Of a stretch of DNA of 64,000 nucleotides, positions 1 to 64,000 are shown piece by piece. Position 1 is the first letter of the stretch, and each line of letters opens with the position of its first letter. Both the position numbers and the translations under genes were made by a program. The notes beneath the pieces are model-generated. The model was not told where the DNA came from, did not search any database, and saw nothing but the letters and a program-made list of their open reading frames with translations. Source of the stretch: an uncultured Bacillota bacterium (lineage in GTDB: Bacteria; Bacillota_I; Bacilli_A; RFN20; CAG-826); the NCBI GenBank assembly GCA_949287245.1, contig CASEFL010000001.1, positions 62,001 to 126,000 on the forward strand. Direction: 5' to 3'.

Positions 1-2161
1 TAAAGGAGTGAAGCCAGTTTACTGGAGTCCTTCAAGCGAATCCGCTTTAGCAGAGGCGGAAGTTGAATATAAAGACGTTCCGGCTAGGACATTATATGTT
101 CGCTTTGCTTTAGAAAAGGACGAACGAATTCCTGAAAACTCTTATGTAATTATTTGGACAACGACTCCTTGGACAATTCCTGCGGATTTAGCGATTACGT
201 TAAATCCTCGCTTTACCTATGGATTTTTTGCTACCGATAGTGGAAATTATCTTTTCTTAGCCGAAAGAAAAGAGGATTTAGAAAAAGAGTTTGGGTGGAC
301 AAAATGTGAATGTCTGAAATTAATGAAGGGAAGTGAACTCGAAGGACTAAAGGCCGTTCATCCTTTATATCCTAATCGCACCTCTTTATTAATAACGAAT
401 ACTTATGTTACTTCGGATACGGGTACAGGATGTGTCCATACCGCCCCTGACCATGGTGTTGATGATTTTAATGCGTGTTTGCCTTATGGGATTAAACCTT
501 TTTGCCCAGTAGACGAGGAAGGAATTCTTCATTTGGAAGAAGGGGATCCGTTAAATGGTCTTTTTTATGAAGAGGCAAATGATAAAGTTTGTGAGTTACT
601 AAAAGAGAACGGTTCTTTATTAAAGGAAATTGATATTGTTCATAGTTATCCTCACGATTGGCGGACACATAAGCCAGTTATTTTCCGTGCAACACCGCAA
701 TGGTTCTGTTCAATTACACCTTTAAAAGAAAAGCTTTTAAAAGCGATTGAAGAAATTAATTGGACTCCTAAATGGGGAGAAGAAAAGATGCGGAATATGA
801 TTAAAGACCGCAATGACTGGTGTATTTCTCGTCAAAGAACTTGGGGTGTTCCTCTTCCTATTTTGTATCGAGAAGATGGTTCGCCAATTCTTGAAAAAGA
901 GGTTTTTGAAAAAATTGCTTCTATTTTCCGAAAAGAAGGAAGCGATGTATGGTTTTCAAAAGAACCATCTTACTTCTTACCCGATAGGTATGAGGCAAAT
1001 GGCGTAAGTAAAGAAAAAGACATCATGGATGTATGGTTTGATAGCGGCTCTTCTTGGCTTAGTGTTTTAAAAAGAAGAAACTTGAAAGAACCATGTGATT
1101 TATATTTAGAAGGAAACGATCAATATCGTGGCTGGTTTAATAGTTCGTTAACCCTTTCAGTCGCTGTAAGCGGAAAGCCCTCCTTTAAATCTTGTCTTAC
1201 TCATGGTTGGGTCATGGATGAATCGTGGAAAAAGATGTCCAAAAGTGCCGGAAATGGAATTGATCCTTCCAAAGTTGCCTCGGAATACGGCGCGGATTTA
1301 TTGCGTCTTTGGTGTGCAGGCGTCAATTATCAAAGCGATGTAAGAATAGGGGAAACGGTCATGAAGGCAGTAAGCGATCAATATCGAAAAATCCGAAATG
1401 TTCTTCGATTCTTATTAGGGAGTCTAGACACTTGGAAAGAAGAAAAGAATATTCAATACTCTCTTGTTGATACTTGGATTTTAAACGATTTTGCTCGTTT
1501 AAAAAAAGAGGTCATTCGTAGTTATGACACCTTCGCTTTCCCAACGCTTTTGCAAAATATTTTAAATTTCCTTGTCGATTTATCTGGTTTTTATCTTGAT
1601 ATTAGCAAGGATGTTCTTTATTGTGACGCTTTATCCTCAAAAAGAAGAAAAGCACGCGTTGAGGTTTTCCATAAAATTGCTCACGAACTTATTCTTCTTC
1701 TTACACCGATTCTTCCTTTTACCATGGAAGAAGCCTATCGCGCTTTGCCGTTGAAAGAAAAGAAAAGCTCGGTTGCTTTAGAAACTTTCCCTGTTCTTGA
1801 ACCTGTTGATGAGAAGAAAATTCATGAATATCGTCTTTTCCGCTTGCTTCGTGATAAAGCGTTAAAAGCTTTAGAAGAGGCTCGCGCCCAAAAAGTTATT
1901 GGTTCTTCTCAAGAAGCATCCCTTTCTATCCAGGAAACGAAAGAAAACTACGACTTCTTAATGAATATTCATGATGATCTCATCGAATTATTTGGTGTCA
2001 GTGAAGTGCTTTTAGAAGAAGGAACTCTTTCCTCTTATGAAGCAAAGAAAAATGACGGGGAGCGCTGCGAACGTTGTCGAATGCTATTCTCTTCTTTAGA
2101 AGAAAAGGATGGACATAAACTTTGTAAGCGTTGCGAAGAAGCCTTAAAGGAGACAATGTAA
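1..2161 (+). CDS. ileS: Isoleucine--tRNA ligase, 3' part
   Basis: Class I aminoacyl-tRNA synthetase charging tRNA-Ile in the cytoplasm. The frame is open from base 2 through a GTG at 8, and the first residues (KGVKPVYW) match an internal stretch of IleRS, so the 5' end, including the HIGH motif, lies outside the window. About 720 residues are seen. The editing domain (CP1) shows TTPWTIPADLA and then GTGCVHTAPDHG. The catalytic loop KMSKS is near residue 409 counted from base 8. The C-terminus carries a Cys4 zinc motif (CERC...CKRC) typical of bacterial IleRS. The stop TAA at 2159-2161 is followed directly by the lspA ATG, so the two are co-transcribed; ileS-lspA adjacency is common in Firmicutes. 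Identification is firm. Confidence 0.97.
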   Translation, partial: KGVKPVYWSPSSESALAEAEVEYKDVPARTLYVRFALEKDERIPENSYVIIWTTTPWTIPADLAITLNPRFTYGFFATDSGNYLFLAERKEDLEKEFGWTKCECLKLMKGSELEGLKAVHPLYPNRTSLLITNTYVTSDTGTGCVHTAPDHGVDDFNACLPYGIKPFCPVDEEGILHLEEGDPLNGLFYEEANDKVCELLKENGSLLKEIDIVHSYPHDWRTHKPVIFRATPQWFCSITPLKEKLLKAIEEINWTPKWGEEKMRNMIKDRNDWCISRQRTWGVPLPILYREDGSPILEKEVFEKIASIFRKEGSDVWFSKEPSYFLPDRYEANGVSKEKDIMDVWFDSGSSWLSVLKRRNLKEPCDLYLEGNDQYRGWFNSSLTLSVAVSGKPSFKSCLTHGWVMDESWKKMSKSAGNGIDPSKVASEYGADLLRLWCAGVNYQSDVRIGETVMKAVSDQYRKIRNVLRFLLGSLDTWKEEKNIQYSLVDTWILNDFARLKKEVIRSYDTFAFPTLLQNILNFLVDLSGFYLDISKDVLYCDALSSKRRKARVEVFHKIAHELILLLTPILPFTMEEAYRALPLKEKKSSVALETFPVLEPVDEKKIHEYRLFRLLRDKALKALEEARAQKVIGSSQEASLSIQETKENYDFLMNIHDDLIELFGVSEVLLEEGTLSSYEAKKNDGERCERCRMLFSSLEEKDGHKLCKRCEEALKETM

Positions 2162-2815
2162 ATGGAAGAGAAGAAAGAAGGAATCAAAAAAAGCCCAAAG
2201 ACAGCAAAAGAAATGATTGCGCGTTATTTTGATTTTCGTCCTTTTCCTCATGATAAACGGGGGATATTGCGTAGTTGTCTTTGGCTTGCTCCTTTGCTTT
2301 TCTTGCTTGATCTTCTTAGTAAATGGGCGGTTATTTGGGGGTTAGGAGAGAAAGTAGGAGATACCCTCATGGGCGGGAAAGTTGCTGTTATTCCGAATTT
2401 CTTTTATCTTCACTTAACCTTTAATGAAGGAATGGCTTTTGGGATTGGCGATGGAACTTCTTGGGCTAGAGGAATTTTTGCCGCAATAAGTTTTCTAGGC
2501 GCAATTTTGCTTTTCTATTTTTGGCTTCGTCATCTTAAAAAAGATGATTTGTGGGCAAATATTCTTTTTTGTATGACTTTTGCTGGGGCCTTAGGAAACG
2601 GAATTGATCGCGCTTTTTATTGGCCAAATATTGTTGGCTTTAGCGGGGTAGTTGACTTCTTTGAATTTTATATTTTTGGACCGGATAAAGCACCCTTTGC
2701 CGTATTCAATATTGCTGATGCTCTTCTTGTCCTTGGGATGATTGGTGCCATCATTTACTTTATTGTTGCTGCCATAAAAGATAATCAAAAAGAAAAGATA
2801 ACAAAGGATGAATAA
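2162..2815 (+). CDS. lspA: Lipoprotein signal peptidase (signal peptidase II)
   Basis: Aspartic protease of the cytoplasmic membrane that removes signal peptides from prolipoproteins. Family motifs are in order: FNEGMAFGIGDG, then GNGIDRAFYWPNIVGFSGVVDFF with the first catalytic Asp in VVDF, then FNIADALLVLG with the second. Four hydrophobic segments are visible. At 217 residues it is longer than the usual 150-170 because of a charged cytoplasmic N-terminal extension of about 35 residues. The ATG touches the ileS stop, and its end overlaps the next gene by 8 bases, indicating a coupled operon. Its clients in this window are four lipobox proteins (21916, 28763, 31854, 57601). Confidence 0.96.
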   Translation: MEEKKEGIKKSPKTAKEMIARYFDFRPFPHDKRGILRSCLWLAPLLFLLDLLSKWAVIWGLGEKVGDTLMGGKVAVIPNFFYLHLTFNEGMAFGIGDGTSWARGIFAAISFLGAILLFYFWLRHLKKDDLWANILFCMTFAGALGNGIDRAFYWPNIVGFSGVVDFFEFYIFGPDKAPFAVFNIADALLVLGMIGAIIYFIVAAIKDNQKEKITKDE

Positions 2816-3737
2816 TGAAGAAATTATAAAATTTTTCCTTACCGAGAAAGATTTTGGTAAGCGACTTGATGAAGTGGCTTTTTCTTATGGATTATCATCC
2901 TCAAGAAGTAAGGTTCAGCAAAAAATTAAAAATGGTGATATTTTGGTGAATAATAGAAAAGAAAAGCCACATTATATCGTAAGATTTAATGATTTTATTA
3001 CTTACAAAAAAATAACTAATAATCTACTAGAAATTAAAAAAGAAGATTTTCCAATCCCTCTCATCTATGAAGATGAAGATTTGCTTATTGTGAATAAGCC
3101 TCGAGGCTTAGTCGTGCATCCTGGAAATGGACATTATGAAGGAACTTTGGTAAATGCCTTGCTTTATCGATACGGTTCTTCTCTTGCTGGAAATGATACT
3201 TTGCGTCCTGGTATTGTTCATCGCATTGATAAGGATACAACAGGCTTACTTGCGATAGCAAAAAGTGAGATTGCTTTTGCTTCCTTATCCGAGCAGTTAC
3301 GCACGCACAGTATGCATCGAGAATATCTCGCCCTTGTGAATGGAACCTTTCCTAAAAGCGAAGGTAAAATTGATGCTCCAATTGGGAGAAAGAAAAATGA
3401 CCCGATTCGCTTTGCGGTGACAAGTGACGGGAAGGAAGCAATTACAACTTTTAAGGTAGAAGAAACCTTTGGAAATTCTTATTCCTTACTCCGCTGTTCT
3501 TTATTTACAGGAAGAACACATCAAATTCGTGTCCATATGGATTTTATTCATCACCCGGTTGAAGGGGATCCTTTGTATGGAAAAGAGAATCATCGTCTTT
3601 TTCAAAATGGACAACTTCTTCATGCCGAACATTTATTCTTAAAGCATCCAAAAACGGGAGAAGAAAAACAATTTTACGCCCCACTTCCCGATGATTTTGA
3701 AGAAGTTCTTACTCGCTTAAGGTCTGGAAATTTTTAA
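2808..3737 (+). CDS. RluD-family 23S rRNA pseudouridine synthase
   Basis: Isomerises uridine to pseudouridine in RNA, most likely 23S rRNA. An N-terminal S4 RNA-binding domain (about residues 10-75) precedes the catalytic domain. The RluA/RluD signature HRIDKDTTG carries the catalytic Asp near residue 146. GRTHQIRVHM and the closing PLYGKE block also fit the family. In B. subtilis the gene after lspA is rluD-like ylyB, so the position supports an RluD-type assignment, but the exact target uridines cannot be told from sequence. The ATG lies inside the 3' end of lspA. The 3' end overlaps the convergent rnhC gene by 29 bases. Confidence 0.93.
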   Translation: MNNEEIIKFFLTEKDFGKRLDEVAFSYGLSSSRSKVQQKIKNGDILVNNRKEKPHYIVRFNDFITYKKITNNLLEIKKEDFPIPLIYEDEDLLIVNKPRGLVVHPGNGHYEGTLVNALLYRYGSSLAGNDTLRPGIVHRIDKDTTGLLAIAKSEIAFASLSEQLRTHSMHREYLALVNGTFPKSEGKIDAPIGRKKNDPIRFAVTSDGKEAITTFKVEETFGNSYSLLRCSLFTGRTHQIRVHMDFIHHPVEGDPLYGKENHRLFQNGQLLHAEHLFLKHPKTGEEKQFYAPLPDDFEEVLTRLRSGNF

Positions 3738-4629
3738 AATTAATTTTTGCCACTTCTGAAAGCGCATCTTTTCCATGCTCTTTTACAAATTTTAAAATAA
3801 AATCTTGGACATTTTTTCCTGCCCCAAGAGGAAAGAAGGTGTCATAACGTTCTTCCATTTTTTGCCATTCTTCTAAGAAATATCCTCTTGCTAAACAGGA
3901 GGCTAAGGCAATTGATGGATATAAGGATTCTCCTTTTGTGGCAAAGTGAATCGGAGAAAATGGTGTTTCTTTTCCCTTTTCTAAATATCGATAATAAAAA
4001 ACTGGGGTACAAAACTGATCTAAATAGTGAACGCTTTGGGGAAACTTTTTCATCAAAACAAGATGCGTATGGTTATGAAGGATCGCTTTTATTGCGTTCA
4101 TATTTTTCTTTTTATGAACTTCATTGTATTTTTGGGGAGAAAGAATGCTGACAGAATGAGCAAAATTTTCTTTTAAATAAGGAAAGAGACGAACGATATC
4201 ATCATTTTCTAATTGTTTACTGTCGCGAATTCCTCTTTCTTTTAAAAAAGAACAATCTTTTTCTTCGATATAGGCAGCAACAACAACGATTGGCCCAAAA
4301 GCATCACCGGTTCCTACCTCATCCGATCCAATTTGCGGAAATAAGGAAGGATAGGGTGGTGAGGGTAAGGCTATTTTTTTGCTTTTAGGAATAGGAAGCG
4401 GCTCGTTAGGGAAAGAACGAATAAATTCTTCCTTTGCCTTTCTCCCTTGAAAAAGAATGGTCATTTCGCCACTTTTTTTCTGATAAATGCGAATCATACA
4501 TCCTTCTTCTTTTCCTTCATATAAAAGCCCGTTTTCCTTAGAAGGGGCTTTTTCTAAAAGATGAAGGGCAACTTGCAAAGGAAGTTCCTCTTCTTTTAGA
4601 GCGCGGACAATTACGGATGGTGATTTCAT
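3709..4629 (-). CDS. rnhC: Ribonuclease HIII
   Basis: Cleaves the RNA strand of RNA/DNA hybrids. The hallmark GSDEVGTGD starts near residue 101, with D103, E104 and D109 as metal ligands. The first 80-90 residues form the TBP-like substrate-binding domain that separates RNase HIII from HII. Length (306) is normal for the family. It is the only minus-strand gene left of 60 kb. It is divergent from mutS2, next to which rnhC also lies in Bacillus. No Shine-Dalgarno is present. A minus-strand TAAAAT (4641-4636) ends six bases before the ATG, so the predicted transcript starts at the A of the start codon. Identification is firm; the leaderless start is inferred. Confidence 0.96.
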   Translation of the reverse strand: MKSPSVIVRALKEEELPLQVALHLLEKAPSKENGLLYEGKEEGCMIRIYQKKSGEMTILFQGRKAKEEFIRSFPNEPLPIPKSKKIALPSPPYPSLFPQIGSDEVGTGDAFGPIVVVAAYIEEKDCSFLKERGIRDSKQLENDDIVRLFPYLKENFAHSVSILSPQKYNEVHKKKNMNAIKAILHNHTHLVLMKKFPQSVHYLDQFCTPVFYYRYLEKGKETPFSPIHFATKGESLYPSIALASCLARGYFLEEWQKMEERYDTFFPLGAGKNVQDFILKFVKEHGKDALSEVAKINFKNFQTLSE

Positions 4630-4686
4630 ACATGTATTTTAACATTCTTCGCGAAAGGAAGATAAGATAACTGCTATACTAATAAC
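4630..4686. promoter_or_regulatory. Divergent rnhC/mutS2 promoter region
   Basis: Two back-to-back -10 boxes lie in 57 bases: TAAAAT on the minus strand (4641-4636) and TATACT on the plus strand (4675-4680). Each ends exactly six bases before a start codon (ATG 4629 and GTG 4687). No recognisable -35 or Shine-Dalgarno is seen for either gene. With normal -10 to +1 spacing both transcripts would begin at the start codon. Confidence 0.6.
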
Positions 4687-7017
4687 GTGAAAGACTCATT
4701 AACGACATTAGAATTTCCTAAGATTCAGCGTGAACTTGCTTCTTATTGCAAAGGAGAAAGGGCGAAAGATACTGTTTCTTCTCTTGCTCCTTATCAAAAT
4801 AAGCATTTTCTTCTTGATGAATTAAAAAGACTTGAGGAGGGAATGCTTTTATATGAGCAATATGGCTCTCTTCCTCTTTCGCCCTCTCCCAACTTATCTT
4901 CTTTTCTTCTTTTGGCAAAAAAAGGCGGTTCTTTAAAAGGAGAAGTACTTGTTGCGATTCTTCAAGACATTCATCAGGGAAAGGACATTGTTCATTTTTT
5001 AAAAGGAAAGGAGCAAAATTTCCCTTATTTAAATGAAAAATGTTCCTTTTTTCTCCCCTTTACGAACTTAGAACGTTTACTTACTAAATCTTTGAAAGAG
5101 GATGGATCGTTAAAAGATGAAGCCTCTACTCGTCTATCTTCTCTTCGAAGAAGGAAAAAGCTAATTCAAAGTAGTATGCGTTCTTTAGCAGAGTCACTTT
5201 TAGAGAAATATTCGGAATATTTAGCCTCTTATTCTTTAACTTTACGAAATGGTCATTATGTCTTGCCGATACAAAATGCTTATAAAAGTAAAGTACGCGG
5301 ATTTTTACAAGGAATTAGCCAAACCGGAGGAACTTTGTTTGTTGAACCTGAGGAACTTTTAACTCAAGAGCAAAAATTAATGGAACTTCTACAAGAAGAA
5401 AAAGAGGAAGAAGAGAGAATCCTTGCCTTTTTATCTCAGGAAGTAGGAAAAGAAAAGGAAAGTTTGGAAGAAGAAAATATTGCCATAGGATATTTTGATT
5501 TTTTAAACGCAAAAATTCTTTTTGCTTCTTCTTATCAAGGAATTGTTCCCATAGTAAAAGATACGCAAGGGATTCATTTTATAAAAGCTCGCCATCCATT
5601 GCTTTCAAAAGAACAAATTGTTGCTAATGATTTTATTTTTGATGAAAAGCGCCGCATTTATTTATTATCAGGCCCTAATGCAGGAGGGAAGACTGTCGCT
5701 TTAAAAACGGTAGGTTTACTCTCACTTATGGCATTATCCGGCTTAGCCATTCCTGTTAGGGAAGGCGGATCTTTATCTTTTTTTCCTCACGTATATGCAG
5801 ATATTGGGGATAATCAATCCTTAGAAGAAAATTTATCCACCTTCTCTGCTCATATGAAGCAAGTAGGGGAAATAGTTGATAAAGTAACAAAAGACGACCT
5901 TGTCCTTCTTGATGAACTAGGTACAGGGACCTCTCCTAATGAAGGAGAAGCACTTGCCGAAAGTGTCTTTTCTTACTTGCTAAAAAAGAATTGTTTAGCA
6001 ATGATCTCAAGTCACTTTGAGGGTTTAAAAAGTTATGCTTTGTCTCAAGATGGGGCTTTAAATGCATCCATGGCTTTTGATCAAGAGTCGCTTAAACCGA
6101 CTTATCGTTTGCGTATTGGTGTTCCAGGAGAAAGTTATGGCCTTTTGGTGGCAGAACGTTTCGGTCTACCAAAGGAAATTATTCAACTTGCCACAAACTT
6201 TGAAGAAAAACACAAAGAAGGTTCCCTTACAAAAGCCATTGCAAAATTAGAAGAAGAAACAAAAAGGGCGGAGGAAAAGGAAAAACTTCTAGAGGGGAAA
6301 GAAGAGGAATGGGAAGAAAAAAAGAAGGTTCTTGCTTCAAAAGAGGCTGCGCTTCTTTTAAAAGAAAAAGATTTTCAAGAAGATTTAAAGAAAAAGAAAA
6401 AAGCTCTCCTGCAAAAATATGAAGAACAACTTGAAGCTCTTTTAAAAGAAGCATCTTCTATAAATAAACTTCATGAGGCAATCGCCTTACGAAAAAGAAT
6501 GCATGCACTTGGGGAAGAAAAAGAAAGAATTGAAGAAGAAATTCATGAGGAAAATTTAAAGGTAGGTGATTATGTCTCTTCTCCTTCATTTTTCTTTGAA
6601 GGAAGGATTCTTTCTCTAGGAAAAGATTATGCTCTTATCGGAGAAAAAGGTGCAAAAAGTATGCGTTTGCCACTTTCTTCTTTAAAAAGAAAAGCCCCGC
6701 CAAAAAAAGAAAAAGAGGTGATGGAAACTTCTCGTCCTCTTGATGAATTAATTCAATATAAAAACGTAAAAAGCGAACTTTATTTATTGGGGATGCGTGC
6801 GGAAGAAGCAAAATTAGCTTTGGAAGAATACTTAGATGCTTGCCGCATGGGGAAAATTAACCGTGTACGTATTATTCATGGTTATGGCTCGGGAGTACTC
6901 AAAAATGTTGTTCATGGTTATTTAGCTGCCCACCCGGAGTTTGTTTCTTCTTTTGCTTCTGCTGGACCAGAAGAAGGGGGAGGAGGGGCGACTATCGTCC
7001 TTTTAAAAACACGATGA
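4687..7017 (+). CDS. mutS2: MutS2 family ATPase/endonuclease
   Basis: MutS paralogue of the MutS2 type. In Firmicutes it acts on recombination intermediates and, as shown for B. subtilis, in rescue of collided ribosomes. There is no mismatch-recognition domain. The ATPase has Walker A GPNAGGKT near residue 329 and the following LLDELGTGTSPNEGEALAE block. A long Lys/Glu-rich coiled coil covers about residues 515-625. A C-terminal Smr nuclease domain contains IHGYGSGVLK near residue 731. Length 776 is typical. The GTG start is chosen because the N-terminus (LTTLEFPKIQRELASY) aligns with family starts and TATACT lies just upstream. The gene overlaps uvrC by four bases. Confidence 0.96.
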   Translation: MKDSLTTLEFPKIQRELASYCKGERAKDTVSSLAPYQNKHFLLDELKRLEEGMLLYEQYGSLPLSPSPNLSSFLLLAKKGGSLKGEVLVAILQDIHQGKDIVHFLKGKEQNFPYLNEKCSFFLPFTNLERLLTKSLKEDGSLKDEASTRLSSLRRRKKLIQSSMRSLAESLLEKYSEYLASYSLTLRNGHYVLPIQNAYKSKVRGFLQGISQTGGTLFVEPEELLTQEQKLMELLQEEKEEEERILAFLSQEVGKEKESLEEENIAIGYFDFLNAKILFASSYQGIVPIVKDTQGIHFIKARHPLLSKEQIVANDFIFDEKRRIYLLSGPNAGGKTVALKTVGLLSLMALSGLAIPVREGGSLSFFPHVYADIGDNQSLEENLSTFSAHMKQVGEIVDKVTKDDLVLLDELGTGTSPNEGEALAESVFSYLLKKNCLAMISSHFEGLKSYALSQDGALNASMAFDQESLKPTYRLRIGVPGESYGLLVAERFGLPKEIIQLATNFEEKHKEGSLTKAIAKLEEETKRAEEKEKLLEGKEEEWEEKKKVLASKEAALLLKEKDFQEDLKKKKKALLQKYEEQLEALLKEASSINKLHEAIALRKRMHALGEEKERIEEEIHEENLKVGDYVSSPSFFFEGRILSLGKDYALIGEKGAKSMRLPLSSLKRKAPPKKEKEVMETSRPLDELIQYKNVKSELYLLGMRAEEAKLALEEYLDACRMGKINRVRIIHGYGSGVLKNVVHGYLAAHPEFVSSFASAGPEEGGGGATIVLLKTR

Positions 7018-8780
7018 ACGAGAAAATTAATCGTCTTTTGGCCTTATTGCCTTCTTCTCCTGGTGTTTATTTAATGAAGGATAAAGAGGATAAAATTATT
7101 TATATTGGAAAAGCAAAAAATTTAAAAAATCGCGTTAGTCAATATTTTCTTCGTCCTCAAGTAGGGAAAGTAAAAGCCATGGTTGATCACGTGGATCATT
7201 TTGAATTTATTGTTCTCCATAGTGACAAAGAAGCTTTTATTTTAGAAATGAACCTCATTCAAACATATTACCCTCGCTACAACGTTCTTTTAAAAGATGA
7301 TAGCCACTATCCCTATATTGCCCTAAAAAGAAAAGATGCAAGTTTATCCATTGCAAGAAGAGCAAATCAAAGAGGAGAGTATTATTATTTTGGTCCGTTC
7401 CCAAATTCAGGAGATTGCTACAAAACAATTGATTTGTTAAATTCTCTTTTTCCGACAAGAAAGTGCCGCTTTTTGCCCAAAAAGCCTTGTTTATACTTTC
7501 ATTTAGGTCAGTGTCTTGCTCCTTGTTTTCAAAAGGTCGACGAGGCGGAATATAAAAAAATGTACGAAAGTATTCGTAATTTTCTTGAAGGTGATATTAG
7601 GGAAGTTCGTTCTATCTTAAAAGAAAAAATAGAGGAAGCGGCAAAAGAAGAACGGTACGAGGAAGCCAAAAGTTTTTATGAAAAACTTCTCGCGATTGAA
7701 AAAACAACTGCGAGGCAAACAGTAGAAACATCAACCGATCATACTTCGCGCGATGTGATTGCCTATCGCGAAAGAGAAGGATATCGTGCGATAACAATAT
7801 TTACATATCGCAAAGGAAGACTTTTAGGGAAAAAGAATCTTGTTGTCGCTTCCTTTGGTGAGCTAGAAGAACAAATTCCTGAACTTTTAGCCGCTCATTA
7901 TCAAACTCATGATTGTCCTTCTGAAATTGCCATTCTTCTTCCCTCTTTTAAAGAAGAATTTTCTTCTCTTTATCCTGAAATTCGTATTATCGAACCAAAA
8001 GAAGGACGGATTAAAGAACAACTTGATATGGCGTTAATCAATGCTAGTGGTGCCTTAGATGCCCATTTTATGTCCGCAAGGTTAAATGATGATAATGAGG
8101 CTCTTTTAGAAGAACTTGGAACGCTTTTATCTATCCCTTTTCCAAAAAGAATTGAACTTTTTGATAACTCTCATTTACAAGGCGCAAACCCTGTTGGGGC
8201 AATGGTTTGTTTTATTAATGGTGAACGCGCGAAAGGCATGTATCGAAAGTTTCATTTAAAAGAAGAAGATGCCGGAGATGATTATCACTCCATGCAAGAA
8301 GTAATTTATCGTCGTTACCTCCGCTTAAAAGAAGAAGGAAAAGAATATCCTGATCTTATCCTTGTTGACGGGGGATTAACGCAAGTTCATGCAGCAAAAG
8401 AAATCCTTAATAAAATTTCTGTTTCTATTCCAATATTCGGTCTTTATAAAAATGAAAAGCATGAGACTCAAGGCCTAATTGATGAACATAGCAAAGTTTA
8501 TTCAATAGATCGGAAAAGCCCTTTATTTTTCTTATTAATGCGCATGCAAGACGAGGTTCATCGTTTTGCAATTTCCTTTCATAAAGCAGAACGGAAAAAA
8601 AGTATGTCGCAGTCGATTTTTGATGGAATAAAGGGAATAGGCGAAAAAAGGAAAGAACTTCTTCGAAAACATTATCCTACGATTGAATCTTTACAAAGTG
8701 CAACATTAGAAGAATTATCGCAAATTATTCCCGAAAACATTGCGCTTTTGGTGCTTGAAAAAGTTTCGAAGCTGAATTAA
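7014..8780 (+). CDS. uvrC: UvrABC excinuclease subunit C
   Basis: Makes the dual incisions of nucleotide excision repair. A GIY-YIG nuclease domain at the N-terminus (PGVYLMKDKEDKIIYIGKAK, about residues 15-34) is followed by a Cys-rich stretch (KCRF...KKPCLYFHLGQCLAPC) that fits the Fe-S cluster of UvrC. Then come a UVR motif (about 200-235), the RNase H-like endonuclease domain (IELFDNSHLQG, LILVDGGLTQ) and C-terminal helix-hairpin-helix repeats (GIKGIGEKRKELL). Length 588 is normal. The ATG overlaps the mutS2 TGA (ATGA) and no Shine-Dalgarno is evident, so translation is probably coupled. Confidence 0.97.
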   Translation: MNEKINRLLALLPSSPGVYLMKDKEDKIIYIGKAKNLKNRVSQYFLRPQVGKVKAMVDHVDHFEFIVLHSDKEAFILEMNLIQTYYPRYNVLLKDDSHYPYIALKRKDASLSIARRANQRGEYYYFGPFPNSGDCYKTIDLLNSLFPTRKCRFLPKKPCLYFHLGQCLAPCFQKVDEAEYKKMYESIRNFLEGDIREVRSILKEKIEEAAKEERYEEAKSFYEKLLAIEKTTARQTVETSTDHTSRDVIAYREREGYRAITIFTYRKGRLLGKKNLVVASFGELEEQIPELLAAHYQTHDCPSEIAILLPSFKEEFSSLYPEIRIIEPKEGRIKEQLDMALINASGALDAHFMSARLNDDNEALLEELGTLLSIPFPKRIELFDNSHLQGANPVGAMVCFINGERAKGMYRKFHLKEEDAGDDYHSMQEVIYRRYLRLKEEGKEYPDLILVDGGLTQVHAAKEILNKISVSIPIFGLYKNEKHETQGLIDEHSKVYSIDRKSPLFFLLMRMQDEVHRFAISFHKAERKKSMSQSIFDGIKGIGEKRKELLRKHYPTIESLQSATLEELSQIIPENIALLVLEKVSKLN

Positions 8781-8804
8781 TTAACTAATTTCTTCTTTTT
8801 TCTC

Positions 8805-8833
8805 TTAACCTTCGTCAATCTCTTATTTATAAT
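8805..8833 (+). promoter_or_regulatory. Promoter of tRNA-Arg
   Basis: TTAACC (8805-8810) and TATAAT (8828-8833) are separated by 17 bases. The predicted start is near 8840, just before the mature tRNA 5' end at 8844. The -35 matches four of six consensus positions. Confidence 0.65.
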
Positions 8834-8843
8834 CAAGCACGCT

Positions 8844-8920
8844 GCGCCCATAGCTCAGTTGGATAGAGCAACAGCCTTCTAAGCTGTGGGTCAGGTGTTC
8901 GAGTCACCTTGGGCGCGCCA
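8844..8920 (+). tRNA. tRNA-Arg (anticodon TCT)
   Basis: A full cloverleaf can be drawn by eye. The acceptor GCGCCCA (8844-8850) pairs with TGGGCGC (8910-8916). The D arm contains GCTCAGTTGGATAGAGC, the anticodon arm is ACAGC-CTTCTAA-GCTGT with anticodon TCT (reads AGA), and the T arm is AGGTG-TTCGAGT-CACCT. The discriminator base is G and CCA is encoded (8918-8920). It stands alone between its own promoter and terminator. Confidence 0.96.
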
Positions 8921-8933
8921 AATTGATAAAAAT

Positions 8934-8958
8934 GCCGATTTAATCGGCTTTTTATTTT
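8934..8958 (+). terminator. Rho-independent terminator after tRNA-Arg
   Basis: The stem GCCGAT (8934-8939) and ATCGGC (8943-8948) encloses a TTA loop and is followed by TTTTTATTTT. Confidence 0.88.
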
Positions 8959-9084
8959 ACTACACCCATCTATTGGATTTGTAAAAATAATAACAGAATC
9001 AATTATTTAAAATCTGTTATATATAATATTTTATGTAAAAAGAAGTAATAAACTTGTATTAATAAATATAGAAAGTGAAAAATT

Positions 9085-9498
9085 ATGATTGATCAAAAAT
9101 TACTAGATCTCCTAAAAGAGAAGGATGTTGCAGCCGCCTATAAGATTGGCAATAAATATCATGTTTTGCACGGAAAAATGATTAAACCTTTAGTGGAACT
9201 ATATTGTTCCAATGTTAATTTAAAGAATGCGATATTCGCAGATAAAATCGTTGGATGCGCTGCAGCTTCATTTTTTATTGTTATGTGTGTAAAACATGTT
9301 TATGGTGCAGTTATGAGTATGCCGGCATATGTGCTTTTAGTTCAGCACGGAATTAATGTGTCGTATGGGGAATTGGTTAGCGATATTCTAAACCAGGATC
9401 GTTCGAGATTGTGTCCAATGGAAGAAATTGCGCTTTTCTCAAATCGCAATCCTTTTGCTACAGTTACTTCGATATTATCAAAACTAAAAATGCAATAG
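9085..9498 (+). CDS. DUF1893 domain protein
   Basis: A 137-residue protein matching the DUF1893 family, a small cytidine-deaminase-like fold of unknown role. The recognisable run is FADKIVGCAAASFFIVMCVKH near residues 51-71, then YGAVMSMPAYVLL, HGINVSYGELV, and RSRLCPMEEIAL near the C-terminus. The conserved Cys and the PMEE block, which resemble deaminase positions, are retained. No signal peptide is present and the central hydrophobic stretch is likely core helix. It lies alone between tRNA-Arg and a long inverted repeat, in DNA more AT-rich than its neighbours. Probable -10 TATAAT is at 9022-9027. The reaction is unknown. Confidence 0.8.
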   Translation: MIDQKLLDLLKEKDVAAAYKIGNKYHVLHGKMIKPLVELYCSNVNLKNAIFADKIVGCAAASFFIVMCVKHVYGAVMSMPAYVLLVQHGINVSYGELVSDILNQDRSRLCPMEEIALFSNRNPFATVTSILSKLKMQ

Positions 9499-9521
9499 TT
9501 TAATACTAATATCTAACTAAT

Positions 9522-9556
9522 TATCTACTAATTAAAAGAAAAATAATTAGTAGATA
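9522..9556. repeat. 13-bp perfect inverted repeat
   Basis: TATCTACTAATTA (9522-9534) is mirrored by TAATTAGTAGATA (9544-9556) across a 9-base A-rich loop. It lies 24 bases after the DUF1893 stop codon. The stem is almost all A/T and no T-run follows, so it is a poor standard terminator. It could be an mRNA 3' stem or a binding site. Confidence 0.7.
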
Positions 9557-9610
9557 TCGAAAACTAATCATCTTCTTTACTTTCGGTGCATATTTCGCTT
9601 AATAGTTTCA

Positions 9611-9630
9611 TATAATATAAAAGGAAGAGG
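9611..9630 (+). promoter_or_regulatory. -10 box and Shine-Dalgarno of the HAD gene
   Basis: TATAAT at 9611-9616 is followed by the ribosome binding site GGAAGAGG (9623-9630), seven bases before ATG 9638. No clear -35 is seen. Confidence 0.55.
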
Positions 9631-9637
9631 ATTTAAT

Positions 9638-10297
9638 ATGGCAAAAACAAAGAATGAAAAAGCGGCAATTATCTTCGACTTGGATGGAACGCTTGTTGAT
9701 AATCGAAAAGCGATTCAGAAGTCTTGGAATGCCGTAATGAACGCATTGACAGGTAAATCACATACTTTTTCTCTTGCCGATGTTGAATCTTCAATGGGTT
9801 TGCCAATGGACGAGATTGTTGCTCATCTTTTTATTTCTCGATTTGGTGAACCTGGTCGGATTTTTGGTGAGAAGGCCCTTGCTTATGAGGTAAACTACAT
9901 TAAAACAACCGGGGCAAATCCTGTTCGTGGAGTTGGGGGGCTTTTGAAAAAGTTATCCTCAAAATATCCTCTTTATATCGTTAGTAATTGTCAAAAAGGC
10001 TATATAGATGCTTGCCTTTCCTCTACGGGTTTTTCTCCTTTTATTAAGGGTCACGTATCATGGGGAGAGAGTCCACGTACGAAAGCAGAAAATATCGTTC
10101 TTTTGTGTCAACAAGAAGGTTTAACAAGAGCAATTTATGTTGGGGATACCTCTTTAGATTTTGAATCAGCTAGTCTTGCCGGTCTTCCTTTTATTCATGC
10201 AGCCTATGGATTTGGCGAGGTAAAAGGGGCTATGTATAAGGCAGCTAAACCCATGGATATTGCTTCATTAGTGAAGGAGATTTTTTCTGGTGAGTAA
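9638..10297 (+). CDS. HAD-superfamily phosphatase, phosphoglycolate phosphatase-like
   Basis: Haloacid-dehalogenase-type hydrolase acting on a small phosphorylated metabolite, substrate unknown. Motif I is FDLDGTLVDN (about residues 14-23), with the first Asp as nucleophile. A helical cap (about 25-95) follows, then motif II IVSNCQ, a Lys-containing segment (PRTKAENI) and motif IV YVGDTSLDFESA. The 219-residue length and single cap fit the Gph/PgmB subfamily. It has its own -10 box and Shine-Dalgarno. Its end overlaps the start of the next gene (GTG 10290), so the two are a transcription unit. Family is clear; substrate is not. Confidence 0.88.
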   Translation: MAKTKNEKAAIIFDLDGTLVDNRKAIQKSWNAVMNALTGKSHTFSLADVESSMGLPMDEIVAHLFISRFGEPGRIFGEKALAYEVNYIKTTGANPVRGVGGLLKKLSSKYPLYIVSNCQKGYIDACLSSTGFSPFIKGHVSWGESPRTKAENIVLLCQQEGLTRAIYVGDTSLDFESASLAGLPFIHAAYGFGEVKGAMYKAAKPMDIASLVKEIFSGE

Positions 10298-11117
10298 GAA
10301 AGAAGAGTTTCTCGAGCTTTTAAATGAGGATAAAGAAGCAGACGCCAAAACTTTTTTCTTTTCCCATCTTGATGAAATTTATAAAGAAGATCCTTTTTTT
10401 GCTTTGGATTCATGCGTTGTTTTACGTTTAGAAAATGAAGAATATGGTGAATGTTATGAAGATTTATCCTGGTTTAGCGACAAGCCATATATTTCCATTG
10501 CCTTCGAAGAGAAATTAATGAACATTCGCAAAACATTAAAAGACAAAATTCACCAAGTTGAAGAAAGGAAAAAGAAAGCAAAGGGTTCGCTTCTTGATGA
10601 AAAGAATGAGAAAGCCCTTTTATCTATTCTTTTATCTTTTTCGAAAGAAGAAAAAAAGGCACATGAAGAGGAGTTAAAACATCTTGCGGAAAAAGAGGAA
10701 GGTGATATCTCTCTTTTTTGTCTTCTCGCTTTGTTAGATATCCACGCTCAAGGCACCTTAAATTTTCCCCGTCACGGAAAGATTTATTTGCTTGATTTAG
10801 AGAGTATTGTTCCTCCTCTCATGGATGAAAGCCAAAAAATGGTAGAAGATTCTCTTAAGGAACTTGCTCCTTCACCAAGTTATTTCCAAATGGCTTTAGA
10901 AGCATTACGTGCGGCAGCTGTTTTTTCCTATCCAGAACTTCCTTATAAGAAAAAAGAAATGCTTTTTGCTTATAGTGCTTGTATTTATGTTTCGCGTTTA
11001 CTAGAGGATGCAACGGAGGAGTCTCTCCTTATTCAAAAGGACTTATTTTCAAAAGAAGAAATAGAAAAATGCATTTTCTTCATTAAAGATACTGCTTTTT
11101 CTTCCCCTTCGCGCTAA
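10290..11117 (+). CDS. Unrecognised 275-residue helical protein
   Basis: I do not recognise this protein. It is cytoplasmic (no signal peptide or membrane segment), rich in Glu, Lys and Leu, and predicted by eye to be nearly all helical. The stretch at about residues 85-130 is highly charged and could form a coiled coil. The rest resembles irregular helical repeats with Ala/Leu spacing. The GTG start overlaps the HAD stop; AAGGAG near 10274 lies about ten bases upstream and would serve it. Codon use looks like the neighbours. The overlap suggests it works with, or is regulated with, the HAD phosphatase. Confidence 0.75.
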   Translation: MSKKEEFLELLNEDKEADAKTFFFSHLDEIYKEDPFFALDSCVVLRLENEEYGECYEDLSWFSDKPYISIAFEEKLMNIRKTLKDKIHQVEERKKKAKGSLLDEKNEKALLSILLSFSKEEKKAHEEELKHLAEKEEGDISLFCLLALLDIHAQGTLNFPRHGKIYLLDLESIVPPLMDESQKMVEDSLKELAPSPSYFQMALEALRAAAVFSYPELPYKKKEMLFAYSACIYVSRLLEDATEESLLIQKDLFSKEEIEKCIFFIKDTAFSSPSR

Positions 11118-11139
11118 GAAGCGATATATTTTGCAACCG

Positions 11140-11166
11140 GAGCAACAGTTTGCTCGTACGTTTTTT
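11140..11166 (+). terminator. Possible weak terminator or leader hairpin before tig
   Basis: GAGCAA (11140-11145) can pair with TTGCTC (11150-11155), followed after five bases by TTTTTT (11161-11166). It sits between the unknown gene and tig. The stem is short, so termination is uncertain. Confidence 0.35.
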
Positions 11167-11186
11167 ATTGAGGATAAGGAGAAGAT

Positions 11187-12476
11187 ATGAATAACGTGAT
11201 GGAAAAAATTGGCACAACTCGCGTCAAGATTACTGTTGATGTTGATACAAATTCTTGGAAAGAAGCCCAAGAAAATGCCGTTAAAAAGTTAGCAAAAGAG
11301 GTAAGCATTAAAGGATTCCGAAAAGGGAGTGCTCCTTTAGAGATGGCTCGCCGTCATTTAGATACAGGTAGAATTTGGAACGAAGCGGTGGATTCCTTGC
11401 TTGATCCTTGCTTCCAAGAGGCGATTAAAGAACACGGTTTACGTCTTGCTTTTAGTCCATCGGTTTCAATTACAAAGATTAGCGATGCGGATTTATCTAT
11501 TGTTTACGACTGCATCCTTGCCCCAACTTGTGAGGTGGGTGACTATCAATCTTTCTCTGCAAAAAAAGAAGCCCCTGCTGTCACTGACGAAGAGGTTATG
11601 AACAAAGTCAATGAAACTTTGAAACAAAATGCAGATTTGGTTCCTGTGGAACGCGAAGCAAAGATGGGTGATACCGTCACAATGGACTTTGTTGGTTATT
11701 TACCCGATGAAAATGGTGAAAAGAAAGCCTTTGAAGGTGGTTCTGCTAATAATTTCTCTCTTGAACTTGGTTCTCATCAATTTGTCCCTGGCTTTGAGGA
11801 AGCTGTTGTTGGTGCAAAAGCGGGAGAAGAAAGAGATATTCAGGTCACTTTCCCAACAACTTATGTTAAGGATTTAGCAGGGAAAGAGGCCACTTTCCAT
11901 CTCACTATTCACGAAGTAAAAGAAAAAGAAATTCCTGAGTTGACCGATGAAGCAGTCAAAGAACTTGCCATTAAAGATGTTGAAAGTGTTGATGCTTTAA
12001 AGGAAAAAACCCGTGTTGGTTTATTAAAAGAAAAGACAAATAAAGCAGATAATGATTTTTATAACGCCATCATAAATGAACTGATTACTCGTTCTACCTT
12101 TGCCCTTGATGAGGAAATTTTATCGCGGGAAGCAAAACGGAATGAGGAAAATTTAAAGAAAAATATCGAGGCTCAAGGATTAACTTTTGATCAATATTTA
12201 GAAATCACAGGGGCAAATGAAGAATCTCTTCACAAACAAATGGTGGGTGAAGCAAAGAAAAACTACGAACGATTCCTTGTTGAACAAGCCGTTATTGAAA
12301 AAGAAAAACTCGCGGTAACAGAGGAAGAATTAACTAGCGAAATTAAGAGAATGGCAAAAGAATACGGCATTGAAGAAAATCGTGTACAAGAAATTGTCAT
12401 GGGCAATAAGGCCGCCTACGAAAACAATCTCTTAGAAAGAAAAGTTCGTGAATTTCTTGAAAAGAAAGCAGCCTAA
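11187..12476 (+). CDS. tig: Trigger factor (ribosome-associated chaperone, PPIase)
   Basis: Binds the ribosome at the exit tunnel and shields nascent chains. The N-terminal ribosome-binding signature GFRKGSAP is at residues 43-50. The FKBP-type peptidyl-prolyl isomerase domain follows (GDTVTMDFVGYL through FEGGSANNFSLELGSHQFVPGFE, about residues 160-245), then the long helical C-terminal chaperone arms. Length 429 is standard. AAGGAG precedes the ATG at good spacing. The following gene is lon, as in the B. subtilis order tig-clpX-lonB-lonA-ysxC, with clpX and lonB absent here. A strong terminator follows. Confidence 0.97.
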   Translation: MNNVMEKIGTTRVKITVDVDTNSWKEAQENAVKKLAKEVSIKGFRKGSAPLEMARRHLDTGRIWNEAVDSLLDPCFQEAIKEHGLRLAFSPSVSITKISDADLSIVYDCILAPTCEVGDYQSFSAKKEAPAVTDEEVMNKVNETLKQNADLVPVEREAKMGDTVTMDFVGYLPDENGEKKAFEGGSANNFSLELGSHQFVPGFEEAVVGAKAGEERDIQVTFPTTYVKDLAGKEATFHLTIHEVKEKEIPELTDEAVKELAIKDVESVDALKEKTRVGLLKEKTNKADNDFYNAIINELITRSTFALDEEILSREAKRNEENLKKNIEAQGLTFDQYLEITGANEESLHKQMVGEAKKNYERFLVEQAVIEKEKLAVTEEELTSEIKRMAKEYGIEENRVQEIVMGNKAAYENNLLERKVREFLEKKAA

Positions 12477-12485
12477 ATAAAATAG

Positions 12486-12509
12486 GGCCAAGGAAACTTG
12501 GCCTTTTTT
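12486..12509 (+). terminator. Rho-independent terminator after tig
   Basis: GGCCAAG (12486-12492), a GAAA loop and CTTGGCC (12497-12503) are followed by a T-run. Confidence 0.93.
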
Positions 12510-12516
12510 GGTATTT

Positions 12517-12543
12517 TTAGCAGATAAAGGTTGACTCTGCTAA
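12517..12543. promoter_or_regulatory. CIRCE-like operator at the lon promoter
   Basis: Inverted repeat TTAGCAGA (12517-12524) and TCTGCTAA (12536-12543), total span 27 bases. This is the exact length and outer hexamers (TTAGCA...TGCTAA) of CIRCE, the HrcA operator (TTAGCACTC, nine bases, GAGTGCTAA). The three inner bases of each arm differ. It covers the -35 box, the position expected for a repressor. Confidence 0.6.
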
Positions 12544-12558
12544 TTTCTTTTTTATAAT
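12531..12558 (+). promoter_or_regulatory. lon promoter
   Basis: TTGACT (12531-12536), 16-base spacer, TATAAT (12553-12558); the predicted start is near 12565. This is the best sigma-A-type promoter in the window. Confidence 0.85.
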
Positions 12559-12596
12559 CGTTTTCGCGCTTGGTACTTATTCCAGAAAGGAGATTT

Positions 12597-14948
12597 ATGG
12601 ACGAAAAGAAAGACTCTGTTCCTGAAGAAGAGAAAAACGCAATCTCGTTATATCCACTCCTTGTTGCAAGGGAGTTAGTTGTCTTTCCTGATAATCGCTG
12701 CAATGTTGCTGCTGGGCGAGAATTTTCACGTGCTGCCGCAGAAATTGCTGTCTCAGAAACAAATAGTTTAATTTTAGTTGCTACCCAAAAGGATAGCGAA
12801 AGCAATGAAGTTTCTCTTAATTCTTTATATCAAGTAGGTACACTCTGCCGTATTCTTTCGCTTGAAAAGCGTGAGGAAACGGTTAATTTAACGATTCGCG
12901 GCTTGAAACGTGTACGTTTTTTAAGTGTTGATCCCGTGGATAATTATTATGTTGCCTCAGGGGAAGAAATTGTTCCTGTCTATTTAACGGCAGCGGAAGA
13001 AGAGGATTTAACGACGCGTATTTTAACTATAGCTTCCAATGACCCTGAAGCAATGAGTGCGCTTCGCATGGCAGGACCAAGAAGAATTGAAACTCGTCCT
13101 GTTTCTTCTTTGCTTGATTTATTGCCAAATCCTTTGCATTTATCTGTCGAAGATAAGATTTCGCTTCTTGGAGAAGCTGATCCTCGTAAACGGATTGTTT
13201 ATTTTGAAAATCTTTTTGCCGAACGAAAAAAGTCTCGCGATATTGATCGTGAACTTGATGAACAAGTTCGTCGGCAAGCAGAACAATCACAAAAAGAATA
13301 TTTTTTACGCGAAAAAATGCGCGCCATTCGTCAAGAACTAGGGGAAGATGGCGAGGAAAGTGATGATGTTGATAGCATTAAGAAACGTTTAGATACTGAA
13401 CCTTTCCCTGAACATGTGAAAACAAAAATCCGTAAGGAGTTATCGCGATATAAAATGATGCCCGATAATTCTTTAGAAGCGTCTTTAATTCTTAATTACA
13501 TCGACACTCTTATGAGAGTCCCATGGTATCAAGAAACAAGCGATAATGAAGATATTCAGCATGTTCGCGAAATTCTTGATGAAGACCATTTTGGACTTGA
13601 TAAAGTAAAGAAACGAATTATTGAATATCTTGCGGTTAAAAATAAAACAAAGACATTAAAAGCACCGATTCTTTGCTTTTATGGTCCGCCTGGATGCGGA
13701 AAGACTTCTCTTGGAAGGTCAATTGCGCGCGCATTAGGAAGAAAATTTTGTAAAGCTTCCTTAGGCGGAGTTTCTGATGAAGCAGAAATTCGCGGTCATC
13801 GCCGGACTTATGTTGGCTCGATGCCAGGTCGAATTGTTCAAGGTATGATTCGTGCTGGGACAACAAATCCTGTATTTTTACTAGATGAAATCGATAAAGT
13901 GGGAAGTGCGAATTACAAAGGCGATTGTGCTTCTGCTTTGCTTGAAGTTTTAGATCCCGAACAAAACTTTGCTTTCAATGATAATTATCTAGAAGAGCCG
14001 TATGATTTAAGCCACGTTCTTTTTATTGCGACGGCGAATTACCTTGAAAATGTTCCTGCGCCTCTTCGTGATCGTTTGGAATTAATTGAGGTTCCCAGTT
14101 ATACCGAACCAGAAAAAATCAAAATTGCTTCTTTATTCTTAATTAAAAAACAATGTGAACAAAATGGTTTAGCCCCTGAAGAAATTGTTTTTGAGGATGA
14201 TGCGATTCCTGAAATTATCGAATTTTATACAAGAGAGGCCGGTGTTCGTGAACTTGAACGGTTAATCGCTTCTATTTGCCGGAAAGCGGTTGTTGAGCTT
14301 TTAGAAAATAAGAGTGCCGGTCCAATCCACATCAACAAAGAGAAAGTAAAAGACTATTTAGGGGTAGAAATCTTTGAAGATACAAAAAAAGAAAAAGAAC
14401 CACAAATTGGGGTAATTACCGGGTTAGCCTATACCCAATATGGGGGAGATATCCTTCCTATTGAAGTAAATTATTCAAAGGGGAAAGGTGCTCTTGTTAT
14501 TACAGGAAAACTTGGTGATGTCATGAAAGAGTCTTGCTCTATTGCTTTGGATTATGTTCGTGCTAATGCCAATCATTATGGAATTGACCCGGATTTATTC
14601 GCAAACATTGACATTCATATTCACGTTCCTGAAGGTGCGGTTCCTAAGGATGGGCCAAGTGCGGGTGTTGCCATTACTTGCGCAATCATTTCCTGTTTAT
14701 CGCATACGCCTGCGGATAATAACGTTGCCATGACAGGAGAAGTGACCTTAAGAGGGAATGCCTTGCCGATTGGTGGTTTGCGTGAAAAGTCATTAGCGGC
14801 TTTGCGTTCAGGAATTCGCACGATTCTTGTCCCTGAAGGGAACAAAAAAGATGTTGTTGAACTTCCTGACGAAGTGAAAAACGGCATGGAGATTATCTTC
14901 ATGAAAACGGTCGATGATGCCGTAAAAAGAGCGCTATTAAAATCATAA
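12597..14948 (+). CDS. lon: ATP-dependent protease Lon
   Basis: Cytosolic AAA+ serine protease that degrades misfolded and short-lived regulatory proteins. A LON substrate-binding domain (about residues 15-200) and a helical linker lead to the ATPase, with Walker A GPPGCGKT at residue 363 and Walker B VFLLDEID. The protease domain has catalytic Ser688 in PKDGPSAG and Lys731 in LREKSLAA, a complete dyad. The start is ATG 12597 because AGAAAGGAG (12584-12592) sits just before it; an in-frame TTG at 12570 lies upstream of that Shine-Dalgarno. A strong promoter with a CIRCE-like repeat suggests heat-shock control by HrcA. A terminator follows. Confidence 0.97.
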   Translation: MDEKKDSVPEEEKNAISLYPLLVARELVVFPDNRCNVAAGREFSRAAAEIAVSETNSLILVATQKDSESNEVSLNSLYQVGTLCRILSLEKREETVNLTIRGLKRVRFLSVDPVDNYYVASGEEIVPVYLTAAEEEDLTTRILTIASNDPEAMSALRMAGPRRIETRPVSSLLDLLPNPLHLSVEDKISLLGEADPRKRIVYFENLFAERKKSRDIDRELDEQVRRQAEQSQKEYFLREKMRAIRQELGEDGEESDDVDSIKKRLDTEPFPEHVKTKIRKELSRYKMMPDNSLEASLILNYIDTLMRVPWYQETSDNEDIQHVREILDEDHFGLDKVKKRIIEYLAVKNKTKTLKAPILCFYGPPGCGKTSLGRSIARALGRKFCKASLGGVSDEAEIRGHRRTYVGSMPGRIVQGMIRAGTTNPVFLLDEIDKVGSANYKGDCASALLEVLDPEQNFAFNDNYLEEPYDLSHVLFIATANYLENVPAPLRDRLELIEVPSYTEPEKIKIASLFLIKKQCEQNGLAPEEIVFEDDAIPEIIEFYTREAGVRELERLIASICRKAVVELLENKSAGPIHINKEKVKDYLGVEIFEDTKKEKEPQIGVITGLAYTQYGGDILPIEVNYSKGKGALVITGKLGDVMKESCSIALDYVRANANHYGIDPDLFANIDIHIHVPEGAVPKDGPSAGVAITCAIISCLSHTPADNNVAMTGEVTLRGNALPIGGLREKSLAALRSGIRTILVPEGNKKDVVELPDEVKNGMEIIFMKTVDDAVKRALLKS

Positions 14949-14953
14949 AGAGA

Positions 14954-14978
14954 GGACCTCAAACGAGGTCCTTTTTTT
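14954..14978 (+). terminator. Rho-independent terminator after lon
   Basis: GGACCTC (14954-14960), AAAC loop and GAGGTCC (14965-14971) are followed by seven T. The engB -10 box begins three bases later. Confidence 0.93.
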
Positions 14979-14980
14979 GA

Positions 14981-14992
14981 TAAAATAAAACC
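14981..14992 (+). promoter_or_regulatory. engB -10 box, leaderless architecture
   Basis: TAAAAT (14981-14986) ends six bases before ATG 14993, putting the expected +1 on the start codon. No Shine-Dalgarno or -35 is seen; the -35 position falls within the lon terminator. Confidence 0.55.
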
Positions 14993-15562
14993 ATGATTGA
15001 TTTTAAAAAGACAAAATTTCTTCTTTCTGCGATTGATTTAGCGCACACTCCGAAACTTCGAAAGCCGGAAGTTGCTCTTTTTGGGAAAAGTAATGTCGGG
15101 AAAAGTACATTTCTTAATTTTGTAACGGGAGGAAAACTTGCTTTCTCTAGCAAAAAGGCAGGAAAAACACAATTTCTAAACTATTTTCTTATTGATGATC
15201 GTTATTATCTAGTAGACACCCCTGGTTATGGTTTTCAACAAAAAGGAATCAACAAAGATAAGGCCTTTGCCCTTCTGATGGAAGAGTATTGTCTTTCTAA
15301 AAGGATGAGCGGGGCGGTTGTTCTTATTGATACAAGGAGAGGTTTTGATAAAGATGATGAAATGCTTATTGTTTTATTAAAAGAAGAAGGCATTCCTTTT
15401 GCATTAATTTTTACAAAAAGCGATAAGGCAACGCGAAAAGAAAAAGACGCGATTATAAATTTACTTAAAAATCAATCCCTACCCTTTGCCTTTTCCGGAG
15501 AACGCGGAGAAGTTTATTCTTGCCGAACACTTTTACTATCACTTTTTCATAAAAACCAATAA
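14993..15562 (+). CDS. engB: Ribosome biogenesis GTPase EngB (YsxC/YihA)
   Basis: Small TrmE/Era-type GTPase needed for 50S subunit assembly. G1 GKSNVGKST is at residues 31-39, G3 DTPGYGF is near 72, and G4 is TKSDK. The 189-residue length with a single G domain fits EngB. It follows lon as in Bacillus. The mRNA is probably leaderless. Confidence 0.96.
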   Translation: MIDFKKTKFLLSAIDLAHTPKLRKPEVALFGKSNVGKSTFLNFVTGGKLAFSSKKAGKTQFLNYFLIDDRYYLVDTPGYGFQQKGINKDKAFALLMEEYCLSKRMSGAVVLIDTRRGFDKDDEMLIVLLKEEGIPFALIFTKSDKATRKEKDAIINLLKNQSLPFAFSGERGEVYSCRTLLLSLFHKNQ

Positions 15563-15573
15563 AATAACCCGCT

Positions 15574-16719
15574 ATGAATAAAAAGAAACCGCTTACTTTC
15601 GTTCAAAAAGAAACCCTTTTTTGCCATGAAAGAACATTGGTAGCTGTCGCCAATTCGTTCTTGAAACATTTTGGTGTTAAGCCTTTCCATGAAACGTTAC
15701 CGGAACTGGATCGCGCTTTGATAAATAAGAAAAAAGTGGCCCTTTTTCTTTTTGATGCCGCAGGAAAAGCGATTTTAAAAAGCGTACCAGATGGACGCTA
15801 TTTCCTTGAACATTCACTTGCTGAAATTCACTCGGTTAATCCTTCGACAACCGTCGCGGCAACAACTGCTTTACTTTCAGGAAAATTTCCATCCGAAACA
15901 GGATATATTGGTTGGTCTATTTATTTTCCGGAATTAAAAGAAGCGGTTGATGTATTTCCTAATCGTTACTCTTCCAATCATCTTCCTTTGCCAAGTGGCT
16001 ATGAACATTACATGAATAAACGCTGTCCTTATGAATCGATTTTCTCTTTGATTAATAAGCAAGGTCATATGGCACGGAGTATATTTCCTGGTGGTGTAGC
16101 AGGAGTTTCTCCACTAGAAGCAAGCACTATTTCTGCTTTAGGGGTAAAAGCTAGTAAAGCATTTCATGATTTGAAAGATTTAGAATTTTTATATGTTTAC
16201 TGCACAGAACCAGATTCTACTTTACATGAATATGGAGTAAAGACTCCCTATTTATCTTCTCTTATTAAGGAGATGAAAGAAACAATCATTCGCTTCAAGG
16301 AAGAAAATCCTGATGTTTTTACTTTAGTGCTTGCCGATCACGGACAAATTAATGTGGAATGGCAGGATTTATCAAAAATTAAAGAAATTGATGAGGTTTT
16401 GCTGGCAAAACCATTTTTAGATGCCCGTTTTGCTTCCTTTTTAATTAAGGAAGGGGGCGAAGAGCAATTTGAACGTGCTTTCCGTGCAAATTTCCCCTCT
16501 TTTTTCCTTTTTTCAAAAAAAGAAGCCTTGCAAAAAGGACTATTTGGACAAGGGGAACCTTTGCCGTTTTTAAGAGAATCTCTTGGCCCTTATATTGCCG
16601 TTTCTTATGGGAATATTGCCTTATATGCCTCGCGTTTTGATCCTAACGGGAATGATTTAGTTGGGCATCATGCTGGTGTGACGAAAGAAGAAAAAGAAAT
16701 TGTTCTTTCTTCTTTTTAA
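15574..16719 (+). CDS. Type I phosphodiesterase/nucleotide pyrophosphatase family protein
   Basis: Alkaline-phosphatase-superfamily enzyme of the nucleotide pyrophosphatase/phosphodiesterase type, with two-metal phosphoester cleavage and unknown substrate. Metal-site elements are present: FLFDAAG near residue 61, PSTTVAATTALLSG near 90 with the Thr nucleophile, EPDSTLHEYG near 213, LADHGQ near 251 and GHHAG near the C-terminus. There is no signal peptide or membrane anchor, so it is cytosolic, unlike eukaryotic NPPs. TAAAAT (15560-15565) ends eight bases before ATG 15574 with no Shine-Dalgarno. Family assignment is good; the pathway is unknown. Confidence 0.85.
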   Translation: MNKKKPLTFVQKETLFCHERTLVAVANSFLKHFGVKPFHETLPELDRALINKKKVALFLFDAAGKAILKSVPDGRYFLEHSLAEIHSVNPSTTVAATTALLSGKFPSETGYIGWSIYFPELKEAVDVFPNRYSSNHLPLPSGYEHYMNKRCPYESIFSLINKQGHMARSIFPGGVAGVSPLEASTISALGVKASKAFHDLKDLEFLYVYCTEPDSTLHEYGVKTPYLSSLIKEMKETIIRFKEENPDVFTLVLADHGQINVEWQDLSKIKEIDEVLLAKPFLDARFASFLIKEGGEEQFERAFRANFPSFFLFSKKEALQKGLFGQGEPLPFLRESLGPYIAVSYGNIALYASRFDPNGNDLVGHHAGVTKEEKEIVLSSF

Positions 16720-16760
16720 GAACAAACTTCTTAATCTCTAGCAATATGAAAGAAAATCGA

Positions 16761-16971
16761 TATAATTTTTTCGTTCTTCGAAGAGGGACCCTGAACCTTT
16801 ATTAATAGAGAACTACGGTTGGTGGAAGGTAGGAATAAAGACAGGGAAGTCGCTTCACACAAGAGGAACTCTAGTCGACTGGAATAAGCGAAAAAAGGGC
16901 TAAAAGGGAACTTTTAGAAATAGGGTGGTACCGCGCGAAATTGCGTCCCTATAATGTTGGGACGTTTTTCT
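16761..16971 (+). promoter_or_regulatory. T-box leader controlling valS, with its -10 box
   Basis: TATAAT (16761-16766) gives a start near 16773. The T-box proper carries the conserved core AGGGTGGTACCGCG (16922-16935), which pairs with the uncharged tRNA acceptor end. A competing terminator follows: CGTCCC (16944-16949), GGGACG (16959-16964) and TTTTT. Stem I occupies about 16780-16890, and a plausible valine specifier codon GTC is at 16874-16876. Uncharged tRNA-Val should favour antitermination and valS expression. The specifier choice leans on the downstream gene. Confidence 0.93.
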
Positions 16972-16984
16972 TTGGAGGAACCCT

Positions 16985-19600
16985 ATGGAATATTTAGCAA
17001 AACATTATAACCCGAAGGAAATTGAAAATGGGTTATACGAGGAATGGCTAGAGGAAGGTGTTTTTTGCGCGGAAGGTGAAGGGAGCAAAAAAGTTCCTTT
17101 TTCTTTGGTGTTACCGCCTCCTAACGTAACAGGGAAGCTCCATTTAGGACATGCGATGGACACGATTCCTATGGATATTTTTGCTCGTTATCAACGGATG
17201 ATGGGAAAAGACGTTTTATGGGTACCAGGGATGGATCATGCTGGTATAGCTACACAAGCAAAAGTCGAAGAAGAACTCCGAAAAGAAGGCATTTCCTCGC
17301 ATGATTTAGGAAGAGAAGAGTTCTTAAAACGTTGTTGGGCATGGAAAGAAGATCATGCTCACCTTATTCATGCACAGTGGAAAGCTTTAGGCCTATCTTT
17401 AGACTATAGTCGCGAACGTTTTACTTTAGATGAAGGAATTTCAAAGGCTGTAAAAACCGTTTTTAAATCTCTTTACGAGAAAGGACTTATTTATCGCGGG
17501 AAAAAGATTATTAATTGGGACCCTGTTTTTAAGACGGCATTAAGCGATATTGAAGTGATTCACCAAGAAGAAAAAGGAAAAATGTACTATTTTTCTTATG
17601 AAGTAGAAGGGGGAGAAAAGATGGTTGTTGCGACAACACGCCCTGAAACTATGTTTGGTGATGTTGCGATTTTTGTCTCCCCAAAAAGTGAAAAATATCG
17701 TAATTTTGTAGGCAAAAAAGCAAAAAATCCTGCCAATGGGGAATGGTTACCAATTTTGGAAGATGAATATGTTGATGCTTCTTTTGGTACGGGGGCAATG
17801 AAATGTACACCCGCTCATGATCCTAATGACTTTCTTTTAGGGGAAAAGTATCACCTTCCTGCCATTCCATGTCTTGATGAGAGCGCGCATATGCTACCTA
17901 TTGCTGGTATTTTTGCAGGACTTGACCGTTATGAATGCCGTGATGCTTTAGTCAAGAAAATTGAGTCTGAGGGAAATTTAGTTAAAATCGAAGACATTGT
18001 TCATTCTGTAGGACATAGTGAACGTTCACACGTCATTGTCGAACCAATGCTTTCCCAGCAATGGTTTTTAAAGATGGATGAGATTGCCTCTTTGGTTAGA
18101 GAAACGCAAAAAAACCCTGCAAAAAAGGTGAATTTTAAGCCAAAACGCTTCGAAAAGACCCTTTTACGATGGATGGAAAATTGTCACGATTGGTGTTTAT
18201 CGCGGCAATTGTGGTGGGGACACCGAATTCCCGTTTGGTATAAAGGGGATAAAGAAAATCCTACTTCCATGATTGTGTGTCCTGAGGAAAACGCAAATTT
18301 AGATGGTTATACCCAGGATACAGACGTTTTAGATACTTGGTTTTCCAGTGGTCTTTGGCCCTTTGCTACCCTAGGATGGCCTGAAAAAACAAAAGATTTT
18401 CATCGTTATTTCCCAAATTCAATTTTGGTTACAGGATATGACATTATCTTTTTCTGGGTATCAAGAATGATTTTCCAATCCCTTCTTGCCACAGGCGTTG
18501 TTCCTTTTAAAGAAGTAATCATTCATGGCTTGGTCCGTGATCGAGAAGGACGAAAAATGTCAAAGTCTTTAGGGAATGGGGTCGACCCTTTAGAAATTAT
18601 TGATCAGTACGGTGTTGACGCTTTGCGTTTCTTTATTACAAACGGCACGGCCCCGGGTTTAGATATCCGTTATGAAGAGGAAAAAGTTGCCTCCTCGCGG
18701 GATTTCCTTAATAAAGTTTGGAATGCTGCTCGTTATTTGCAAGGCGTATTAGGGGAAGAGGAGGCTAAGCCCTTATTCTCGGTTCCTCTTGGACACTTAG
18801 AGAGGGGAATTCTTGCAAAATTGTCTCGGTTAATTCGTGCATATGAAAAAAATATGGAAGAATTTTCCTTTGCCAAATCTGGCGCGTTACTAAGAAATTT
18901 TGTCTATGATGAATTTTGTGGGAAATATCTAGAATGGAGTAAAGTAAGCATGAAAAAAGGCGGGAAAGAGAAGGATGCAGCCATATCGACCTTATCTTTT
19001 GTTTTAAAAGCCATTTTACTCCTTCTTCATCCTTTCGCCCCTTTTGTTACCGATCGAATTTACCAAGCTTTCGGCAAGAAGAAACAAACCTTAATGAAAG
19101 AACGTCTTGAAGATGCTTTACCAAAGAAAAACGGAAGAGCGTATTACTCGGCCAAAGAAGAAGCTTCTTTCGACCTTTTATATACGATGATTCAAAGTGC
19201 AAGGGCATACAAAGTATATCATAAACTTGCCCCAAATGCTCCAATTCAAATTGTCCTTTCAGAAGAACCATTCCCTGATTTCCGTGATTATTTAGCACGC
19301 TTTACTTTTGCCCACACGATAACTTTAGGAAAAGCAGGGGATAACGCGTTTCGTTTTCGAAGTTATGGGAAAAATTATTCTATGACCCTCCTTGAAGATA
19401 TTTCCAAAGAAGAAAGAAAAGCCCGTTTAGAAAAAGAAATTGCACGATTAGAAAGCGATATAGCTCGAAGTTTATCGATGCTTAATAATCCTGGTTTTAT
19501 GGCGAAGGCGCCAAGAACCAAAATTGAACTCGAGGAACAAAAATTAGAGGGAAATAGAAGTCTTTTAGAGGCGGCAAGAAAAGAAATTTCTTCTTTATAA
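16985..19600 (+). CDS. valS: Valine--tRNA ligase
   Basis: Class I synthetase charging tRNA-Val. The nucleotide-binding site shows PPPNVTGKLHLGHAMD (about residues 40-55, the HIGH motif) and the catalytic loop GRKMSKSLGNG (about 521-531). An editing domain with TTRPETMFGD lies between them. A C-terminal coiled coil (about residues 805-870, alternating Glu/Lys/Arg/Leu) is typical of ValRS. Length 871 is standard. GGAGGAA (16974-16980) lies just before the ATG, immediately after the T-box terminator. folC, which follows valS in Bacillus, is absent. Confidence 0.98.
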   Translation: MEYLAKHYNPKEIENGLYEEWLEEGVFCAEGEGSKKVPFSLVLPPPNVTGKLHLGHAMDTIPMDIFARYQRMMGKDVLWVPGMDHAGIATQAKVEEELRKEGISSHDLGREEFLKRCWAWKEDHAHLIHAQWKALGLSLDYSRERFTLDEGISKAVKTVFKSLYEKGLIYRGKKIINWDPVFKTALSDIEVIHQEEKGKMYYFSYEVEGGEKMVVATTRPETMFGDVAIFVSPKSEKYRNFVGKKAKNPANGEWLPILEDEYVDASFGTGAMKCTPAHDPNDFLLGEKYHLPAIPCLDESAHMLPIAGIFAGLDRYECRDALVKKIESEGNLVKIEDIVHSVGHSERSHVIVEPMLSQQWFLKMDEIASLVRETQKNPAKKVNFKPKRFEKTLLRWMENCHDWCLSRQLWWGHRIPVWYKGDKENPTSMIVCPEENANLDGYTQDTDVLDTWFSSGLWPFATLGWPEKTKDFHRYFPNSILVTGYDIIFFWVSRMIFQSLLATGVVPFKEVIIHGLVRDREGRKMSKSLGNGVDPLEIIDQYGVDALRFFITNGTAPGLDIRYEEEKVASSRDFLNKVWNAARYLQGVLGEEEAKPLFSVPLGHLERGILAKLSRLIRAYEKNMEEFSFAKSGALLRNFVYDEFCGKYLEWSKVSMKKGGKEKDAAISTLSFVLKAILLLLHPFAPFVTDRIYQAFGKKKQTLMKERLEDALPKKNGRAYYSAKEEASFDLLYTMIQSARAYKVYHKLAPNAPIQIVLSEEPFPDFRDYLARFTFAHTITLGKAGDNAFRFRSYGKNYSMTLLEDISKEERKARLEKEIARLESDIARSLSMLNNPGFMAKAPRTKIELEEQKLEGNRSLLEAARKEISSL

Positions 19601-19648
19601 GGCCAAACTTCTTCTTTTCTATCTATAAATTAAGGAAAGGAGGAAGAT

Positions 19649-19831
19649 ATGGAAGGAACAATATTGTCAGAGGCGGAACTTCTTGCCTATAAGCCGGGAG
19701 AAGCGATTACTTTATCTGCAGTGTTAGCTATCCTTGTGGTGGCGGTTGTTACAGTTGTTGTTTTTCGCTTATTCCGTAGTGAGGATGGCTCGGTAAAACT
19801 CCCTGGTGGGTGGTCTTTTACATGGGAATGA
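19649..19831 (+). CDS. 60-residue single-pass membrane protein, unknown
   Basis: I do not recognise a named family. A strong Shine-Dalgarno (AAAGGAGG, about 19635-19642) just before the ATG supports translation. The protein has an acidic N-terminus (ILSEAELLAYKPGEAITL), one Val/Ala-rich membrane helix (about residues 22-40), a basic edge (RLFRSEDG) and a short C-terminus ending LPGGWSFTWE. The charge pattern suggests N-terminus outside and C-terminus inside, but this is tentative. It overlaps the start of radC by ten bases, so the two are co-translated. It occupies the gap where Bacillus has comC and maf before radC. Confidence 0.75.
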   Translation: MEGTILSEAELLAYKPGEAITLSAVLAILVVAVVTVVVFRLFRSEDGSVKLPGGWSFTWE

Positions 19832-20493
19832 GCCGCTTTAAGGAATTGCAAGTTGAAGAACGACCACGAGAAAAAGCGTATCGCTATGGACTATCAACTT
19901 TATCCGATGCTGAGCTTATTGCTTTAATTATTCAAAAAGGTTCAAAGAAACACGACGTTTTGTCTTTATCCCGTATTTTGTTGCAACATTTTGGAGGATT
20001 GGCCTCTCTAGGAAGAAGTAGTGTTGAGGCCTTATATAATGAAGAAGGGATTGGTCCTGGGAAAGGATTAGCCCTTCTTGCCGCTTTTGAAATAGGAAAA
20101 AGAAGTCGGGAATATAAGGATATTGAAACTCCAATTAATAAGGCTCGCGCCCTTATTGGGAATTTTAATCAAGAAAGTCTTGCGGTTCTTCACTATGATC
20201 AAAGAGAACGTTATGTTGGAGGGGAAGTTATTGCGCGTGGTACCTCCTCTTCTCTCGTTTTTGAAGTAGGAGAAGTTATGCGAAGCATTTTACGATTTCA
20301 CGGAAAAAATTTTTATTTGGTCCATATTCATCCCTCGGGAAATTTGTTGCCAAGTGAAGATGATATCCTGACCACTTTTTCAATTAAAGAAAGGGGTGAA
20401 GGGCTTGGATTCTTTTTACTCGACCATTACATTTTATCCGAAGAGGAAAGTTTTTCTTTTAAAGAACATGGCTTTTTAACTCCTTTTCCTTAA
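19822..20493 (+). CDS. radC: RadC-family protein (JAB/MPN domain)
   Basis: RadC/YeeS family, with an N-terminal helix-hairpin-helix region (MSRFKELQVEERPREKA through LSDAELIALII) and a C-terminal JAB/MPN metalloprotease-like domain with HIHPSG and a downstream Asp (LPSEDD). The name comes from an E. coli allele later reassigned; no DNA-repair role is established. ATG 19822 is chosen because GGTGG (19809-19813) lies eight bases upstream; ATG 19828, overlapping the previous stop, is the alternative. In Bacillus mreBCD, minCD and spoIVFAB lie between radC and rplU. Here the next gene is rplU. Confidence 0.92.
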   Translation: MGMSRFKELQVEERPREKAYRYGLSTLSDAELIALIIQKGSKKHDVLSLSRILLQHFGGLASLGRSSVEALYNEEGIGPGKGLALLAAFEIGKRSREYKDIETPINKARALIGNFNQESLAVLHYDQRERYVGGEVIARGTSSSLVFEVGEVMRSILRFHGKNFYLVHIHPSGNLLPSEDDILTTFSIKERGEGLGFFLLDHYILSEEESFSFKEHGFLTPFP

Positions 20494-20521
20494 TTCTTCT
20501 TCCATTTTGAATATATCTTGC

Positions 20522-20629
20522 TAAAATACGCGCGTTGTTGCCTCCTAAGGCCGCAACCGCATTGCGAGGTTTATAACTTCTTACCTAGTAAGAGACCGTA
20601 GTAAGCGAGTATAGGAGAAAGGAAGGATT
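20522..20629 (+). promoter_or_regulatory. Promoter and L21-type ribosomal leader before rplU
   Basis: TAAAAT (20522-20527) gives a start near 20534. The roughly 95-base leader contains CTAAGGCCGCAACCGCAT followed by TGCGAGGTTTATAAC, CTTACCTAGTAAGAG and GTAGTAAGCGAG. These resemble the Firmicutes L21 leader, an mRNA element upstream of rplU thought to bind the ribosomal protein. A covariance-model match has not been run. Confidence 0.65.
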
Positions 20630-20941
20630 ATGGAAAAGTACGCTATTGTTGAAAGTGGCGGAAAGCAACTTCGTGTTGCTGTTGGTGATCGCATCTATGT
20701 AGAAAAAATGGATGTTGAACCTGGCAGCGAAATTGTTTTGGACAAAGTGCTTTTTATTGGTGGAGATAGCCCAAAAGTTGGTTCTCCATACGTAAAAGGT
20801 GCAAAGGTCACCGCTAAAGTTGAAAAACAAGGTCTTGGAAAGAAGATTGTCATCTATAAATACAAGGCCAAAGCCAACGAACGCAAGAAACAAGGACATC
20901 GTCAACCTTATACTTGCTTAGTCATTGCAAGCATTGCCTAA
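20630..20941 (+). CDS. rplU: 50S ribosomal protein L21
   Basis: Ribosomal protein L21, which binds 23S rRNA. The N-terminus ([14 protein letters not shown]) and C-terminal basic block ([19 protein letters not shown]) match the family, and the length (103) is exact. It heads the classic Firmicutes trio rplU-prp-rpmA, with three bases to the next ATG. A conserved leader upstream suggests autoregulation. Identification is firm. Confidence 0.98.
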
Positions 20942-20944
20942 GTT

Positions 20945-21253
20945 ATGATTCGCGTAGAAGTTATTTTCTTAAAAGGAGAGTTTCGCAGTTTAACCATTAA
21001 AGGACATGCGGAAAGTGGTCCTTATGGACATGACTTAGTCTGCGCAGCAATGAGTGCAATCGTCCCTGGTGGCTTTAATGCCTTAAAAGGGGAATATAAA
21101 ATCGAAGTTTCAAAAGGATTTGTTTCTCTAGAAGCACCTAGTGGTCTAAGTAGCCATGATCAAGTGGTTCTAGAAACAATACTTGCACAAATCTCAGGGA
21201 TATCGGATAGCTATCCAAGTTATCTAACCCTAGAAAGAAAGGAGAAGGCATGA
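20945..21253 (+). CDS. prp: Ribosomal-processing cysteine protease Prp
   Basis: Cysteine protease (YsxB family) that removes the N-terminal prepeptide of ribosomal protein L27 in Firmicutes and some relatives. Catalytic His21 and Cys33 are in [20 protein letters not shown]. Length 102 is typical. It lies between rplU and rpmA as in other Firmicutes and overlaps rpmA by four bases (ATGA). The substrate, with its cleavage motif, is the next gene. Confidence 0.95.
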
Positions 21254-21534
21254 AAAAGTTCATTGTTGACCTGCAGTTATTTGCCTCTAAGAAAGGGGTA
21301 AGTTCGACACGGAATGGTCGAGATTCCGCAGGACGTCGACTTGGCGCAAAAGTTGGTGATGGTCAATTTGTCACCGCAGGCAGCATTCTTTATCGCCAAA
21401 GAGGAACAAGAATTAAACCCGGTATGAATACAAAGAAGGGGGGAGATGATTCCATCTTCGCTCTTATTGATGGGGTTGTTCGCTTTGAACGCGTAGGCAA
21501 GAATGGCAAGCGCGTTAGCGTTTACGCAAAGTAA
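21250..21534 (+). CDS. rpmA: 50S ribosomal protein L27 with cleavable prepeptide
   Basis: L27, whose mature N-terminus reaches the peptidyl-transferase centre. The first 12 residues ([12 protein letters not shown]) are the Firmicutes prepeptide; the Prp cleavage motif is L-Q-L-F-A before S13, versus L-Q-F-F-A in staphylococci. The mature part starts [22 protein letters not shown], as expected. The prepeptide explains why Prp is essential in species that have it. A strong terminator follows. Confidence 0.98.
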
Positions 21535-21550
21535 ATAATTGTGGTTTCTA

Positions 21551-21580
21551 AGAGGTGGGTGTCCCACCTCTTTTTCTTTT
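21551..21580 (+). terminator. Rho-independent terminator after rpmA
   Basis: The nine-base-pair stem AGAGGTGGG (21551-21559) and CCCACCTCT (21563-21571) with a TGT loop is followed by TTTTCTTTT. Confidence 0.94.
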
Positions 21581-21915
21581 ATAAATACTGCGCGTGCGCA
21601 CGTGTTCCTCTACTTAATAAAGTCATATGAACCATTTTTTTAAATTTCAAGAAAAAAATTTTTCTTTTTCTCAAAATTTTCTTTTTTCCGATTTTTCCTT
21701 AATTTTTTTGTAAAAAACGTCAAATAAGCGGATTTTTGCAGGATTTACCGATTTACTTAAAAGAAAGGGGTTACATTTTCTATGTAAGGGTTTACAAAAT
21801 GCATGTTGTGGAAAAACAGAAGTTGAGTATATTTATAGCATGTTAATCAATTAGGTCGCATTGGCGTTGGCAGTATTTGTGACGCCGAGTGATTTGGAAA
21901 GGAGCGAAAATCTAA
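21581..21915 (+). promoter_or_regulatory. Control region of the maltodextrin operon
   Basis: This 335-base non-coding, very AT-rich stretch contains an alternating pyrimidine/purine GC run (21589-21605), a catabolite-response-like site (21783-21796), a tentative promoter TTGTGG (21806-21811) and TATATT (21828-21833), a small leader stem GGCGT...ACGCC (about 21863-21886), and the malE Shine-Dalgarno AAAGGAG about ten bases before ATG 21916. No reading frame is credible here. Confidence 0.5.
21783..21796. promoter_or_regulatory. cre-like site upstream of the binding-protein gene
   Basis: TGTAAGGGTTTACA fits the CcpA operator consensus TGWAANCGNTNWCA at all but one defined position (G for the central C). 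It lies just upstream of the tentative -35 of the maltodextrin transporter. CcpA itself is not in the window. Confidence 0.5.
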
Positions 21916-23262
21916 ATGATTAATCTCAAAAAAGGTCTTGTTGCTGTTGCTGGTTTAGCAATGGTAGCTGGTGTAGGTGGAGTTGCTCTTACAAGCTGTG
22001 GCAATGATCCCTATGCAAACATCGTCACAGTATGGGCACCAGAATCGGATGTCACTTACTTTAGAGAAACTGTAATTCCTGCCTTCAAAGCAGCAAATCC
22101 TGATGTTCTTAAGATTAAAGATGCGGATGGAAATGTTACCGGTGAACTTGATATCCAAGTAACAGAGATTGTTGGTGAAGGTGATATTGTTGCTGGATCT
22201 GAAAACATCAATGAAGTTGCTGATGTCTTCTGTATGGCAGACGACAACACTCGTGAAATGGTTGCTCGTGGATATCTTCTCGACTTTGAAGATGTGAAAA
22301 CCGAAAGAGTTGCCTCTGATGGACAAGGCGCTATTGATAGCTTCACCATCAACGACAAGCTTTATGGTCTTCCTTATCGTAACGACAACTCTTACATGCT
22401 TTATTACAACACCGACATCGTTACTGATGAAGATGCAAAAACTTTAGAAGGAATTCTTGCCGCTGCTAAAAAAGTCAACGGGAAAGTTCACTTCCAAATT
22501 GCTAATACTTGGACATTCCCTTCTGTCTTATTCTCTGAAGGAGAAGTTCACGTTGAAACTATTGACGGAACCACCTATCAAATGACCGACTTCGGGTCTA
22601 ATGCTGCTGTTGCGGACGCCCTTTATGAATTCGTTCAACTTTATGTAGAATATAAAGACACAGTTGTTGGTGTTGAAGGCATCCAAACGGATACCATCCT
22701 TAATGGCTTAGCCTCATCGGCAACAGAACCAACCGCTGCTTATATCATTTATAACTTTTGGAATGACACCGCAAAGAAACTTGATGAACTCGGTCTTCCT
22801 GAAGACAGTGTCAAAGTTACTACTCTTCCAACATTTGGCAATAACCGTCAAATGAAGCCATTCATCGGTTATAAAGGAATGGGTGTGAAATCCAGCGTTG
22901 CGGATAACAAGAAAGACGCTGCTGTTGCCTTTGCAAAATTTGCCACAAATGGCGATATGCAAGCCAAACGTATCACAGATCTCAAGCAAGGGGTTACCAA
23001 TCTTGAAGCATCAGAAGAGCACGCAGCCGAGCTTGCCGCTCTTCCACACATGGTTGCCATTAATGAAACGATTGCAAAAGGCGAAGACGCCTATGTCCCA
23101 CAAGGTGTCAATGTTACTGGCGCTTTCTGGAGCGGAGTTGACCCACTTGCAAAAGGTCTTCTTAACGACCCAACAAAGTACAATACTCTTGATGCGTGTA
23201 AAGAAGCATTACAAACAATTGCCGAGTTCAATGGCTGGAAAGATGTAAGCACAGTCGCTTAA
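21916..23262 (+). CDS. Maltodextrin-type ABC transporter solute-binding lipoprotein
   Basis: Extracellular sugar-binding protein of ABC family 1 (MalE/MdxE-like), anchored by lipid at Cys28 in the lipobox ALTSC. The mature part begins NIVTVWAPESDVTYFRETVIPAFKAANPD, a standard family-1 opening. Later blocks such as GLPYRNDNSYMLYYN and the C-terminal NVTGAFWSGVDPLAKGLL are also family-like. Length 448 is usual. It is followed by two permeases and three GH13 enzymes, so the ligand is most likely maltodextrin, though sequence alone does not prove it. A cre-like site upstream suggests glucose repression. A GC-rich hairpin follows and probably sets its level above that of the permeases. Confidence 0.92.
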   Translation: MINLKKGLVAVAGLAMVAGVGGVALTSCGNDPYANIVTVWAPESDVTYFRETVIPAFKAANPDVLKIKDADGNVTGELDIQVTEIVGEGDIVAGSENINEVADVFCMADDNTREMVARGYLLDFEDVKTERVASDGQGAIDSFTINDKLYGLPYRNDNSYMLYYNTDIVTDEDAKTLEGILAAAKKVNGKVHFQIANTWTFPSVLFSEGEVHVETIDGTTYQMTDFGSNAAVADALYEFVQLYVEYKDTVVGVEGIQTDTILNGLASSATEPTAAYIIYNFWNDTAKKLDELGLPEDSVKVTTLPTFGNNRQMKPFIGYKGMGVKSSVADNKKDAAVAFAKFATNGDMQAKRITDLKQGVTNLEASEEHAAELAALPHMVAINETIAKGEDAYVPQGVNVTGAFWSGVDPLAKGLLNDPTKYNTLDACKEALQTIAEFNGWKDVSTVA

Positions 23263-23284
23263 TTTCCTTACACAAACAATTATC

Positions 23285-23313
23285 GCCCCGGGTGAGGAAA
23301 CCCCGCCCGGGGC
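23285..23313 (+). other. GC-rich intercistronic hairpin between binding protein and permease
   Basis: Arms 23285-23297 and 23301-23313 form about 12 pairs (eight uninterrupted GC pairs at the base) around an AAA loop. No T-run follows; TTCTTCTC comes next. It is likely an mRNA stability or partial-attenuation element that raises binding-protein output. Confidence 0.65.
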
Positions 23314-23337
23314 TTCTTCTCATGAAAGGATTCCTAT

Positions 23338-26202
23338 ATGAGCGAAGAGAAAAAGGATTTATCCAAGGACGTTACCCTTGCTTCTGCTGAGTCAAGCGAG
23401 GAAAGCGCCCTTGACCTTTCCGAACTCGACTCACTAAAAGAAACGAATTTTAAGCCTGATCCTTGGTATGTTACTGTAGGATTGGGAATCTTACGTTTCT
23501 TAGCGAAAGTCGGTTTGTGGATTTGTGGAATTGTCTACGATACCATTAAATATTTGCTCCTTGTTGTCAAATATATTATTGGCACCGTTTTGATGATTAT
23601 TCCGGGGATTTACTTAATCGGAAAGAAAGCTGTCCAGATGTTTAATGACATGGACTGGGCAGGAAAACTAAGTTTCATCGTCATGGGGGCATCGCAGTTA
23701 AAAAGAAAACAGTGGCTTGATGGTATTGTTTTCTTGGCTGTAGAAATTGCCTTCCTAATCTTTATGTTCATCCCAATAAGCGGGGAATATGGAACTGGCG
23801 TTGGTTCTATCATCAAATTTATTTATCTTGGTGTAGATAGCACGAATACAAGAATTGATCTTATCTTTGGCTTCTACACATGGATTATGGTGGTTGCATT
23901 CCTTGCGGTCTATTATCTTTCCTTAAAAGGTGCTTATGACTCTTATATGATTACCGTTGCAGATCAATATAAGAGAGCTAGAATCGAAGGAATCCATGTT
24001 ATCAATCATCCTGAGGTTTATCACGGGAAAGCGACAAAAAAAGGTGGCTATGTGGATTTCTCACATATGAGTTCCTTTGGAATTCATTCCACACTTCGTC
24101 ATGATTATGGCTTTGATGCGTTAACTGCGCGTGTTGTTTCGCGAATGCCTTTTGGAAGATGCGATGATCCTCGCCGTCTTGGTATCGATGATGCAGGAAA
24201 TTTCTCGATTGGCAATATTTTTAAGGCCGAAGCCGAATGGCCAATGAAAGTTCGTTCGCTTTTTATCGTTCTTTGGGGGAATGTTTGTCATTTCTTCCGT
24301 CGTGGGAAGGAAGTTTTCTATGAACATTGCTATGATCCATTCCGTAATTTGGTTCTTAATTATTTATCCTGGTTCCGGCCAATTGAACGGTATTGCTATT
24401 GGTATTTAGAAAAACCAAAAGAGAAATACGGCCGGTTTGTTGTTTTAGAGGAAGAAAGACTCAGTCTTATTCGCTTCTCCCATAAATACGACAAATATAA
24501 TGATTATCTTGCTGTTATTCGTGATACAAAAGCATTAGCGGCTGTATATCACGATGGTGGCGCTTTATTTGATTCCCTCTTCGCACGTGATGCTTTGTCT
24601 CAGAAAAACGGAGAAACTCCTCTTGAAGATACGGCAAAACTTACGATGCGTAAGAGAGTTTCCAGTGTTATTGGTACCTTTGAAGTATCCTTCCCTCTAG
24701 GAAAGAAGATTACTTCCAAAGCAATCTCAATTATTAATGAATATCGCACGAAACAAAATTTACGTGGTGAAGAATTGCGTGATGCCTGTGTTGCTCGTTT
24801 TAATGAACTTGGCGATCATTATCAAAATTACCAAGATGAATTCATCGAGAAGTGGCATGATGCACCGATTCGTTCGGCTGAACGGGCAATTGAACTTGCT
24901 CGAGACCCATCCATTCTTCAACAACACTATGATTTAGGAAAAGAAAACTTCCTAACCGCCTGTGAAGGGGAACATTTGTTGAAGCGCGATGCTTTAGCCT
25001 TATATTCTCTATATGGGGAATATGCGCGTATTGCAAAAGAAGGCGGCGTAGGCTCTGAACTTCTTGACCGCTTTGCTCGCCGCTATGAACGCGCCTTACG
25101 TTCTTTAAAAGCCATGGGTTATCACGGACAACCGGTTACCTCTTTACGTAGAGTGAAACAATTTGCTGATGAAAAATTTGCCGTCACGGTCATGAGCCTT
25201 CCTGTTCTTGGTGCGGTTGTTGTTAGCATTGTTCCTCTTTTATGTTCTATCTTTGTTGCCTTTACAAACTGGAATAAAACAAATTTCACAATCTTTAACT
25301 GGGATCCTATTGCTTGGGGAAATCTTGTCGATATCTTTGATACAAGCGGCAGTAGTTCAGGAGCAAGTTATGGTTATACCTTCCTCCACTTACTCTTATG
25401 GACGATTGTTTGGGCCATTGCTTCCACTTTCTCTTGCTATATCTTAGGTATTGTTGTTGCTCTCTTAATTAATCGTAAGGGTTTAAAGTTCCCTCGTGTT
25501 TGGCGGACTATTTTAATTATCACGATTGCCGTTCCTTCCTTCATTTCCTTAATGGTGATGAATAAGATGCTCAGCACTGTTGATAATAACGGCTTAATTA
25601 ACAGTTGGCTTGTCAAACAAGACTGGTTCTTACCTTTCAGCCAAACAATGGGTTGGGGTATGGAGGCCGGTTCTGGTTGGGTTACTGATGGCATTCCTTT
25701 TATTCAAGGCATGGGATCTGGTGCCAACTGGGCCATCATTCCAAAATTAACCGTTATTATTGTTAATATTTGGATTGGTATTCCCTTCACCGTCTTATCG
25801 ACTTCTGGTATCTTAATGAATATTCCAAATGACTTATATGAATCAAGCCAAATTGATGGCGCTGGTCCATTCCGTCAATTAGTTTCTATTACCTTACCAT
25901 ACATCTTCTTCGTTACTGGTCCATCTCTTATTACTTCCTTTGTCGGAAACATCAATAACTTCAACGTTATCTTCTTCCTTACAGGTGGTAACCCCATTGG
26001 TGTTAATGACATGCTTGCTCAAGGAGCAGGAGAAACCTCCTTACTTATCACGTGGTTATATAACATCGCAGTAGACACCACGATGCAAAACTACGCATTA
26101 GGTTCCGTATTAGGAATTGTTATCTTCATCCTTTGCGGATTCTTCTCCCTTGTTGCTTATAGCCGACTTGGCTCAGTACAAAATGAGGAGGCTTTCCAAT
26201 AA
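23338..26202 (+). CDS. MalF-type ABC sugar permease with large extra cytosolic-looking domain
   Basis: Inner-membrane permease of a family-1 sugar importer. The C-terminal 340 residues (from about 614) form a normal MalF core with six membrane spans and the EAA loop SSQIDGAGPFRQLVSITLP near residue 835, which contacts the ATPase. Unusually, 954 residues are present against about 300-510 for MalF proteins. After an acidic N-terminus come four or five hydrophobic segments (about 45-215), then a soluble, charged, largely helical region of about 400 residues (about 215-612) that I do not recognise. There is no frameshift or internal start to suggest two genes, and codon use is uniform. The 3' end shares a base with malG (TAATG). 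AAAGGA precedes the ATG. Confidence 0.9.
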   Translation: MSEEKKDLSKDVTLASAESSEESALDLSELDSLKETNFKPDPWYVTVGLGILRFLAKVGLWICGIVYDTIKYLLLVVKYIIGTVLMIIPGIYLIGKKAVQMFNDMDWAGKLSFIVMGASQLKRKQWLDGIVFLAVEIAFLIFMFIPISGEYGTGVGSIIKFIYLGVDSTNTRIDLIFGFYTWIMVVAFLAVYYLSLKGAYDSYMITVADQYKRARIEGIHVINHPEVYHGKATKKGGYVDFSHMSSFGIHSTLRHDYGFDALTARVVSRMPFGRCDDPRRLGIDDAGNFSIGNIFKAEAEWPMKVRSLFIVLWGNVCHFFRRGKEVFYEHCYDPFRNLVLNYLSWFRPIERYCYWYLEKPKEKYGRFVVLEEERLSLIRFSHKYDKYNDYLAVIRDTKALAAVYHDGGALFDSLFARDALSQKNGETPLEDTAKLTMRKRVSSVIGTFEVSFPLGKKITSKAISIINEYRTKQNLRGEELRDACVARFNELGDHYQNYQDEFIEKWHDAPIRSAERAIELARDPSILQQHYDLGKENFLTACEGEHLLKRDALALYSLYGEYARIAKEGGVGSELLDRFARRYERALRSLKAMGYHGQPVTSLRRVKQFADEKFAVTVMSLPVLGAVVVSIVPLLCSIFVAFTNWNKTNFTIFNWDPIAWGNLVDIFDTSGSSSGASYGYTFLHLLLWTIVWAIASTFSCYILGIVVALLINRKGLKFPRVWRTILIITIAVPSFISLMVMNKMLSTVDNNGLINSWLVKQDWFLPFSQTMGWGMEAGSGWVTDGIPFIQGMGSGANWAIIPKLTVIIVNIWIGIPFTVLSTSGILMNIPNDLYESSQIDGAGPFRQLVSITLPYIFFVTGPSLITSFVGNINNFNVIFFLTGGNPIGVNDMLAQGAGETSLLITWLYNIAVDTTMQNYALGSVLGIVIFILCGFFSLVAYSRLGSVQNEEAFQ

Positions 26203-27134
26203 TGAAAACACGACGTATATTTGCGGATACCTTAGTGTATCTTATCCTCCTTGTGATTGCCGTTGTTTGGATTTCTCCAATTATATGGCTTATTCTTCAA
26301 AGCTTTTCTGGCGAACCCAATAGCCAAGGTGCAGCCTCTTTTGTTCCAAGTGTTTGGTCTACCGATCCTTGGATGATGCTTGCTACAAACCAAGTAGAAA
26401 CAGCAAACGGCTTAACCGAGGCACGCTTTAACTGGTTTGGACAAATTACCGATAGTGGGGCTTTATCGATTGGTTCCTTCATTAATACCATTTGGGTCTC
26501 TTTGCTCTCGATGGTTGTTTCTACCGTTCTTACCCTTTGTAGTGCTTATGCCTTCTCGCGTCTCCGTTTCAAAGGAAGAACATTAATGATGCGGATTATT
26601 CTTATTCTTGGAATGTTCCCAGGATTCCTTGGAATGATCATCATTTACTGGACCCTTGAAGGTCTAGATGACACAGGTTCCTTAAGAAACCTCTTCGTTC
26701 TTGCTCTTGTTTATAGCGCTGGCGCTGGTATGAACTACTATGTTTCTAAAGGCTTCTTCGATACGATTTCTCGACAAATTGACGAAGCAGCGATGGTTGA
26801 TGGCGCAACAAGATTCCAAATCTTCTACAAAATTACCTTACCTTTATCAAAACCAATCGTTGTTAACGTAGCTCTTGCGGCCTTTATGGGTCCTTGGGGT
26901 GAATATATTACCTCTAACTTCTTACTTGGTGGCGCGAATTTGAACTACGACAACTGGATTGTCGCTCAAACTCTTTATAACATGCTAAACGGTGGTGACT
27001 ATGCTTCTCGTCCTCCTTATTGGCGGGTATTCTGCGCTGGCGCCGTTTGCGTTGCCATTCCTACAACAATTATCTTCATGTTTATGCAGAAGTATTATGT
27101 TGCAGGTGTTACTGGTGGAGCCGTTAAAGGTTAA
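26202..27134 (+). CDS. MalG-type ABC sugar permease
   Basis: Second permease of the importer. Six hydrophobic segments are visible, and the EAA loop DEAAMVDGATRFQIFYKITLPLSKP (about residues 195-219) has the canonical EAA---G spacing. Length 310 is a little above the usual 280 because of an extra loop after the first span (about residues 35-80), as in MalG/MdxG. The ATG overlaps the malF stop, giving tight coupling. No ATPase gene follows; Firmicutes often share one multitask ATPase (MsmX) encoded elsewhere. A terminator follows. Confidence 0.94.
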   Translation: MKTRRIFADTLVYLILLVIAVVWISPIIWLILQSFSGEPNSQGAASFVPSVWSTDPWMMLATNQVETANGLTEARFNWFGQITDSGALSIGSFINTIWVSLLSMVVSTVLTLCSAYAFSRLRFKGRTLMMRIILILGMFPGFLGMIIIYWTLEGLDDTGSLRNLFVLALVYSAGAGMNYYVSKGFFDTISRQIDEAAMVDGATRFQIFYKITLPLSKPIVVNVALAAFMGPWGEYITSNFLLGGANLNYDNWIVAQTLYNMLNGGDYASRPPYWRVFCAGAVCVAIPTTIIFMFMQKYYVAGVTGGAVKG

Positions 27135-27153
27135 TCCTTTCTTAAAGAAAATA

Positions 27154-27179
27154 GGCGTCTCAAAGAGGCGCCTCTTTTT
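27154..27179 (+). terminator. Rho-independent terminator after malG
   Basis: GGCGTCTC (27154-27161), AAA loop and GAGGCGCC (27165-27172, one G-T pair) are followed by CTTTTT. The next gene starts 15 bases on, so some read-through is likely. Confidence 0.85.
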
Positions 27180-27193
27180 GGAGATATTTCCTT

Positions 27194-28720
27194 ATGATTG
27201 AAGTAAAAATTCCCAAAAAACTCCCAAAAAATCTTCATAACGAAAAAGGATCGGCTGGATATCAAGTATTTGTCGCAAGTTTTCGTGATGGAAATGGCGA
27301 TAAAAAAGGCGACTTAAAGGGTATCATTGAAGCCGTTCCTTATATTGCTTCCTTAGGATTTCATTACCTTTGGTTAACTCCTATTTTTAAAAGTTCATCG
27401 TATCATCGTTATGACACAGAAGATTATTTATCGATTGATTCTTCTCTTGGTACTTTAGAAGACTTTCACACTTTGGCAAAAACAGTTCATGAATATGGAA
27501 TGGAATTAATCTTAGATCTTGTGATTAACCATTCTAGTTTCCGTCATCCTTGGTACATTCAAAGCGCGAAAGATTATTTTCATCATGATGAGGGCAAGGA
27601 TTCAAAAGCGGATTACTATAACTGGACGAAAAAACCACAATATGCCTATTCTTACGACCCGAATGCGGATGCTTGGGTTGAAGGAAGATTTTCTGGTTGG
27701 ATGCCGGATTTAAATTTGGATTCTTTATCGTTAAGAAAAGAGCTTGAAGAAATCCTATGTTATTGGTTAAAAGAAGGGGCGGATGGTTATCGTCTTGACG
27801 CGGTACGCTTTTATTATTTTGAAGAACGCGAAAAAACGGTTGCCTTTTTAAAGTGGTTAAAAGACGTATGTTATAAAATCAAAGCTAATTGTTATATTGT
27901 TGGGGAAGCATGGGAAGATTATCCCGATGAACAGTCGATTTTAGATTATGCTTCTAGTGGAATTCCTATGTTTCATTTCCCTTTGTGTTTATCAAGAGAA
28001 GATGGTCCAGGTGCCGCAGTGAGTTTTCTTTCTTCGTGGAAGAAATTTCCTTATCGAATTGTTGAGGAGAAAAAGAAATTAGCGGAGGTTTCTCATGGAG
28101 AAGTTTTTCCTGCTTTATTTATTGGGAACCACGATACCGACCGTTGGAGCGAAGTTGTGGCGGTAGGAAAAGAAAATCAAAAAGAACTTTATCATGTGGC
28201 GATGTCCCTCCTTTTATGGTCTCCTGGAACCCCTTGGGTGTATTATGGAGAAGAAATTGGGCTTCCTGGTGTGCGAAATTATTTAGGGGTGATGTCGGAT
28301 GCCGCAAGAAGAACCGCTATGCCTTGGAAAGATGGGAATCTTTGTTCTAATCCCGAAGATTATATCGCGCCCCCTTTCCCTTCCTCTGTTGAAGAGGAAG
28401 AGGAAAAAGAGAATAGCTTATTAAACCGTGTTCGAAAATTGCTTTCTCTTCGAAATGACTATAATGACTTTTTTACAAAAGGAAATTGGGAAGTTTTTGA
28501 ACTTTCTTCTGATTTAAGCGAACAAATGATGGCGTTCCTTCTCTCTTTTCAAGGAGAAAAAATCCTCCTTATTCATTCTCAAACAAAAGAGCCCCTTTTA
28601 TTTGAAATTCCTTTTCCTTATACAAAAATTGAAGAGGTAACTTCAACTCATCCCTCTTCTATCGATAAGAGAAAAATATCGATATCACCTTATTCTTCTT
28701 TATTAATTACCCTAGAATAA
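27194..28720 (+). CDS. Cytosolic GH13 alpha-glucosidase/maltodextrinase
   Basis: Alpha-amylase-superfamily (GH13) hydrolase without signal peptide, so it should act on imported maltodextrins. The (beta/alpha)8 barrel starts AGYQVFVASFRDGNGD. Catalytic residues are in place: nucleophile Asp202 in DGYRLDAVRF, acid/base Glu238 in VGEAWED and Asp314 in GNHDTDRW. The HRYDTEDY block near residue 74 replaces the usual HGYD. The 508-residue length and lack of extra N-terminal domains fit oligo-1,6-glucosidase or alpha-glucosidase better than neopullulanase. Exact linkage preference is uncertain. Confidence 0.9.
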   Translation: MIEVKIPKKLPKNLHNEKGSAGYQVFVASFRDGNGDKKGDLKGIIEAVPYIASLGFHYLWLTPIFKSSSYHRYDTEDYLSIDSSLGTLEDFHTLAKTVHEYGMELILDLVINHSSFRHPWYIQSAKDYFHHDEGKDSKADYYNWTKKPQYAYSYDPNADAWVEGRFSGWMPDLNLDSLSLRKELEEILCYWLKEGADGYRLDAVRFYYFEEREKTVAFLKWLKDVCYKIKANCYIVGEAWEDYPDEQSILDYASSGIPMFHFPLCLSREDGPGAAVSFLSSWKKFPYRIVEEKKKLAEVSHGEVFPALFIGNHDTDRWSEVVAVGKENQKELYHVAMSLLLWSPGTPWVYYGEEIGLPGVRNYLGVMSDAARRTAMPWKDGNLCSNPEDYIAPPFPSSVEEEEEKENSLLNRVRKLLSLRNDYNDFFTKGNWEVFELSSDLSEQMMAFLLSFQGEKILLIHSQTKEPLLFEIPFPYTKIEEVTSTHPSSIDKRKISISPYSSLLITLE

Positions 28721-28740
28721 AATTAGGGAAAGCGCTATCA
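28718..28740 (+). promoter_or_regulatory. -10 box and cre-like site before the pullulanase gene
   Basis: TAAAAT (28718-28723) predicts a start near 28730. GGAAAGCGCTATCA (28727-28740) matches the CcpA operator consensus except for its first base and would cover the start site, a classic repressing position. AAAGGAG follows before ATG 28763. Confidence 0.65.
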
Positions 28741-28762
28741 TAACAATCAAAGGAGTTTTTCT

Positions 28763-31700
28763 ATGACGAGTAAATGGAAAAAATGTCTTCTTCTTGGTGC
28801 ACTTGTTGTGCCTCTTTTAGTCGGATGTGAACCAAGTGATGATCCCACTGCCTCTAATTCACTATCTGGAGGGGATAATACAAGCGAAACGCTTCCACCA
28901 AGTGATCCTTTGCCTACGGATTGGGATGGCACGGTCCGCATTTATTACCGCAACGATATGGCAAACTACATGTCCAAATGTATTTGGGTGTGGGGAGTTG
29001 GTATTGATGGGGAAGAATATGAATTTGATAATGCCGGGAATCCTGATGATTACGGAGTGTACTATGATGTTCATTTAGATGAGGCTCCATGGAATCTATC
29101 TACGCACACAAGCATCTCTTTCATTATCAAAGATCGGGGAACATGGGCTGGACAAAGTGCCGATATTGTCTGTAATTTAAATGACTACAGCAGTACCTTA
29201 GAAACCGATGAAAACGGAAAGGAAAGAATCACCATTTATTCTTGGGATTTAGGAAATGCTCGAATTGATGTTTCTCCTAAGCGTTCCGATGCTTTAGGAG
29301 ATCGAATTGGTGTTTGTGAGTTTACCGATTGGCGTACTCTTCATATCGAAGGGACGGGTGTTTTAGAAGATAATGAGCCAGAACGAGAAGTCGGCCTTAT
29401 TACTTCTTATGAACTTTACGCTTATGATGCCTCTTGGTATCGAAAAAATAGTGGGGAACAAATTGGCAGTAAACCAGATTATTTAATTAAAAGTGGCACG
29501 CCAAATTCTTCTTCATTTGACATTACCTTTGATGAAGATATTAAGTTATATACCGACTACGTCATCGAGTGTCGATTTGCTCAAAACCCTGATGGGGTAA
29601 AGCAAGGAGGCGCCACACTAACAACCTTATACGACACCGAAAAATTCCAAGAAGAATATACTTATACGGGCAATGACCTCGGTTTTACCGATTTAACGGA
29701 TGAAACCCGTTCCCATTATCAATTTAAGGTGTGGGCACCAACAGCAGGGAATGTCTCCGTGCGTTTATATACTTCAGGAACGCCTGTTTCTTTAGGAACA
29801 AGCGACAATCCTGGCAACGATAACTCGCGTCTTGAACCAATGACACCTGATGGAAATGGCGTGTGGAAACTTGATTTATATGGCTTTTATTGTGATCGGT
29901 TCCATTTTTATACCTACGCTGTTTCTAATGCTGGTACTACCGTAGAAGCCGCTGATCCCTATGCAATTTCTTCTGGCATTAATGGGGTACGTTCTGCCAT
30001 TTTAAATAGAGAAGAACTCGCAGCAACTTATCCAGAAGGATGGGAAGAGTCACTTGAAAAATTTAAGAGCAATCCGGAAGATCCAACTTCCTATATTTCT
30101 CCCAATCAGTTAACCATTTATGAAGTTCACGTTCGCGATTTTACCGCGGATGATACTTGGGTATCTCATGAAGGAAATGAACGTGGAACATATAAAGCCT
30201 TTGTTGAAGAAGGAACGACTTATGAAGGCGTAACCACAGGTTTTGACTCCTTAAAAGAGCTAGGCGTTTCTGCTGTTCAACTTCTTCCTGTTTTTGACCA
30301 AGATAACGATGAACGAACCTATGTTATCTCGCAAAACGGGCAGGAAATCACGCAAAAGCCTTCTTATAACTGGGGTTATAATCCACAAAACTATAATGTC
30401 GTAGAAGGTTCTTATTCTAGTGATCCTTATGATCCCGCCGTGAGAATGCTTGAGTATCGTGAAATGATTCAAGCCTTAGCGGATAATGGGATTCGGACAA
30501 TTATGGACGTTGTTTATAACCATATGTCCTCAGTTTCTAATTCAAGTTTTAATAAAATTGTCCCCGATTATTTCTTTAAAACGGATGAAAATGGGTCCTA
30601 TATCGATGAAACGGGTGTCCATAACACTTTTGCTACCAACCGCCCAATGGGATCAAAATTTGTTGTTGATTCTACTCGATACTGGCTTGAAAACTTTGGT
30701 ATCCAAGGATTCCGTTTTGACTTAATGGGTGCCATTGAAACTTCCACCATGCGTGATGTGAAAGATATGGCCTATGAAATTGATCCCAATATTGTTGTTT
30801 ATGGGGAGCCATGGCGGGGGTCTGGCTATTCTAGTAGCACTCAAGCAGGAAAAGAGGCTGTTTATCAACAGTTAAACGACAATGGAAAAGGTTCTGTTGG
30901 TGCCTTTAATGACTGTGGAAGAAACGCTTTAAAAGGAGATACGACTTGGGGTTCTCCTGCTCCTTCTTATGGATTCATGTCACAAGGGGCGGGAGATTTT
31001 GATAGCAATACCATGTATAACGCGGCCTGTGTTTATCTTGGAGAAAACCGTGAGATGACGCAAAAAGGCATTGCTACTCCCGCAAATCAAACCGTGAATT
31101 ATGTTTCTTGTCATGATAACTATACTTTATATGACCAATTAAATTACACCTTTAACCAAGGCCACGATGCAGATACGGATGATAATGAGGTCGTCAAAGA
31201 GGCAGTTTTAGGCACAACGGCTTTTGTCTTAATGTCGCAAGGAATTGCCTTTATTCACGGGGGAGAGGAAATTCTTCGGCAAAAAGTGATGACTCCTGAG
31301 AATGAATATTGGGATAAAATCGAGGAAAATGACTACGTAGAGCTTCCTTCTGGCAATCGTTTGATTCGGAATAGTTATGCCTATGGAGATGAAGTGAACT
31401 CCTATAAATGGGATCGAAAGGTCAAATTTAAAGATTATTTTGATAAGTATGCCGAAGCCACCCAGGCGAGAAAAACCCTTATTGAGGAAGGAATATTAGG
31501 TATTGATTATGATACTTATCTTCAAGGAAGTTATGGGGAGAATAATACAAAAGTAACTCGTCTTTGGGATACTTTGACGGAAACGGGAAGTTATTGCGGA
31601 AAAGATAATGTCTTACGTCCTGTTCTAGCCGCCCAAACCGAATTTACAAAAGTAAACAATTCTTCTTTGCCTGATGTGTACGTTTTCCTTGGAGGAAGAA

Positions 31701-31852
31701 TGAATGACACTGCTTCCTGCCCAATTGGAATTGGTGCGGGCGAACTTGAAGTTTTATATAGCACAAAACGAGATGCAGGAACGCGTTTATCTGTTACTAA
31801 CTCTTTAGATATCTATGGTTACGAAATGATGATTGTTGCCAGGAGAAGCTAA
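28763..31852 (+). CDS. Type I pullulanase, lipoprotein
   Basis: Surface-anchored debranching enzyme hydrolysing alpha-1,6 links of pullulan, glycogen and amylopectin. Lipobox LLVGC with Cys22. Domains in order: a Ser/Thr/Asp-rich linker, a CBM41/PUD-like starch-binding domain (about residues 53-145), a middle beta region, a CBM48-like domain from about residue 318 (YQFKVWAPTAGNVSVRLY), and the GH13_14 catalytic barrel. The pullulanase signature YNWGYNP is near residue 535. Catalytic residues are Asp653 (GFRFDLMG), Glu682 (YGEPW) and Asp785 (CHDNYT). Length 1029 is typical of gut anaerobe pullulanases. It is two bases upstream of the amylase start codon and under a cre-like site. Confidence 0.95.
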   Translation: MTSKWKKCLLLGALVVPLLVGCEPSDDPTASNSLSGGDNTSETLPPSDPLPTDWDGTVRIYYRNDMANYMSKCIWVWGVGIDGEEYEFDNAGNPDDYGVYYDVHLDEAPWNLSTHTSISFIIKDRGTWAGQSADIVCNLNDYSSTLETDENGKERITIYSWDLGNARIDVSPKRSDALGDRIGVCEFTDWRTLHIEGTGVLEDNEPEREVGLITSYELYAYDASWYRKNSGEQIGSKPDYLIKSGTPNSSSFDITFDEDIKLYTDYVIECRFAQNPDGVKQGGATLTTLYDTEKFQEEYTYTGNDLGFTDLTDETRSHYQFKVWAPTAGNVSVRLYTSGTPVSLGTSDNPGNDNSRLEPMTPDGNGVWKLDLYGFYCDRFHFYTYAVSNAGTTVEAADPYAISSGINGVRSAILNREELAATYPEGWEESLEKFKSNPEDPTSYISPNQLTIYEVHVRDFTADDTWVSHEGNERGTYKAFVEEGTTYEGVTTGFDSLKELGVSAVQLLPVFDQDNDERTYVISQNGQEITQKPSYNWGYNPQNYNVVEGSYSSDPYDPAVRMLEYREMIQALADNGIRTIMDVVYNHMSSVSNSSFNKIVPDYFFKTDENGSYIDETGVHNTFATNRPMGSKFVVDSTRYWLENFGIQGFRFDLMGAIETSTMRDVKDMAYEIDPNIVVYGEPWRGSGYSSSTQAGKEAVYQQLNDNGKGSVGAFNDCGRNALKGDTTWGSPAPSYGFMSQGAGDFDSNTMYNAACVYLGENREMTQKGIATPANQTVNYVSCHDNYTLYDQLNYTFNQGHDADTDDNEVVKEAVLGTTAFVLMSQGIAFIHGGEEILRQKVMTPENEYWDKIEENDYVELPSGNRLIRNSYAYGDEVNSYKWDRKVKFKDYFDKYAEATQARKTLIEEGILGIDYDTYLQGSYGENNTKVTRLWDTLTETGSYCGKDNVLRPVLAAQTEFTKVNNSSLPDVYVFLGGRMNDTASCPIGIGAGELEVLYSTKRDAGTRLSVTNSLDIYGYEMMIVARRS

Positions 31853-31853
31853 C

Positions 31854-34481
31854 ATGAAAAAGAAAACGGCTATTTTTCTTACTGCTCTTTTTGCATTAGG
31901 CCTTGTTTCTTGTGAACCCGAAACAACCTCACAAATGTCCATTAGTGCAAATGATGTCAATGAATACATGGATTCTTTGTCCTCGCAATCGCAAAAAGAC
32001 CATCTTTACCTTCATTATTTGCGTCATGATAACACTCCCTCTTCTTATCAAGATTGGGATATTTGGGCGTGGAATTATCGTCCTTTTGAAGGACAGGGTG
32101 CAAAATTTGACTGGGTAGGAAGGAGTACATCAAGTGATAAGTTAAGCGCGACCGGAAATGCCACAATTGACAATTTTGGTGGTGCGTATGTTGATATTGA
32201 TTTACGAAAAACCTACGACGGGGGATGGGACAATTCCCAAAAGACGATTGGCGGAACTTCTGTTAGTTATTTAGGGGAAAATGGCGAACTTGCCGAGCAA
32301 ATAGGCGTCCAAATCGTGAAAAGCGAAGACCGTGTAAGCGGTTCTGGCTACTGGGGGAATGATGGTGGGAATCAATACATTACCCTTGAGGATTTTGCGC
32401 TTACAAACGCGGATGGAAGCACTTCCTATCACGTTTTCTTTGTTGAAGATATGGTAGAAGCACCATCAAGTACGCCTCATGTTTCCATTACTGATCCTTT
32501 TTTAAATGATGATGGAAGCAATGTTACTTATGGCGATGACCGTTATAACAATGTGAATTGGAATGAAGAAGGGGAAATTCCCGAAACCTCCCCCTTATTT
32601 TTAAAAGGAACCGGGGCAGGAGAAAAGGGTACATTAAATAGCGGTGCTGGGGTTGGTTACCAAATTATGGTTTCTTCCTTTGCCGATAGTGATGGCGATG
32701 GGTTTGGTGATATTTATGGCATCATCAATAAACTTGACTATTTAGAAGATTTAGGAGTCGAAGTTTTATGGCTTACTCCCATTCAACTTTCCGATAGTTA
32801 TCATGGTTATGACATTAGTGATTACACACAAGTTGATCCCAAGTTTGGAAGTAAAGTATCTCCAAATGCGATTGATGAGGCAGTTACTGCCGCCAGTGCA
32901 ATGGAAGATTATAAAGATCTTCTTGAAGAAGCTCATAAGCGCGGAATGACCGTTGTCATGGATTTAGTACTGAATCACACTTCTACAAGCAATGTGTGGT
33001 TCATGAAATCGGCAAATTTAGACGAGGATTACCGTGGTTTTTATCAATGGGGTAATCATGAAACAAATGGTGAAAATATTTCCGAAGAAAAATATTGGTA
33101 TCCATATGGCGACCATGCATATAGTTTTTATGCCAAATTCGGCTCTGGCATGCCAGAACTAAATTATTCCTATGTTTCCACTAGAGAAGCGGTTACCACT
33201 ATGACCAAACAGTGGTGTGAAATTGGTGTTGATGGCTTCCGCATTGATGCAGTCAAACACATCTTTATGAATGATGAGGTTGAAAAAGATAAGAACGATA
33301 CGATTATTTTGGACATTTCTAAAAACAAAGAAACGGGGAAAACTCAGGATTATTCAAGCAATTTAACAAAGAATCTTCAATTCTGGCGTTCTTTTATCCA
33401 AGACGTAAAAAAAGATTATCCCAATACCTTCTTTGTGGGAGAAAACTTTGATGGTCATGCCTATCATGTGGCCCCTTTCTATGAAGGCTTTGATTCAATG
33501 TTTGATTTTTACTCTTATTACAATATTACGAATGCGGCCGCAAATGCTTTAAATCCTACCATTGGTGGGCCAATAACAAATTGGAACGGTTTAAATCCTG
33601 GTACTGTTTACTCTTCAAGTAGTGATACTGATCCTTTTAAAGGGGTGAGCGGAAATGTATCTTCAAGTGGCGCAATTGCCTATGGCGGTACTTGGGATTT
33701 TAAAGGAGTTATTGATGCTTATCAAAAGTATCGTAGTGGAGGAAAAACCGCAACAAGCCAAAATGGTTATGATTTTATTGGTGGTTCTTTTACTTCGAAT
33801 CACGACATTTCGCGTGTAATTAACCGCATTGCAGGAAGCAAAGGCGGAGAAGGAAACGATATTGCTGAACAAGGAAAAATTACCAAGGACAATTATTCTT
33901 ATTATCTAGATAGCGCTACTCTAGTCATGCTTAGTGAAATTTTCCTCCCTGGGTTAACTTGGGTATATTATGGGGATGAACTAGGAATGACAGGGAACTA
34001 TAAAGGGGAGAATACTTCCCAAAGTGGTTATGCGGATTTAGCCTACCGTCAACCGATGAAGTGGAAACAAAACGCAAAAGTCGGTGATGGCTCCTATATG
34101 ACTGGATACGGCATAAGTGGTGCCGAGAATGTTGTGGAATGGGACGAAGTAAATGCCTCTTCGCTTGTTCCTTCCGTTGAAGAAAAAGAAAATAGCGAGC
34201 ATTTTAAAGCGATTCGCGAAGCTTTAAGGCTAAAAGCAAGTAGTGCTACCTTAACTAGAGGCATTTATACTCCCATTGATTGGAAAGTGAATAATTCTCC
34301 GGCAAATTATGTCTTCCACTTCACACGTCAGTTAGGATCAGAAATTTATGAAATTATCATTAATTTCTCACCTAATGTTACCTTAAGCGCAGGTTTTAAG
34401 GATGAAGAAGTTGTCTTTACCTATAAAGGGGCTACAAAAACGTCAATCCCTCCTCGATCCGCCTTGGTATTAAAACAATAA
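31854..34481 (+). CDS. GH13 alpha-amylase, lipoprotein
   Basis: Surface-anchored endo-amylase of about 875 residues. Lipobox LVSC with Cys20. The N-terminal 240 residues are beta-rich and may bind starch (I cannot name the module). The barrel opens at GVGYQIMVSSFADSDGDG (about 265). Catalytic residues are Asp465 (GFRIDAVKH), Glu530 (VGENFDG) and Asp651 (SNHDISR); HGYDISDY and DLVLNHTS are the other GH13 blocks. The barrel has a long loop with repeats of Ser/Gly. ATG 31854 is chosen over an upstream TTG at 31833 because AGGAG (31841-31845) fits it. Exact specificity (amylase versus related glucanotransferase) is not certain. Confidence 0.9.
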   Translation: MKKKTAIFLTALFALGLVSCEPETTSQMSISANDVNEYMDSLSSQSQKDHLYLHYLRHDNTPSSYQDWDIWAWNYRPFEGQGAKFDWVGRSTSSDKLSATGNATIDNFGGAYVDIDLRKTYDGGWDNSQKTIGGTSVSYLGENGELAEQIGVQIVKSEDRVSGSGYWGNDGGNQYITLEDFALTNADGSTSYHVFFVEDMVEAPSSTPHVSITDPFLNDDGSNVTYGDDRYNNVNWNEEGEIPETSPLFLKGTGAGEKGTLNSGAGVGYQIMVSSFADSDGDGFGDIYGIINKLDYLEDLGVEVLWLTPIQLSDSYHGYDISDYTQVDPKFGSKVSPNAIDEAVTAASAMEDYKDLLEEAHKRGMTVVMDLVLNHTSTSNVWFMKSANLDEDYRGFYQWGNHETNGENISEEKYWYPYGDHAYSFYAKFGSGMPELNYSYVSTREAVTTMTKQWCEIGVDGFRIDAVKHIFMNDEVEKDKNDTIILDISKNKETGKTQDYSSNLTKNLQFWRSFIQDVKKDYPNTFFVGENFDGHAYHVAPFYEGFDSMFDFYSYYNITNAAANALNPTIGGPITNWNGLNPGTVYSSSSDTDPFKGVSGNVSSSGAIAYGGTWDFKGVIDAYQKYRSGGKTATSQNGYDFIGGSFTSNHDISRVINRIAGSKGGEGNDIAEQGKITKDNYSYYLDSATLVMLSEIFLPGLTWVYYGDELGMTGNYKGENTSQSGYADLAYRQPMKWKQNAKVGDGSYMTGYGISGAENVVEWDEVNASSLVPSVEEKENSEHFKAIREALRLKASSATLTRGIYTPIDWKVNNSPANYVFHFTRQLGSEIYEIIINFSPNVTLSAGFKDEEVVFTYKGATKTSIPPRSALVLKQ

Positions 34482-34488
34482 AAGATAT

Positions 34489-34520
34489 AGCGCCCCTTTC
34501 TCTAGGGCGCTTTTCTTTTT
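34489..34520 (+). terminator. Rho-independent terminator ending the starch locus
   Basis: AGCGCCC (34489-34495) and GGGCGCT (34505-34511) with a nine-base loop are followed by TTTCTTTTT. The last T (34520) is also the first base of the next gene's TATAAT. Confidence 0.92.
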
Positions 34521-34531
34521 ATAATGCCTTT
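34520..34531 (+). promoter_or_regulatory. Glycosyltransferase -10 box, leaderless architecture
   Basis: TATAAT (34520-34525) ends six bases before ATG 34532; the expected +1 is the A of ATG. No Shine-Dalgarno is seen. Confidence 0.65.
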
Positions 34532-35293
34532 ATGCGATTAAGTGTAATTATTCCTTGTAAAGATCAAAGCGAAAAAGCGATTAACCACATTAAAGGGCCC
34601 TTATGGCGCTTTATGGAAAATGTTGGTATTGACTATGAAATCCTTTTTGTCACCGACGGTTCTAACCAAATAAATCAAAAAGCCGCCGAAGCTTCGATGA
34701 TTATGATGCCAAAGCAGGTTCGTTTATTGCCTTATGAACCAAAAAAAGGAAAAGGCCATAATGTAAAGAAAGGTTTTCTTGCCGCAAAAGGAGATTACGT
34801 TCTTTTTATGGATGCGGATTTAGCAACGGATTTGCGTGTCTTTTTAACAATGAAAAAAGATATGGAAAATTACGACTGTTTATTCGCTTCACGCTATATA
34901 AAAGGGGCAGAATTTGCCCAAAAGCAAGGGTTTATGCGGCAAATAATGAGTAAAGGAAGCCGTTTTTTAATTCGTAAAATGCTTAATATCCATGATGTAG
35001 TTGATTTTCAATGCGGTTTTAAGATGTTAAGAACGGATATTGCGAAAAGTTATGCAAACCATTCTCGTATTGATGGTTTTGCTTTTGATTCGGAACTTCT
35101 TTTTTTCTTAAAAGAAAACGGCTTTTCCTATAAAGAATATCCTTGTATATGGAAAGATGATCCTGATAGCACAGTCAGTGGTGCTTTTTCTTCCTCTTAT
35201 CGTTTCTTTAAAGAACTACAGGTGATTAGAAAAAATTCTGCTTCCTATCTTTTATCCCCGGATGAATTGGAGGAACTCTCTCATGCTCATTGA
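34532..35293 (+). CDS. GT2 glycosyltransferase, dolichyl-phosphate glucosyltransferase-like
   Basis: Family 2 glycosyltransferase of 253 residues. The N-terminus LSVIIPCKDQ, GKGHNVKKGFLAAKGD and the DXD-bearing LFMDADLATD (about residue 93) match the Alg5/DPM-type subgroup that transfers sugar from a nucleotide donor to a lipid phosphate carrier. FQCGFKML and the downstream FDSELLFF block support this. There is no membrane segment, so it would act at the inner face of the membrane. Its stop overlaps the obg start by 11 bases, so it heads the obg unit. spo0B occupies this place in Bacillus. The acceptor is unknown. Confidence 0.85.
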   Translation: MRLSVIIPCKDQSEKAINHIKGPLWRFMENVGIDYEILFVTDGSNQINQKAAEASMIMMPKQVRLLPYEPKKGKGHNVKKGFLAAKGDYVLFMDADLATDLRVFLTMKKDMENYDCLFASRYIKGAEFAQKQGFMRQIMSKGSRFLIRKMLNIHDVVDFQCGFKMLRTDIAKSYANHSRIDGFAFDSELLFFLKENGFSYKEYPCIWKDDPDSTVSGAFSSSYRFFKELQVIRKNSASYLLSPDELEELSHAH

Positions 35294-36551
35294 CCGCGCC
35301 ACAATTGAAGTGCGAGCAGGAAAAGGGGGCGATGGCGCCATTTCTTTTCTTCATGATAAAAACACAGAATTTGGGGGTCCTGATGGTGGCAATGGTGGTC
35401 GTGGAGGATCTATTTATTTTGTCGCGGCAGAAAATGTGAATAGTTTATTTTCTTTTAAACATAGCAAAGTTTTTATCGCCAAAGATGGTGGCAAAGGCTT
35501 AAAAAAACTCATGCACGGAAAAGATGGGGATGATGTTGTTGTTGAGGTCCCTGTAGGCACGGCTGTTTATGAAGAAGAAAGCATGCGCCTTTTATGCGAT
35601 TTAGATACTCCTGGTGAGAAAAAGCTTATCGCGAAAGGAGGAAGAGGCGGAAGAGGAAATGCAACATTTAAAAGCAGCCGCCACCGAATTCCTAGAATCG
35701 CTCAAAACGGGGAAGATGGGGAGCGTTTTCGTTTAAAACTTGAATTAAAACTTGTCGCGGATATTGCTCTTGTTGGCCTCCCCAATGCCGGGAAATCTTC
35801 TTTTTTAAATCTCGTGACCAATGCTCGTGCACAAATTGGCGATTATCCCTTCACAACAATTTCTCCTAATTTGGGTACTTTTTTCAGTAAAGAATATAAG
35901 CATTATGTTCTTGCGGATATGCCAGGTCTTATTGAAGGGGCGCATCTCGGGAAAGGATTAGGAATAAGCTTTTTAAGACATATTGAACGTTGCCGTGTAC
36001 TTATTCATCTTGTGGCAATGGATGGAAGCAATGATCCTTATGAAAGTTATTGTCAAATTCGCAGGGAATTAAAAGGATATGGTGCTCGTTTAGATGAACG
36101 CCCTGAAGTTCTTGTCGCCAGCAAAATGGATGAAGAAGGGGCAAAGAAACGCTTTGAAGAATTTAAGAAAAAAGTAGCAAAAACGGTATTTCCTCTTTCC
36201 ACATTTGAACGAAGCGGATTTTCAGAAATCCTTGAAGAAGCGGCATCTTTAGTTGAAAAAACACCTCGTTTCCCTTTAAAAGGCGAGGAAAATCAAGATA
36301 CCATGCTTTTTACCTACAAAAAAGAAGAACCGATATTCAAAATTCGCCGCATATCCCCACATATTTTTGAGATTTTGGGAACTGGGCCTGAAGGAAAAGT
36401 AAAAGAATATAACCTCACTACTGATCAAGGAGTTATGCAACTCATTCGTTATCTTGACCGTATTGGTATTAATGAAGAACTTGAAAAAATGGGGGCTATA
36501 GATGGCGATGAGGTTCGTTTAAAAGACTTTGTCTTTGAATACTCACGTTAA
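35283..36551 (+). CDS. obg: GTPase ObgE/CgtA
   Basis: Essential 50S-assembly and stress-linked GTPase. The N-terminal Obg glycine-rich fold has repeats such as GKGGDGAISF, GGPDGGNGGRGG and KGGRGGRGNATF. The G domain has G1 GLPNAGKSS and G3 DMPGLIEG. A C-terminal OCT domain is present. ATG 35283 is chosen because the family starts MLIDRATIEV and GGAGG (35269-35273) is nine bases upstream; an in-frame ATG at 35262 lies before the Shine-Dalgarno. G4, normally NKxD, reads SKMD here. Length 422 is normal. Confidence 0.96.
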   Translation: MLIDRATIEVRAGKGGDGAISFLHDKNTEFGGPDGGNGGRGGSIYFVAAENVNSLFSFKHSKVFIAKDGGKGLKKLMHGKDGDDVVVEVPVGTAVYEEESMRLLCDLDTPGEKKLIAKGGRGGRGNATFKSSRHRIPRIAQNGEDGERFRLKLELKLVADIALVGLPNAGKSSFLNLVTNARAQIGDYPFTTISPNLGTFFSKEYKHYVLADMPGLIEGAHLGKGLGISFLRHIERCRVLIHLVAMDGSNDPYESYCQIRRELKGYGARLDERPEVLVASKMDEEGAKKRFEEFKKKVAKTVFPLSTFERSGFSEILEEAASLVEKTPRFPLKGEENQDTMLFTYKKEEPIFKIRRISPHIFEILGTGPEGKVKEYNLTTDQGVMQLIRYLDRIGINEELEKMGAIDGDEVRLKDFVFEYSR

Positions 36552-36562
36552 GAAAAAGCCTT

Positions 36563-36578
36563 TATAATCTTCTTGCAT
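36563..36578 (+). promoter_or_regulatory. ruvA -10 box, near-leaderless
   Basis: TATAAT (36563-36568) ends ten bases before ATG 36579, giving an expected leader of about four bases. No Shine-Dalgarno is seen. Confidence 0.6.
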
Positions 36579-37163
36579 ATGATTTATTCATTAACAGGAA
36601 CGATTATTGACATTACCGACGTCAGTATTGCTATTCAAGTAGGAAATATTGCTTACGAGTGCTTCGTATCACGCACAAGTGATTTTCTTTTTGGAGAAGA
36701 ACGAACGATTTATTGTTATGAGGTTTATGGAGAAAATGAGCATTTTCTTTGTGGTTTTGCTTCTAAAGTAGAAAAAACAGCCTTTCTTCTTTTAACCTCG
36801 GTTAAGGGTATTGGTCCCAAAACCGCTTTAAATGCATTAAAAGAAACAACTCCTGATGCCTTATATCGTGCCATTCGCGCGAACAACACTGCCTATTTAA
36901 AGAAACTTCCCGGCATTGGTCCTAAGGCCGCAAGCCAAATAATCTTAGATTTAAAAGGACATCTGGCTGCCGAAGTAGGAAAGAAGAGGGAGAAAAGTAA
37001 TCCCGAACAGTATGATGAGGTACGTGAGGCATTGCGCGGCCTTGGCTTTAAGGCAAAATCGGTAGATGATGCCTTAAGTGCGATAGATACACCAAACTTA
37101 AGCAATGAAGAAATCTTGCGTCTTGCTTTACGAAGATTAAGAAAAGGAGGCGTAAATCCATGA
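36579..37163 (+). CDS. ruvA: Holliday junction DNA helicase subunit RuvA
   Basis: Tetrameric junction-binding protein that recruits RuvB. The OB-fold N-terminus ([20 protein letters not shown]) is followed by two helix-hairpin-helix motifs ([17 protein letters not shown] and [21 protein letters not shown]) and domain III at the C-terminus. Length 194 is standard. ATG 36579 is chosen because family members begin MI-x-L/Y; a TTG at 36573 is also in frame. It overlaps ruvB by four bases. Confidence 0.97.
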
Positions 37164-38167
37164 GTAGAATCTTAGATGCTCATCGCGAAGAAGAAGATGT
37201 TCGTAGTGAAATAAGTCTTCGCCCAAAAACATTGAAAGAATATATTGGTCAAACGGAACTAAAGAAAAATCTTCGGATTTTTATTGGGGCAGCAAGAAAA
37301 AGAGACGAACCTTTAGATCATGTTCTCTTATATGGTCCTCCAGGACTAGGAAAAACAACTTTAGCTTACGTAATTGCCAATGAAATGGGGGGAAATGTTA
37401 AAACTCTTGCTGGACCCTCTGTAGAAAAACCTGGAGATTTAGCGGCAGTTTTATCTGAACTAGAAGAAGGAGACATTCTTTTTATTGACGAAATTCATCG
37501 TCTTTCACGGGCTGTAGAGGAAATTCTTTATGGCGCAATGGAGGATTTTAAGCTCACGATTATGATTAACCGCGAAGGTGGGGCAAAAACTTTAACATTA
37601 CCCTTACCTCCTTTTACATTAGTAGGCGCGACTACCCGCGCAGGAGATTTAGCCGCTCCTTTGCGGGACCGCTTTGGAATTTCGGCAAAACTTAATTTTT
37701 ATTCGTCCGAAGAAATTGGAGAAATTATTCTTCGCACCTCAAAAGTTTTGGGAATGGAAATTGATGAAGACTCGATAAAAACATTATCTTCTCGTTCTCG
37801 CGGTACTCCACGGATTGCTAATCGCATTTATAAAAGGGTACGTGATTTTGCTTCTTTCTACGGCAAAGAGCGCATTGATGATGAAACCTCAAAGCTTGCT
37901 TTACGTGCCTTAAAGATCGATGAACTTGGACTTGATGATGTGGATTTACGTTATTTAAGTGCCATTATTGATCGCTATCACGGAGGGCCTGTGGGTTTAG
38001 AGTCCATTGCCTCTGCAATTGGCGAAGAGTTAACCAATTTAGAAGATGTTTACGAGCCTTATTTGATTATGAGCGGTCTTATTGACCGTACGCCAAGAGG
38101 GAGAGTAGCAACGGCAAAAGCCTACGCTCATCTTCATCGACCCTTCCAAGGAAACCTTTTCCAATAA
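37160..38167 (+). CDS. ruvB: Holliday junction DNA helicase subunit RuvB
   Basis: AAA+ motor for branch migration. Walker A is GPPGLGKTT near residue 56. FIDEIHRL is Walker B, and [18 protein letters not shown] is the sensor/arginine-finger block. A C-terminal winged helix is present ([13 protein letters not shown]). Length 335 is standard. AGGAGG lies upstream inside ruvA. RuvC is absent here, as in Firmicutes, which use RecU. Confidence 0.98.
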
Positions 38168-38180
38168 TTTCCGTTCTTTT

Positions 38181-38197
38181 TCTCTTTCTTAAAGAGA
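38181..38197. repeat. Short inverted repeat between ruvB and secDF
   Basis: TCTCTTT (38181-38187) and AAAGAGA (38191-38197) form a 7-bp A/T-rich stem in the 96-base gap. A second weak stem GCGGT...ACCGC (38204-38222) follows. The function is not evident. Confidence 0.4.
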
Positions 38198-38263
38198 GAA
38201 GCCGCGGTAAGATTAGCACCGCATGCGAGTGTCTTTTTCTTGCATGGATATTTGGAGCAACTC

Positions 38264-40987
38264 ATGCGACGAAAATTAGCTTATATCTTGTTAAGTGCTG
38301 CCGTTCTCTTTGGCGGGGCAGCAACCATCGCTTCTACCATTACATCCTTAGACACGGATGTTACTTATGGAACAGGGCGTGATCTTTATTTTCGGATTAG
38401 TGAAGAGGGTTCAACAACCCAAGGAGTATATCCGGAAGATTATATTAATGATGATGGATATCAGGCCGTTGATGCCGTAGCCGAAGAAATGGAAGACCGC
38501 CTTGCCCACTGGGGTATGGAAGGAAGTGTTGAAAAGGAAGGTTATAATACCGTTAAAGTTACCATCCGTAGTCAATCCGCGGATGAAACAGAATATGGTT
38601 ATTTGCAACGTTATCTTGCTTTCTCTGGTGGAAACTTTACTCTTGCCGCAGGAAGCGATAATGAAGATTTACTTGCGGAAGCACCATCCTTTGATTCCTA
38701 CCGCAATAATTTAATGTTTAATGGCCAAGAAGCCGATATTCGTTATTTAAATGGCGTACCTGTTGTCACAATTGGTGTAAATGAGCCAGGGGAAGATGGT
38801 GAACTTGCTCAATTAATCGATTTCTGTGAAGAAAATACGACAGCGGGCGATAGCTCCGCTGGTACTGAAGCAATAACCACCTATTTAACAATTTGGACAA
38901 ATTTTCAAGAAGGCGATAGTTTTAAACGCGCTACCGATACGGAAAGTGAAGACTGGGATCCCAATATGTCTTCTCGTCTTCTTTTTGGTCAAAATGCCGC
39001 TCAATGCTGGTGGGATGACACCGATGATGATTTAGACTATACGCGTTTACAAATCATCCCCAATAGCACGGCAATTGAATCTGGACAATTTGACGAAACA
39101 AAAGCTGGTGCTGCTTATAAGGCTGCTTTATATTACGAATCTTTGCTTAATGCTTCTTCCTATCACGATATTGGCGCTGGATATGATGTTACCTTCGCCT
39201 ATAGCACAATTGTTCCTGCAACGGTTGAAGATTTGGTTTCTTCAAATGATTGGCACTTAGTACCAGCAATGTCTGCAACTTTGATTGCAAGCATATGTGC
39301 TTTCCTTGTTGGCGCTATTGTTTCTATTTCCTTTTATCGCTTGAGTGCGTTAAGTATTTTAAGTAATGGGGCCATCACTCTTCTTGGAACTCTCCTCCTT
39401 CTTTCTTACTTTGGTGCCCAATTTGGTGTTGGTACTCTAGTTGGACTTCTTTTAGCCTTAATTTTGTCATTCTTTGGAACAAGTTATTATTTAAATAAGG
39501 TAAAAGAAGGTTTATATCTAGGAAAAACTGCTAAAAAGGCGCATCAAGAAGCCATGAAAAAAGCCTTCTGGCCGATTCTTGATTCTTCTTTAGGCTCGAT
39601 TTTAGTTGGTGTTTGTATTTATTCTTTAATTCCTGGTGCTTTCTCGCAACTTGGCCTTACTCTTGTCCTTGGAGCCTTCTTATCTTTCTTAGGAAACTTA
39701 CTCTATGTTCGCCTCCTTGGATATATTCTTTCTAGTTCAAAAGAGGCATCGGAAAAGGTTTTATCTTCCTATGGCGCAGATCCAAGCAAAATGCCAGAAC
39801 GTGACGAAAATGGTGTTTTAATTTTAAAAGAAGGGCATGAAGGAGCCTTTGCGAAAGTGAATTTCCAAAAAGGAAAAATCATTAGCGCCGTTTCCTTTGC
39901 CATTCTTACTCTTGCTTCTATTGTAGGGTTAGCTACTTTCTCTTCTCTTGAAGGCGAGCCATATTCTTTTGGTTCTAATTATGAAAATGAGACGGTTCTT
40001 GCCTTGGAATATCGCGTTCCTGCGGCAAATCAGAGCACACTTCTTGCTTCTACGGTTCAACAAATCCGTGAAGATTATCTCCCTTTAATTTCCTATAATG
40101 GCGAAGCTTTTGATGCTAGCAGTTGGAATATTGTTTTAGAGGAGACTGCTTCCTTTGATTCACAAGAAGAAGCATATTATTCGGTATATTACTTCACCAT
40201 TAATATGCCAGAGTATTTTGACCCAAATAAAACATACTCTTTTACCGTTCTTGGAGAGAACTTTACGAACTTACAAGATGCTGCACGCGCGGCTGCTGAT
40301 GCTTTAGTTGGGGAAGATTTAACCGCTTTAGCGCAGGATGTCCGTGTCACACCGGGTCTTCCTACTTTCAGCAATGCTTGGTTGGGATTTGGTGTTGGCC
40401 TTGCCGCTTTATTTGCTTATTTATTGCTTCGTTATCGTCCAAGCAAAGCCCTTGCCAGCATGCTTCTTATTCTTTCCTCTTCACTTCTTCCCATCGGAAT
40501 CATCTCTTTATGTCGGATTCCCGTTACTCCCACAATCACTCTTTCTGCGATTATTACAGGAATCCTCACCTTCTTCCTCCTTTTATATCCTTTAAGCAAA
40601 GAAAGAGAAATTCGCAACGAAAGCCGAGAAAAAGACAAACGCTCTTTGCTTTTCCTTGAAGAGACAAATAAAAAGGCGATTGCGGAATCTTCTTTTGACT
40701 TATTCTTAACCGCTGGTACAGGAATTGGGGCCTTAATCTTCTATTTTGGCCTTGGTCCTACCGCCTTTGAACTTACTTTCTTATTTGCCTTGGTGGGAGT
40801 TATTTTATCCATCATCATGGTGTTAACTTTATATCAACCCTTAACGATGCTTTTGATGAAACTTTTTGCGAAGATTCGCATTGAATTTAAGAAAGATCGT
40901 GAGGTAGATGCTCCACGAGGAAATGATATTGTTCGTAAAAAGAGTAGCGAACCAGAGGAAGCCATCTTTATTGGGATTAATGACTAA
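38264..40987 (+). CDS. secDF: SecDF-type translocase accessory protein, proton-relay residues lost
   Basis: Fused SecD-SecF membrane protein (about 907 residues, two sets of six spans). Each half has a first span, a large extracytoplasmic domain and a five-span bundle, as in SecDF. The SecD half aligns without gaps in the loop LYLGKTAKKAHQEAMKKAFWPILDSS, where family members have EGK...GFKRAFSTILDAN. At the position of the conserved membrane Asp of VDANVL there is Phe. In the SecF half HD, NDT and the later Arg are also replaced by non-charged or acidic residues. ATG 38264 is chosen over TTG 38240 because GGAG (38254-38257) is just upstream. It shares one base with recJ. Position after ruvB fits Bacillus order without queA, tgt and yajC. 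Confidence 0.88.
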   Translation: MRRKLAYILLSAAVLFGGAATIASTITSLDTDVTYGTGRDLYFRISEEGSTTQGVYPEDYINDDGYQAVDAVAEEMEDRLAHWGMEGSVEKEGYNTVKVTIRSQSADETEYGYLQRYLAFSGGNFTLAAGSDNEDLLAEAPSFDSYRNNLMFNGQEADIRYLNGVPVVTIGVNEPGEDGELAQLIDFCEENTTAGDSSAGTEAITTYLTIWTNFQEGDSFKRATDTESEDWDPNMSSRLLFGQNAAQCWWDDTDDDLDYTRLQIIPNSTAIESGQFDETKAGAAYKAALYYESLLNASSYHDIGAGYDVTFAYSTIVPATVEDLVSSNDWHLVPAMSATLIASICAFLVGAIVSISFYRLSALSILSNGAITLLGTLLLLSYFGAQFGVGTLVGLLLALILSFFGTSYYLNKVKEGLYLGKTAKKAHQEAMKKAFWPILDSSLGSILVGVCIYSLIPGAFSQLGLTLVLGAFLSFLGNLLYVRLLGYILSSSKEASEKVLSSYGADPSKMPERDENGVLILKEGHEGAFAKVNFQKGKIISAVSFAILTLASIVGLATFSSLEGEPYSFGSNYENETVLALEYRVPAANQSTLLASTVQQIREDYLPLISYNGEAFDASSWNIVLEETASFDSQEEAYYSVYYFTINMPEYFDPNKTYSFTVLGENFTNLQDAARAAADALVGEDLTALAQDVRVTPGLPTFSNAWLGFGVGLAALFAYLLLRYRPSKALASMLLILSSSLLPIGIISLCRIPVTPTITLSAIITGILTFFLLLYPLSKEREIRNESREKDKRSLLFLEETNKKAIAESSFDLFLTAGTGIGALIFYFGLGPTAFELTFLFALVGVILSIIMVLTLYQPLTMLLMKLFAKIRIEFKKDREVDAPRGNDIVRKKSSEPEEAIFIGIND

Positions 40988-42540
40988 TGCAAACATTGAA
41001 GGAGCGATTACTCGCCCATTTTGAGATAAGTGAAAAAGAATGGGCCGGTCTTAATGGGCCGGCTTTTTCAAATGGTATTCCCTTGCTTACCAAAAAAGAA
41101 GAAGATTTTGATCATGCCTTCGCTCTTCTTGAAAAAATTAAAAAAGAAAAGGGGAGAATTCTTGTCTATGGAGATTATGACTGCGATGGAGTAATGAGTA
41201 CCTCGATTATCCTTCGTACTTTAAGAGAATATGGAGTTGAGGCAAGCGGATATTTGCCCTCGCGCGAAAAAGATGGGTATGGCTTAACAGAAGAAAATGT
41301 TATCAAAATTGCCAAAGCGCAGTATCAGGCTATCTTTTTATGTGATAACGGTGTCAGTCAATTTTCCGCTATTGATCTAGCAAAAAAATTGAACCTTGAT
41401 GTTCTTGTTCTTGACCATCACACGCTTCCCTCTACTCTTCCCAAAAGTGACATTCTTCTTCATCCTTCCGTTCAAGAATATGGAGACATCCCTGTTTCTG
41501 CTGGCTTTTATGCCTATCTTTTTTCTCGGAAACTTTTAAAGAAAGATGACTTTTATTTGCGGGCTTTAGCTGCCTTATCCACCATTAGCGATGTTATGCC
41601 TTTAAAAAAATACAACCGCACACTTGTTAAAGAGATGCTTGAAGACTTTGAAAACGATAAAATTCCCGAATTTATCCCCTTTATGGGGAAAGAAGAGGGA
41701 CGAACAGAAGAAGAAATTAGTCGTTTCATCATTGCAAAAATTAACGCTTTAGGACGGATGGATGAAGGAAAAATGAACCGTTTACTTCTTCTTTTTGCAA
41801 ACCGGGAACAAGAAGTTCCTATCATTCAATATTTAGACAAAATTAATGAAGAGAAAAAAGAAGAAACCAATCGTGTTCTTCTTTCATTAAAATCTTCAGA
41901 AAAAGAACCTGCCATTGCTGAAATTTTAGAAAGTAAGCCGGGAATTGCCGGGTTAATTGCCAATCGTCTTTTAGAGGAAAAAGGGAAACCCTGTGCAATT
42001 TTTGTAAAGAAAAACGGGAACTTGGTCGCTTCTATACGCACAGGAAACTTCTTTTCGGCGATCGATTTTCTTAAACACTTACCCTTTATGCCTCTTGCTT
42101 TTGGGGGTCATAGTGGAGCGGCAGGTTGTACCATAAAAGAGGAAGATTTTGAAATCTTTAAAAAAGAATTTTTATATATCGCGATTAAATCCTCGCTTAA
42201 CGAAACCGTTGAGGAAAAATATATTCCTTTATCGCGAAAAGAATGCACCCTAGAAAATATGAGTCTTATTCGTTCCTTTGCCCCTTTTGGAGAAGGATGG
42301 AAAAATCCAACTTTTTCTATTGGTCCTTTCTTTCGCGAGGAATTAACTTTCGTAAAAGAAGGAAAATATCTTTCTTTCTCTCTTCCTTCGCGTGTTCGCT
42401 TTTTCTCTTTTCAGATAGGGGAAGAGGCATTTTCACAAAAGAAAAAGATCTCTCTTATTGGGAAATTAAAAGAACAACGATTTAAAGGACATATTCAAGA
42501 AACATTCTTCATTGAGAAAATAGCCCCGCACCTTGGGTAG
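40987..42540 (+). CDS. recJ: Single-stranded-DNA exonuclease RecJ
   Basis: 5'-3' exonuclease of the DHH phosphoesterase family, used in repair and recombination. DHH motifs are present: GDYDCDGVMST near residue 60, LCDNGVS near 118, DHHT near 142, and the DHHA1 part with GGHSGAAG near 376. Length 517 is short compared with 560-790 in E. coli and Bacillus; the extra C-terminal region of Bacillus RecJ is missing. The start ATG uses the last A of the secDF stop (TAATG), with no clear Shine-Dalgarno, implying coupling. An rsh promoter follows. Confidence 0.94.
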   Translation: MQTLKERLLAHFEISEKEWAGLNGPAFSNGIPLLTKKEEDFDHAFALLEKIKKEKGRILVYGDYDCDGVMSTSIILRTLREYGVEASGYLPSREKDGYGLTEENVIKIAKAQYQAIFLCDNGVSQFSAIDLAKKLNLDVLVLDHHTLPSTLPKSDILLHPSVQEYGDIPVSAGFYAYLFSRKLLKKDDFYLRALAALSTISDVMPLKKYNRTLVKEMLEDFENDKIPEFIPFMGKEEGRTEEEISRFIIAKINALGRMDEGKMNRLLLLFANREQEVPIIQYLDKINEEKKEETNRVLLSLKSSEKEPAIAEILESKPGIAGLIANRLLEEKGKPCAIFVKKNGNLVASIRTGNFFSAIDFLKHLPFMPLAFGGHSGAAGCTIKEEDFEIFKKEFLYIAIKSSLNETVEEKYIPLSRKECTLENMSLIRSFAPFGEGWKNPTFSIGPFFREELTFVKEGKYLSFSLPSRVRFFSFQIGEEAFSQKKKISLIGKLKEQRFKGHIQETFFIEKIAPHLG

Positions 42541-42543
42541 CGT

Positions 42544-42558
42544 TATAATAAAGAAGTT
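42544..42558 (+). promoter_or_regulatory. rsh -10 box, near-leaderless
   Basis: TATAAT (42544-42549) ends nine bases before ATG 42559, so the expected leader is about three bases. AAAGAAG between them is a poor Shine-Dalgarno. Confidence 0.55.
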
Positions 42559-44790
42559 ATGGGAAATGTAGGGAAGAAAGAAAAGGTGTTATTACCAAAT
42601 GGTGGATATCCAATGCACACCTTCGAGGATTTAAAATCCTTGTATTTTCCCTATATTCATGACGAAAATGGACGAAAACTTATTGAAAAAGCCTACCAAG
42701 TGGCGGAAGAAAAACATAAAGGCATCTTACGAAAAACTGGGGAACCCTACATTCAACACCCAATTGAAGTTGCCTATATTTTGGCTGAACATCGCTTGGG
42801 GCCGCCTACTTTAGCTAGTGCTTTGCTTCATGATACTGTAGAAGATACTGATTTAACCATTGACGAGATTGAAAAAGAATTTGGGGAAGATGTTGCAAGA
42901 ATCGTTGATTCTTTAACTAAAATTCAACGGATGAAACTTTCTCATCGTACCTCTGTTGATTTTGAAGCCGAAGACCATCGTAAGATTTTCTTAGGGATGG
43001 CAAAAGATGTGCGCGTAATTCTGGTAAAATTAGCCGATCGTCTGCACAATTTAAGAACGCTTGATGCTTTATCTGCTGATAGACAAAAAGCAATAGCCCA
43101 AGAAACACTTGACGTTTTTACTCCTATTGCCCATCGCCTTGGTATTTATCAAATGCAAAGCGAAATGGAAGACTTATCTTTAAAGTATTTAGAACCGGAA
43201 AAGTACCAAGAGATTCTTACTCTTTTAAACAAAAAAGAGGAACACCGCCAAGGCTCCTTAATCTCTTTACAGAAGCGGATAGCGGACATTCTTTTTGAGC
43301 ACCATATTAAGTTTCGGATGGAATCGCGTGTGAAAAGCATTTATTCCATTTACCGGAAAATGTATAAAAAAGGCTATGGTTTTGACGAAATTTATGATGT
43401 TTTAGCCGTTCGTATTATTTGCGAAAAAGAGATGGAATGTTATGAAATTTTAGGCATTATTCACCAAACATATAAACCAATCCCTGGGCGGTTTAAAGAT
43501 TACATTGCTATGCCTAAGCCTAATATGTATCAATCTTTACATACCACCATTATTTCCGGAGACGGCAATATCTACGAAGTACAAATTCGTACCGAAGAAA
43601 TGGACGAAGTAGCCGAGGAAGGCATTGCTGCTCATTGGCGTTATAAGGAAGGGGAAGGGGTAAAATCCGCAAAAGAGGAACAGCGGGATATCGAGGAAAA
43701 ACTGCATTGGTTCCGAGATTTTGTCTCAATGGCGGGTGAAGAGGAAGAATCCGAATCTGCCAAAGAATATGTGCAAAATCTTTCTCATGACATTTTTAAT
43801 GCCAATGTGTATGTATTTACTCCTCTTGGAAAAGTAATTGAACTTCCCACTGGTTCTACGGTTTTAGATTTTGCCTATAAAATTCATACAAAGGTTGGCG
43901 ATACTGCCGTAGGAGCTAGTGTAAATGGCGTAAATGTCCCTCTTTCAACGGAATTAAAAACCGGGGAAGTATGTGAGATTCGGACAGCGAAAAATGCCCC
44001 TGGTCCCTCTAGCGATTGGCTTGATTTAGTGAAAACAAATTCCGCCAAAGCCCATATTCGTAAATATTTACAACGCAAGCAAAATGCAGGAATTACAAGC
44101 GAAGAGGCCGAGAAGAAGGGAAAAGAGTCGCTTTTTGAAGCCTTTAAACAAGTGGGAGTTGCTTCGATTGAAGAAATGGAGGAAGTACTGGATAACGAAC
44201 GGATTTTTGATCGATTCAATGTTCATAGCTTAAATGAACTTTATCAGCGAATTAACTTAAAAAATCCGGCACCTTTTCAAGTTATTAGTGCCCTTCATCT
44301 TAAACGAAAAAAGAAATTTAAATTAGAAACTCCTTTAACTGACGACAATTCTCCCGTCGAAGTGGAGGGAGCAAGCAATGTTTTAACTTCTCTTGCCCAT
44401 TGCTGCACGCCGATTCCAGGCGATGAAATTATTGGCTATGTTAGTAAAGGGCGAGGAATCACGGTCCACCGGAAAAATTGTCCGAATATTAAAGGAGAAA
44501 CTTCTCGTCTTATTCCTGTGCGCTGGAAAAAACAACTTCAAAAAAGAGTATATCCAGTTGATGCAAGGTTATTTGCAAGCGATCGGAGTAATTTATTAGC
44601 GGATATTTTATCTCTTCTTTCTTCAAGAAGCACAAAAGTATCTTCCTTAAGGGCAAACTTAGTCCCCGGAACGGTGAATGTTGTCGTGAATTTGACTTTA
44701 TATGTCAGTGACCTTTCTTTCTTAGAAGATACCTTTAAAGCTTTGAAAGGAATACGCGGAGTTTATGATGTTTCAAGAATTATTCATTAG
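42559..44790 (+). CDS. rsh: Bifunctional (p)ppGpp synthetase/hydrolase (Rsh)
   Basis: Long RelA/SpoT homologue controlling the stringent response. The hydrolase HD domain is intact (ALLHDTVEDTD, His91-Asp92), as is the synthetase (RFKDYIAMPKPNMYQSLHTT near residue 311, with AVRIICE upstream). TGS (VFTPLGKVIELPTGSTVLDFAY) and C-terminal ACT domains follow. Length 743 is standard. It is called relA in Bacillus, where it follows recJ and apt; apt is absent here. The start at 42559 suits the -10 box; ATG 42613 (MHTFEDL) is an alternative. hisS follows after 11 bases. Confidence 0.96.
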   Translation: MGNVGKKEKVLLPNGGYPMHTFEDLKSLYFPYIHDENGRKLIEKAYQVAEEKHKGILRKTGEPYIQHPIEVAYILAEHRLGPPTLASALLHDTVEDTDLTIDEIEKEFGEDVARIVDSLTKIQRMKLSHRTSVDFEAEDHRKIFLGMAKDVRVILVKLADRLHNLRTLDALSADRQKAIAQETLDVFTPIAHRLGIYQMQSEMEDLSLKYLEPEKYQEILTLLNKKEEHRQGSLISLQKRIADILFEHHIKFRMESRVKSIYSIYRKMYKKGYGFDEIYDVLAVRIICEKEMECYEILGIIHQTYKPIPGRFKDYIAMPKPNMYQSLHTTIISGDGNIYEVQIRTEEMDEVAEEGIAAHWRYKEGEGVKSAKEEQRDIEEKLHWFRDFVSMAGEEEESESAKEYVQNLSHDIFNANVYVFTPLGKVIELPTGSTVLDFAYKIHTKVGDTAVGASVNGVNVPLSTELKTGEVCEIRTAKNAPGPSSDWLDLVKTNSAKAHIRKYLQRKQNAGITSEEAEKKGKESLFEAFKQVGVASIEEMEEVLDNERIFDRFNVHSLNELYQRINLKNPAPFQVISALHLKRKKKFKLETPLTDDNSPVEVEGASNVLTSLAHCCTPIPGDEIIGYVSKGRGITVHRKNCPNIKGETSRLIPVRWKKQLQKRVYPVDARLFASDRSNLLADILSLLSSRSTKVSSLRANLVPGTVNVVVNLTLYVSDLSFLEDTFKALKGIRGVYDVSRIIH

Positions 44791-44801
44791 AAAGGAATGC
44801 T

Positions 44802-46088
44802 ATGAGTGAATTTAATGCGGTAAAAGGAACAAAAGATTTTTATGGTCAAGAAGCTTTCGCGCTTCGCGAAATTGAAAATATTTTTCGTGCCTCTGCCTCC
44901 TTGTTTGGCTATGAAGAGATGGAAACACCAATTTTAGAAAACTATGCCCTTTTTGCTCGAGGAGCAGGAGAAGGAAGCGATGTAGTTAGAAAAGAAATGT
45001 ATGATTTTAACGATAAAGGGGGAAGACGTCTTGCTTTACGTCCTGAATTTACAGCAGGCATCTTACGCGCCATCGTAACCAATAAACTATATGCGAATCC
45101 CGATTTGCCACTTCGTTACTTTTATAGTGGGCCAGCTTTCCGCTATGAGCGACCACAGTTAGGAAGATATCGTGAATTTCACCAATTTGGGATTGAAGCT
45201 GTCGGGGTTAATGATCCTCTGCTTGATGTTGAAACCTTAATGGTGGCCTTAACCGCCTTTTCTCTTTTGAAATTTCCTTCTTTAAAAGTGAAAATTAATT
45301 CTTTAGGAGATGAAAAAACAAGAACTTCTTATCGCGACGCTTTAAGGAAATATTATGCGGATAAACTTGATGTTGTTTGTGAAGATTGCAAAGAACGTTT
45401 CCGTTTAAATCCCTTACGAATGCTTGATTGTAAAGTTGAAAGCGACCATCTTCTTTCCTTAGATGCGCCAAAATTAAGCGATTATTTATCGGAAGAATCC
45501 AAAGCCCGTTTTGAGAAAACAAAAGCGTATCTTGATGAATTTGGTATTGCCTATGAAGTCGATACTTCCTTAGTTCGTGGGCTTGATTATTACACTGAAT
45601 TTATCTATGAAATTCACGCTTTTTCTCCATCAGGAAAAGATTATGGTGCTTTAGGGGGAGGAGGCCACTACGACGGTCTTTTAAAAGAAGTAGGGGGACC
45701 AGATTATAGTGGCGTCGGTTTTGCCGTAGGAGAAGAGCGAATCCTTTCTTTGCTTGATGAATTTGGCCTTCGAAAAAATGAGCCTATTGTGGACGTGATT
45801 TTGCTTCCCATTGGCGAAGAAGCCCTCCCTTATGCTCAAAAATTGGCAAATGAAGTTCGGCTTCTTGGATATGCCGTAGAAACTCCATTAAAAAGCATGA
45901 AGATAAATGCGGCCTTTAAAAAAGCGGAAAGAAAGGGAGCTTCTTTAGCCATCCTTTTTGGGGAAGAAGAAATAAAAGAAGGAAAACTGCAAATTAAAGA
46001 TTTAGCAAAAGCCGAACAAAAAGAAATTATGCGCGAAAATCTTGCCCAAACATTAGATGAGTTTTTCCAAAAGGAGGAAGAAGAATGA
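44802..46088 (+). CDS. hisS: Histidine--tRNA ligase
   Basis: Class II synthetase charging tRNA-His. Motif 1 lies in FGYEEMETPILE, motif 2 is RYFYSGPAFRYERPQLGRYREFHQ, and the histidine-A motif is LVRGLDYYTEFIYEI. Motif 3 lies in GVGFAVGEERIL. Length 428 is normal. AAAGGA precedes the ATG. Its end overlaps aspS by four bases, the conserved Firmicutes hisS-aspS pair; dtd, usually just before hisS, is absent. Confidence 0.98.
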   Translation: MSEFNAVKGTKDFYGQEAFALREIENIFRASASLFGYEEMETPILENYALFARGAGEGSDVVRKEMYDFNDKGGRRLALRPEFTAGILRAIVTNKLYANPDLPLRYFYSGPAFRYERPQLGRYREFHQFGIEAVGVNDPLLDVETLMVALTAFSLLKFPSLKVKINSLGDEKTRTSYRDALRKYYADKLDVVCEDCKERFRLNPLRMLDCKVESDHLLSLDAPKLSDYLSEESKARFEKTKAYLDEFGIAYEVDTSLVRGLDYYTEFIYEIHAFSPSGKDYGALGGGGHYDGLLKEVGGPDYSGVGFAVGEERILSLLDEFGLRKNEPIVDVILLPIGEEALPYAQKLANEVRLLGYAVETPLKSMKINAAFKKAERKGASLAILFGEEEIKEGKLQIKDLAKAEQKEIMRENLAQTLDEFFQKEEEE

Positions 46089-47803
46089 GTTACCGCAGTA
46101 TATATATTGAAGATCTTAATGAATCGTATCTTGGAAAAGAAGTTGTTGTTGCAGGATGGATTCAAAATTATCGTAAACTTGGGGCAATTGAATTTTTAGA
46201 TCTTCGTGACCGTACAGGAATAATCCAACTTTCGGCAAAAGATGCAACAAAAATTCCTGATGCACGGAATGAATACGTTGTTTCTTGTAGAGGAATTTTA
46301 CAAAAGAAAGAAGTACCTAATCCCAAACTTCCAAAAGGAGATTATGAAATTGAAATTTTGGAAATGAATATTTTGTCGAAAGCAGACCCAACTCCTTTTC
46401 CGGTTAAAGAAAATACAGAAGCTTTAGAAGAGACAAGATTAAAATATCGTTACTTAGATTTACGGCGGCAAAAGATGGTCAATTATTTGAAGGTGCGGGC
46501 AAAAATCGTGCAAATCACCCATCAATATTTTGATTCTTTAAAATTTTTAGAGGTGGAAACACCAATTCTTAATTTAGCAACACCAGAAGGAGCAAGAGAC
46601 TATTTAGTGCCTTCAAGACTCCACCATGGCTCTTTTTATGCTTTGCCACAATCTCCCCAACTATTTAAACAGCTTCTCATGGTTGGAGGCATCGATCGAT
46701 ACTATCAAATAGCAAAATGTTTTCGTGACGAAGATTTGCGTAGTGATCGTCAGCCGGAATTTACGCAAATTGATGTTGAAATGTCCTTTTTAAATCAAGA
46801 AGAAATTCTTACGATTGCAGAGGGACTATTTAAACAATATTTCGATAAAATATTGGGAATTGATCTTAAACTTCCTTTACGAAGAATCTCTTATTGGGAT
46901 GCTTTAGATACTTATGGTTCTGATAAGCCAGACACTCGTTTTTCTCTTCATTTAGAAAATCTTAGTCATTTCAAAAACTGTTTCTTTGAACCATTTCATG
47001 AAAAAACATATTTCCGGGGAATCTTTTTACCAAAAACAATAGGAAGCGTATCAAGAAAGAAAATTGATGAACTTTCCTTAGAAGCAAAAAAATTTCATTT
47101 AGATACTTTATATAGTTTAAAAATTGAAAACGGACAAATTGAGGGCTCTTTTGCAAAGTTTTTACAAGATGAACTGAAAACTGAACTTCTTGCTATGGTT
47201 CAAGAGGATGGTCAACTTTTCTTTGGCGCTTCCTTAGAACGCAGAGATATCGACTTTGCTTTTGGCGCGATTCGTTTGCTTTTAGCAAAAGAATTCGCCT
47301 TAATTAAGCCAAATACCTATGATTTACTTTGGGTTGTTGATTTTCCCATGTTTACCAAAGATGAAAACGGGAATATTACTGCGGAACATCACCCTTTTAC
47401 GAGACCAAAAGACGAAGATTATCCGTATTTAAAAAGTGATCCTGAACGTGTTTTGGCTTACGCCTATGACATTATTTTAAATGGATATGAGGCTGGAGGC
47501 GGAACATTAAGAATTTATGACCCGAAAATGCAAGAAGAAATTTTTGAACTTCTTGGTCTTAGTAAAGAAGAAGCGCAAGCACGCTTTGGTTGGTTCTTAG
47601 AGGCTTTCCGTTATGGAGCCCCACCTCATGGAGGTTTTGCTTTAGGACTTGACCGTTTAGCGATGGTTTTTGGTGGAACCGATAATATCCGCGACGTCAT
47701 TGCTTTCCCCAAGAACTTACAAGCCATTGACCCTATGTCTCTTGCACCTGGAAAGGCAAGTGAGGAGGCATTAAGCACACTGGGAATTAAAATTGTTAAA
47801 TAA
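46085..47803 (+). CDS. aspS: Aspartate--tRNA ligase
   Basis: Class II synthetase charging tRNA-Asp. The N-terminal OB-fold (VVAGWIQNYRKLGAIEFLDLRDR) is followed by motif 2 (CFRDEDLRSDRQPEFTQID), the bacterial GAD insertion (about residues 285-400) and motif 3 (GFALGLDRLAMVF). Length 572 is typical of bacterial AspRS. AAGGAGG lies upstream in hisS. Whether it also charges tRNA-Asn cannot be told from this window. Confidence 0.97.
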   Translation: MSYRSIYIEDLNESYLGKEVVVAGWIQNYRKLGAIEFLDLRDRTGIIQLSAKDATKIPDARNEYVVSCRGILQKKEVPNPKLPKGDYEIEILEMNILSKADPTPFPVKENTEALEETRLKYRYLDLRRQKMVNYLKVRAKIVQITHQYFDSLKFLEVETPILNLATPEGARDYLVPSRLHHGSFYALPQSPQLFKQLLMVGGIDRYYQIAKCFRDEDLRSDRQPEFTQIDVEMSFLNQEEILTIAEGLFKQYFDKILGIDLKLPLRRISYWDALDTYGSDKPDTRFSLHLENLSHFKNCFFEPFHEKTYFRGIFLPKTIGSVSRKKIDELSLEAKKFHLDTLYSLKIENGQIEGSFAKFLQDELKTELLAMVQEDGQLFFGASLERRDIDFAFGAIRLLLAKEFALIKPNTYDLLWVVDFPMFTKDENGNITAEHHPFTRPKDEDYPYLKSDPERVLAYAYDIILNGYEAGGGTLRIYDPKMQEEIFELLGLSKEEAQARFGWFLEAFRYGAPPHGGFALGLDRLAMVFGGTDNIRDVIAFPKNLQAIDPMSLAPGKASEEALSTLGIKIVK

Positions 47804-47812
47804 GGAGAATTT

Positions 47813-49720
47813 ATGGATATTGAGCAAAAGACAATTGCCTGTTTACGCGCCCTAGTCATTGATATGACAAATAAGGCCAATAGTGGCCATCCAGGAATGG
47901 CCCTTGATGCTGCTCCTGCTTTATACGCCTTGTATCATGACCATTACCGCATGAATATCCAAAATCCCAACGATTTTAATCGTGATCGTTTTGTTTTGTC
48001 TTCCGGTCACGTTTCTGCCTTGCTTTACGCCCTTTTAGCGATGTGTCATCTTCTTAAAATGGAGGATTTAGAAGCATTTCGCCAACTTGGAAGCATGACG
48101 CCAGGACATCCGGAATATGGACTAACGCCAGGGGTAGACGCAACAGCAGGTCCTTTAGGACAAGGAATTGCGCAGGCCGTTGGCATGGCCGTAGCAGAGA
48201 AAAAGCATCGGTTATATTTCCATCAAGGAAATCATTATATTTATTGCTTATGTGGAGATGGCTGTTTAGAAGAAGGGATTAGTCAAGAAGCAATTTCTTT
48301 TGCAGGATTGCAAGAATTATCGCATCTTATTTTGCTTTATGATGAAAATGAATCGACTTTAGATGCTCCAACAAGTCATTCCATGAAGGAAGATGTTGCC
48401 AAACGTTTTCAGGCCGCGAATTGGAATGTCATAAAGGTTGAAAACGGGGAAGACCACAAAGCGATTTCAGAAGCGATTAGCAAAGCAAAAGAAAGCGAAA
48501 GTAAGCCTACCTTAATCCTTTTTCACACGAAAATTGGCTATGGTTCGCCTTTAGAAGGTAGCAACAAAGCACACGGAACACCTCTTGGGGAAGAAAATGG
48601 GGCAAAAACAAAAGAAAATTTAGGCATTTCTTGGTCCTCATTTACCATTCCTTCTGATTGTCAGGAAGATTTTGATAAAGCAAGAGCAAAATTAATCCCA
48701 CTTCCTGTCTCTTCCTTAGGAAATGAAGAAATGCTAAAGAAGAATTCTCTTAATGCTTTAGAAAATGTCGCATTAAAGGAAAGCGAAAGTACGCGAAGCA
48801 TTTCTGGTCGTATTTTGGAGGCGATGGTGAAATCTTCTCCCTATTGGATGGGAGGAAGTGCGGATGTCGCAAGTTCGGTCATGACAAAAATTAAGGATGA
48901 TCCTTCCTTTTTCCCAACAAGCGTCAATGGACAAAATATCGAATACGGAATTCGTGAATTTGCCATGGCAGCCATAAATAATGGAATATTGCTTCATGGA
49001 GGAATTCGCTGCTATGGAGGATGTTTTCTCGTTTTTAGCGACTATATGAAAAATGCGATTCGTATGTCGGCCTTAGAAAAGTTACCCGCCATTTATTTAT
49101 TTTCTCATGATTCTTTAGCCGTTGGCGAAGATGGACCAACTCATCAGCCCATTGAACAACTTGTTGCTTTAAGAAGCATTCCTAATCTTGTCACCATAAG
49201 ACCTGCAGACGGAAAAGAAATGAAAGGAGCGTATAAAGAAGCGATTCTTAGTGAAGATCATCCTGTCGCGCTTATCCTTTCTAGACAAAATCTTCCTTTA
49301 CTTGATAAAACTTCTGAGGAAAAGACATTAAAAGGAGCTTATTTAATTAAAGAAAGCGAGAATCCAACAATGGAAATCCTTGCTTCGGGTTCGGAAGTGT
49401 CTTTAGCTTTAGATGTAGCCTCTATGCTAGAAGAGAAAGGCGAACGCGTCCTTGTTGCCTCTTTCCCTTCAATGGAACTTTTCCGTAAACAAGAAACTTC
49501 CTATCAAAAGAAAGTTCTTCCTCTTCCTTATCACAAACGGTTCGCTTTAGAAATGCTTTCTCCTTTTATGTGGCATGAATGGGCAAAATACCCAATTGGT
49601 GTTAATCGCTTTGGTGCTTCTGGAAAAATGAAAGATGTGGAAGAGGCTTTTGGTTGGACAAAGGAAAAAATCACGGCAAAAATAGTTTCTTATCTTAAAA
49701 AAGAAGAAGAAATCGAGTAG
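47813..49720 (+). CDS. tkt: Transketolase
   Basis: Thiamine-diphosphate enzyme of the pentose phosphate pathway that moves two-carbon units between sugars. The N-terminal domain has GHPGMALDAAP and the diphosphate motif CGDGCLEEGISQEA. The middle domain has YGIREFAMAAINNGI with the catalytic Glu and SLAVGEDGPTHQPIEQL. A C-terminal transketolase domain follows. Length 635 is slightly under the usual 660. AAGGAG precedes the ATG. It follows aspS after nine bases. With dxs (52394) it makes two ThDP enzymes in the window. Confidence 0.97.
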   Translation: MDIEQKTIACLRALVIDMTNKANSGHPGMALDAAPALYALYHDHYRMNIQNPNDFNRDRFVLSSGHVSALLYALLAMCHLLKMEDLEAFRQLGSMTPGHPEYGLTPGVDATAGPLGQGIAQAVGMAVAEKKHRLYFHQGNHYIYCLCGDGCLEEGISQEAISFAGLQELSHLILLYDENESTLDAPTSHSMKEDVAKRFQAANWNVIKVENGEDHKAISEAISKAKESESKPTLILFHTKIGYGSPLEGSNKAHGTPLGEENGAKTKENLGISWSSFTIPSDCQEDFDKARAKLIPLPVSSLGNEEMLKKNSLNALENVALKESESTRSISGRILEAMVKSSPYWMGGSADVASSVMTKIKDDPSFFPTSVNGQNIEYGIREFAMAAINNGILLHGGIRCYGGCFLVFSDYMKNAIRMSALEKLPAIYLFSHDSLAVGEDGPTHQPIEQLVALRSIPNLVTIRPADGKEMKGAYKEAILSEDHPVALILSRQNLPLLDKTSEEKTLKGAYLIKESENPTMEILASGSEVSLALDVASMLEEKGERVLVASFPSMELFRKQETSYQKKVLPLPYHKRFALEMLSPFMWHEWAKYPIGVNRFGASGKMKDVEEAFGWTKEKITAKIVSYLKKEEEIE

Positions 49721-49729
49721 GATATAGGT

Positions 49730-50086
49730 ATGAAACGCGACTACTATTACATCAATAACTATAAAAACCAAGGCGATTTAGCGATTGGACGCCATGCTTT
49801 TGAGCGGATTGCTTTAATTGCTGCAAATAGTGTTATTGGGGCACAGGTACCCTCGCAAAATAAAAAGAAAATGAATCGCCTATTTTCCTTAGAGGGACCA
49901 GTAAAAGCATCTTTCCGGAAAGATGGAAGAATTGATTTAAGAATTGATGTTTCCATTAGTAAAACTGCGGAAAATATCCAAGACGTTTGTCTTTTAATTC
50001 AAAAGAAGGTTGGTGAAGCAATAACGAAGATGTGTGAGGCTCTGCCTTTTCAAATTGAAGTTCGCGTAACCTCACTTACCGCATGA
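49730..50086 (+). CDS. yqhY: Asp23/Gls24-family protein (YqhY-like)
   Basis: A 118-residue Asp23/Gls24 domain protein. The family pattern is an alternating beta/alpha fold with IGRHAFERIALIAANSVIGAQV and VKASFRKDGRIDLRIDVSISKTAENIQDVC. In Bacillus yqhY lies between accC and nusB and influences fatty-acid synthesis through acetyl-CoA carboxylase. Here no acc genes are present, but nusB is two genes downstream, so YqhY is the best guess. No signal peptide is seen. It overlaps the next gene by four bases. Confidence 0.8.
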   Translation: MKRDYYYINNYKNQGDLAIGRHAFERIALIAANSVIGAQVPSQNKKKMNRLFSLEGPVKASFRKDGRIDLRIDVSISKTAENIQDVCLLIQKKVGEAITKMCEALPFQIEVRVTSLTA

Positions 50087-50535
50087 AAGAAGAGAACATA
50101 CATCCTCTTTTAAAACCCCTCCGTTTTTATCAAGGGGCTGTTTTGCTTTATGGAATTTTACCTATTATCTCCCTTCTTGGTCTTCTTTTTGGTTTTTTCA
50201 ATGAAGAATCATTAAGTTTCACATTTTTTACTTTTCGTACTTTCTTTTTAAAAAAAGACTATTTGCTTACATTTCTTCCCTTTGCCTTCTTTTTTCTTTA
50301 TAGTCTTTTTGCGATTTATCGGGCATTAGAGGCAAAACCTTTATGGTTGATTCCTATTGATCTTTTTCTTATTTTAGACTTTCTTTTAAGTTTTTTTCCC
50401 GGAAATACGCCTTTTCAAGGACTCGAAATGCTTACCTATCTTCTTGTTCATTCCACTTTTCTCCTTCTTCTAGTTACGCGCGTTATTCTTTATGTTAGAC
50501 TACGTCTACTTGAAAAGAGAAAGAGACGAAAATGA
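50083..50535 (+). CDS. Four-span membrane protein, unknown
   Basis: I do not recognise this 150-residue protein. Four hydrophobic segments are visible (about residues 17-40, 58-80, 87-105 and 113-140), with a basic C-terminal tail (RLRLLEKRKRRK) that should lie inside. The ATG overlaps the yqhY stop and its own TGA overlaps the nusB ATG, so it is embedded in a tightly coupled unit. The base composition is very T-rich, as expected for a membrane protein. Confidence 0.8.
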   Translation: MKEENIHPLLKPLRFYQGAVLLYGILPIISLLGLLFGFFNEESLSFTFFTFRTFFLKKDYLLTFLPFAFFFLYSLFAIYRALEAKPLWLIPIDLFLILDFLLSFFPGNTPFQGLEMLTYLLVHSTFLLLLVTRVILYVRLRLLEKRKRRK

Positions 50536-50978
50536 GCGAACAAAAAATCACCCGAACAAAAGCGCAAGAAATGGCCATGACGGCTATTTATGACGCTTTA
50601 AATTATGTTTACATGGGGGAAGAAGTTCCAATTAAAGAAATTATTTCTGGACTTTCTGGCGTGAGCTATGAAGAAAGTGATCTCTATGTGAAAAAAGTTC
50701 TTATCGCTTCTTTAAGTCATCTCAATGAAATTATCGCTTTATATCAAGAAAATATGCCGCGATGGAAGTTTTCTCGTCTTGATCGAATTGAACAGGCGAT
50801 TTTGCTTTTAGCCTATGCTCATTTGGCTTATGTCGAAATTGATGTCCCACGTCCAGTAGTGATAAATAACGCAATTGAACTTGCAAAACGTTTTCTCGAA
50901 CCAAGTGATTACAAGTTTGTAAATGCAATTTTAGATAAAACACTACCCATTCATAACAAAGATTCCTCCCATGCTTAA
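50532..50978 (+). CDS. nusB: Transcription antitermination factor NusB
   Basis: All-helical RNA-binding protein that works with NusE/S10 in rRNA antitermination. RTKAQEMAMTAIYDALNY at the N-terminus and LDRIEQAILLLAYAHLAYVEIDVPRPVVINNAIELAKRF at the C-terminus are family blocks. Length 148 is standard. It overlaps xseA by eight bases. Synteny (yqhY-nusB-xseA-xseB-dxs) matches Bacillus with folD and ispA missing. Confidence 0.95.
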   Translation: MSEQKITRTKAQEMAMTAIYDALNYVYMGEEVPIKEIISGLSGVSYEESDLYVKKVLIASLSHLNEIIALYQENMPRWKFSRLDRIEQAILLLAYAHLAYVEIDVPRPVVINNAIELAKRFLEPSDYKFVNAILDKTLPIHNKDSSHA

Positions 50979-52191
50979 CGAAGAAAAACCGGGAATTATC
51001 CCCGTTGGCGAACTTCTTTTATTCTTAAAAGGCTTTTTGCAAAAGGAAGCTTTTTTCCATTCTCTTACCATTAAAGGAGAAATTGGAAAACTAAGTGAAT
51101 GGAAAGGAGCAATATTTTTTGATTTGAAAGATGAAAAAGGGTTCTTATCTTGCTCTTGGTGGCAATCTTCCTATCATAAACCTTCTTATCTTCCGAAAAC
51201 TGGCGATGAGGTACTCGTTACGGGGGATTTAACCTTGTACGAAAAACGCGGTTCTCTTTCTTTTCGTGTATCAACGGTCACTCCTTTTGGGGAAGGCGCA
51301 AAACTTTTAGCCATTAAAAAACTGAAGGAAAAACTTGCTCAAGAAGGCTTATTTTCTTTAGAAAGGAAGAAAGAAATTCCCCATAATGCACGTGATATTG
51401 GAATATGTTGTGGGCAAAATAGTGCTGCGGAAAGTGATATAAGAAGGAATTTGTTTCGCCGTTCTCCTTTATGCAAAATGACGTTTCATTACGCAACAGT
51501 GCAAGGGAAAAATGCGGCAAAAGAAATCATTTCTTCTTTAAAGCAATTAGATGAGGAACATCACGAAGTAATTCTTCTTGCAAGAGGGGGTGGCTCTGAT
51601 GAAGATCTTATGGCCTTTAATGATGAAGAACTTGCACGGACCATTGCGGAATTAAAAACACCTCTTGTGGCGGCAATTGGTCATGAAATAGATGTGACAA
51701 TTGCCGATTTGGTCAGTGATTTACGTGTTTCCACTCCTACTGCTGCAGCAGAAGCTGTAACTTATGATATTCAAGACCTTTTCTTAGAAGTTGAAGATTT
51801 ACATACGCGCTTTTTCGCTTGCATAAATACCTATTTAAACCATAAAAATGCCGTTCTTAATCTTTATCTAACACGCCCTATTTTTGTCAATCCTCTTGGC
51901 ATTTTTCTTCCTTTAAAAGAAAGATTTGATGCAATGAAAATACGCTTTACTTTAGCGAATAAAAAGCTATACGAAGACAAATTACATCAAGTTAAAAATA
52001 TCGAAAGTAAATTAAGTGCTTTATCTCCAGAATCTGTTTTGGATAGAGGTTATAGTTTAACTCTTAACGAAAATGGGGAAGTTGTAAAAGAGAAAAAGGA
52101 TGCTCAATTAGGAAGCACGATTACAATAGTTTTGAAGAAAGATAAAATAAAAGCGAGGGTAATTGGTTATGGAAAAGAAGATGACATTTGA
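50971..52191 (+). CDS. xseA: Exodeoxyribonuclease VII large subunit
   Basis: Nuclease subunit of Exo VII, which degrades single-stranded DNA. The N-terminal OB-fold (SLTIKGEIGKLSEW) is followed by the catalytic domain with EVILLARGGGSDEDLMAFNDEELAR and PLVAAIGHEIDVTIADLVSDLRVSTPTAAAE. The C-terminus holds a coiled coil and the closing LDRGYSL motif. Length 406 is normal. xseB begins inside its 3' end. Confidence 0.97.
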   Translation: MLNEEKPGIIPVGELLLFLKGFLQKEAFFHSLTIKGEIGKLSEWKGAIFFDLKDEKGFLSCSWWQSSYHKPSYLPKTGDEVLVTGDLTLYEKRGSLSFRVSTVTPFGEGAKLLAIKKLKEKLAQEGLFSLERKKEIPHNARDIGICCGQNSAAESDIRRNLFRRSPLCKMTFHYATVQGKNAAKEIISSLKQLDEEHHEVILLARGGGSDEDLMAFNDEELARTIAELKTPLVAAIGHEIDVTIADLVSDLRVSTPTAAAEAVTYDIQDLFLEVEDLHTRFFACINTYLNHKNAVLNLYLTRPIFVNPLGIFLPLKERFDAMKIRFTLANKKLYEDKLHQVKNIESKLSALSPESVLDRGYSLTLNENGEVVKEKKDAQLGSTITIVLKKDKIKARVIGYGKEDDI

Positions 52192-52357
52192 GGAAAAAAT
52201 GGATCGTTTGAACGAAATTGTTCATGCGGTAGAAGAAGGAAATTTGCCTTTAAATCAGGCGATGGAAATGGCTAAAGAAGGGAAGAAGTTACTTACTGAA
52301 CTCGAAGATGAACTAGCGAAAGCAAAAGCATTACTCGATGAAGAAGAAAGTAAATAA
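52169..52357 (+). CDS. xseB: Exodeoxyribonuclease VII small subunit
   Basis: About 62 residues forming two helices that bind XseA. The motif MTFEEKMDRLNEIVHAVEEGNLPLNQAMEMAKEG is typical. ATG 52169 is chosen because GAGGG (52155-52159) is nine bases upstream; ATG 52181 would also fit family starts. It overlaps xseA by 23 bases. In Bacillus the next gene is ispA; here dxs follows after 36 bases. Confidence 0.94.
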   Translation: MEKKMTFEEKMDRLNEIVHAVEEGNLPLNQAMEMAKEGKKLLTELEDELAKAKALLDEEESK

Positions 52358-52393
52358 TTAGTAATAAATTAGTAGTTTATAAGTTGTTTCACA

Positions 52394-54259
52394 ATGAAAA
52401 ATAATATCGATAAATACGATTTAAGTAAGATTTCCAATCCAAATGATGTAAAAAATCTTACTAAGAAAGAAATTTCCGCATTATGTTCTTCTTTACGGGA
52501 GGAAATACTGCGGATTACTTCCATGTATGGAGGCCACCTTTCTTCAAATCTTGGTACGGTAGAGTTAACGGTAGCTTTATGTCGAGTTTTTCACTTTCCT
52601 AAAGATAAATTAATTTTTGACGTAGGCCATCAAAGCTATTCTTGGAAAATACTCACAGGGAGAAACTTAGAGCACTTGAATCAGGAAGGCCATATATCCG
52701 GTTTTCAAAAAATGCGCGAAGGTCCATATGATGCTTATGAGGCAGGTCACTCCGGGACCGCTGTTTCTGCCGCACTCTCTTTTTTAGATGCTCGCACCAT
52801 TCAAAACAAGGATTATGAAATTGTTGCTGTGGTAGGAGACGGGGCAATTGGAAACGGAGTAACTTTAGAAGCCTTAAACGATATGGGACGGAGAGAATCT
52901 CGTGTCATTTTAATTATTAATGACAATGCAATGGCTATATCTCCTTCTCGCGGAGCAATTTCGCATTCTTTACGTTCCATTTCTCTTAACAAGAATTACA
53001 TCCGGTTTAAAGAAAAAATAAAAAGTGCTCTACAAGGAACAAGGAGCGGGAAACATACCATTGGTGTTCTTAAGAAATTTCGCGATTGGGCGAAGAATGT
53101 TCTTGTAGGAAGCAACTTTTTTGATGATTTAGGTTTTTTATATTTAGGACCTGTTGATGGTCATAATGTGGAAGCACTAGAACGAATATTAAAAAAAGCA
53201 TTGCGCGCAGATGGACCTGTTGTTGTTCACATTAAAACCACAAAAGGAAAAGGCTATCCTTATGCCGAAGAAGATGAAAAAGGATATTGGCATGGAGTGA
53301 CTCCTTTTGATGTGGAAAGTGGAAAGCCCACAGAGAACCATCCTGATATGATTTCATGGTCTCACTTTATGGGGGATGAAACATTAAAATTTATGAGCAA
53401 CCCAACATTTGCTCTTATTTGTCCTGCTATGGCAAAAGGTTCACACATGGAGGAAGCTTTCCAAGCTTATCCCAATCGGTGTTTTGATCCAGGAATAGCG
53501 GAAGAACACGCCATTACTTATGCCGGTGCGTTATCTTTATGTGGAATTCATCCTATTGTTTCAATTTATTCTACTTTTTTACAACGTTCCTATGATGAAC
53601 TGCTTCATGACTGTGCTAGGATGAATGTTGGTCTTACCTTACTTATTGACCGCGCTGGTCTTTGTGGAAGTAATGGAGATACTCATCAAGGCATTTATGA
53701 TCCTGCTTTTTTAATGAGTATCCCTAATATCAAAATCATGATGCCAAGGACTTTTATGGAAGCAGATGCTTGTTATCGCTATTCTCTTACTCATCAAGAG
53801 GAAATTTGCGCCATTCGTTACCCCCATTCTTTAGAGAAGAAAGAAGAAAATGTTTTTTCGGATAAAAATCCTTGTTTATGGGAAATTGATGGGGAGGGAA
53901 ACTTACCCTTATTTGTTGGTGTAGGCCCACTAGGATATAAAATGCAACAATATCTGAAAAGCATTTCTTTCCCTTTTAAAACTTTGTCTTTCTCCCTTCT
54001 TTATCCATTTGATGAAGGTGTGAAAGAGAAAATTCTTTCTTCTTCTAAAATTTTTGTTTATGACCCTTATGGAACCAAAGACGGTTTCCTTGACCATTTC
54101 ATGGCTTACTTATTTGAAAATCATTATCAAGGGGAGTTTAAAGGACGCGCGATTCCCAATACTTACATCGATCAAGGAAGCGTTTCTTCTCAGTTAGAGC
54201 GTTATCAATTAGACCCTAAATCGATAAAAGACGAGGTTTTATCTTTTTTTAAGAAATAG
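52394..54259 (+). CDS. dxs: 1-deoxy-D-xylulose-5-phosphate synthase
   Basis: First enzyme of the MEP isoprenoid pathway, joining pyruvate and glyceraldehyde 3-phosphate on ThDP. GHQSYSWKILTGR is at the N-terminus, the ThDP motif VGDGAIGNG...INDNAMAIS is near residue 153, YLGPVDGHN marks the linker, and IAEEHAITYAGAL carries the catalytic Glu. Length 621 is standard. There is no Shine-Dalgarno; TATAAG (52378-52383) ends ten bases before the ATG, so it may be near-leaderless. Confidence 0.97.
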   Translation: MKNNIDKYDLSKISNPNDVKNLTKKEISALCSSLREEILRITSMYGGHLSSNLGTVELTVALCRVFHFPKDKLIFDVGHQSYSWKILTGRNLEHLNQEGHISGFQKMREGPYDAYEAGHSGTAVSAALSFLDARTIQNKDYEIVAVVGDGAIGNGVTLEALNDMGRRESRVILIINDNAMAISPSRGAISHSLRSISLNKNYIRFKEKIKSALQGTRSGKHTIGVLKKFRDWAKNVLVGSNFFDDLGFLYLGPVDGHNVEALERILKKALRADGPVVVHIKTTKGKGYPYAEEDEKGYWHGVTPFDVESGKPTENHPDMISWSHFMGDETLKFMSNPTFALICPAMAKGSHMEEAFQAYPNRCFDPGIAEEHAITYAGALSLCGIHPIVSIYSTFLQRSYDELLHDCARMNVGLTLLIDRAGLCGSNGDTHQGIYDPAFLMSIPNIKIMMPRTFMEADACYRYSLTHQEEICAIRYPHSLEKKEENVFSDKNPCLWEIDGEGNLPLFVGVGPLGYKMQQYLKSISFPFKTLSFSLLYPFDEGVKEKILSSSKIFVYDPYGTKDGFLDHFMAYLFENHYQGEFKGRAIPNTYIDQGSVSSQLERYQLDPKSIKDEVLSFFKK

Positions 54260-54267
54260 GAGAGAGT

Positions 54268-55455
54268 ATGGCAAAAATCATTCTTCATGTTGATTTAAAT
54301 GCGTTTTTTGCCACAGCCGAAGAACTTCGCCATCCTGAATTAAAAGGTTACCCCTTAGCCGTAGGAGGAGATGGACCGCGTTCGGTTATTTCTACGGCCT
54401 CCTATGAAGCAAGAAAATACGGAGTTCGCTCCGGAATGCCAGTTGGGGAAGCACGACGCTTATGTCCAAGTCTAATTCTTCTTCCCGTTGATTTTTCTTA
54501 TTATGAAATGCTATCGCGTTCCTTTTTCGCTTATCTTATGCGTTACTCTCCCCATATTGAGGAAGCTTCCATTGATGAAGGATATCTAGATTTAACAGGA
54601 CGAATAAAAGGGGATAATCCGCTTCTTTTTTTTCAACAGATCCAACAAGGTTTATATGAAGAAATTGGTTTAAAGTGTTCTATTGGGGTTGCGCCAACAA
54701 AATTTCTTGCCAAAATGGCAAGCGATTATAAAAAACCTATGGGCATAACAATTTTACGCAAAAAGGATATTCCTAATCTTCTATATCCCTTACCAATTGA
54801 TTCTTTTTGGGGAATTGGAAAGAAAACAGCGGTTCGTTTGCGTTTATTAGGAATTGAAACGATTGGTGAATTTGCGAAACGTTTAAAAAAAGAAGACCCA
54901 GAATTAAAAGATGCTTTAGGAAAATTTTTCCAAACAGCAAAAGCGTGGATTGAAGGCGAAGGAAGTGACACGATTGATGAATCTCCTTTCGATCCAAAAT
55001 CAATTGGGCATTCAGAAACCTTTCCGTATGACACGGATAATTATGGAGAAATCCGATCACGTTTACTCTTTTTATCGCGCGCAGTAGGAGAAGGGGCAAA
55101 AGGAATTCATAAAAAAGGACGAACCATAACCCTTTTAGTACGCGATAGTGATTTTCATAACCACACAAAATCCATTTCTTTTAAAGAGGCAACAAATGAT
55201 GTTGAGTTTATCTTTAATCAAGTCATAGAACTTTTTGAACAATTTTTTCTCGGCATGGAAATTCGCCTAGTGGGAGTTACTTTACAAAACCTAACGGACC
55301 CCAAAAAAGAAACTGTTCAAATGTCTTTTTGGAATTTTGAAGAATATGAGAAAATGGACCGGACAAAACTCCTTGTTCATGAACTGAATGAAAATCACCC
55401 AAAATCAAAATTATTTCTTCTTTCCGATTTAAAAAAGAAGGGAGGGAAAAAATGA
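54268..55455 (+). CDS. dinB: DNA polymerase IV (Y-family)
   Basis: Error-prone translesion polymerase. Palm motifs are ILHVDLNAFFATAEE with the first metal Asp and EEASIDEGYLDLTG with the second Asp-Glu pair. SIGVAPTKFLAKMASDYKKPMG follows, then a helix-hairpin-helix thumb (FWGIGKKTAVRLRLLGI) and the little-finger domain. Length 395 is usual. AGGAGAG is upstream. It overlaps xerD by four bases. No LexA-type box was noticed. Confidence 0.95.
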   Translation: MAKIILHVDLNAFFATAEELRHPELKGYPLAVGGDGPRSVISTASYEARKYGVRSGMPVGEARRLCPSLILLPVDFSYYEMLSRSFFAYLMRYSPHIEEASIDEGYLDLTGRIKGDNPLLFFQQIQQGLYEEIGLKCSIGVAPTKFLAKMASDYKKPMGITILRKKDIPNLLYPLPIDSFWGIGKKTAVRLRLLGIETIGEFAKRLKKEDPELKDALGKFFQTAKAWIEGEGSDTIDESPFDPKSIGHSETFPYDTDNYGEIRSRLLFLSRAVGEGAKGIHKKGRTITLLVRDSDFHNHTKSISFKEATNDVEFIFNQVIELFEQFFLGMEIRLVGVTLQNLTDPKKETVQMSFWNFEEYEKMDRTKLLVHELNENHPKSKLFLLSDLKKKGGKK

Positions 55456-56342
55456 ACATTCAGGAAGCAATTCATCAATATTCTCTCTTTCTTTCTGTAG
55501 AAAAAGGATTATTACCAAAAACCGTCGAAAATTATTTAACCGATTTACGACTGTTTTTTTCTTCCCTTCCCAAAATTAACGACACAAAAGAACTAAGCCG
55601 CAACCATGTTTATCAATATTTAGAATTCATGAAACGGAATAATTTTGCTCAAAAAACAATCGCACGGAGACTTTCCACTTTAAAAAACTTTTATGCTTTT
55701 TTAGAAGGGGAAGGTTTTTTAGAAGAAGGTCTTCCAAAAATAGAAACTCCAAAAGGGGAAAAGAAGCTTCCTTCGGTGTTAACAAAAGAGGAAGTGGAGC
55801 GTTTGTTAAACGCCCCTGATATTACAACTCCTCTTGGTTTACGTGATAAAGCCATGCTTGTTTTAATGTATTCAACAGGCATTCGTGTCTCGGAACTTAT
55901 CGCTTTAAAATTACGTCATATTTCCTGGGAAGAAAGACATTTAAAAATTGAAGGAAAAGGCGCAAAAGAACGAATTGTCCCCGTCACGCAAGATGCTCTT
56001 TTTTGGGTAAAAAAATACATAAATGAGGCAAGAAAAGACTATTCACGAAAACAAAATCCATATGTATTTTTATCGCGTTTTGGTAAACCTTTAACACGAG
56101 TCTATTTTTTTCAAGAAGTGAAACGTTATGCGCGCGAAGTGAATATTCCCATTTCCATTAGTCCTCACACATTACGACATTCCTTTGCTACTCATTTGTT
56201 AGAAGGTGGCGCCTCTTTACGAGTTGTTCAAACTCTTCTTGGACATACGAAAATTGAAACGACCGAACTTTATACGCATTTAAAAAGCAACACGATTCTT
56301 CAAGAGTACGATAGGCTGATGAACGAAAATAAAGTAAAATAG
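55452..56342 (+). CDS. xerD: Tyrosine recombinase XerD-type
   Basis: Site-specific recombinase resolving chromosome dimers at dif. A core-binding domain (residues 1-90) precedes the catalytic domain with all active residues: Arg145 (TGIRVSEL), Lys169 (EGKGAKER), His239 and Arg242 (HTLRHSFATH), His265 (LGHTKIETT) and Tyr274 (LYTHL). Length 296 is exact for XerC/XerD. The next gene is deoB, as ripX (xerD)-drm in Bacillus, which favours XerD over XerC. A dif-like site lies 3.6 kb downstream. Its partner recombinase is not in the window. Confidence 0.93.
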   Translation: MNIQEAIHQYSLFLSVEKGLLPKTVENYLTDLRLFFSSLPKINDTKELSRNHVYQYLEFMKRNNFAQKTIARRLSTLKNFYAFLEGEGFLEEGLPKIETPKGEKKLPSVLTKEEVERLLNAPDITTPLGLRDKAMLVLMYSTGIRVSELIALKLRHISWEERHLKIEGKGAKERIVPVTQDALFWVKKYINEARKDYSRKQNPYVFLSRFGKPLTRVYFFQEVKRYAREVNIPISISPHTLRHSFATHLLEGGASLRVVQTLLGHTKIETTELYTHLKSNTILQEYDRLMNENKVK

Positions 56343-56362
56343 CATTATCTTTAGGAGCGTTT

Positions 56363-57556
56363 ATGAAATATCGTCGTATCTTCTTAATTGTTGCCGACTC
56401 TATGGGTATTGGAGAAGAACCGGATGCTCACCTTTATGGCGATCAAGGAACAAATACAATCGTTCATGCGGCAAGTTCCATTCAAGGTTTCTCTATTCCT
56501 GTGATGGAATCCTTAGGAATTGGTTCATTAGCGGATATTCCGGGCGTCAAAAATGTCCAAGAACATCCCTCCTCTTTCGCGCTTACTTTAAGAGAGCAAA
56601 GCAAAGGAAAAGACACAATGACCGGTCACTGGGAGATGATGGGCATTGAAACAACAAAACCCTTTCAAACTTTTACCGATACAGGTTTTCCTGCTTCTTT
56701 AATTCATGAATTAGAAGGCGAAACTGGACATAAAATTATTGGAAATAAAGCAGCTTCGGGAACCGAAATTCTTAAAGAACTCGGGGAAGAACAAATGAGA
56801 GAGAATTCTTTAATTGTATATACTTCCGCGGATAGTGTTTTACAAATTGCTGCTCATGAAGAAGTTACTGGTTTAAAAGAACTTTATCGTTGCTGCGAGA
56901 TTGCTCGCAAAATCACAATGCGTCCTGAATATTTTGTTGGTCGTGTCATTGCAAGACCTTATATAGGAAAAGATAAGGACCATTTTAAACGAACGGAAAA
57001 TCGACACGATTATACCGTTTCTCCTCCAGGCAAAACCGCTTTAGATTTTCTAAAAGAAAACGGCTTTATGACTTCTGGCATTGGTAAAATTGCGGATATT
57101 TTTAACAATCAAGGAATAAGCAAAACGATTCATACTGGAAATAACCGTGCAGGGATGGAAGAGACAAGAAGACAAATTGTTGAAGATAAAAATGACTCTG
57201 GGCTGTGGTTTATTAATCTTGTTGATTTTGACTCAGAATATGGTCATCGACGAAACCCACAAGGCTATGCGCGCTGCATTGAGGAATTTGATCAAGAACT
57301 AAAAATTACTCTTCCTCTCCTAAAAGAAGATGATTTGTTGATGATAACTGCTGATCACGGAAATGATCCTACCCATCACGGGACTGATCATACCCGTGAA
57401 AAAGTTCCTCTTTTAATCTATTCTCCAAGTATCAAAAAAGGAAGAAAACTAGAGGAACGCGCTTCTTTTAGTGATATTGGCGCTACAATTTTAGATAATT
57501 TTGGGTTGAAAAAACCAAAAACTTTAATTGGAACAAGCATTAAAGAAGTTTTTTAA
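56363..57556 (+). CDS. deoB: Phosphopentomutase
   Basis: Interconverts ribose 1- and 5-phosphate (and the deoxy forms) in nucleoside salvage; Mn-dependent, alkaline-phosphatase superfamily. VADSMGIGEEPDA at the N-terminus, GKDTMTGHWEMMG near residue 90, and DHGNDPTHHGTDHTREKVPLL near 326 are the metal and phospho-residue blocks. Length 397 is standard. AGGAG precedes the ATG, and TAAAAT (56335-56340) overlaps the end of xerD, so it has its own likely promoter. Confidence 0.97.
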   Translation: MKYRRIFLIVADSMGIGEEPDAHLYGDQGTNTIVHAASSIQGFSIPVMESLGIGSLADIPGVKNVQEHPSSFALTLREQSKGKDTMTGHWEMMGIETTKPFQTFTDTGFPASLIHELEGETGHKIIGNKAASGTEILKELGEEQMRENSLIVYTSADSVLQIAAHEEVTGLKELYRCCEIARKITMRPEYFVGRVIARPYIGKDKDHFKRTENRHDYTVSPPGKTALDFLKENGFMTSGIGKIADIFNNQGISKTIHTGNNRAGMEETRRQIVEDKNDSGLWFINLVDFDSEYGHRRNPQGYARCIEEFDQELKITLPLLKEDDLLMITADHGNDPTHHGTDHTREKVPLLIYSPSIKKGRKLEERASFSDIGATILDNFGLKKPKTLIGTSIKEVF

Positions 57557-57568
57557 AAGAAACCCTTC

Positions 57569-57594
57569 TATAATCCTTTCGGAAAATGAAAGGA
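57569..57594 (+). promoter_or_regulatory. Promoter and Shine-Dalgarno of the NMT1-like binding protein
   Basis: TATAAT (57569-57574) is followed by AAAGGA (57589-57594), six bases before ATG 57601. The deoB stop is 13 bases upstream of the -10 box. Confidence 0.6.
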
Positions 57595-57600
57595 TTTTTT

Positions 57601-58632
57601 ATGTGGAACAATAAAAAAAGCTTACTCCTCTTACCTCTTGCCTTACTTGTTTTATCTTCTTGTAATACCGAAAATGCTTCTTCTTCCGTAAGTAAGAATG
57701 AAAGTACTTCAAGTAGCCAACCTGGAGAAGAGGCGTTTGTGCCGATGATGCTTACCCCAAGTGGTGCCCCAACCTTAGCTTTATACGATATGGGGAGCGA
57801 AGAAAATTGGGACAGTACCTCGGCAACAACGACCATCCCTGCTGCTTTTCATCAAAATGGTTATGATGCCATTATTTTTGATGGCGTGAATGGACTTAAT
57901 AATCTTGTGAAAAATGAAAATGAAAATTTTGCTTTGGCGCGTTTTTTAACGGGCGGCAATTTTCATCTTGTTTCGTTAACAAAAGAATCTTTTGATGCTT
58001 CTTCTCCCATTACCATCTTTTCCTTTGGTGAGGGAAACCTTCCTGATTTGGTCTTTAAATATCTTCTGGAAGAGGCTTGGAACGTTGATTTAAGTAAATT
58101 AACGATTACCTATGGTTCTGAAGGCGTTCAAAACGTAGGAGCCGCTTTACAGTCTCAAAGCGATTATGATTATTTCTTCATTGCAGAGCCTGTTTTAACG
58201 GCATCGAAAAATGCTTTAGCAAATAAAGCAACGATTCACGAAATTTATGATTTACGCGCGGAATGGGAAAAAGAAACAGGACAAGTGGCCATCCCACAAG
58301 CCGCATTATTTTTAAGAAAATCCGCCTATAACTCTCAAAAAAGCGACTTTGACTCTTTCCTCGAACATATTGATGAGAATATAAATAACGCTTTAAACAA
58401 TCCCATGGAAGTAAAAAAAGCCATGGATGAGTACTCAACAGATAGTGAAACACAGCAAGGACGGTGGGGCTTTTCTTCTTCTTTAGCCTATAATTTACAA
58501 AAAGATCATAAAAACCGCTTTGGTCTTATTGATCCTGAGGATTTATCTGACAATCAAAAGTTCGTAAATGATTTTGGAAAAATTCTTTATGGAGAGGATT
58601 TTGTTGAATACAAAGAAGAATTGTTTCTTTAA
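57601..58632 (+). CDS. SsuA/NMT1-type ABC transporter binding lipoprotein
   Basis: Extracellular substrate-binding protein with lipobox VLSSC (Cys21 from ATG 57601). A Ser/Asn-rich linker precedes the mature fold, which begins FVPMMLTPSGAPTLALYDM, followed by IIFDGVNGLNNLVKNENENFALARFLTGGN and DYFFIAEPVLTASKNA. This pattern fits the NMT1/SsuA/TauA type (thiamine-precursor, sulfonate or related ligands). Ligand cannot be assigned. ATG 57601 is preferred over ATG 57586 because AAAGGA fits it. A permease follows beyond a terminator. No ATPase gene is near. Confidence 0.8.
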   Translation: MWNNKKSLLLLPLALLVLSSCNTENASSSVSKNESTSSSQPGEEAFVPMMLTPSGAPTLALYDMGSEENWDSTSATTTIPAAFHQNGYDAIIFDGVNGLNNLVKNENENFALARFLTGGNFHLVSLTKESFDASSPITIFSFGEGNLPDLVFKYLLEEAWNVDLSKLTITYGSEGVQNVGAALQSQSDYDYFFIAEPVLTASKNALANKATIHEIYDLRAEWEKETGQVAIPQAALFLRKSAYNSQKSDFDSFLEHIDENINNALNNPMEVKKAMDEYSTDSETQQGRWGFSSSLAYNLQKDHKNRFGLIDPEDLSDNQKFVNDFGKILYGEDFVEYKEELFL

Positions 58633-58647
58633 ATAAAGAAAAAAATT

Positions 58648-58672
58648 AGATGCGCTCATTGCGCATCTTTTT
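58648..58672 (+). terminator. Terminator between binding protein and permease
   Basis: AGATGCGC (58648-58655), TCATT loop and GCGCATCT (58661-58668) are followed by TTTTATTT. It may attenuate rather than end transcription, since the permease begins within 30 bases. Confidence 0.9.
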
Positions 58673-58696
58673 ATTTCCGTGCAGAAAGATACGAAA

Positions 58697-59518
58697 ATGC
58701 CTAAAATGAGAAAAATGAAAAGAAAGATGCTTTGGTCCATTCTTACTCTACTTGGGGGAATCCTAGCCTTATTTTTTCTTTGGTGGCTTATTTCTTTTCT
58801 TTTTGAACAAGGCGGAAACTTTAATTTTCCTGGTCCTCTGCCCACTTTAGAGGAAGTTGTTTTTGCTTTATTTGGGGAAGGGGCAGGAAAAACATATACC
58901 GCAATTGGTTATTCTTTTGCGCGCCTCCTTTTAGGATTTTTGTGTTCTTTCTTTGCAGCCATAATTTTTGGAACTCTTTCAGGACTATTTCCATACTTTA
59001 GGCGGTTTTTCTCTCCATTTATTACCGTAATTAAAGCGGTACCAACAATCGCCGTTGTTGTTTTGCTTTCGAGTTTATTTTTTGGACCTGATTATAAAAT
59101 ACGAGCTCCTTATATCCCTGCGATTTTAGCCTTTTTTGTTATTTTTCCCCTTCAATATGAGGCAATTATCAGTGGTTTTTCTTCTATAAGCAAAGAAGAA
59201 AGCGATGCATTAAAACTTGAGGGGGCGGAAAGAAATTTGTACTCTTTAACGAAAGTTTATTATCCAGCATCCTTACCGTTTCTTCTTTTAAGTTTTGTCC
59301 AATCCTTAGGCTTGGGCTTAAAAGTAGTACTCATGGCAGAAATTACGGTGGGTGGTTCAATAGGAGAAGGTTTAGGGGAACTGATAAGACAAAATTCTTC
59401 TCCTATTCTCGATATGGAAAAAATCCTTGCTTATAGTGTCATTGCCATAATTCTTGTTCTTCTATTAGATTTCCTTTTACATTTATTAAAAAGAAAACTT
59501 ATAAAAGAAGAAAATTAA
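58697..59518 (+). CDS. SsuC/ThiX-type ABC transporter permease
   Basis: Membrane permease with six likely spans, the first at about residues 12-35. The EAA-like loop near residue 175 (SDALKLEGAERNLYSLTKVYYPASLPFLL) and the block VIKAVPTIAVVVLLSSLFFG are typical of the SsuC/TauC/ThiX family. Length is about 274. The start is uncertain: GTG 58679, ATG 58697 (with AGAAAGA upstream) and ATG 58715 (with TAAAAT 58702-58707 just upstream, leaderless) are all possible. It is partner to the binding lipoprotein. The ATPase is not in the window. Confidence 0.87.
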   Translation: MPKMRKMKRKMLWSILTLLGGILALFFLWWLISFLFEQGGNFNFPGPLPTLEEVVFALFGEGAGKTYTAIGYSFARLLLGFLCSFFAAIIFGTLSGLFPYFRRFFSPFITVIKAVPTIAVVVLLSSLFFGPDYKIRAPYIPAILAFFVIFPLQYEAIISGFSSISKEESDALKLEGAERNLYSLTKVYYPASLPFLLLSFVQSLGLGLKVVLMAEITVGGSIGEGLGELIRQNSSPILDMEKILAYSVIAIILVLLLDFLLHLLKRKLIKEEN

Positions 59519-60029
59519 TCTTTACATTTTCGATGAAAAAAATATAAAGAAGGGAAAGGAAAACGATAAAACTATTTTTCCTTTTCTTGTTCTTTAAAAA
59601 ATCCTGATGGTCTAGTAAGCGAAGAATCATGTAAAAAGATCAAACCTATAACAGAAAAGAAAGATTAGGTAAGTCTCTAATTAAAAAATACAAATGATAA
59701 AAATAGATAAAGAAGGATGATAAAGAAAAAAACTTATTAGGACTAAGCGAAGACGGAAACAGGTAACAAAATTAAGATATAAGACCCATCTATAAAAAAT
59801 TAAAGGGAAGATGCAATAAATGACAATTAGTAGGTTTCTAGTAATTAATTAGTTTTCCACATAAACCGCTTATTTTTGTGTATAACTGCCTTTAAAACTA
59901 AATAAAGTTTCCAAATAAATTCGATAGGAACAAATATTTTTTCAATTAACTTAACATAATAGATATTATACGAAGTTTAATATCATCTAGATTAATTAAG
60001 TAAGAAAGTTAGTCAAAAGTTTAAAACTA
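59519..60029. other. Convergent non-coding terminus region
   Basis: This 511-base, very AT-rich stretch lies between the last plus-strand gene and the first minus-strand gene. No credible reading frame is seen. It holds a weak stem AAAGGAAAA...TTTTCCTTT (59555-59584), two DnaA-box-like 9-mers (TTTTCCACA 59853-59861; TGTGTATAA 59877-59885) and the dif-like site at 59949-59976. Confidence 0.8.
59949..59976 (-). other. dif: Chromosomal dif site (XerC/XerD target)
   Basis: On the minus strand, arms ACTTCGTATAA (59976-59966) and TTATGTTAAGT (59959-59949) flank the 6-base centre TATCTA. Compared with the B. subtilis dif sequence as I remember it, 23 of 28 positions agree, and the right arm also resembles the E. 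coli XerD arm. It sits in the only large convergent gap, where gene orientation flips. The XerD-type gene is 3.6 kb away. Confidence 0.85.
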
Positions 60030-60359
60030 CTAGTTCTTTTTACTTTTATTAAGCAATTCTTCTAAGGCAATTTCTTCTCTTTTTCCTTGTAGCATTAAAT
60101 GAATGACAACCGCTTCTGCATCAATTATGATCCATCCGCTAGTGCCGTTCCCCTCGCTTTTTACCGGTTCATTTTTCTTCTCTTCGTATTCAATGAGAAT
60201 GTCACGATATGCTTCTAGTGCCCTCTCATTTGGTGCAGTTGCAAGAACAATATAATCCGCATAGGGGCTTTGACCACTTACATTAAAAGCAATAATATTT
60301 TCGGCCTTATGGTCTTCTAAAAGAGAAATCAAGTCTTTACATTCTTTTATTATTTCCAT
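60030..60359 (-). CDS. rsfS: Ribosomal silencing factor RsfS
   Basis: Small protein (109 residues) that binds L14 and blocks 30S/50S joining under starvation. The RsfS fold shows ADYIVLATAPNERALEAYRDI, GWIIIDAEAVVIHLML and the hydrophobic core order of the family; the usual W-x-LLD-x-GDVVVH appears as W-I-I-I-D-A-E-A-V-V-I-H. It is the last gene of the minus-strand yqeG-to-rsfS unit, 14 bases after nadD-yqeK. Confidence 0.93.
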   Translation of the reverse strand: MEIIKECKDLISLLEDHKAENIIAFNVSGQSPYADYIVLATAPNERALEAYRDILIEYEEKKNEPVKSEGNGTSGWIIIDAEAVVIHLMLQGKREEIALEELLNKSKKN

Positions 60360-60373
60360 ATTTATGATACTCC

Positions 60374-61474
60374 TTATAAATACGCTTTATAGCACGCTAA
60401 GCTTAAACGATTTTCACTTTCTTCCTTTTTGGACAAAAATTCGCGATTTGCTTTAAGGACTTTTAAAAAGCCTTGATGATAATCTTTAAAACATTCCTTT
60501 ATAAAAGAAGAAGAATCCCATCCTCTTCCTGGGTCAATTTTATCTGCACTATATAAGATTTGACTAAGCGGAGACATATCCTTTTTCCCAGTGCAGTGCG
60601 CCGCGATTGCCTTTAATACTTCTTCCCTATTTTCGCCGCATTCTTTATTTGCTAGATATGCCCCAACAAATTGATGATAGGCATAACTTGGTAAATCCAT
60701 TTCTTTAGGATAAAAGTTTTTCATGACCGACAAGGTAAGTTCTTGGGGAGCCTCTTTTCCGACGTCATGAAGCAATCCTGCTTGATAACAAAGAAGTTCC
60801 ATTTCCTCCCCTAAACGATTGTACGAAGCGATTTGGCGAGATAAATGGGCAACCGACAAAGAATGTTCATAACGACTACTTGATAAAAAGGAAGAAATTT
60901 TGTTAAGAAAATACAGTTTTTCCCCTTCAATATAAATTAATACTTCGTTTGGTAAATCTAAGCTTTTTCCTTCACGAATCGCGGTAGAAGAAACAGTCCC
61001 CCCACCAAAATAGGGCAAAACCTCCATTTGATAAGTAGAGAGAATATCCGAAGGAATTTCTACTCCAAAACGCGGAATCACATAAATTTTTACCAGTTCG
61101 GAAAGAAGTTTTGCCTCTTTCCAATGAGGAAACTTTTGTGCTTGATCTCCCCCAATTAATAAGCCTAGCGGGCGGTCTTTTCTTTTTTCTTTAAATTCTT
61201 TTACTGTATCAATCGTGTAAGTTACTTCTCCCTTTCGAAATAACTCAGAATCACTATAAGTGAAAGAAGAGTCACCAAAAGAGGCAAGCCCAAGTTTGAG
61301 CATCATAAAACGTTGCTCATTTGTAGCAAAAGCTTTTTTCCATCGCGGGGATTTTGCTACCAAAAAACAAACCTCAGCGTGCAAATGACGCTTAACATAA
61401 GAGGCCAAACGCAAATGCCCATTATGAATCGGATCAAAAGAGCCTCCAAAAAGAATAAGCGGAGTCTCATTCAT
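60374..61474 (-). CDS. nadD-yqeK: NadD-YqeK fusion: NaMN adenylyltransferase plus HD phosphohydrolase
   Basis: Two proteins that are separate in Bacillus are joined in one 366-residue frame. Residues 1-190 are NadD (nicotinate-mononucleotide adenylyltransferase of NAD synthesis), with LFGGSFDPIHNGHL at the N-terminus and the STAIREG signature near 163. Residues 195-366 are YqeK, an HD-domain enzyme hydrolysing diadenosine tetraphosphate in relatives, with YEHSLSVAHLSR and GLLHDVGKEAP. No stop or Shine-Dalgarno separates them. It overlaps yhbY by four bases. A comparable fusion is known in some mycoplasmas. Confidence 0.94.
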   Translation of the reverse strand: MNETPLILFGGSFDPIHNGHLRLASYVKRHLHAEVCFLVAKSPRWKKAFATNEQRFMMLKLGLASFGDSSFTYSDSELFRKGEVTYTIDTVKEFKEKRKDRPLGLLIGGDQAQKFPHWKEAKLLSELVKIYVIPRFGVEIPSDILSTYQMEVLPYFGGGTVSSTAIREGKSLDLPNEVLIYIEGEKLYFLNKISSFLSSSRYEHSLSVAHLSRQIASYNRLGEEMELLCYQAGLLHDVGKEAPQELTLSVMKNFYPKEMDLPSYAYHQFVGAYLANKECGENREEVLKAIAAHCTGKKDMSPLSQILYSADKIDPGRGWDSSSFIKECFKDYHQGFLKVLKANREFLSKKEESENRLSLACYKAYL

Positions 61475-61761
61475 GAAAGCAAATGTTCCTTTTTCTTTGG
61501 GCTATAGCGATATAAAGTTATAACCCGCCCTAATATTTGTATAACTTCGGCATTTAAAGAAGTAGAAAGGAGTTCCCCTTCTTCTTTTATCGAACGATCA
61601 TGCGTTTCCAAAATACGAATTTTCACGAGTTCGTGCGCATTTAAAGCATCATCAATTGTCTTTAGCACTCCATCTTCGATCTCTTTTTTGCCAAGCATGG
61701 CACTATAAGGCAAATGATTGCTTAACGCTTTTAATTGTCTTTTTTCTTTTGAACTTAACAT
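61471..61761 (-). CDS. yhbY: YhbY-family RNA-binding protein (CRM domain)
   Basis: A 96-residue single CRM domain associated with 50S assembly. LSSKEKRQLKALSNHLPYSAMLGKKEIEDGVLKTIDDALNAHELVKIRIL matches the family; the usual GKNGL loop reads GKKEIEDGV. C-terminal IQILGRVITLYRYSPKK is conserved. It lies in the standard place between yqeH and nadD, with aroE missing. Confidence 0.95.
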   Translation of the reverse strand: MLSSKEKRQLKALSNHLPYSAMLGKKEIEDGVLKTIDDALNAHELVKIRILETHDRSIKEEGELLSTSLNAEVIQILGRVITLYRYSPKKKEHLLS

Positions 61762-61763
61762 AT

Positions 61764-62909
61764 TTACTTAATTTTTGCTCTTGATGTATATAAACCGGCG
61801 CCTTTGGGCAAATAAACACGAATCTTTGTCCCTTTTCCTTTTAAAGAAATCCAGCCAAATCCAGCTAAACCGATATCACGTAACTCTTCTTCCTCGATAG
61901 AAATCTCAAAAACATCAAGTTCTTTTAAAGAGATTTTCTTATTCGGAAAAGGTTTCACTTTCAGAGAATAAATCGTTCCTTTATGGAAATAATCATCTAG
62001 TTTTTTCGCACTTGACTTCAAGATATCTACAGACGGAGCAAAATACGCTTTTAATTTCCCTTTTTCGGGAACTTCTAAAAAATCAATACGCGCTAAAGAA
62101 CCAAAAAGGAAAGACGTACCTTGATCATAAGGAAACACTCGCGCCTTCACTTCACTTGCCGGGTAATACCGCCAAGCATCAAGAGATTCCGCCTCCAAAA
62201 GAAGGTTGTTTAAGCCGCCAGCCCCCGGTGTATCGTATAAAAAGGAAGAGGAATCAAGAGGAATTCTCATTAACCGCAAATTCGTTCCTTTGTATTGTCT
62301 TGTGGTGATAGGACGCTTTGTTTTATTTCGAAATCCGGCTAAAAATGCGTTGAAGAAGAAAGATTTTCCACTTAATGGTGCACCAATAATATAAACGTCA
62401 TGTGCCCTTCTCCGTTCTTCAATTTCTTTCATTAAGAAATCAAGATTCTTTTGGGAAGATAAAGAAGCTAGAAGAACATTTTCTTTTTGAATGGGAAGTC
62501 CGGCAACACGGAAACGATGGGCAACGTATTCGCTTAAATCTTCATCCTTTGCACTTTTGGGAAGCAAATCTCTTTTATTTCCAATGACAAGAATTGGTAA
62601 AGATTTAATGCGCTCATTAATTTCTTTTACAAAATAAGATTCAAATGAGAATAAATCCACAAGATAAACAATCAATGCTTCTGTTGCCCGTGCGTCATCA
62701 AGAATGGTTAAAAAATCCTCGGATACAATCGAACTCGAAGGCGCCATATGGAAAATATTCTCTTCGTAACATGAACTACAAGAAACTAAGCTATCAAGAG
62801 GTTTATTGGCTAAAATTTCCCCATCAATATAACCGGGAGCATCCTTATCCTCGCTTTGCAAGATTGCTCCACAAATGTTGCAGCGGCGCACAATATCAAT
62901 TTTGCTCAT
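61764..62909 (-). CDS. yqeH: Ribosome biogenesis GTPase YqeH (circularly permuted)
   Basis: GTPase needed for 30S assembly. An N-terminal Cys4 zinc finger (C10, C13, C44, C47) is followed by a permuted G domain: G4 GNKRD comes first (about residue 110), then G1 GAPLSGKS (about 175) and G3 DTPGAGG. A C-terminal RNA-binding region follows. Length 381 is standard. It overlaps yqeG by 14 bases. Confidence 0.96.
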   Translation of the reverse strand: MSKIDIVRRCNICGAILQSEDKDAPGYIDGEILANKPLDSLVSCSSCYEENIFHMAPSSSIVSEDFLTILDDARATEALIVYLVDLFSFESYFVKEINERIKSLPILVIGNKRDLLPKSAKDEDLSEYVAHRFRVAGLPIQKENVLLASLSSQKNLDFLMKEIEERRRAHDVYIIGAPLSGKSFFFNAFLAGFRNKTKRPITTRQYKGTNLRLMRIPLDSSSFLYDTPGAGGLNNLLLEAESLDAWRYYPASEVKARVFPYDQGTSFLFGSLARIDFLEVPEKGKLKAYFAPSVDILKSSAKKLDDYFHKGTIYSLKVKPFPNKKISLKELDVFEISIEEEELRDIGLAGFGWISLKGKGTKIRVYLPKGAGLYTSRAKIK

Positions 62910-63423
62910 AAGATTCTCCTATCCAAGGAATATTTCCTTTTTCTATTATCGCGCATCTTCGCCTTTTCTCCAAAAGACGATTTATTTTTGTCCATGGGGC
63001 TTCCTCTTTTGTAAGGGGAGAAAGAAGAACAACAGAGATTCCTGCTCTTTTTGCAGCTTGAACATCCGTAAGAAGTTGATCTCCTAAAAGAAGAAGAGAA
63101 GAAGGAGAAAGATTTTCTTTTTTAAGAAAACTCAAAATCACGTTAGGAGAGGGTTTATGAACGTGATAAAAGTAAGGAACATTAAGAATCGAGGCATACT
63201 TTCCCACTCTCCTTTTTCCGTTATTCGAAAAAATAATCGGTTGCAGATGCGCTTCTTTCATTTTTTGAAATAACTCAATAACTTCTTTTGAAGGAGTTTT
63301 TCTTTTATAAGAGTCACAAGTGTTATCTAAATCAATAAGAAGATGACTAAATCCCTTTTCTTGATAAAAAGAAAGAGGTATCGAAAATAAGGATGAGGCT
63401 AGATAATCAGGAGAATAAATCAT
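62896..63423 (-). CDS. yqeG: YqeG family HAD phosphatase
   Basis: HAD-superfamily phosphatase of the YqeG (IIIA) type, 175 residues, substrate unknown. LLIDLDNTCDSYKR is motif I, FSNNGKRRVG is motif II, and LLGDQLLTDVQAAKRAG is motif IV. It overlaps parC upstream by four bases (ATGA) and yqeH downstream by 14, so all three are translated together. Confidence 0.93.
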   Translation of the reverse strand: MIYSPDYLASSLFSIPLSFYQEKGFSHLLIDLDNTCDSYKRKTPSKEVIELFQKMKEAHLQPIIFSNNGKRRVGKYASILNVPYFYHVHKPSPNVILSFLKKENLSPSSLLLLGDQLLTDVQAAKRAGISVVLLSPLTKEEAPWTKINRLLEKRRRCAIIEKGNIPWIGESYEQN

Positions 63424-64000
63424 TCACCCTCCTCATTTAGTAAAGAAATTTGTTCATATTCTTCCGAAGGGAGGTCATCTTCTTCTAATTCATAAGGCAA
63501 AATTGAAGGAGGTTCATGCGCGACAAAGGAATCATCAATATATAAAGAATTCTCTAAAGACACCGCATAAAGATGTTGACGCTTTTTGCTAAGAGTAGCA
63601 TCGGAGCGTGCATGAAGTTCTTTGGGAGTTAAATTCCAATCCTCAAAGGTTAAATCAATTCGTGTTTTATCTTCCTTAATGACTCCATCGTAATTAAATG
63701 GCGCATTTTTATTTCCTACCTTATCTAAGAATAGCAAACGTTGAGGATTCATCTTTAAGGTATTAAAAAGGAAATTCGAGACCGAGCTAATTCTTTTTCC
63801 CAAAGGATAACGCGATAAATCCGTAACGCGTAAATGCCCACCATCGGTGATAACGACAAATTTTGTATTTTTATCCTCAGGAGAAAAAGCAAGCAACGAA
63901 ACAAGATGTTTCCCTTTAAAATGCCCGGCAGAGACGCCGCCACTACGAATATGAGTGCGGGAAATATCCGTTTCCATATAATGAGCTACTCTTCCTTCTT
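63420..64000 (-). CDS. parC: DNA topoisomerase IV subunit A, C-terminal part
   Basis: Partial gene; the frame is open to the window end (reading EGRVAHYMETDISRTHIRSG). About 193 residues are seen. The stretch THIRSGGVSAGHFKGKHLVSLLAF and VVITDGGHLRVTDLS match the beta-pinwheel C-terminal domain of ParC/GyrA. The ParC assignment over GyrA rests on resemblance to the LVGIRASGVKAMNL block of Firmicutes ParC, from memory. An acidic tail (EEDDLPSEEYEQ) ends it. Topoisomerase IV decatenates chromosomes at the terminus, close to dif here. It heads the visible part of the minus-strand operon. Confidence 0.75.
   Translation of the reverse strand, partial: EGRVAHYMETDISRTHIRSGGVSAGHFKGKHLVSLLAFSPEDKNTKFVVITDGGHLRVTDLSRYPLGKRISSVSNFLFNTLKMNPQRLLFLDKVGNKNAPFNYDGVIKEDKTRIDLTFEDWNLTPKELHARSDATLSKKRQHLYAVSLENSLYIDDSFVAHEPPSILPYELEEDDLPSEEYEQISLLNEEGE

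Follow-up and report, generated by a model that had tools for sequence, protein, structure and literature searches.

Where do the replication forks of this uncultured Bacillota bacterium meet, and is the site at which its chromosome dimers would be resolved confined to the usual 28 bp? The window analysed here, a stretch of 64,000 nucleotides (C1:62001-126000, on contig C1 of 259,345 bases), contains an A+T-rich gap of 511 bp between convergent genes (59519..60029 in the ORF list). An initial annotation had placed a dif site in this gap and, from the switch in gene orientation, the terminus of replication. The gap holds both dif and a conserved flanking element.

A single dif site at the replication terminus

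The 28 bases described earlier, with two arms and a six-base centre, are present at 59949..59976 (C1:121949-121976) on the minus strand, where they read ACTTCGTATAATATCTATTATGTTAAGT. On this strand the XerC-type arm ACTTCGTATAA occupies 59976-59966, the centre 59965-59960 and the XerD-type arm TTATGTTAAGT 59959-59949, the two 11-bp arms forming a partial dyad that is symmetrical at 8/11 positions. Against the sequence that we take to be B. subtilis dif, identity was 23/28 positions, which reproduced the figure first given, whereas the best scores in ten order-2 Markov shuffles of the window were 18-20. No better match was found elsewhere in the window, the second-best separate place scoring 18. 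Across the genome (1,116,766 bases in 13 contigs, 97% complete) the site was the single match at three or fewer mismatches, with no second copy, and a reversed dif used as control gave 0 matches at the same threshold.

Cumulative GC skew was computed on contig C1 and on part of contig C2 (80 kb read). On the 259-kb C1 it reached its top at C1:121852, 97 bp from dif, and the change of sign expected near the site was thereby found. Gene strand also switches there. Left of dif, the window (C1:62001-121949) has 40 long ORFs on the plus strand and 3 on the minus strand, in agreement with the earlier remark that nearly all of these genes are on plus; over the whole contig the numbers left of dif are 72 and 20. 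The companion remark, that all genes right of dif are on minus, holds within the window but fails on the contig, where the 137 kb to the right carry 106 long ORFs on minus and 12 on plus. At about 41 kb of contig C2 lies dnaA, where genes diverge, about ten perfect TTATCCACA boxes are clustered and the skew is at its lowest (position 41,322 in the 80 kb read). The coincidence of dnaA, box cluster and skew minimum shows that polarity is normal and places dif at the terminus. We infer that the replication forks meet at dif, and the skew peak and strand switch support the terminus proposed in the initial annotation.

XerC and XerD act at dif near the terminus in Firmicutes. Two genes of the tyrosine-recombinase family (PF00589) were found in this genome, one XerD-like and one XerC-like. 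The xerD gene (55452..56342, plus strand; 296 aa) lies 3.6 kb from dif, inside the 4 kb originally stated, and beside deoB, as it presumably does in B. subtilis. Its product scored best with TIGR02225 among the Xer models (E 1e-95), yet 9 bits below the cut-off of that model, and matched E. coli XerD (1a0p) at E 3.5e-50. XerC is encoded on contig C10 next to rpsB, and the gene on its other side, opposite rpsB, is presumably trmFO. The only FtsK, encoded on C1, comprises an alpha, a motor and a gamma domain. With two recombinases, and with the XerS model far below its cut-off, the genome does not have a single-recombinase system of the difSL/XerS or difH/XerH kind. We claim no FtsK-orienting (SRS/KOPS) motif on the contig: the candidates GAGAAGGG and GGGNAGGG are too rare there for a judgement (strand counts 7/3 and 9/4), and the strand skew of GAAGAAG (227/123) is shared by many G-rich words.

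Judged by homology, XerC and XerD would bind the two arms of dif and resolve chromosome dimers at division, and the FtsK translocase would bring them to dif and activate them where the forks meet. Having the 28-bp architecture, a single copy, a skew shift at the terminus and a genome that encodes XerC, XerD and FtsK, the site is a genuine chromosomal dif, as firmly as sequence can make it. It resembles B. subtilis dif with CodV/RipX (XerC/XerD) in its 28 bp, two 11-bp arms, 6-bp centre, one terminus copy and two recombinases, and differs in its sequence (23/28) and in belonging to a genome with one FtsK that bears a gamma domain. The dif itself is ordinary, one more member of a well-known set.

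Conservation of the locus and skew in relatives

The last gene left of dif encodes an ABC transporter permease (58679..59518, plus strand) and is kept in synteny. On the right the first gene is rsfS (60030..60359, minus strand; TIGR00090), next to a nadD-yqeK fusion (60374-61474, minus strand) that encodes one 366-aa protein (NF005519-like). The parC reported earlier is real and belongs to the ParC type (TIGR01061): its 3' part (topoisomerase IV subunit A) occupies 63420..64000 on the minus strand, and the gene runs past the window end to C1:128029 (869 aa). Behind parC lies parE, and the two come after yqeG. The dif gap was also considered as the seat of a transcription terminator or an RNA element; this was rejected, as neither an Rfam match nor a terminator-like hairpin was found in the 511 bp.

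A degenerate dif pattern matched 36 of 40 relatives. Three of the four negative genomes are also without yqeH, and the dif locus is probably missing from their assemblies; in the fourth, yqeH lies on a piece of a contig that has no dif match. Within the family, dif was present in 123/146 genomes. All 20 loci inspected showed the same neighbours in the same orientation, with rsfS adjoining dif and the XerC arm facing it. For the dif sites, which were found by pattern, mean information was 1.55 bits inside the 28 bp versus 0.29 and 0.42 in the flanks. The closest named genomes, by DeoB alignment, are uncultured Bacilli MAGs, several of them from gut or faecal samples.

In most same-genus relatives the skew around this dif is inverted, with genes and dif unchanged. 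Skew drops with rising GC content (Spearman rho -0.82, 21 loci). Four-fold sites in G004 and G024 are C-rich in genes of both strands, and their intergenic leading-strand skew is near neutral or slightly G-rich. A true inversion of replication skew in the congeners was ruled out, the cause being a coding-strand bias from C-ending codons on both strands; the inverted skew is codon usage and not a moved terminus. GC skew alone misplaces the terminus in GC-rich species of this genus. Across the congeners L050-L063, C1, G004:C1 and G024:C2, the sign of skew around dif follows genomic GC (25-64%), and dif and gene order stay fixed.

A DnaA-box and CTACTA element on the XerD side

In E. coli and B. 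subtilis the functional unit is known to be the 28-bp dif (PMC5357621). On the plainest reading it would be the whole functional unit here too, and any motif in its flanks would have no Xer role, serving the ends of convergent genes or persisting as a remnant. Word enrichment without a prior motif, applied to 120 bases of XerD-side sequence from each of 55 dif flanks, ranked highest TTATCCAC, in 19/55 flanks (expected 0.07), and AACTACTA, in 27/55 (expected 0.7). No comparably enriched word was found on the XerC side of the 55 flanks.

The XerD flank carries a DnaA-box-like motif followed by CTACTA, an element that the initial annotation did not include. The box, whose extended form is A[GC]TTWTCCACA, occurred in 69 of the 113 flanks (anagram mean 2.5), with almost no exceptions to a single orientation, and CTACTA in 98, where it comes after the box and is often repeated every 11 bp; these flanks come from related genomes, so that the counts are not independent and shared ancestry is a caveat. 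A box with at most one mismatch was absent from 44/113 flanks, and inverted boxes are a minority form (11/113). Some anagrams in the control scored high, probably because they resemble CTACTA. Two sets outside the discovery set had the box in the same orientation (16/25 and 25/33 flanks), CTACTA (24/25 and 31/33) and CTACTA repeated after five bases (13/25 and 19/33). An exact class-wide pattern of dif plus perfect box proved too strict (9/395), several of these matches lying away from dif.

In the window, the DnaA-box-like TTATACACA (59877..59885, minus strand; one mismatch) lies 63 bp beyond the XerD arm, in the position and orientation of the box of relatives. There is a second, inverted box-like sequence, TTTTCCACA (59853..59861, plus strand; one mismatch), and a single copy of CTACTA (59828..59833, minus strand), 115 bp beyond the XerD arm. 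About 8.5 kb into locus L337 (G434), a box and CTACTA stand beside nadD where no dif was recognised by pattern; the dif of this genome may have diverged or been lost.

Because the motif equals the box that is repeated at the genome's own oriC, and because the encoded DnaA has the standard C-terminal box-reading domain, DnaA is the simplest candidate binder. The likeness to the origin extends to a reading in which DnaA box and DnaA-trios form a unit at the terminus that DnaA could open, as in the basal unwinding system (BUS) of oriC. Strand and order are those of a BUS (box, spacer, CTA triplets), the spacer in several genomes is 10-13 bp, which is the published peak (PMC8287927), and the genome's own oriC has box-box-11 bp-TTATTATTACTATTA. 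Membership of a BUS, however, takes three or more consecutive trios no further than about 16 bp from the box, three being held minimally required (PMC8287927). Here each unit offers no more than two CTA triplets in a row, and with the 11-bp repeat the second unit falls out of register. Longer spacers, of 18-22 bp, are also common, the element lies beside dif instead of at an origin, and a second origin at the terminus fits ill with the sharp skew peak. We regard origin-like unwinding at this site as very improbable.

Spacing between the element and dif

Measured from the end of the XerD arm, boxes lie at 53, 63-68, 72-76, 84-89 and 93-99 bp, with two outliers at 30 and 40, so that most are 63-99 bp from dif in clusters about 11 bp apart. 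CTACTA lies mainly at 101-106, 110-117, 124-127 and 134-137 bp. After thinning by similarity, the best periods were 11.1 bp for the box (R 0.73, 65 thinned boxes) and 10.4 bp for CTACTA (R 0.68), in genomes that are related to one another. Both values of R exceeded all 5000 smoothed-null draws; with unique distances only, p was about 0.006 (box) and 0.001 (CTACTA). Conservation and phasing together support a box-reading protein that most likely acts beside dif.

The phasing bears on the view that 28 bp suffice. On the one hand, in several genera CTACTA (TAGTAG on the other strand) stands just beyond the stop codon of the adjacent gene, as a motif of gene ends would. On the other hand, hundreds of bases separate CTACTA from the end of the XerD-side gene in the window and in its genus, and the distance to dif is still in phase.

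Copies of the element away from dif

A strict composite pattern (TTNTCCACA, 9-39 bases, CTACTA-5-CTACTA) run on the 146 family genomes gave 51 matches, and the reversed pattern gave 0. Comparison of places and inspection of individual loci assigned 42 of the 51 to dif flanks; of the others, 1 lies in the same gap without a recognisable dif, 6 in the efp-plsY gap and 2 elsewhere. The efp-plsY matches are in a convergent gap on the XerC side of dif, at a distance of about 9-14 kb (five were read and one was placed by distance). CTACTA occurs just past plsY in 24/28 loci, and the box occurs there in 8. Since CTACTA, sometimes with the box, is thus also found past plsY without dif, the element cannot be counted strictly as an accessory of dif, and the plsY-side element, at about 9 kb, speaks against a role in Xer recombination alone. 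No doubled CTACTA occurred in three contigs of the genus (about 1.06 Mb), and the element is therefore tied to the terminus region and does not mark gene ends in general. For the reading of dif as 28 bp and nothing else, the plsY copies and the many families of the class whose dif lacks the motifs count in favour and the absence of doubled CTACTA from these contigs counts against; we consider it unlikely.

Clustering of the copies within about 14 kb of dif would also suit a Ter-like polar arrest site, bound by a terminator protein at dif and near plsY. A+T-rich repeats near dif are common to this locus and the B. subtilis RTP/Ter system, and the repeated ACTAAT words resemble what we take to be the B. 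subtilis Ter sequence. Ter sites surround dif in B. subtilis (PMC13220808). The terminator protein RTP, however, was found in 0/41 genomes with a search that detected the B. subtilis control, the copies at dif and plsY share one direction instead of forming an opposed pair, and helical phasing with dif would be left unexplained. An RTP fork trap was rejected for lack of RTP, and we hold a fork-arrest role of the element to be improbable.

In L331, L332, L333, L336 and L339, a second box/CTACTA copy lies in the efp-plsY gap in the same orientation, with no dif. A third copy of CTACTA-5-CTACTA, oppositely oriented and with no good box, was seen near the parC-yqeG junction in three genomes, at L332:7454, L334:11584 and L341:7640 (coordinates with dif on plus).

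A possible DnaA-type complex at the terminus

The reading that we favour, at a probability of roughly 60%, is a dif served by XerCD and FtsK together with a predicted DnaA-type complex on the flanking element. We infer from the motif both the binding of DnaA to the box beside dif and the purpose of that binding. A protein, most simply DnaA, would sit on the box at a fixed helix face relative to XerCD, and the resulting nucleoprotein complex at the terminus would help or time dimer resolution or termination. A wider proposal is that, in this order of Bacilli, dif carries a helix-phased DnaA-binding accessory site on its XerD side, through which the initiator would act in dimer resolution or termination, and that other families have an inverted version; this is possible but doubtful. 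If true, the replication initiator would connect the beginning of the chromosome cycle with its end.

A box beside dif that is one-sided, helix-phased and present in two differently arranged lineages suggests accessory sequences at a chromosomal Xer site, and the conserved flank suggests a role at the terminus for DnaA or for a protein that reads its box. Any novelty may lie in the DnaA-box-like flank with its repeats and not in dif. We know of no DnaA-box element beside B. subtilis dif, and the literature searched, with subscription journals mostly outside its scope, yielded no earlier report of a DnaA box beside dif. The nearest parallels are ColE1 cer and pSC101 psi (XerCD with ArgR/ArcA and PepA), in which a Xer core likewise adjoins a conserved protein-binding sequence. 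These are plasmid sites with other proteins, whereas the site here is chromosomal and its motif, recognised from sequence alone, is a DnaA box.

Several other families of the class have a dif with neither form of the motif, and the box in the orientation of this family was found in 0 of 47 dif flanks from other families. Of these 47, 12 have an inverted box, again on the XerD side and within 30-55 bp of dif (anagram maximum 3), mostly at 37-47 bp and typically at about 38 bp. Loci L273-L285, L321 and L322 carry the inverted DnaA-box-like TGTGGATAA/TGTGGAAAA on this side, at 37-47 bp from dif.
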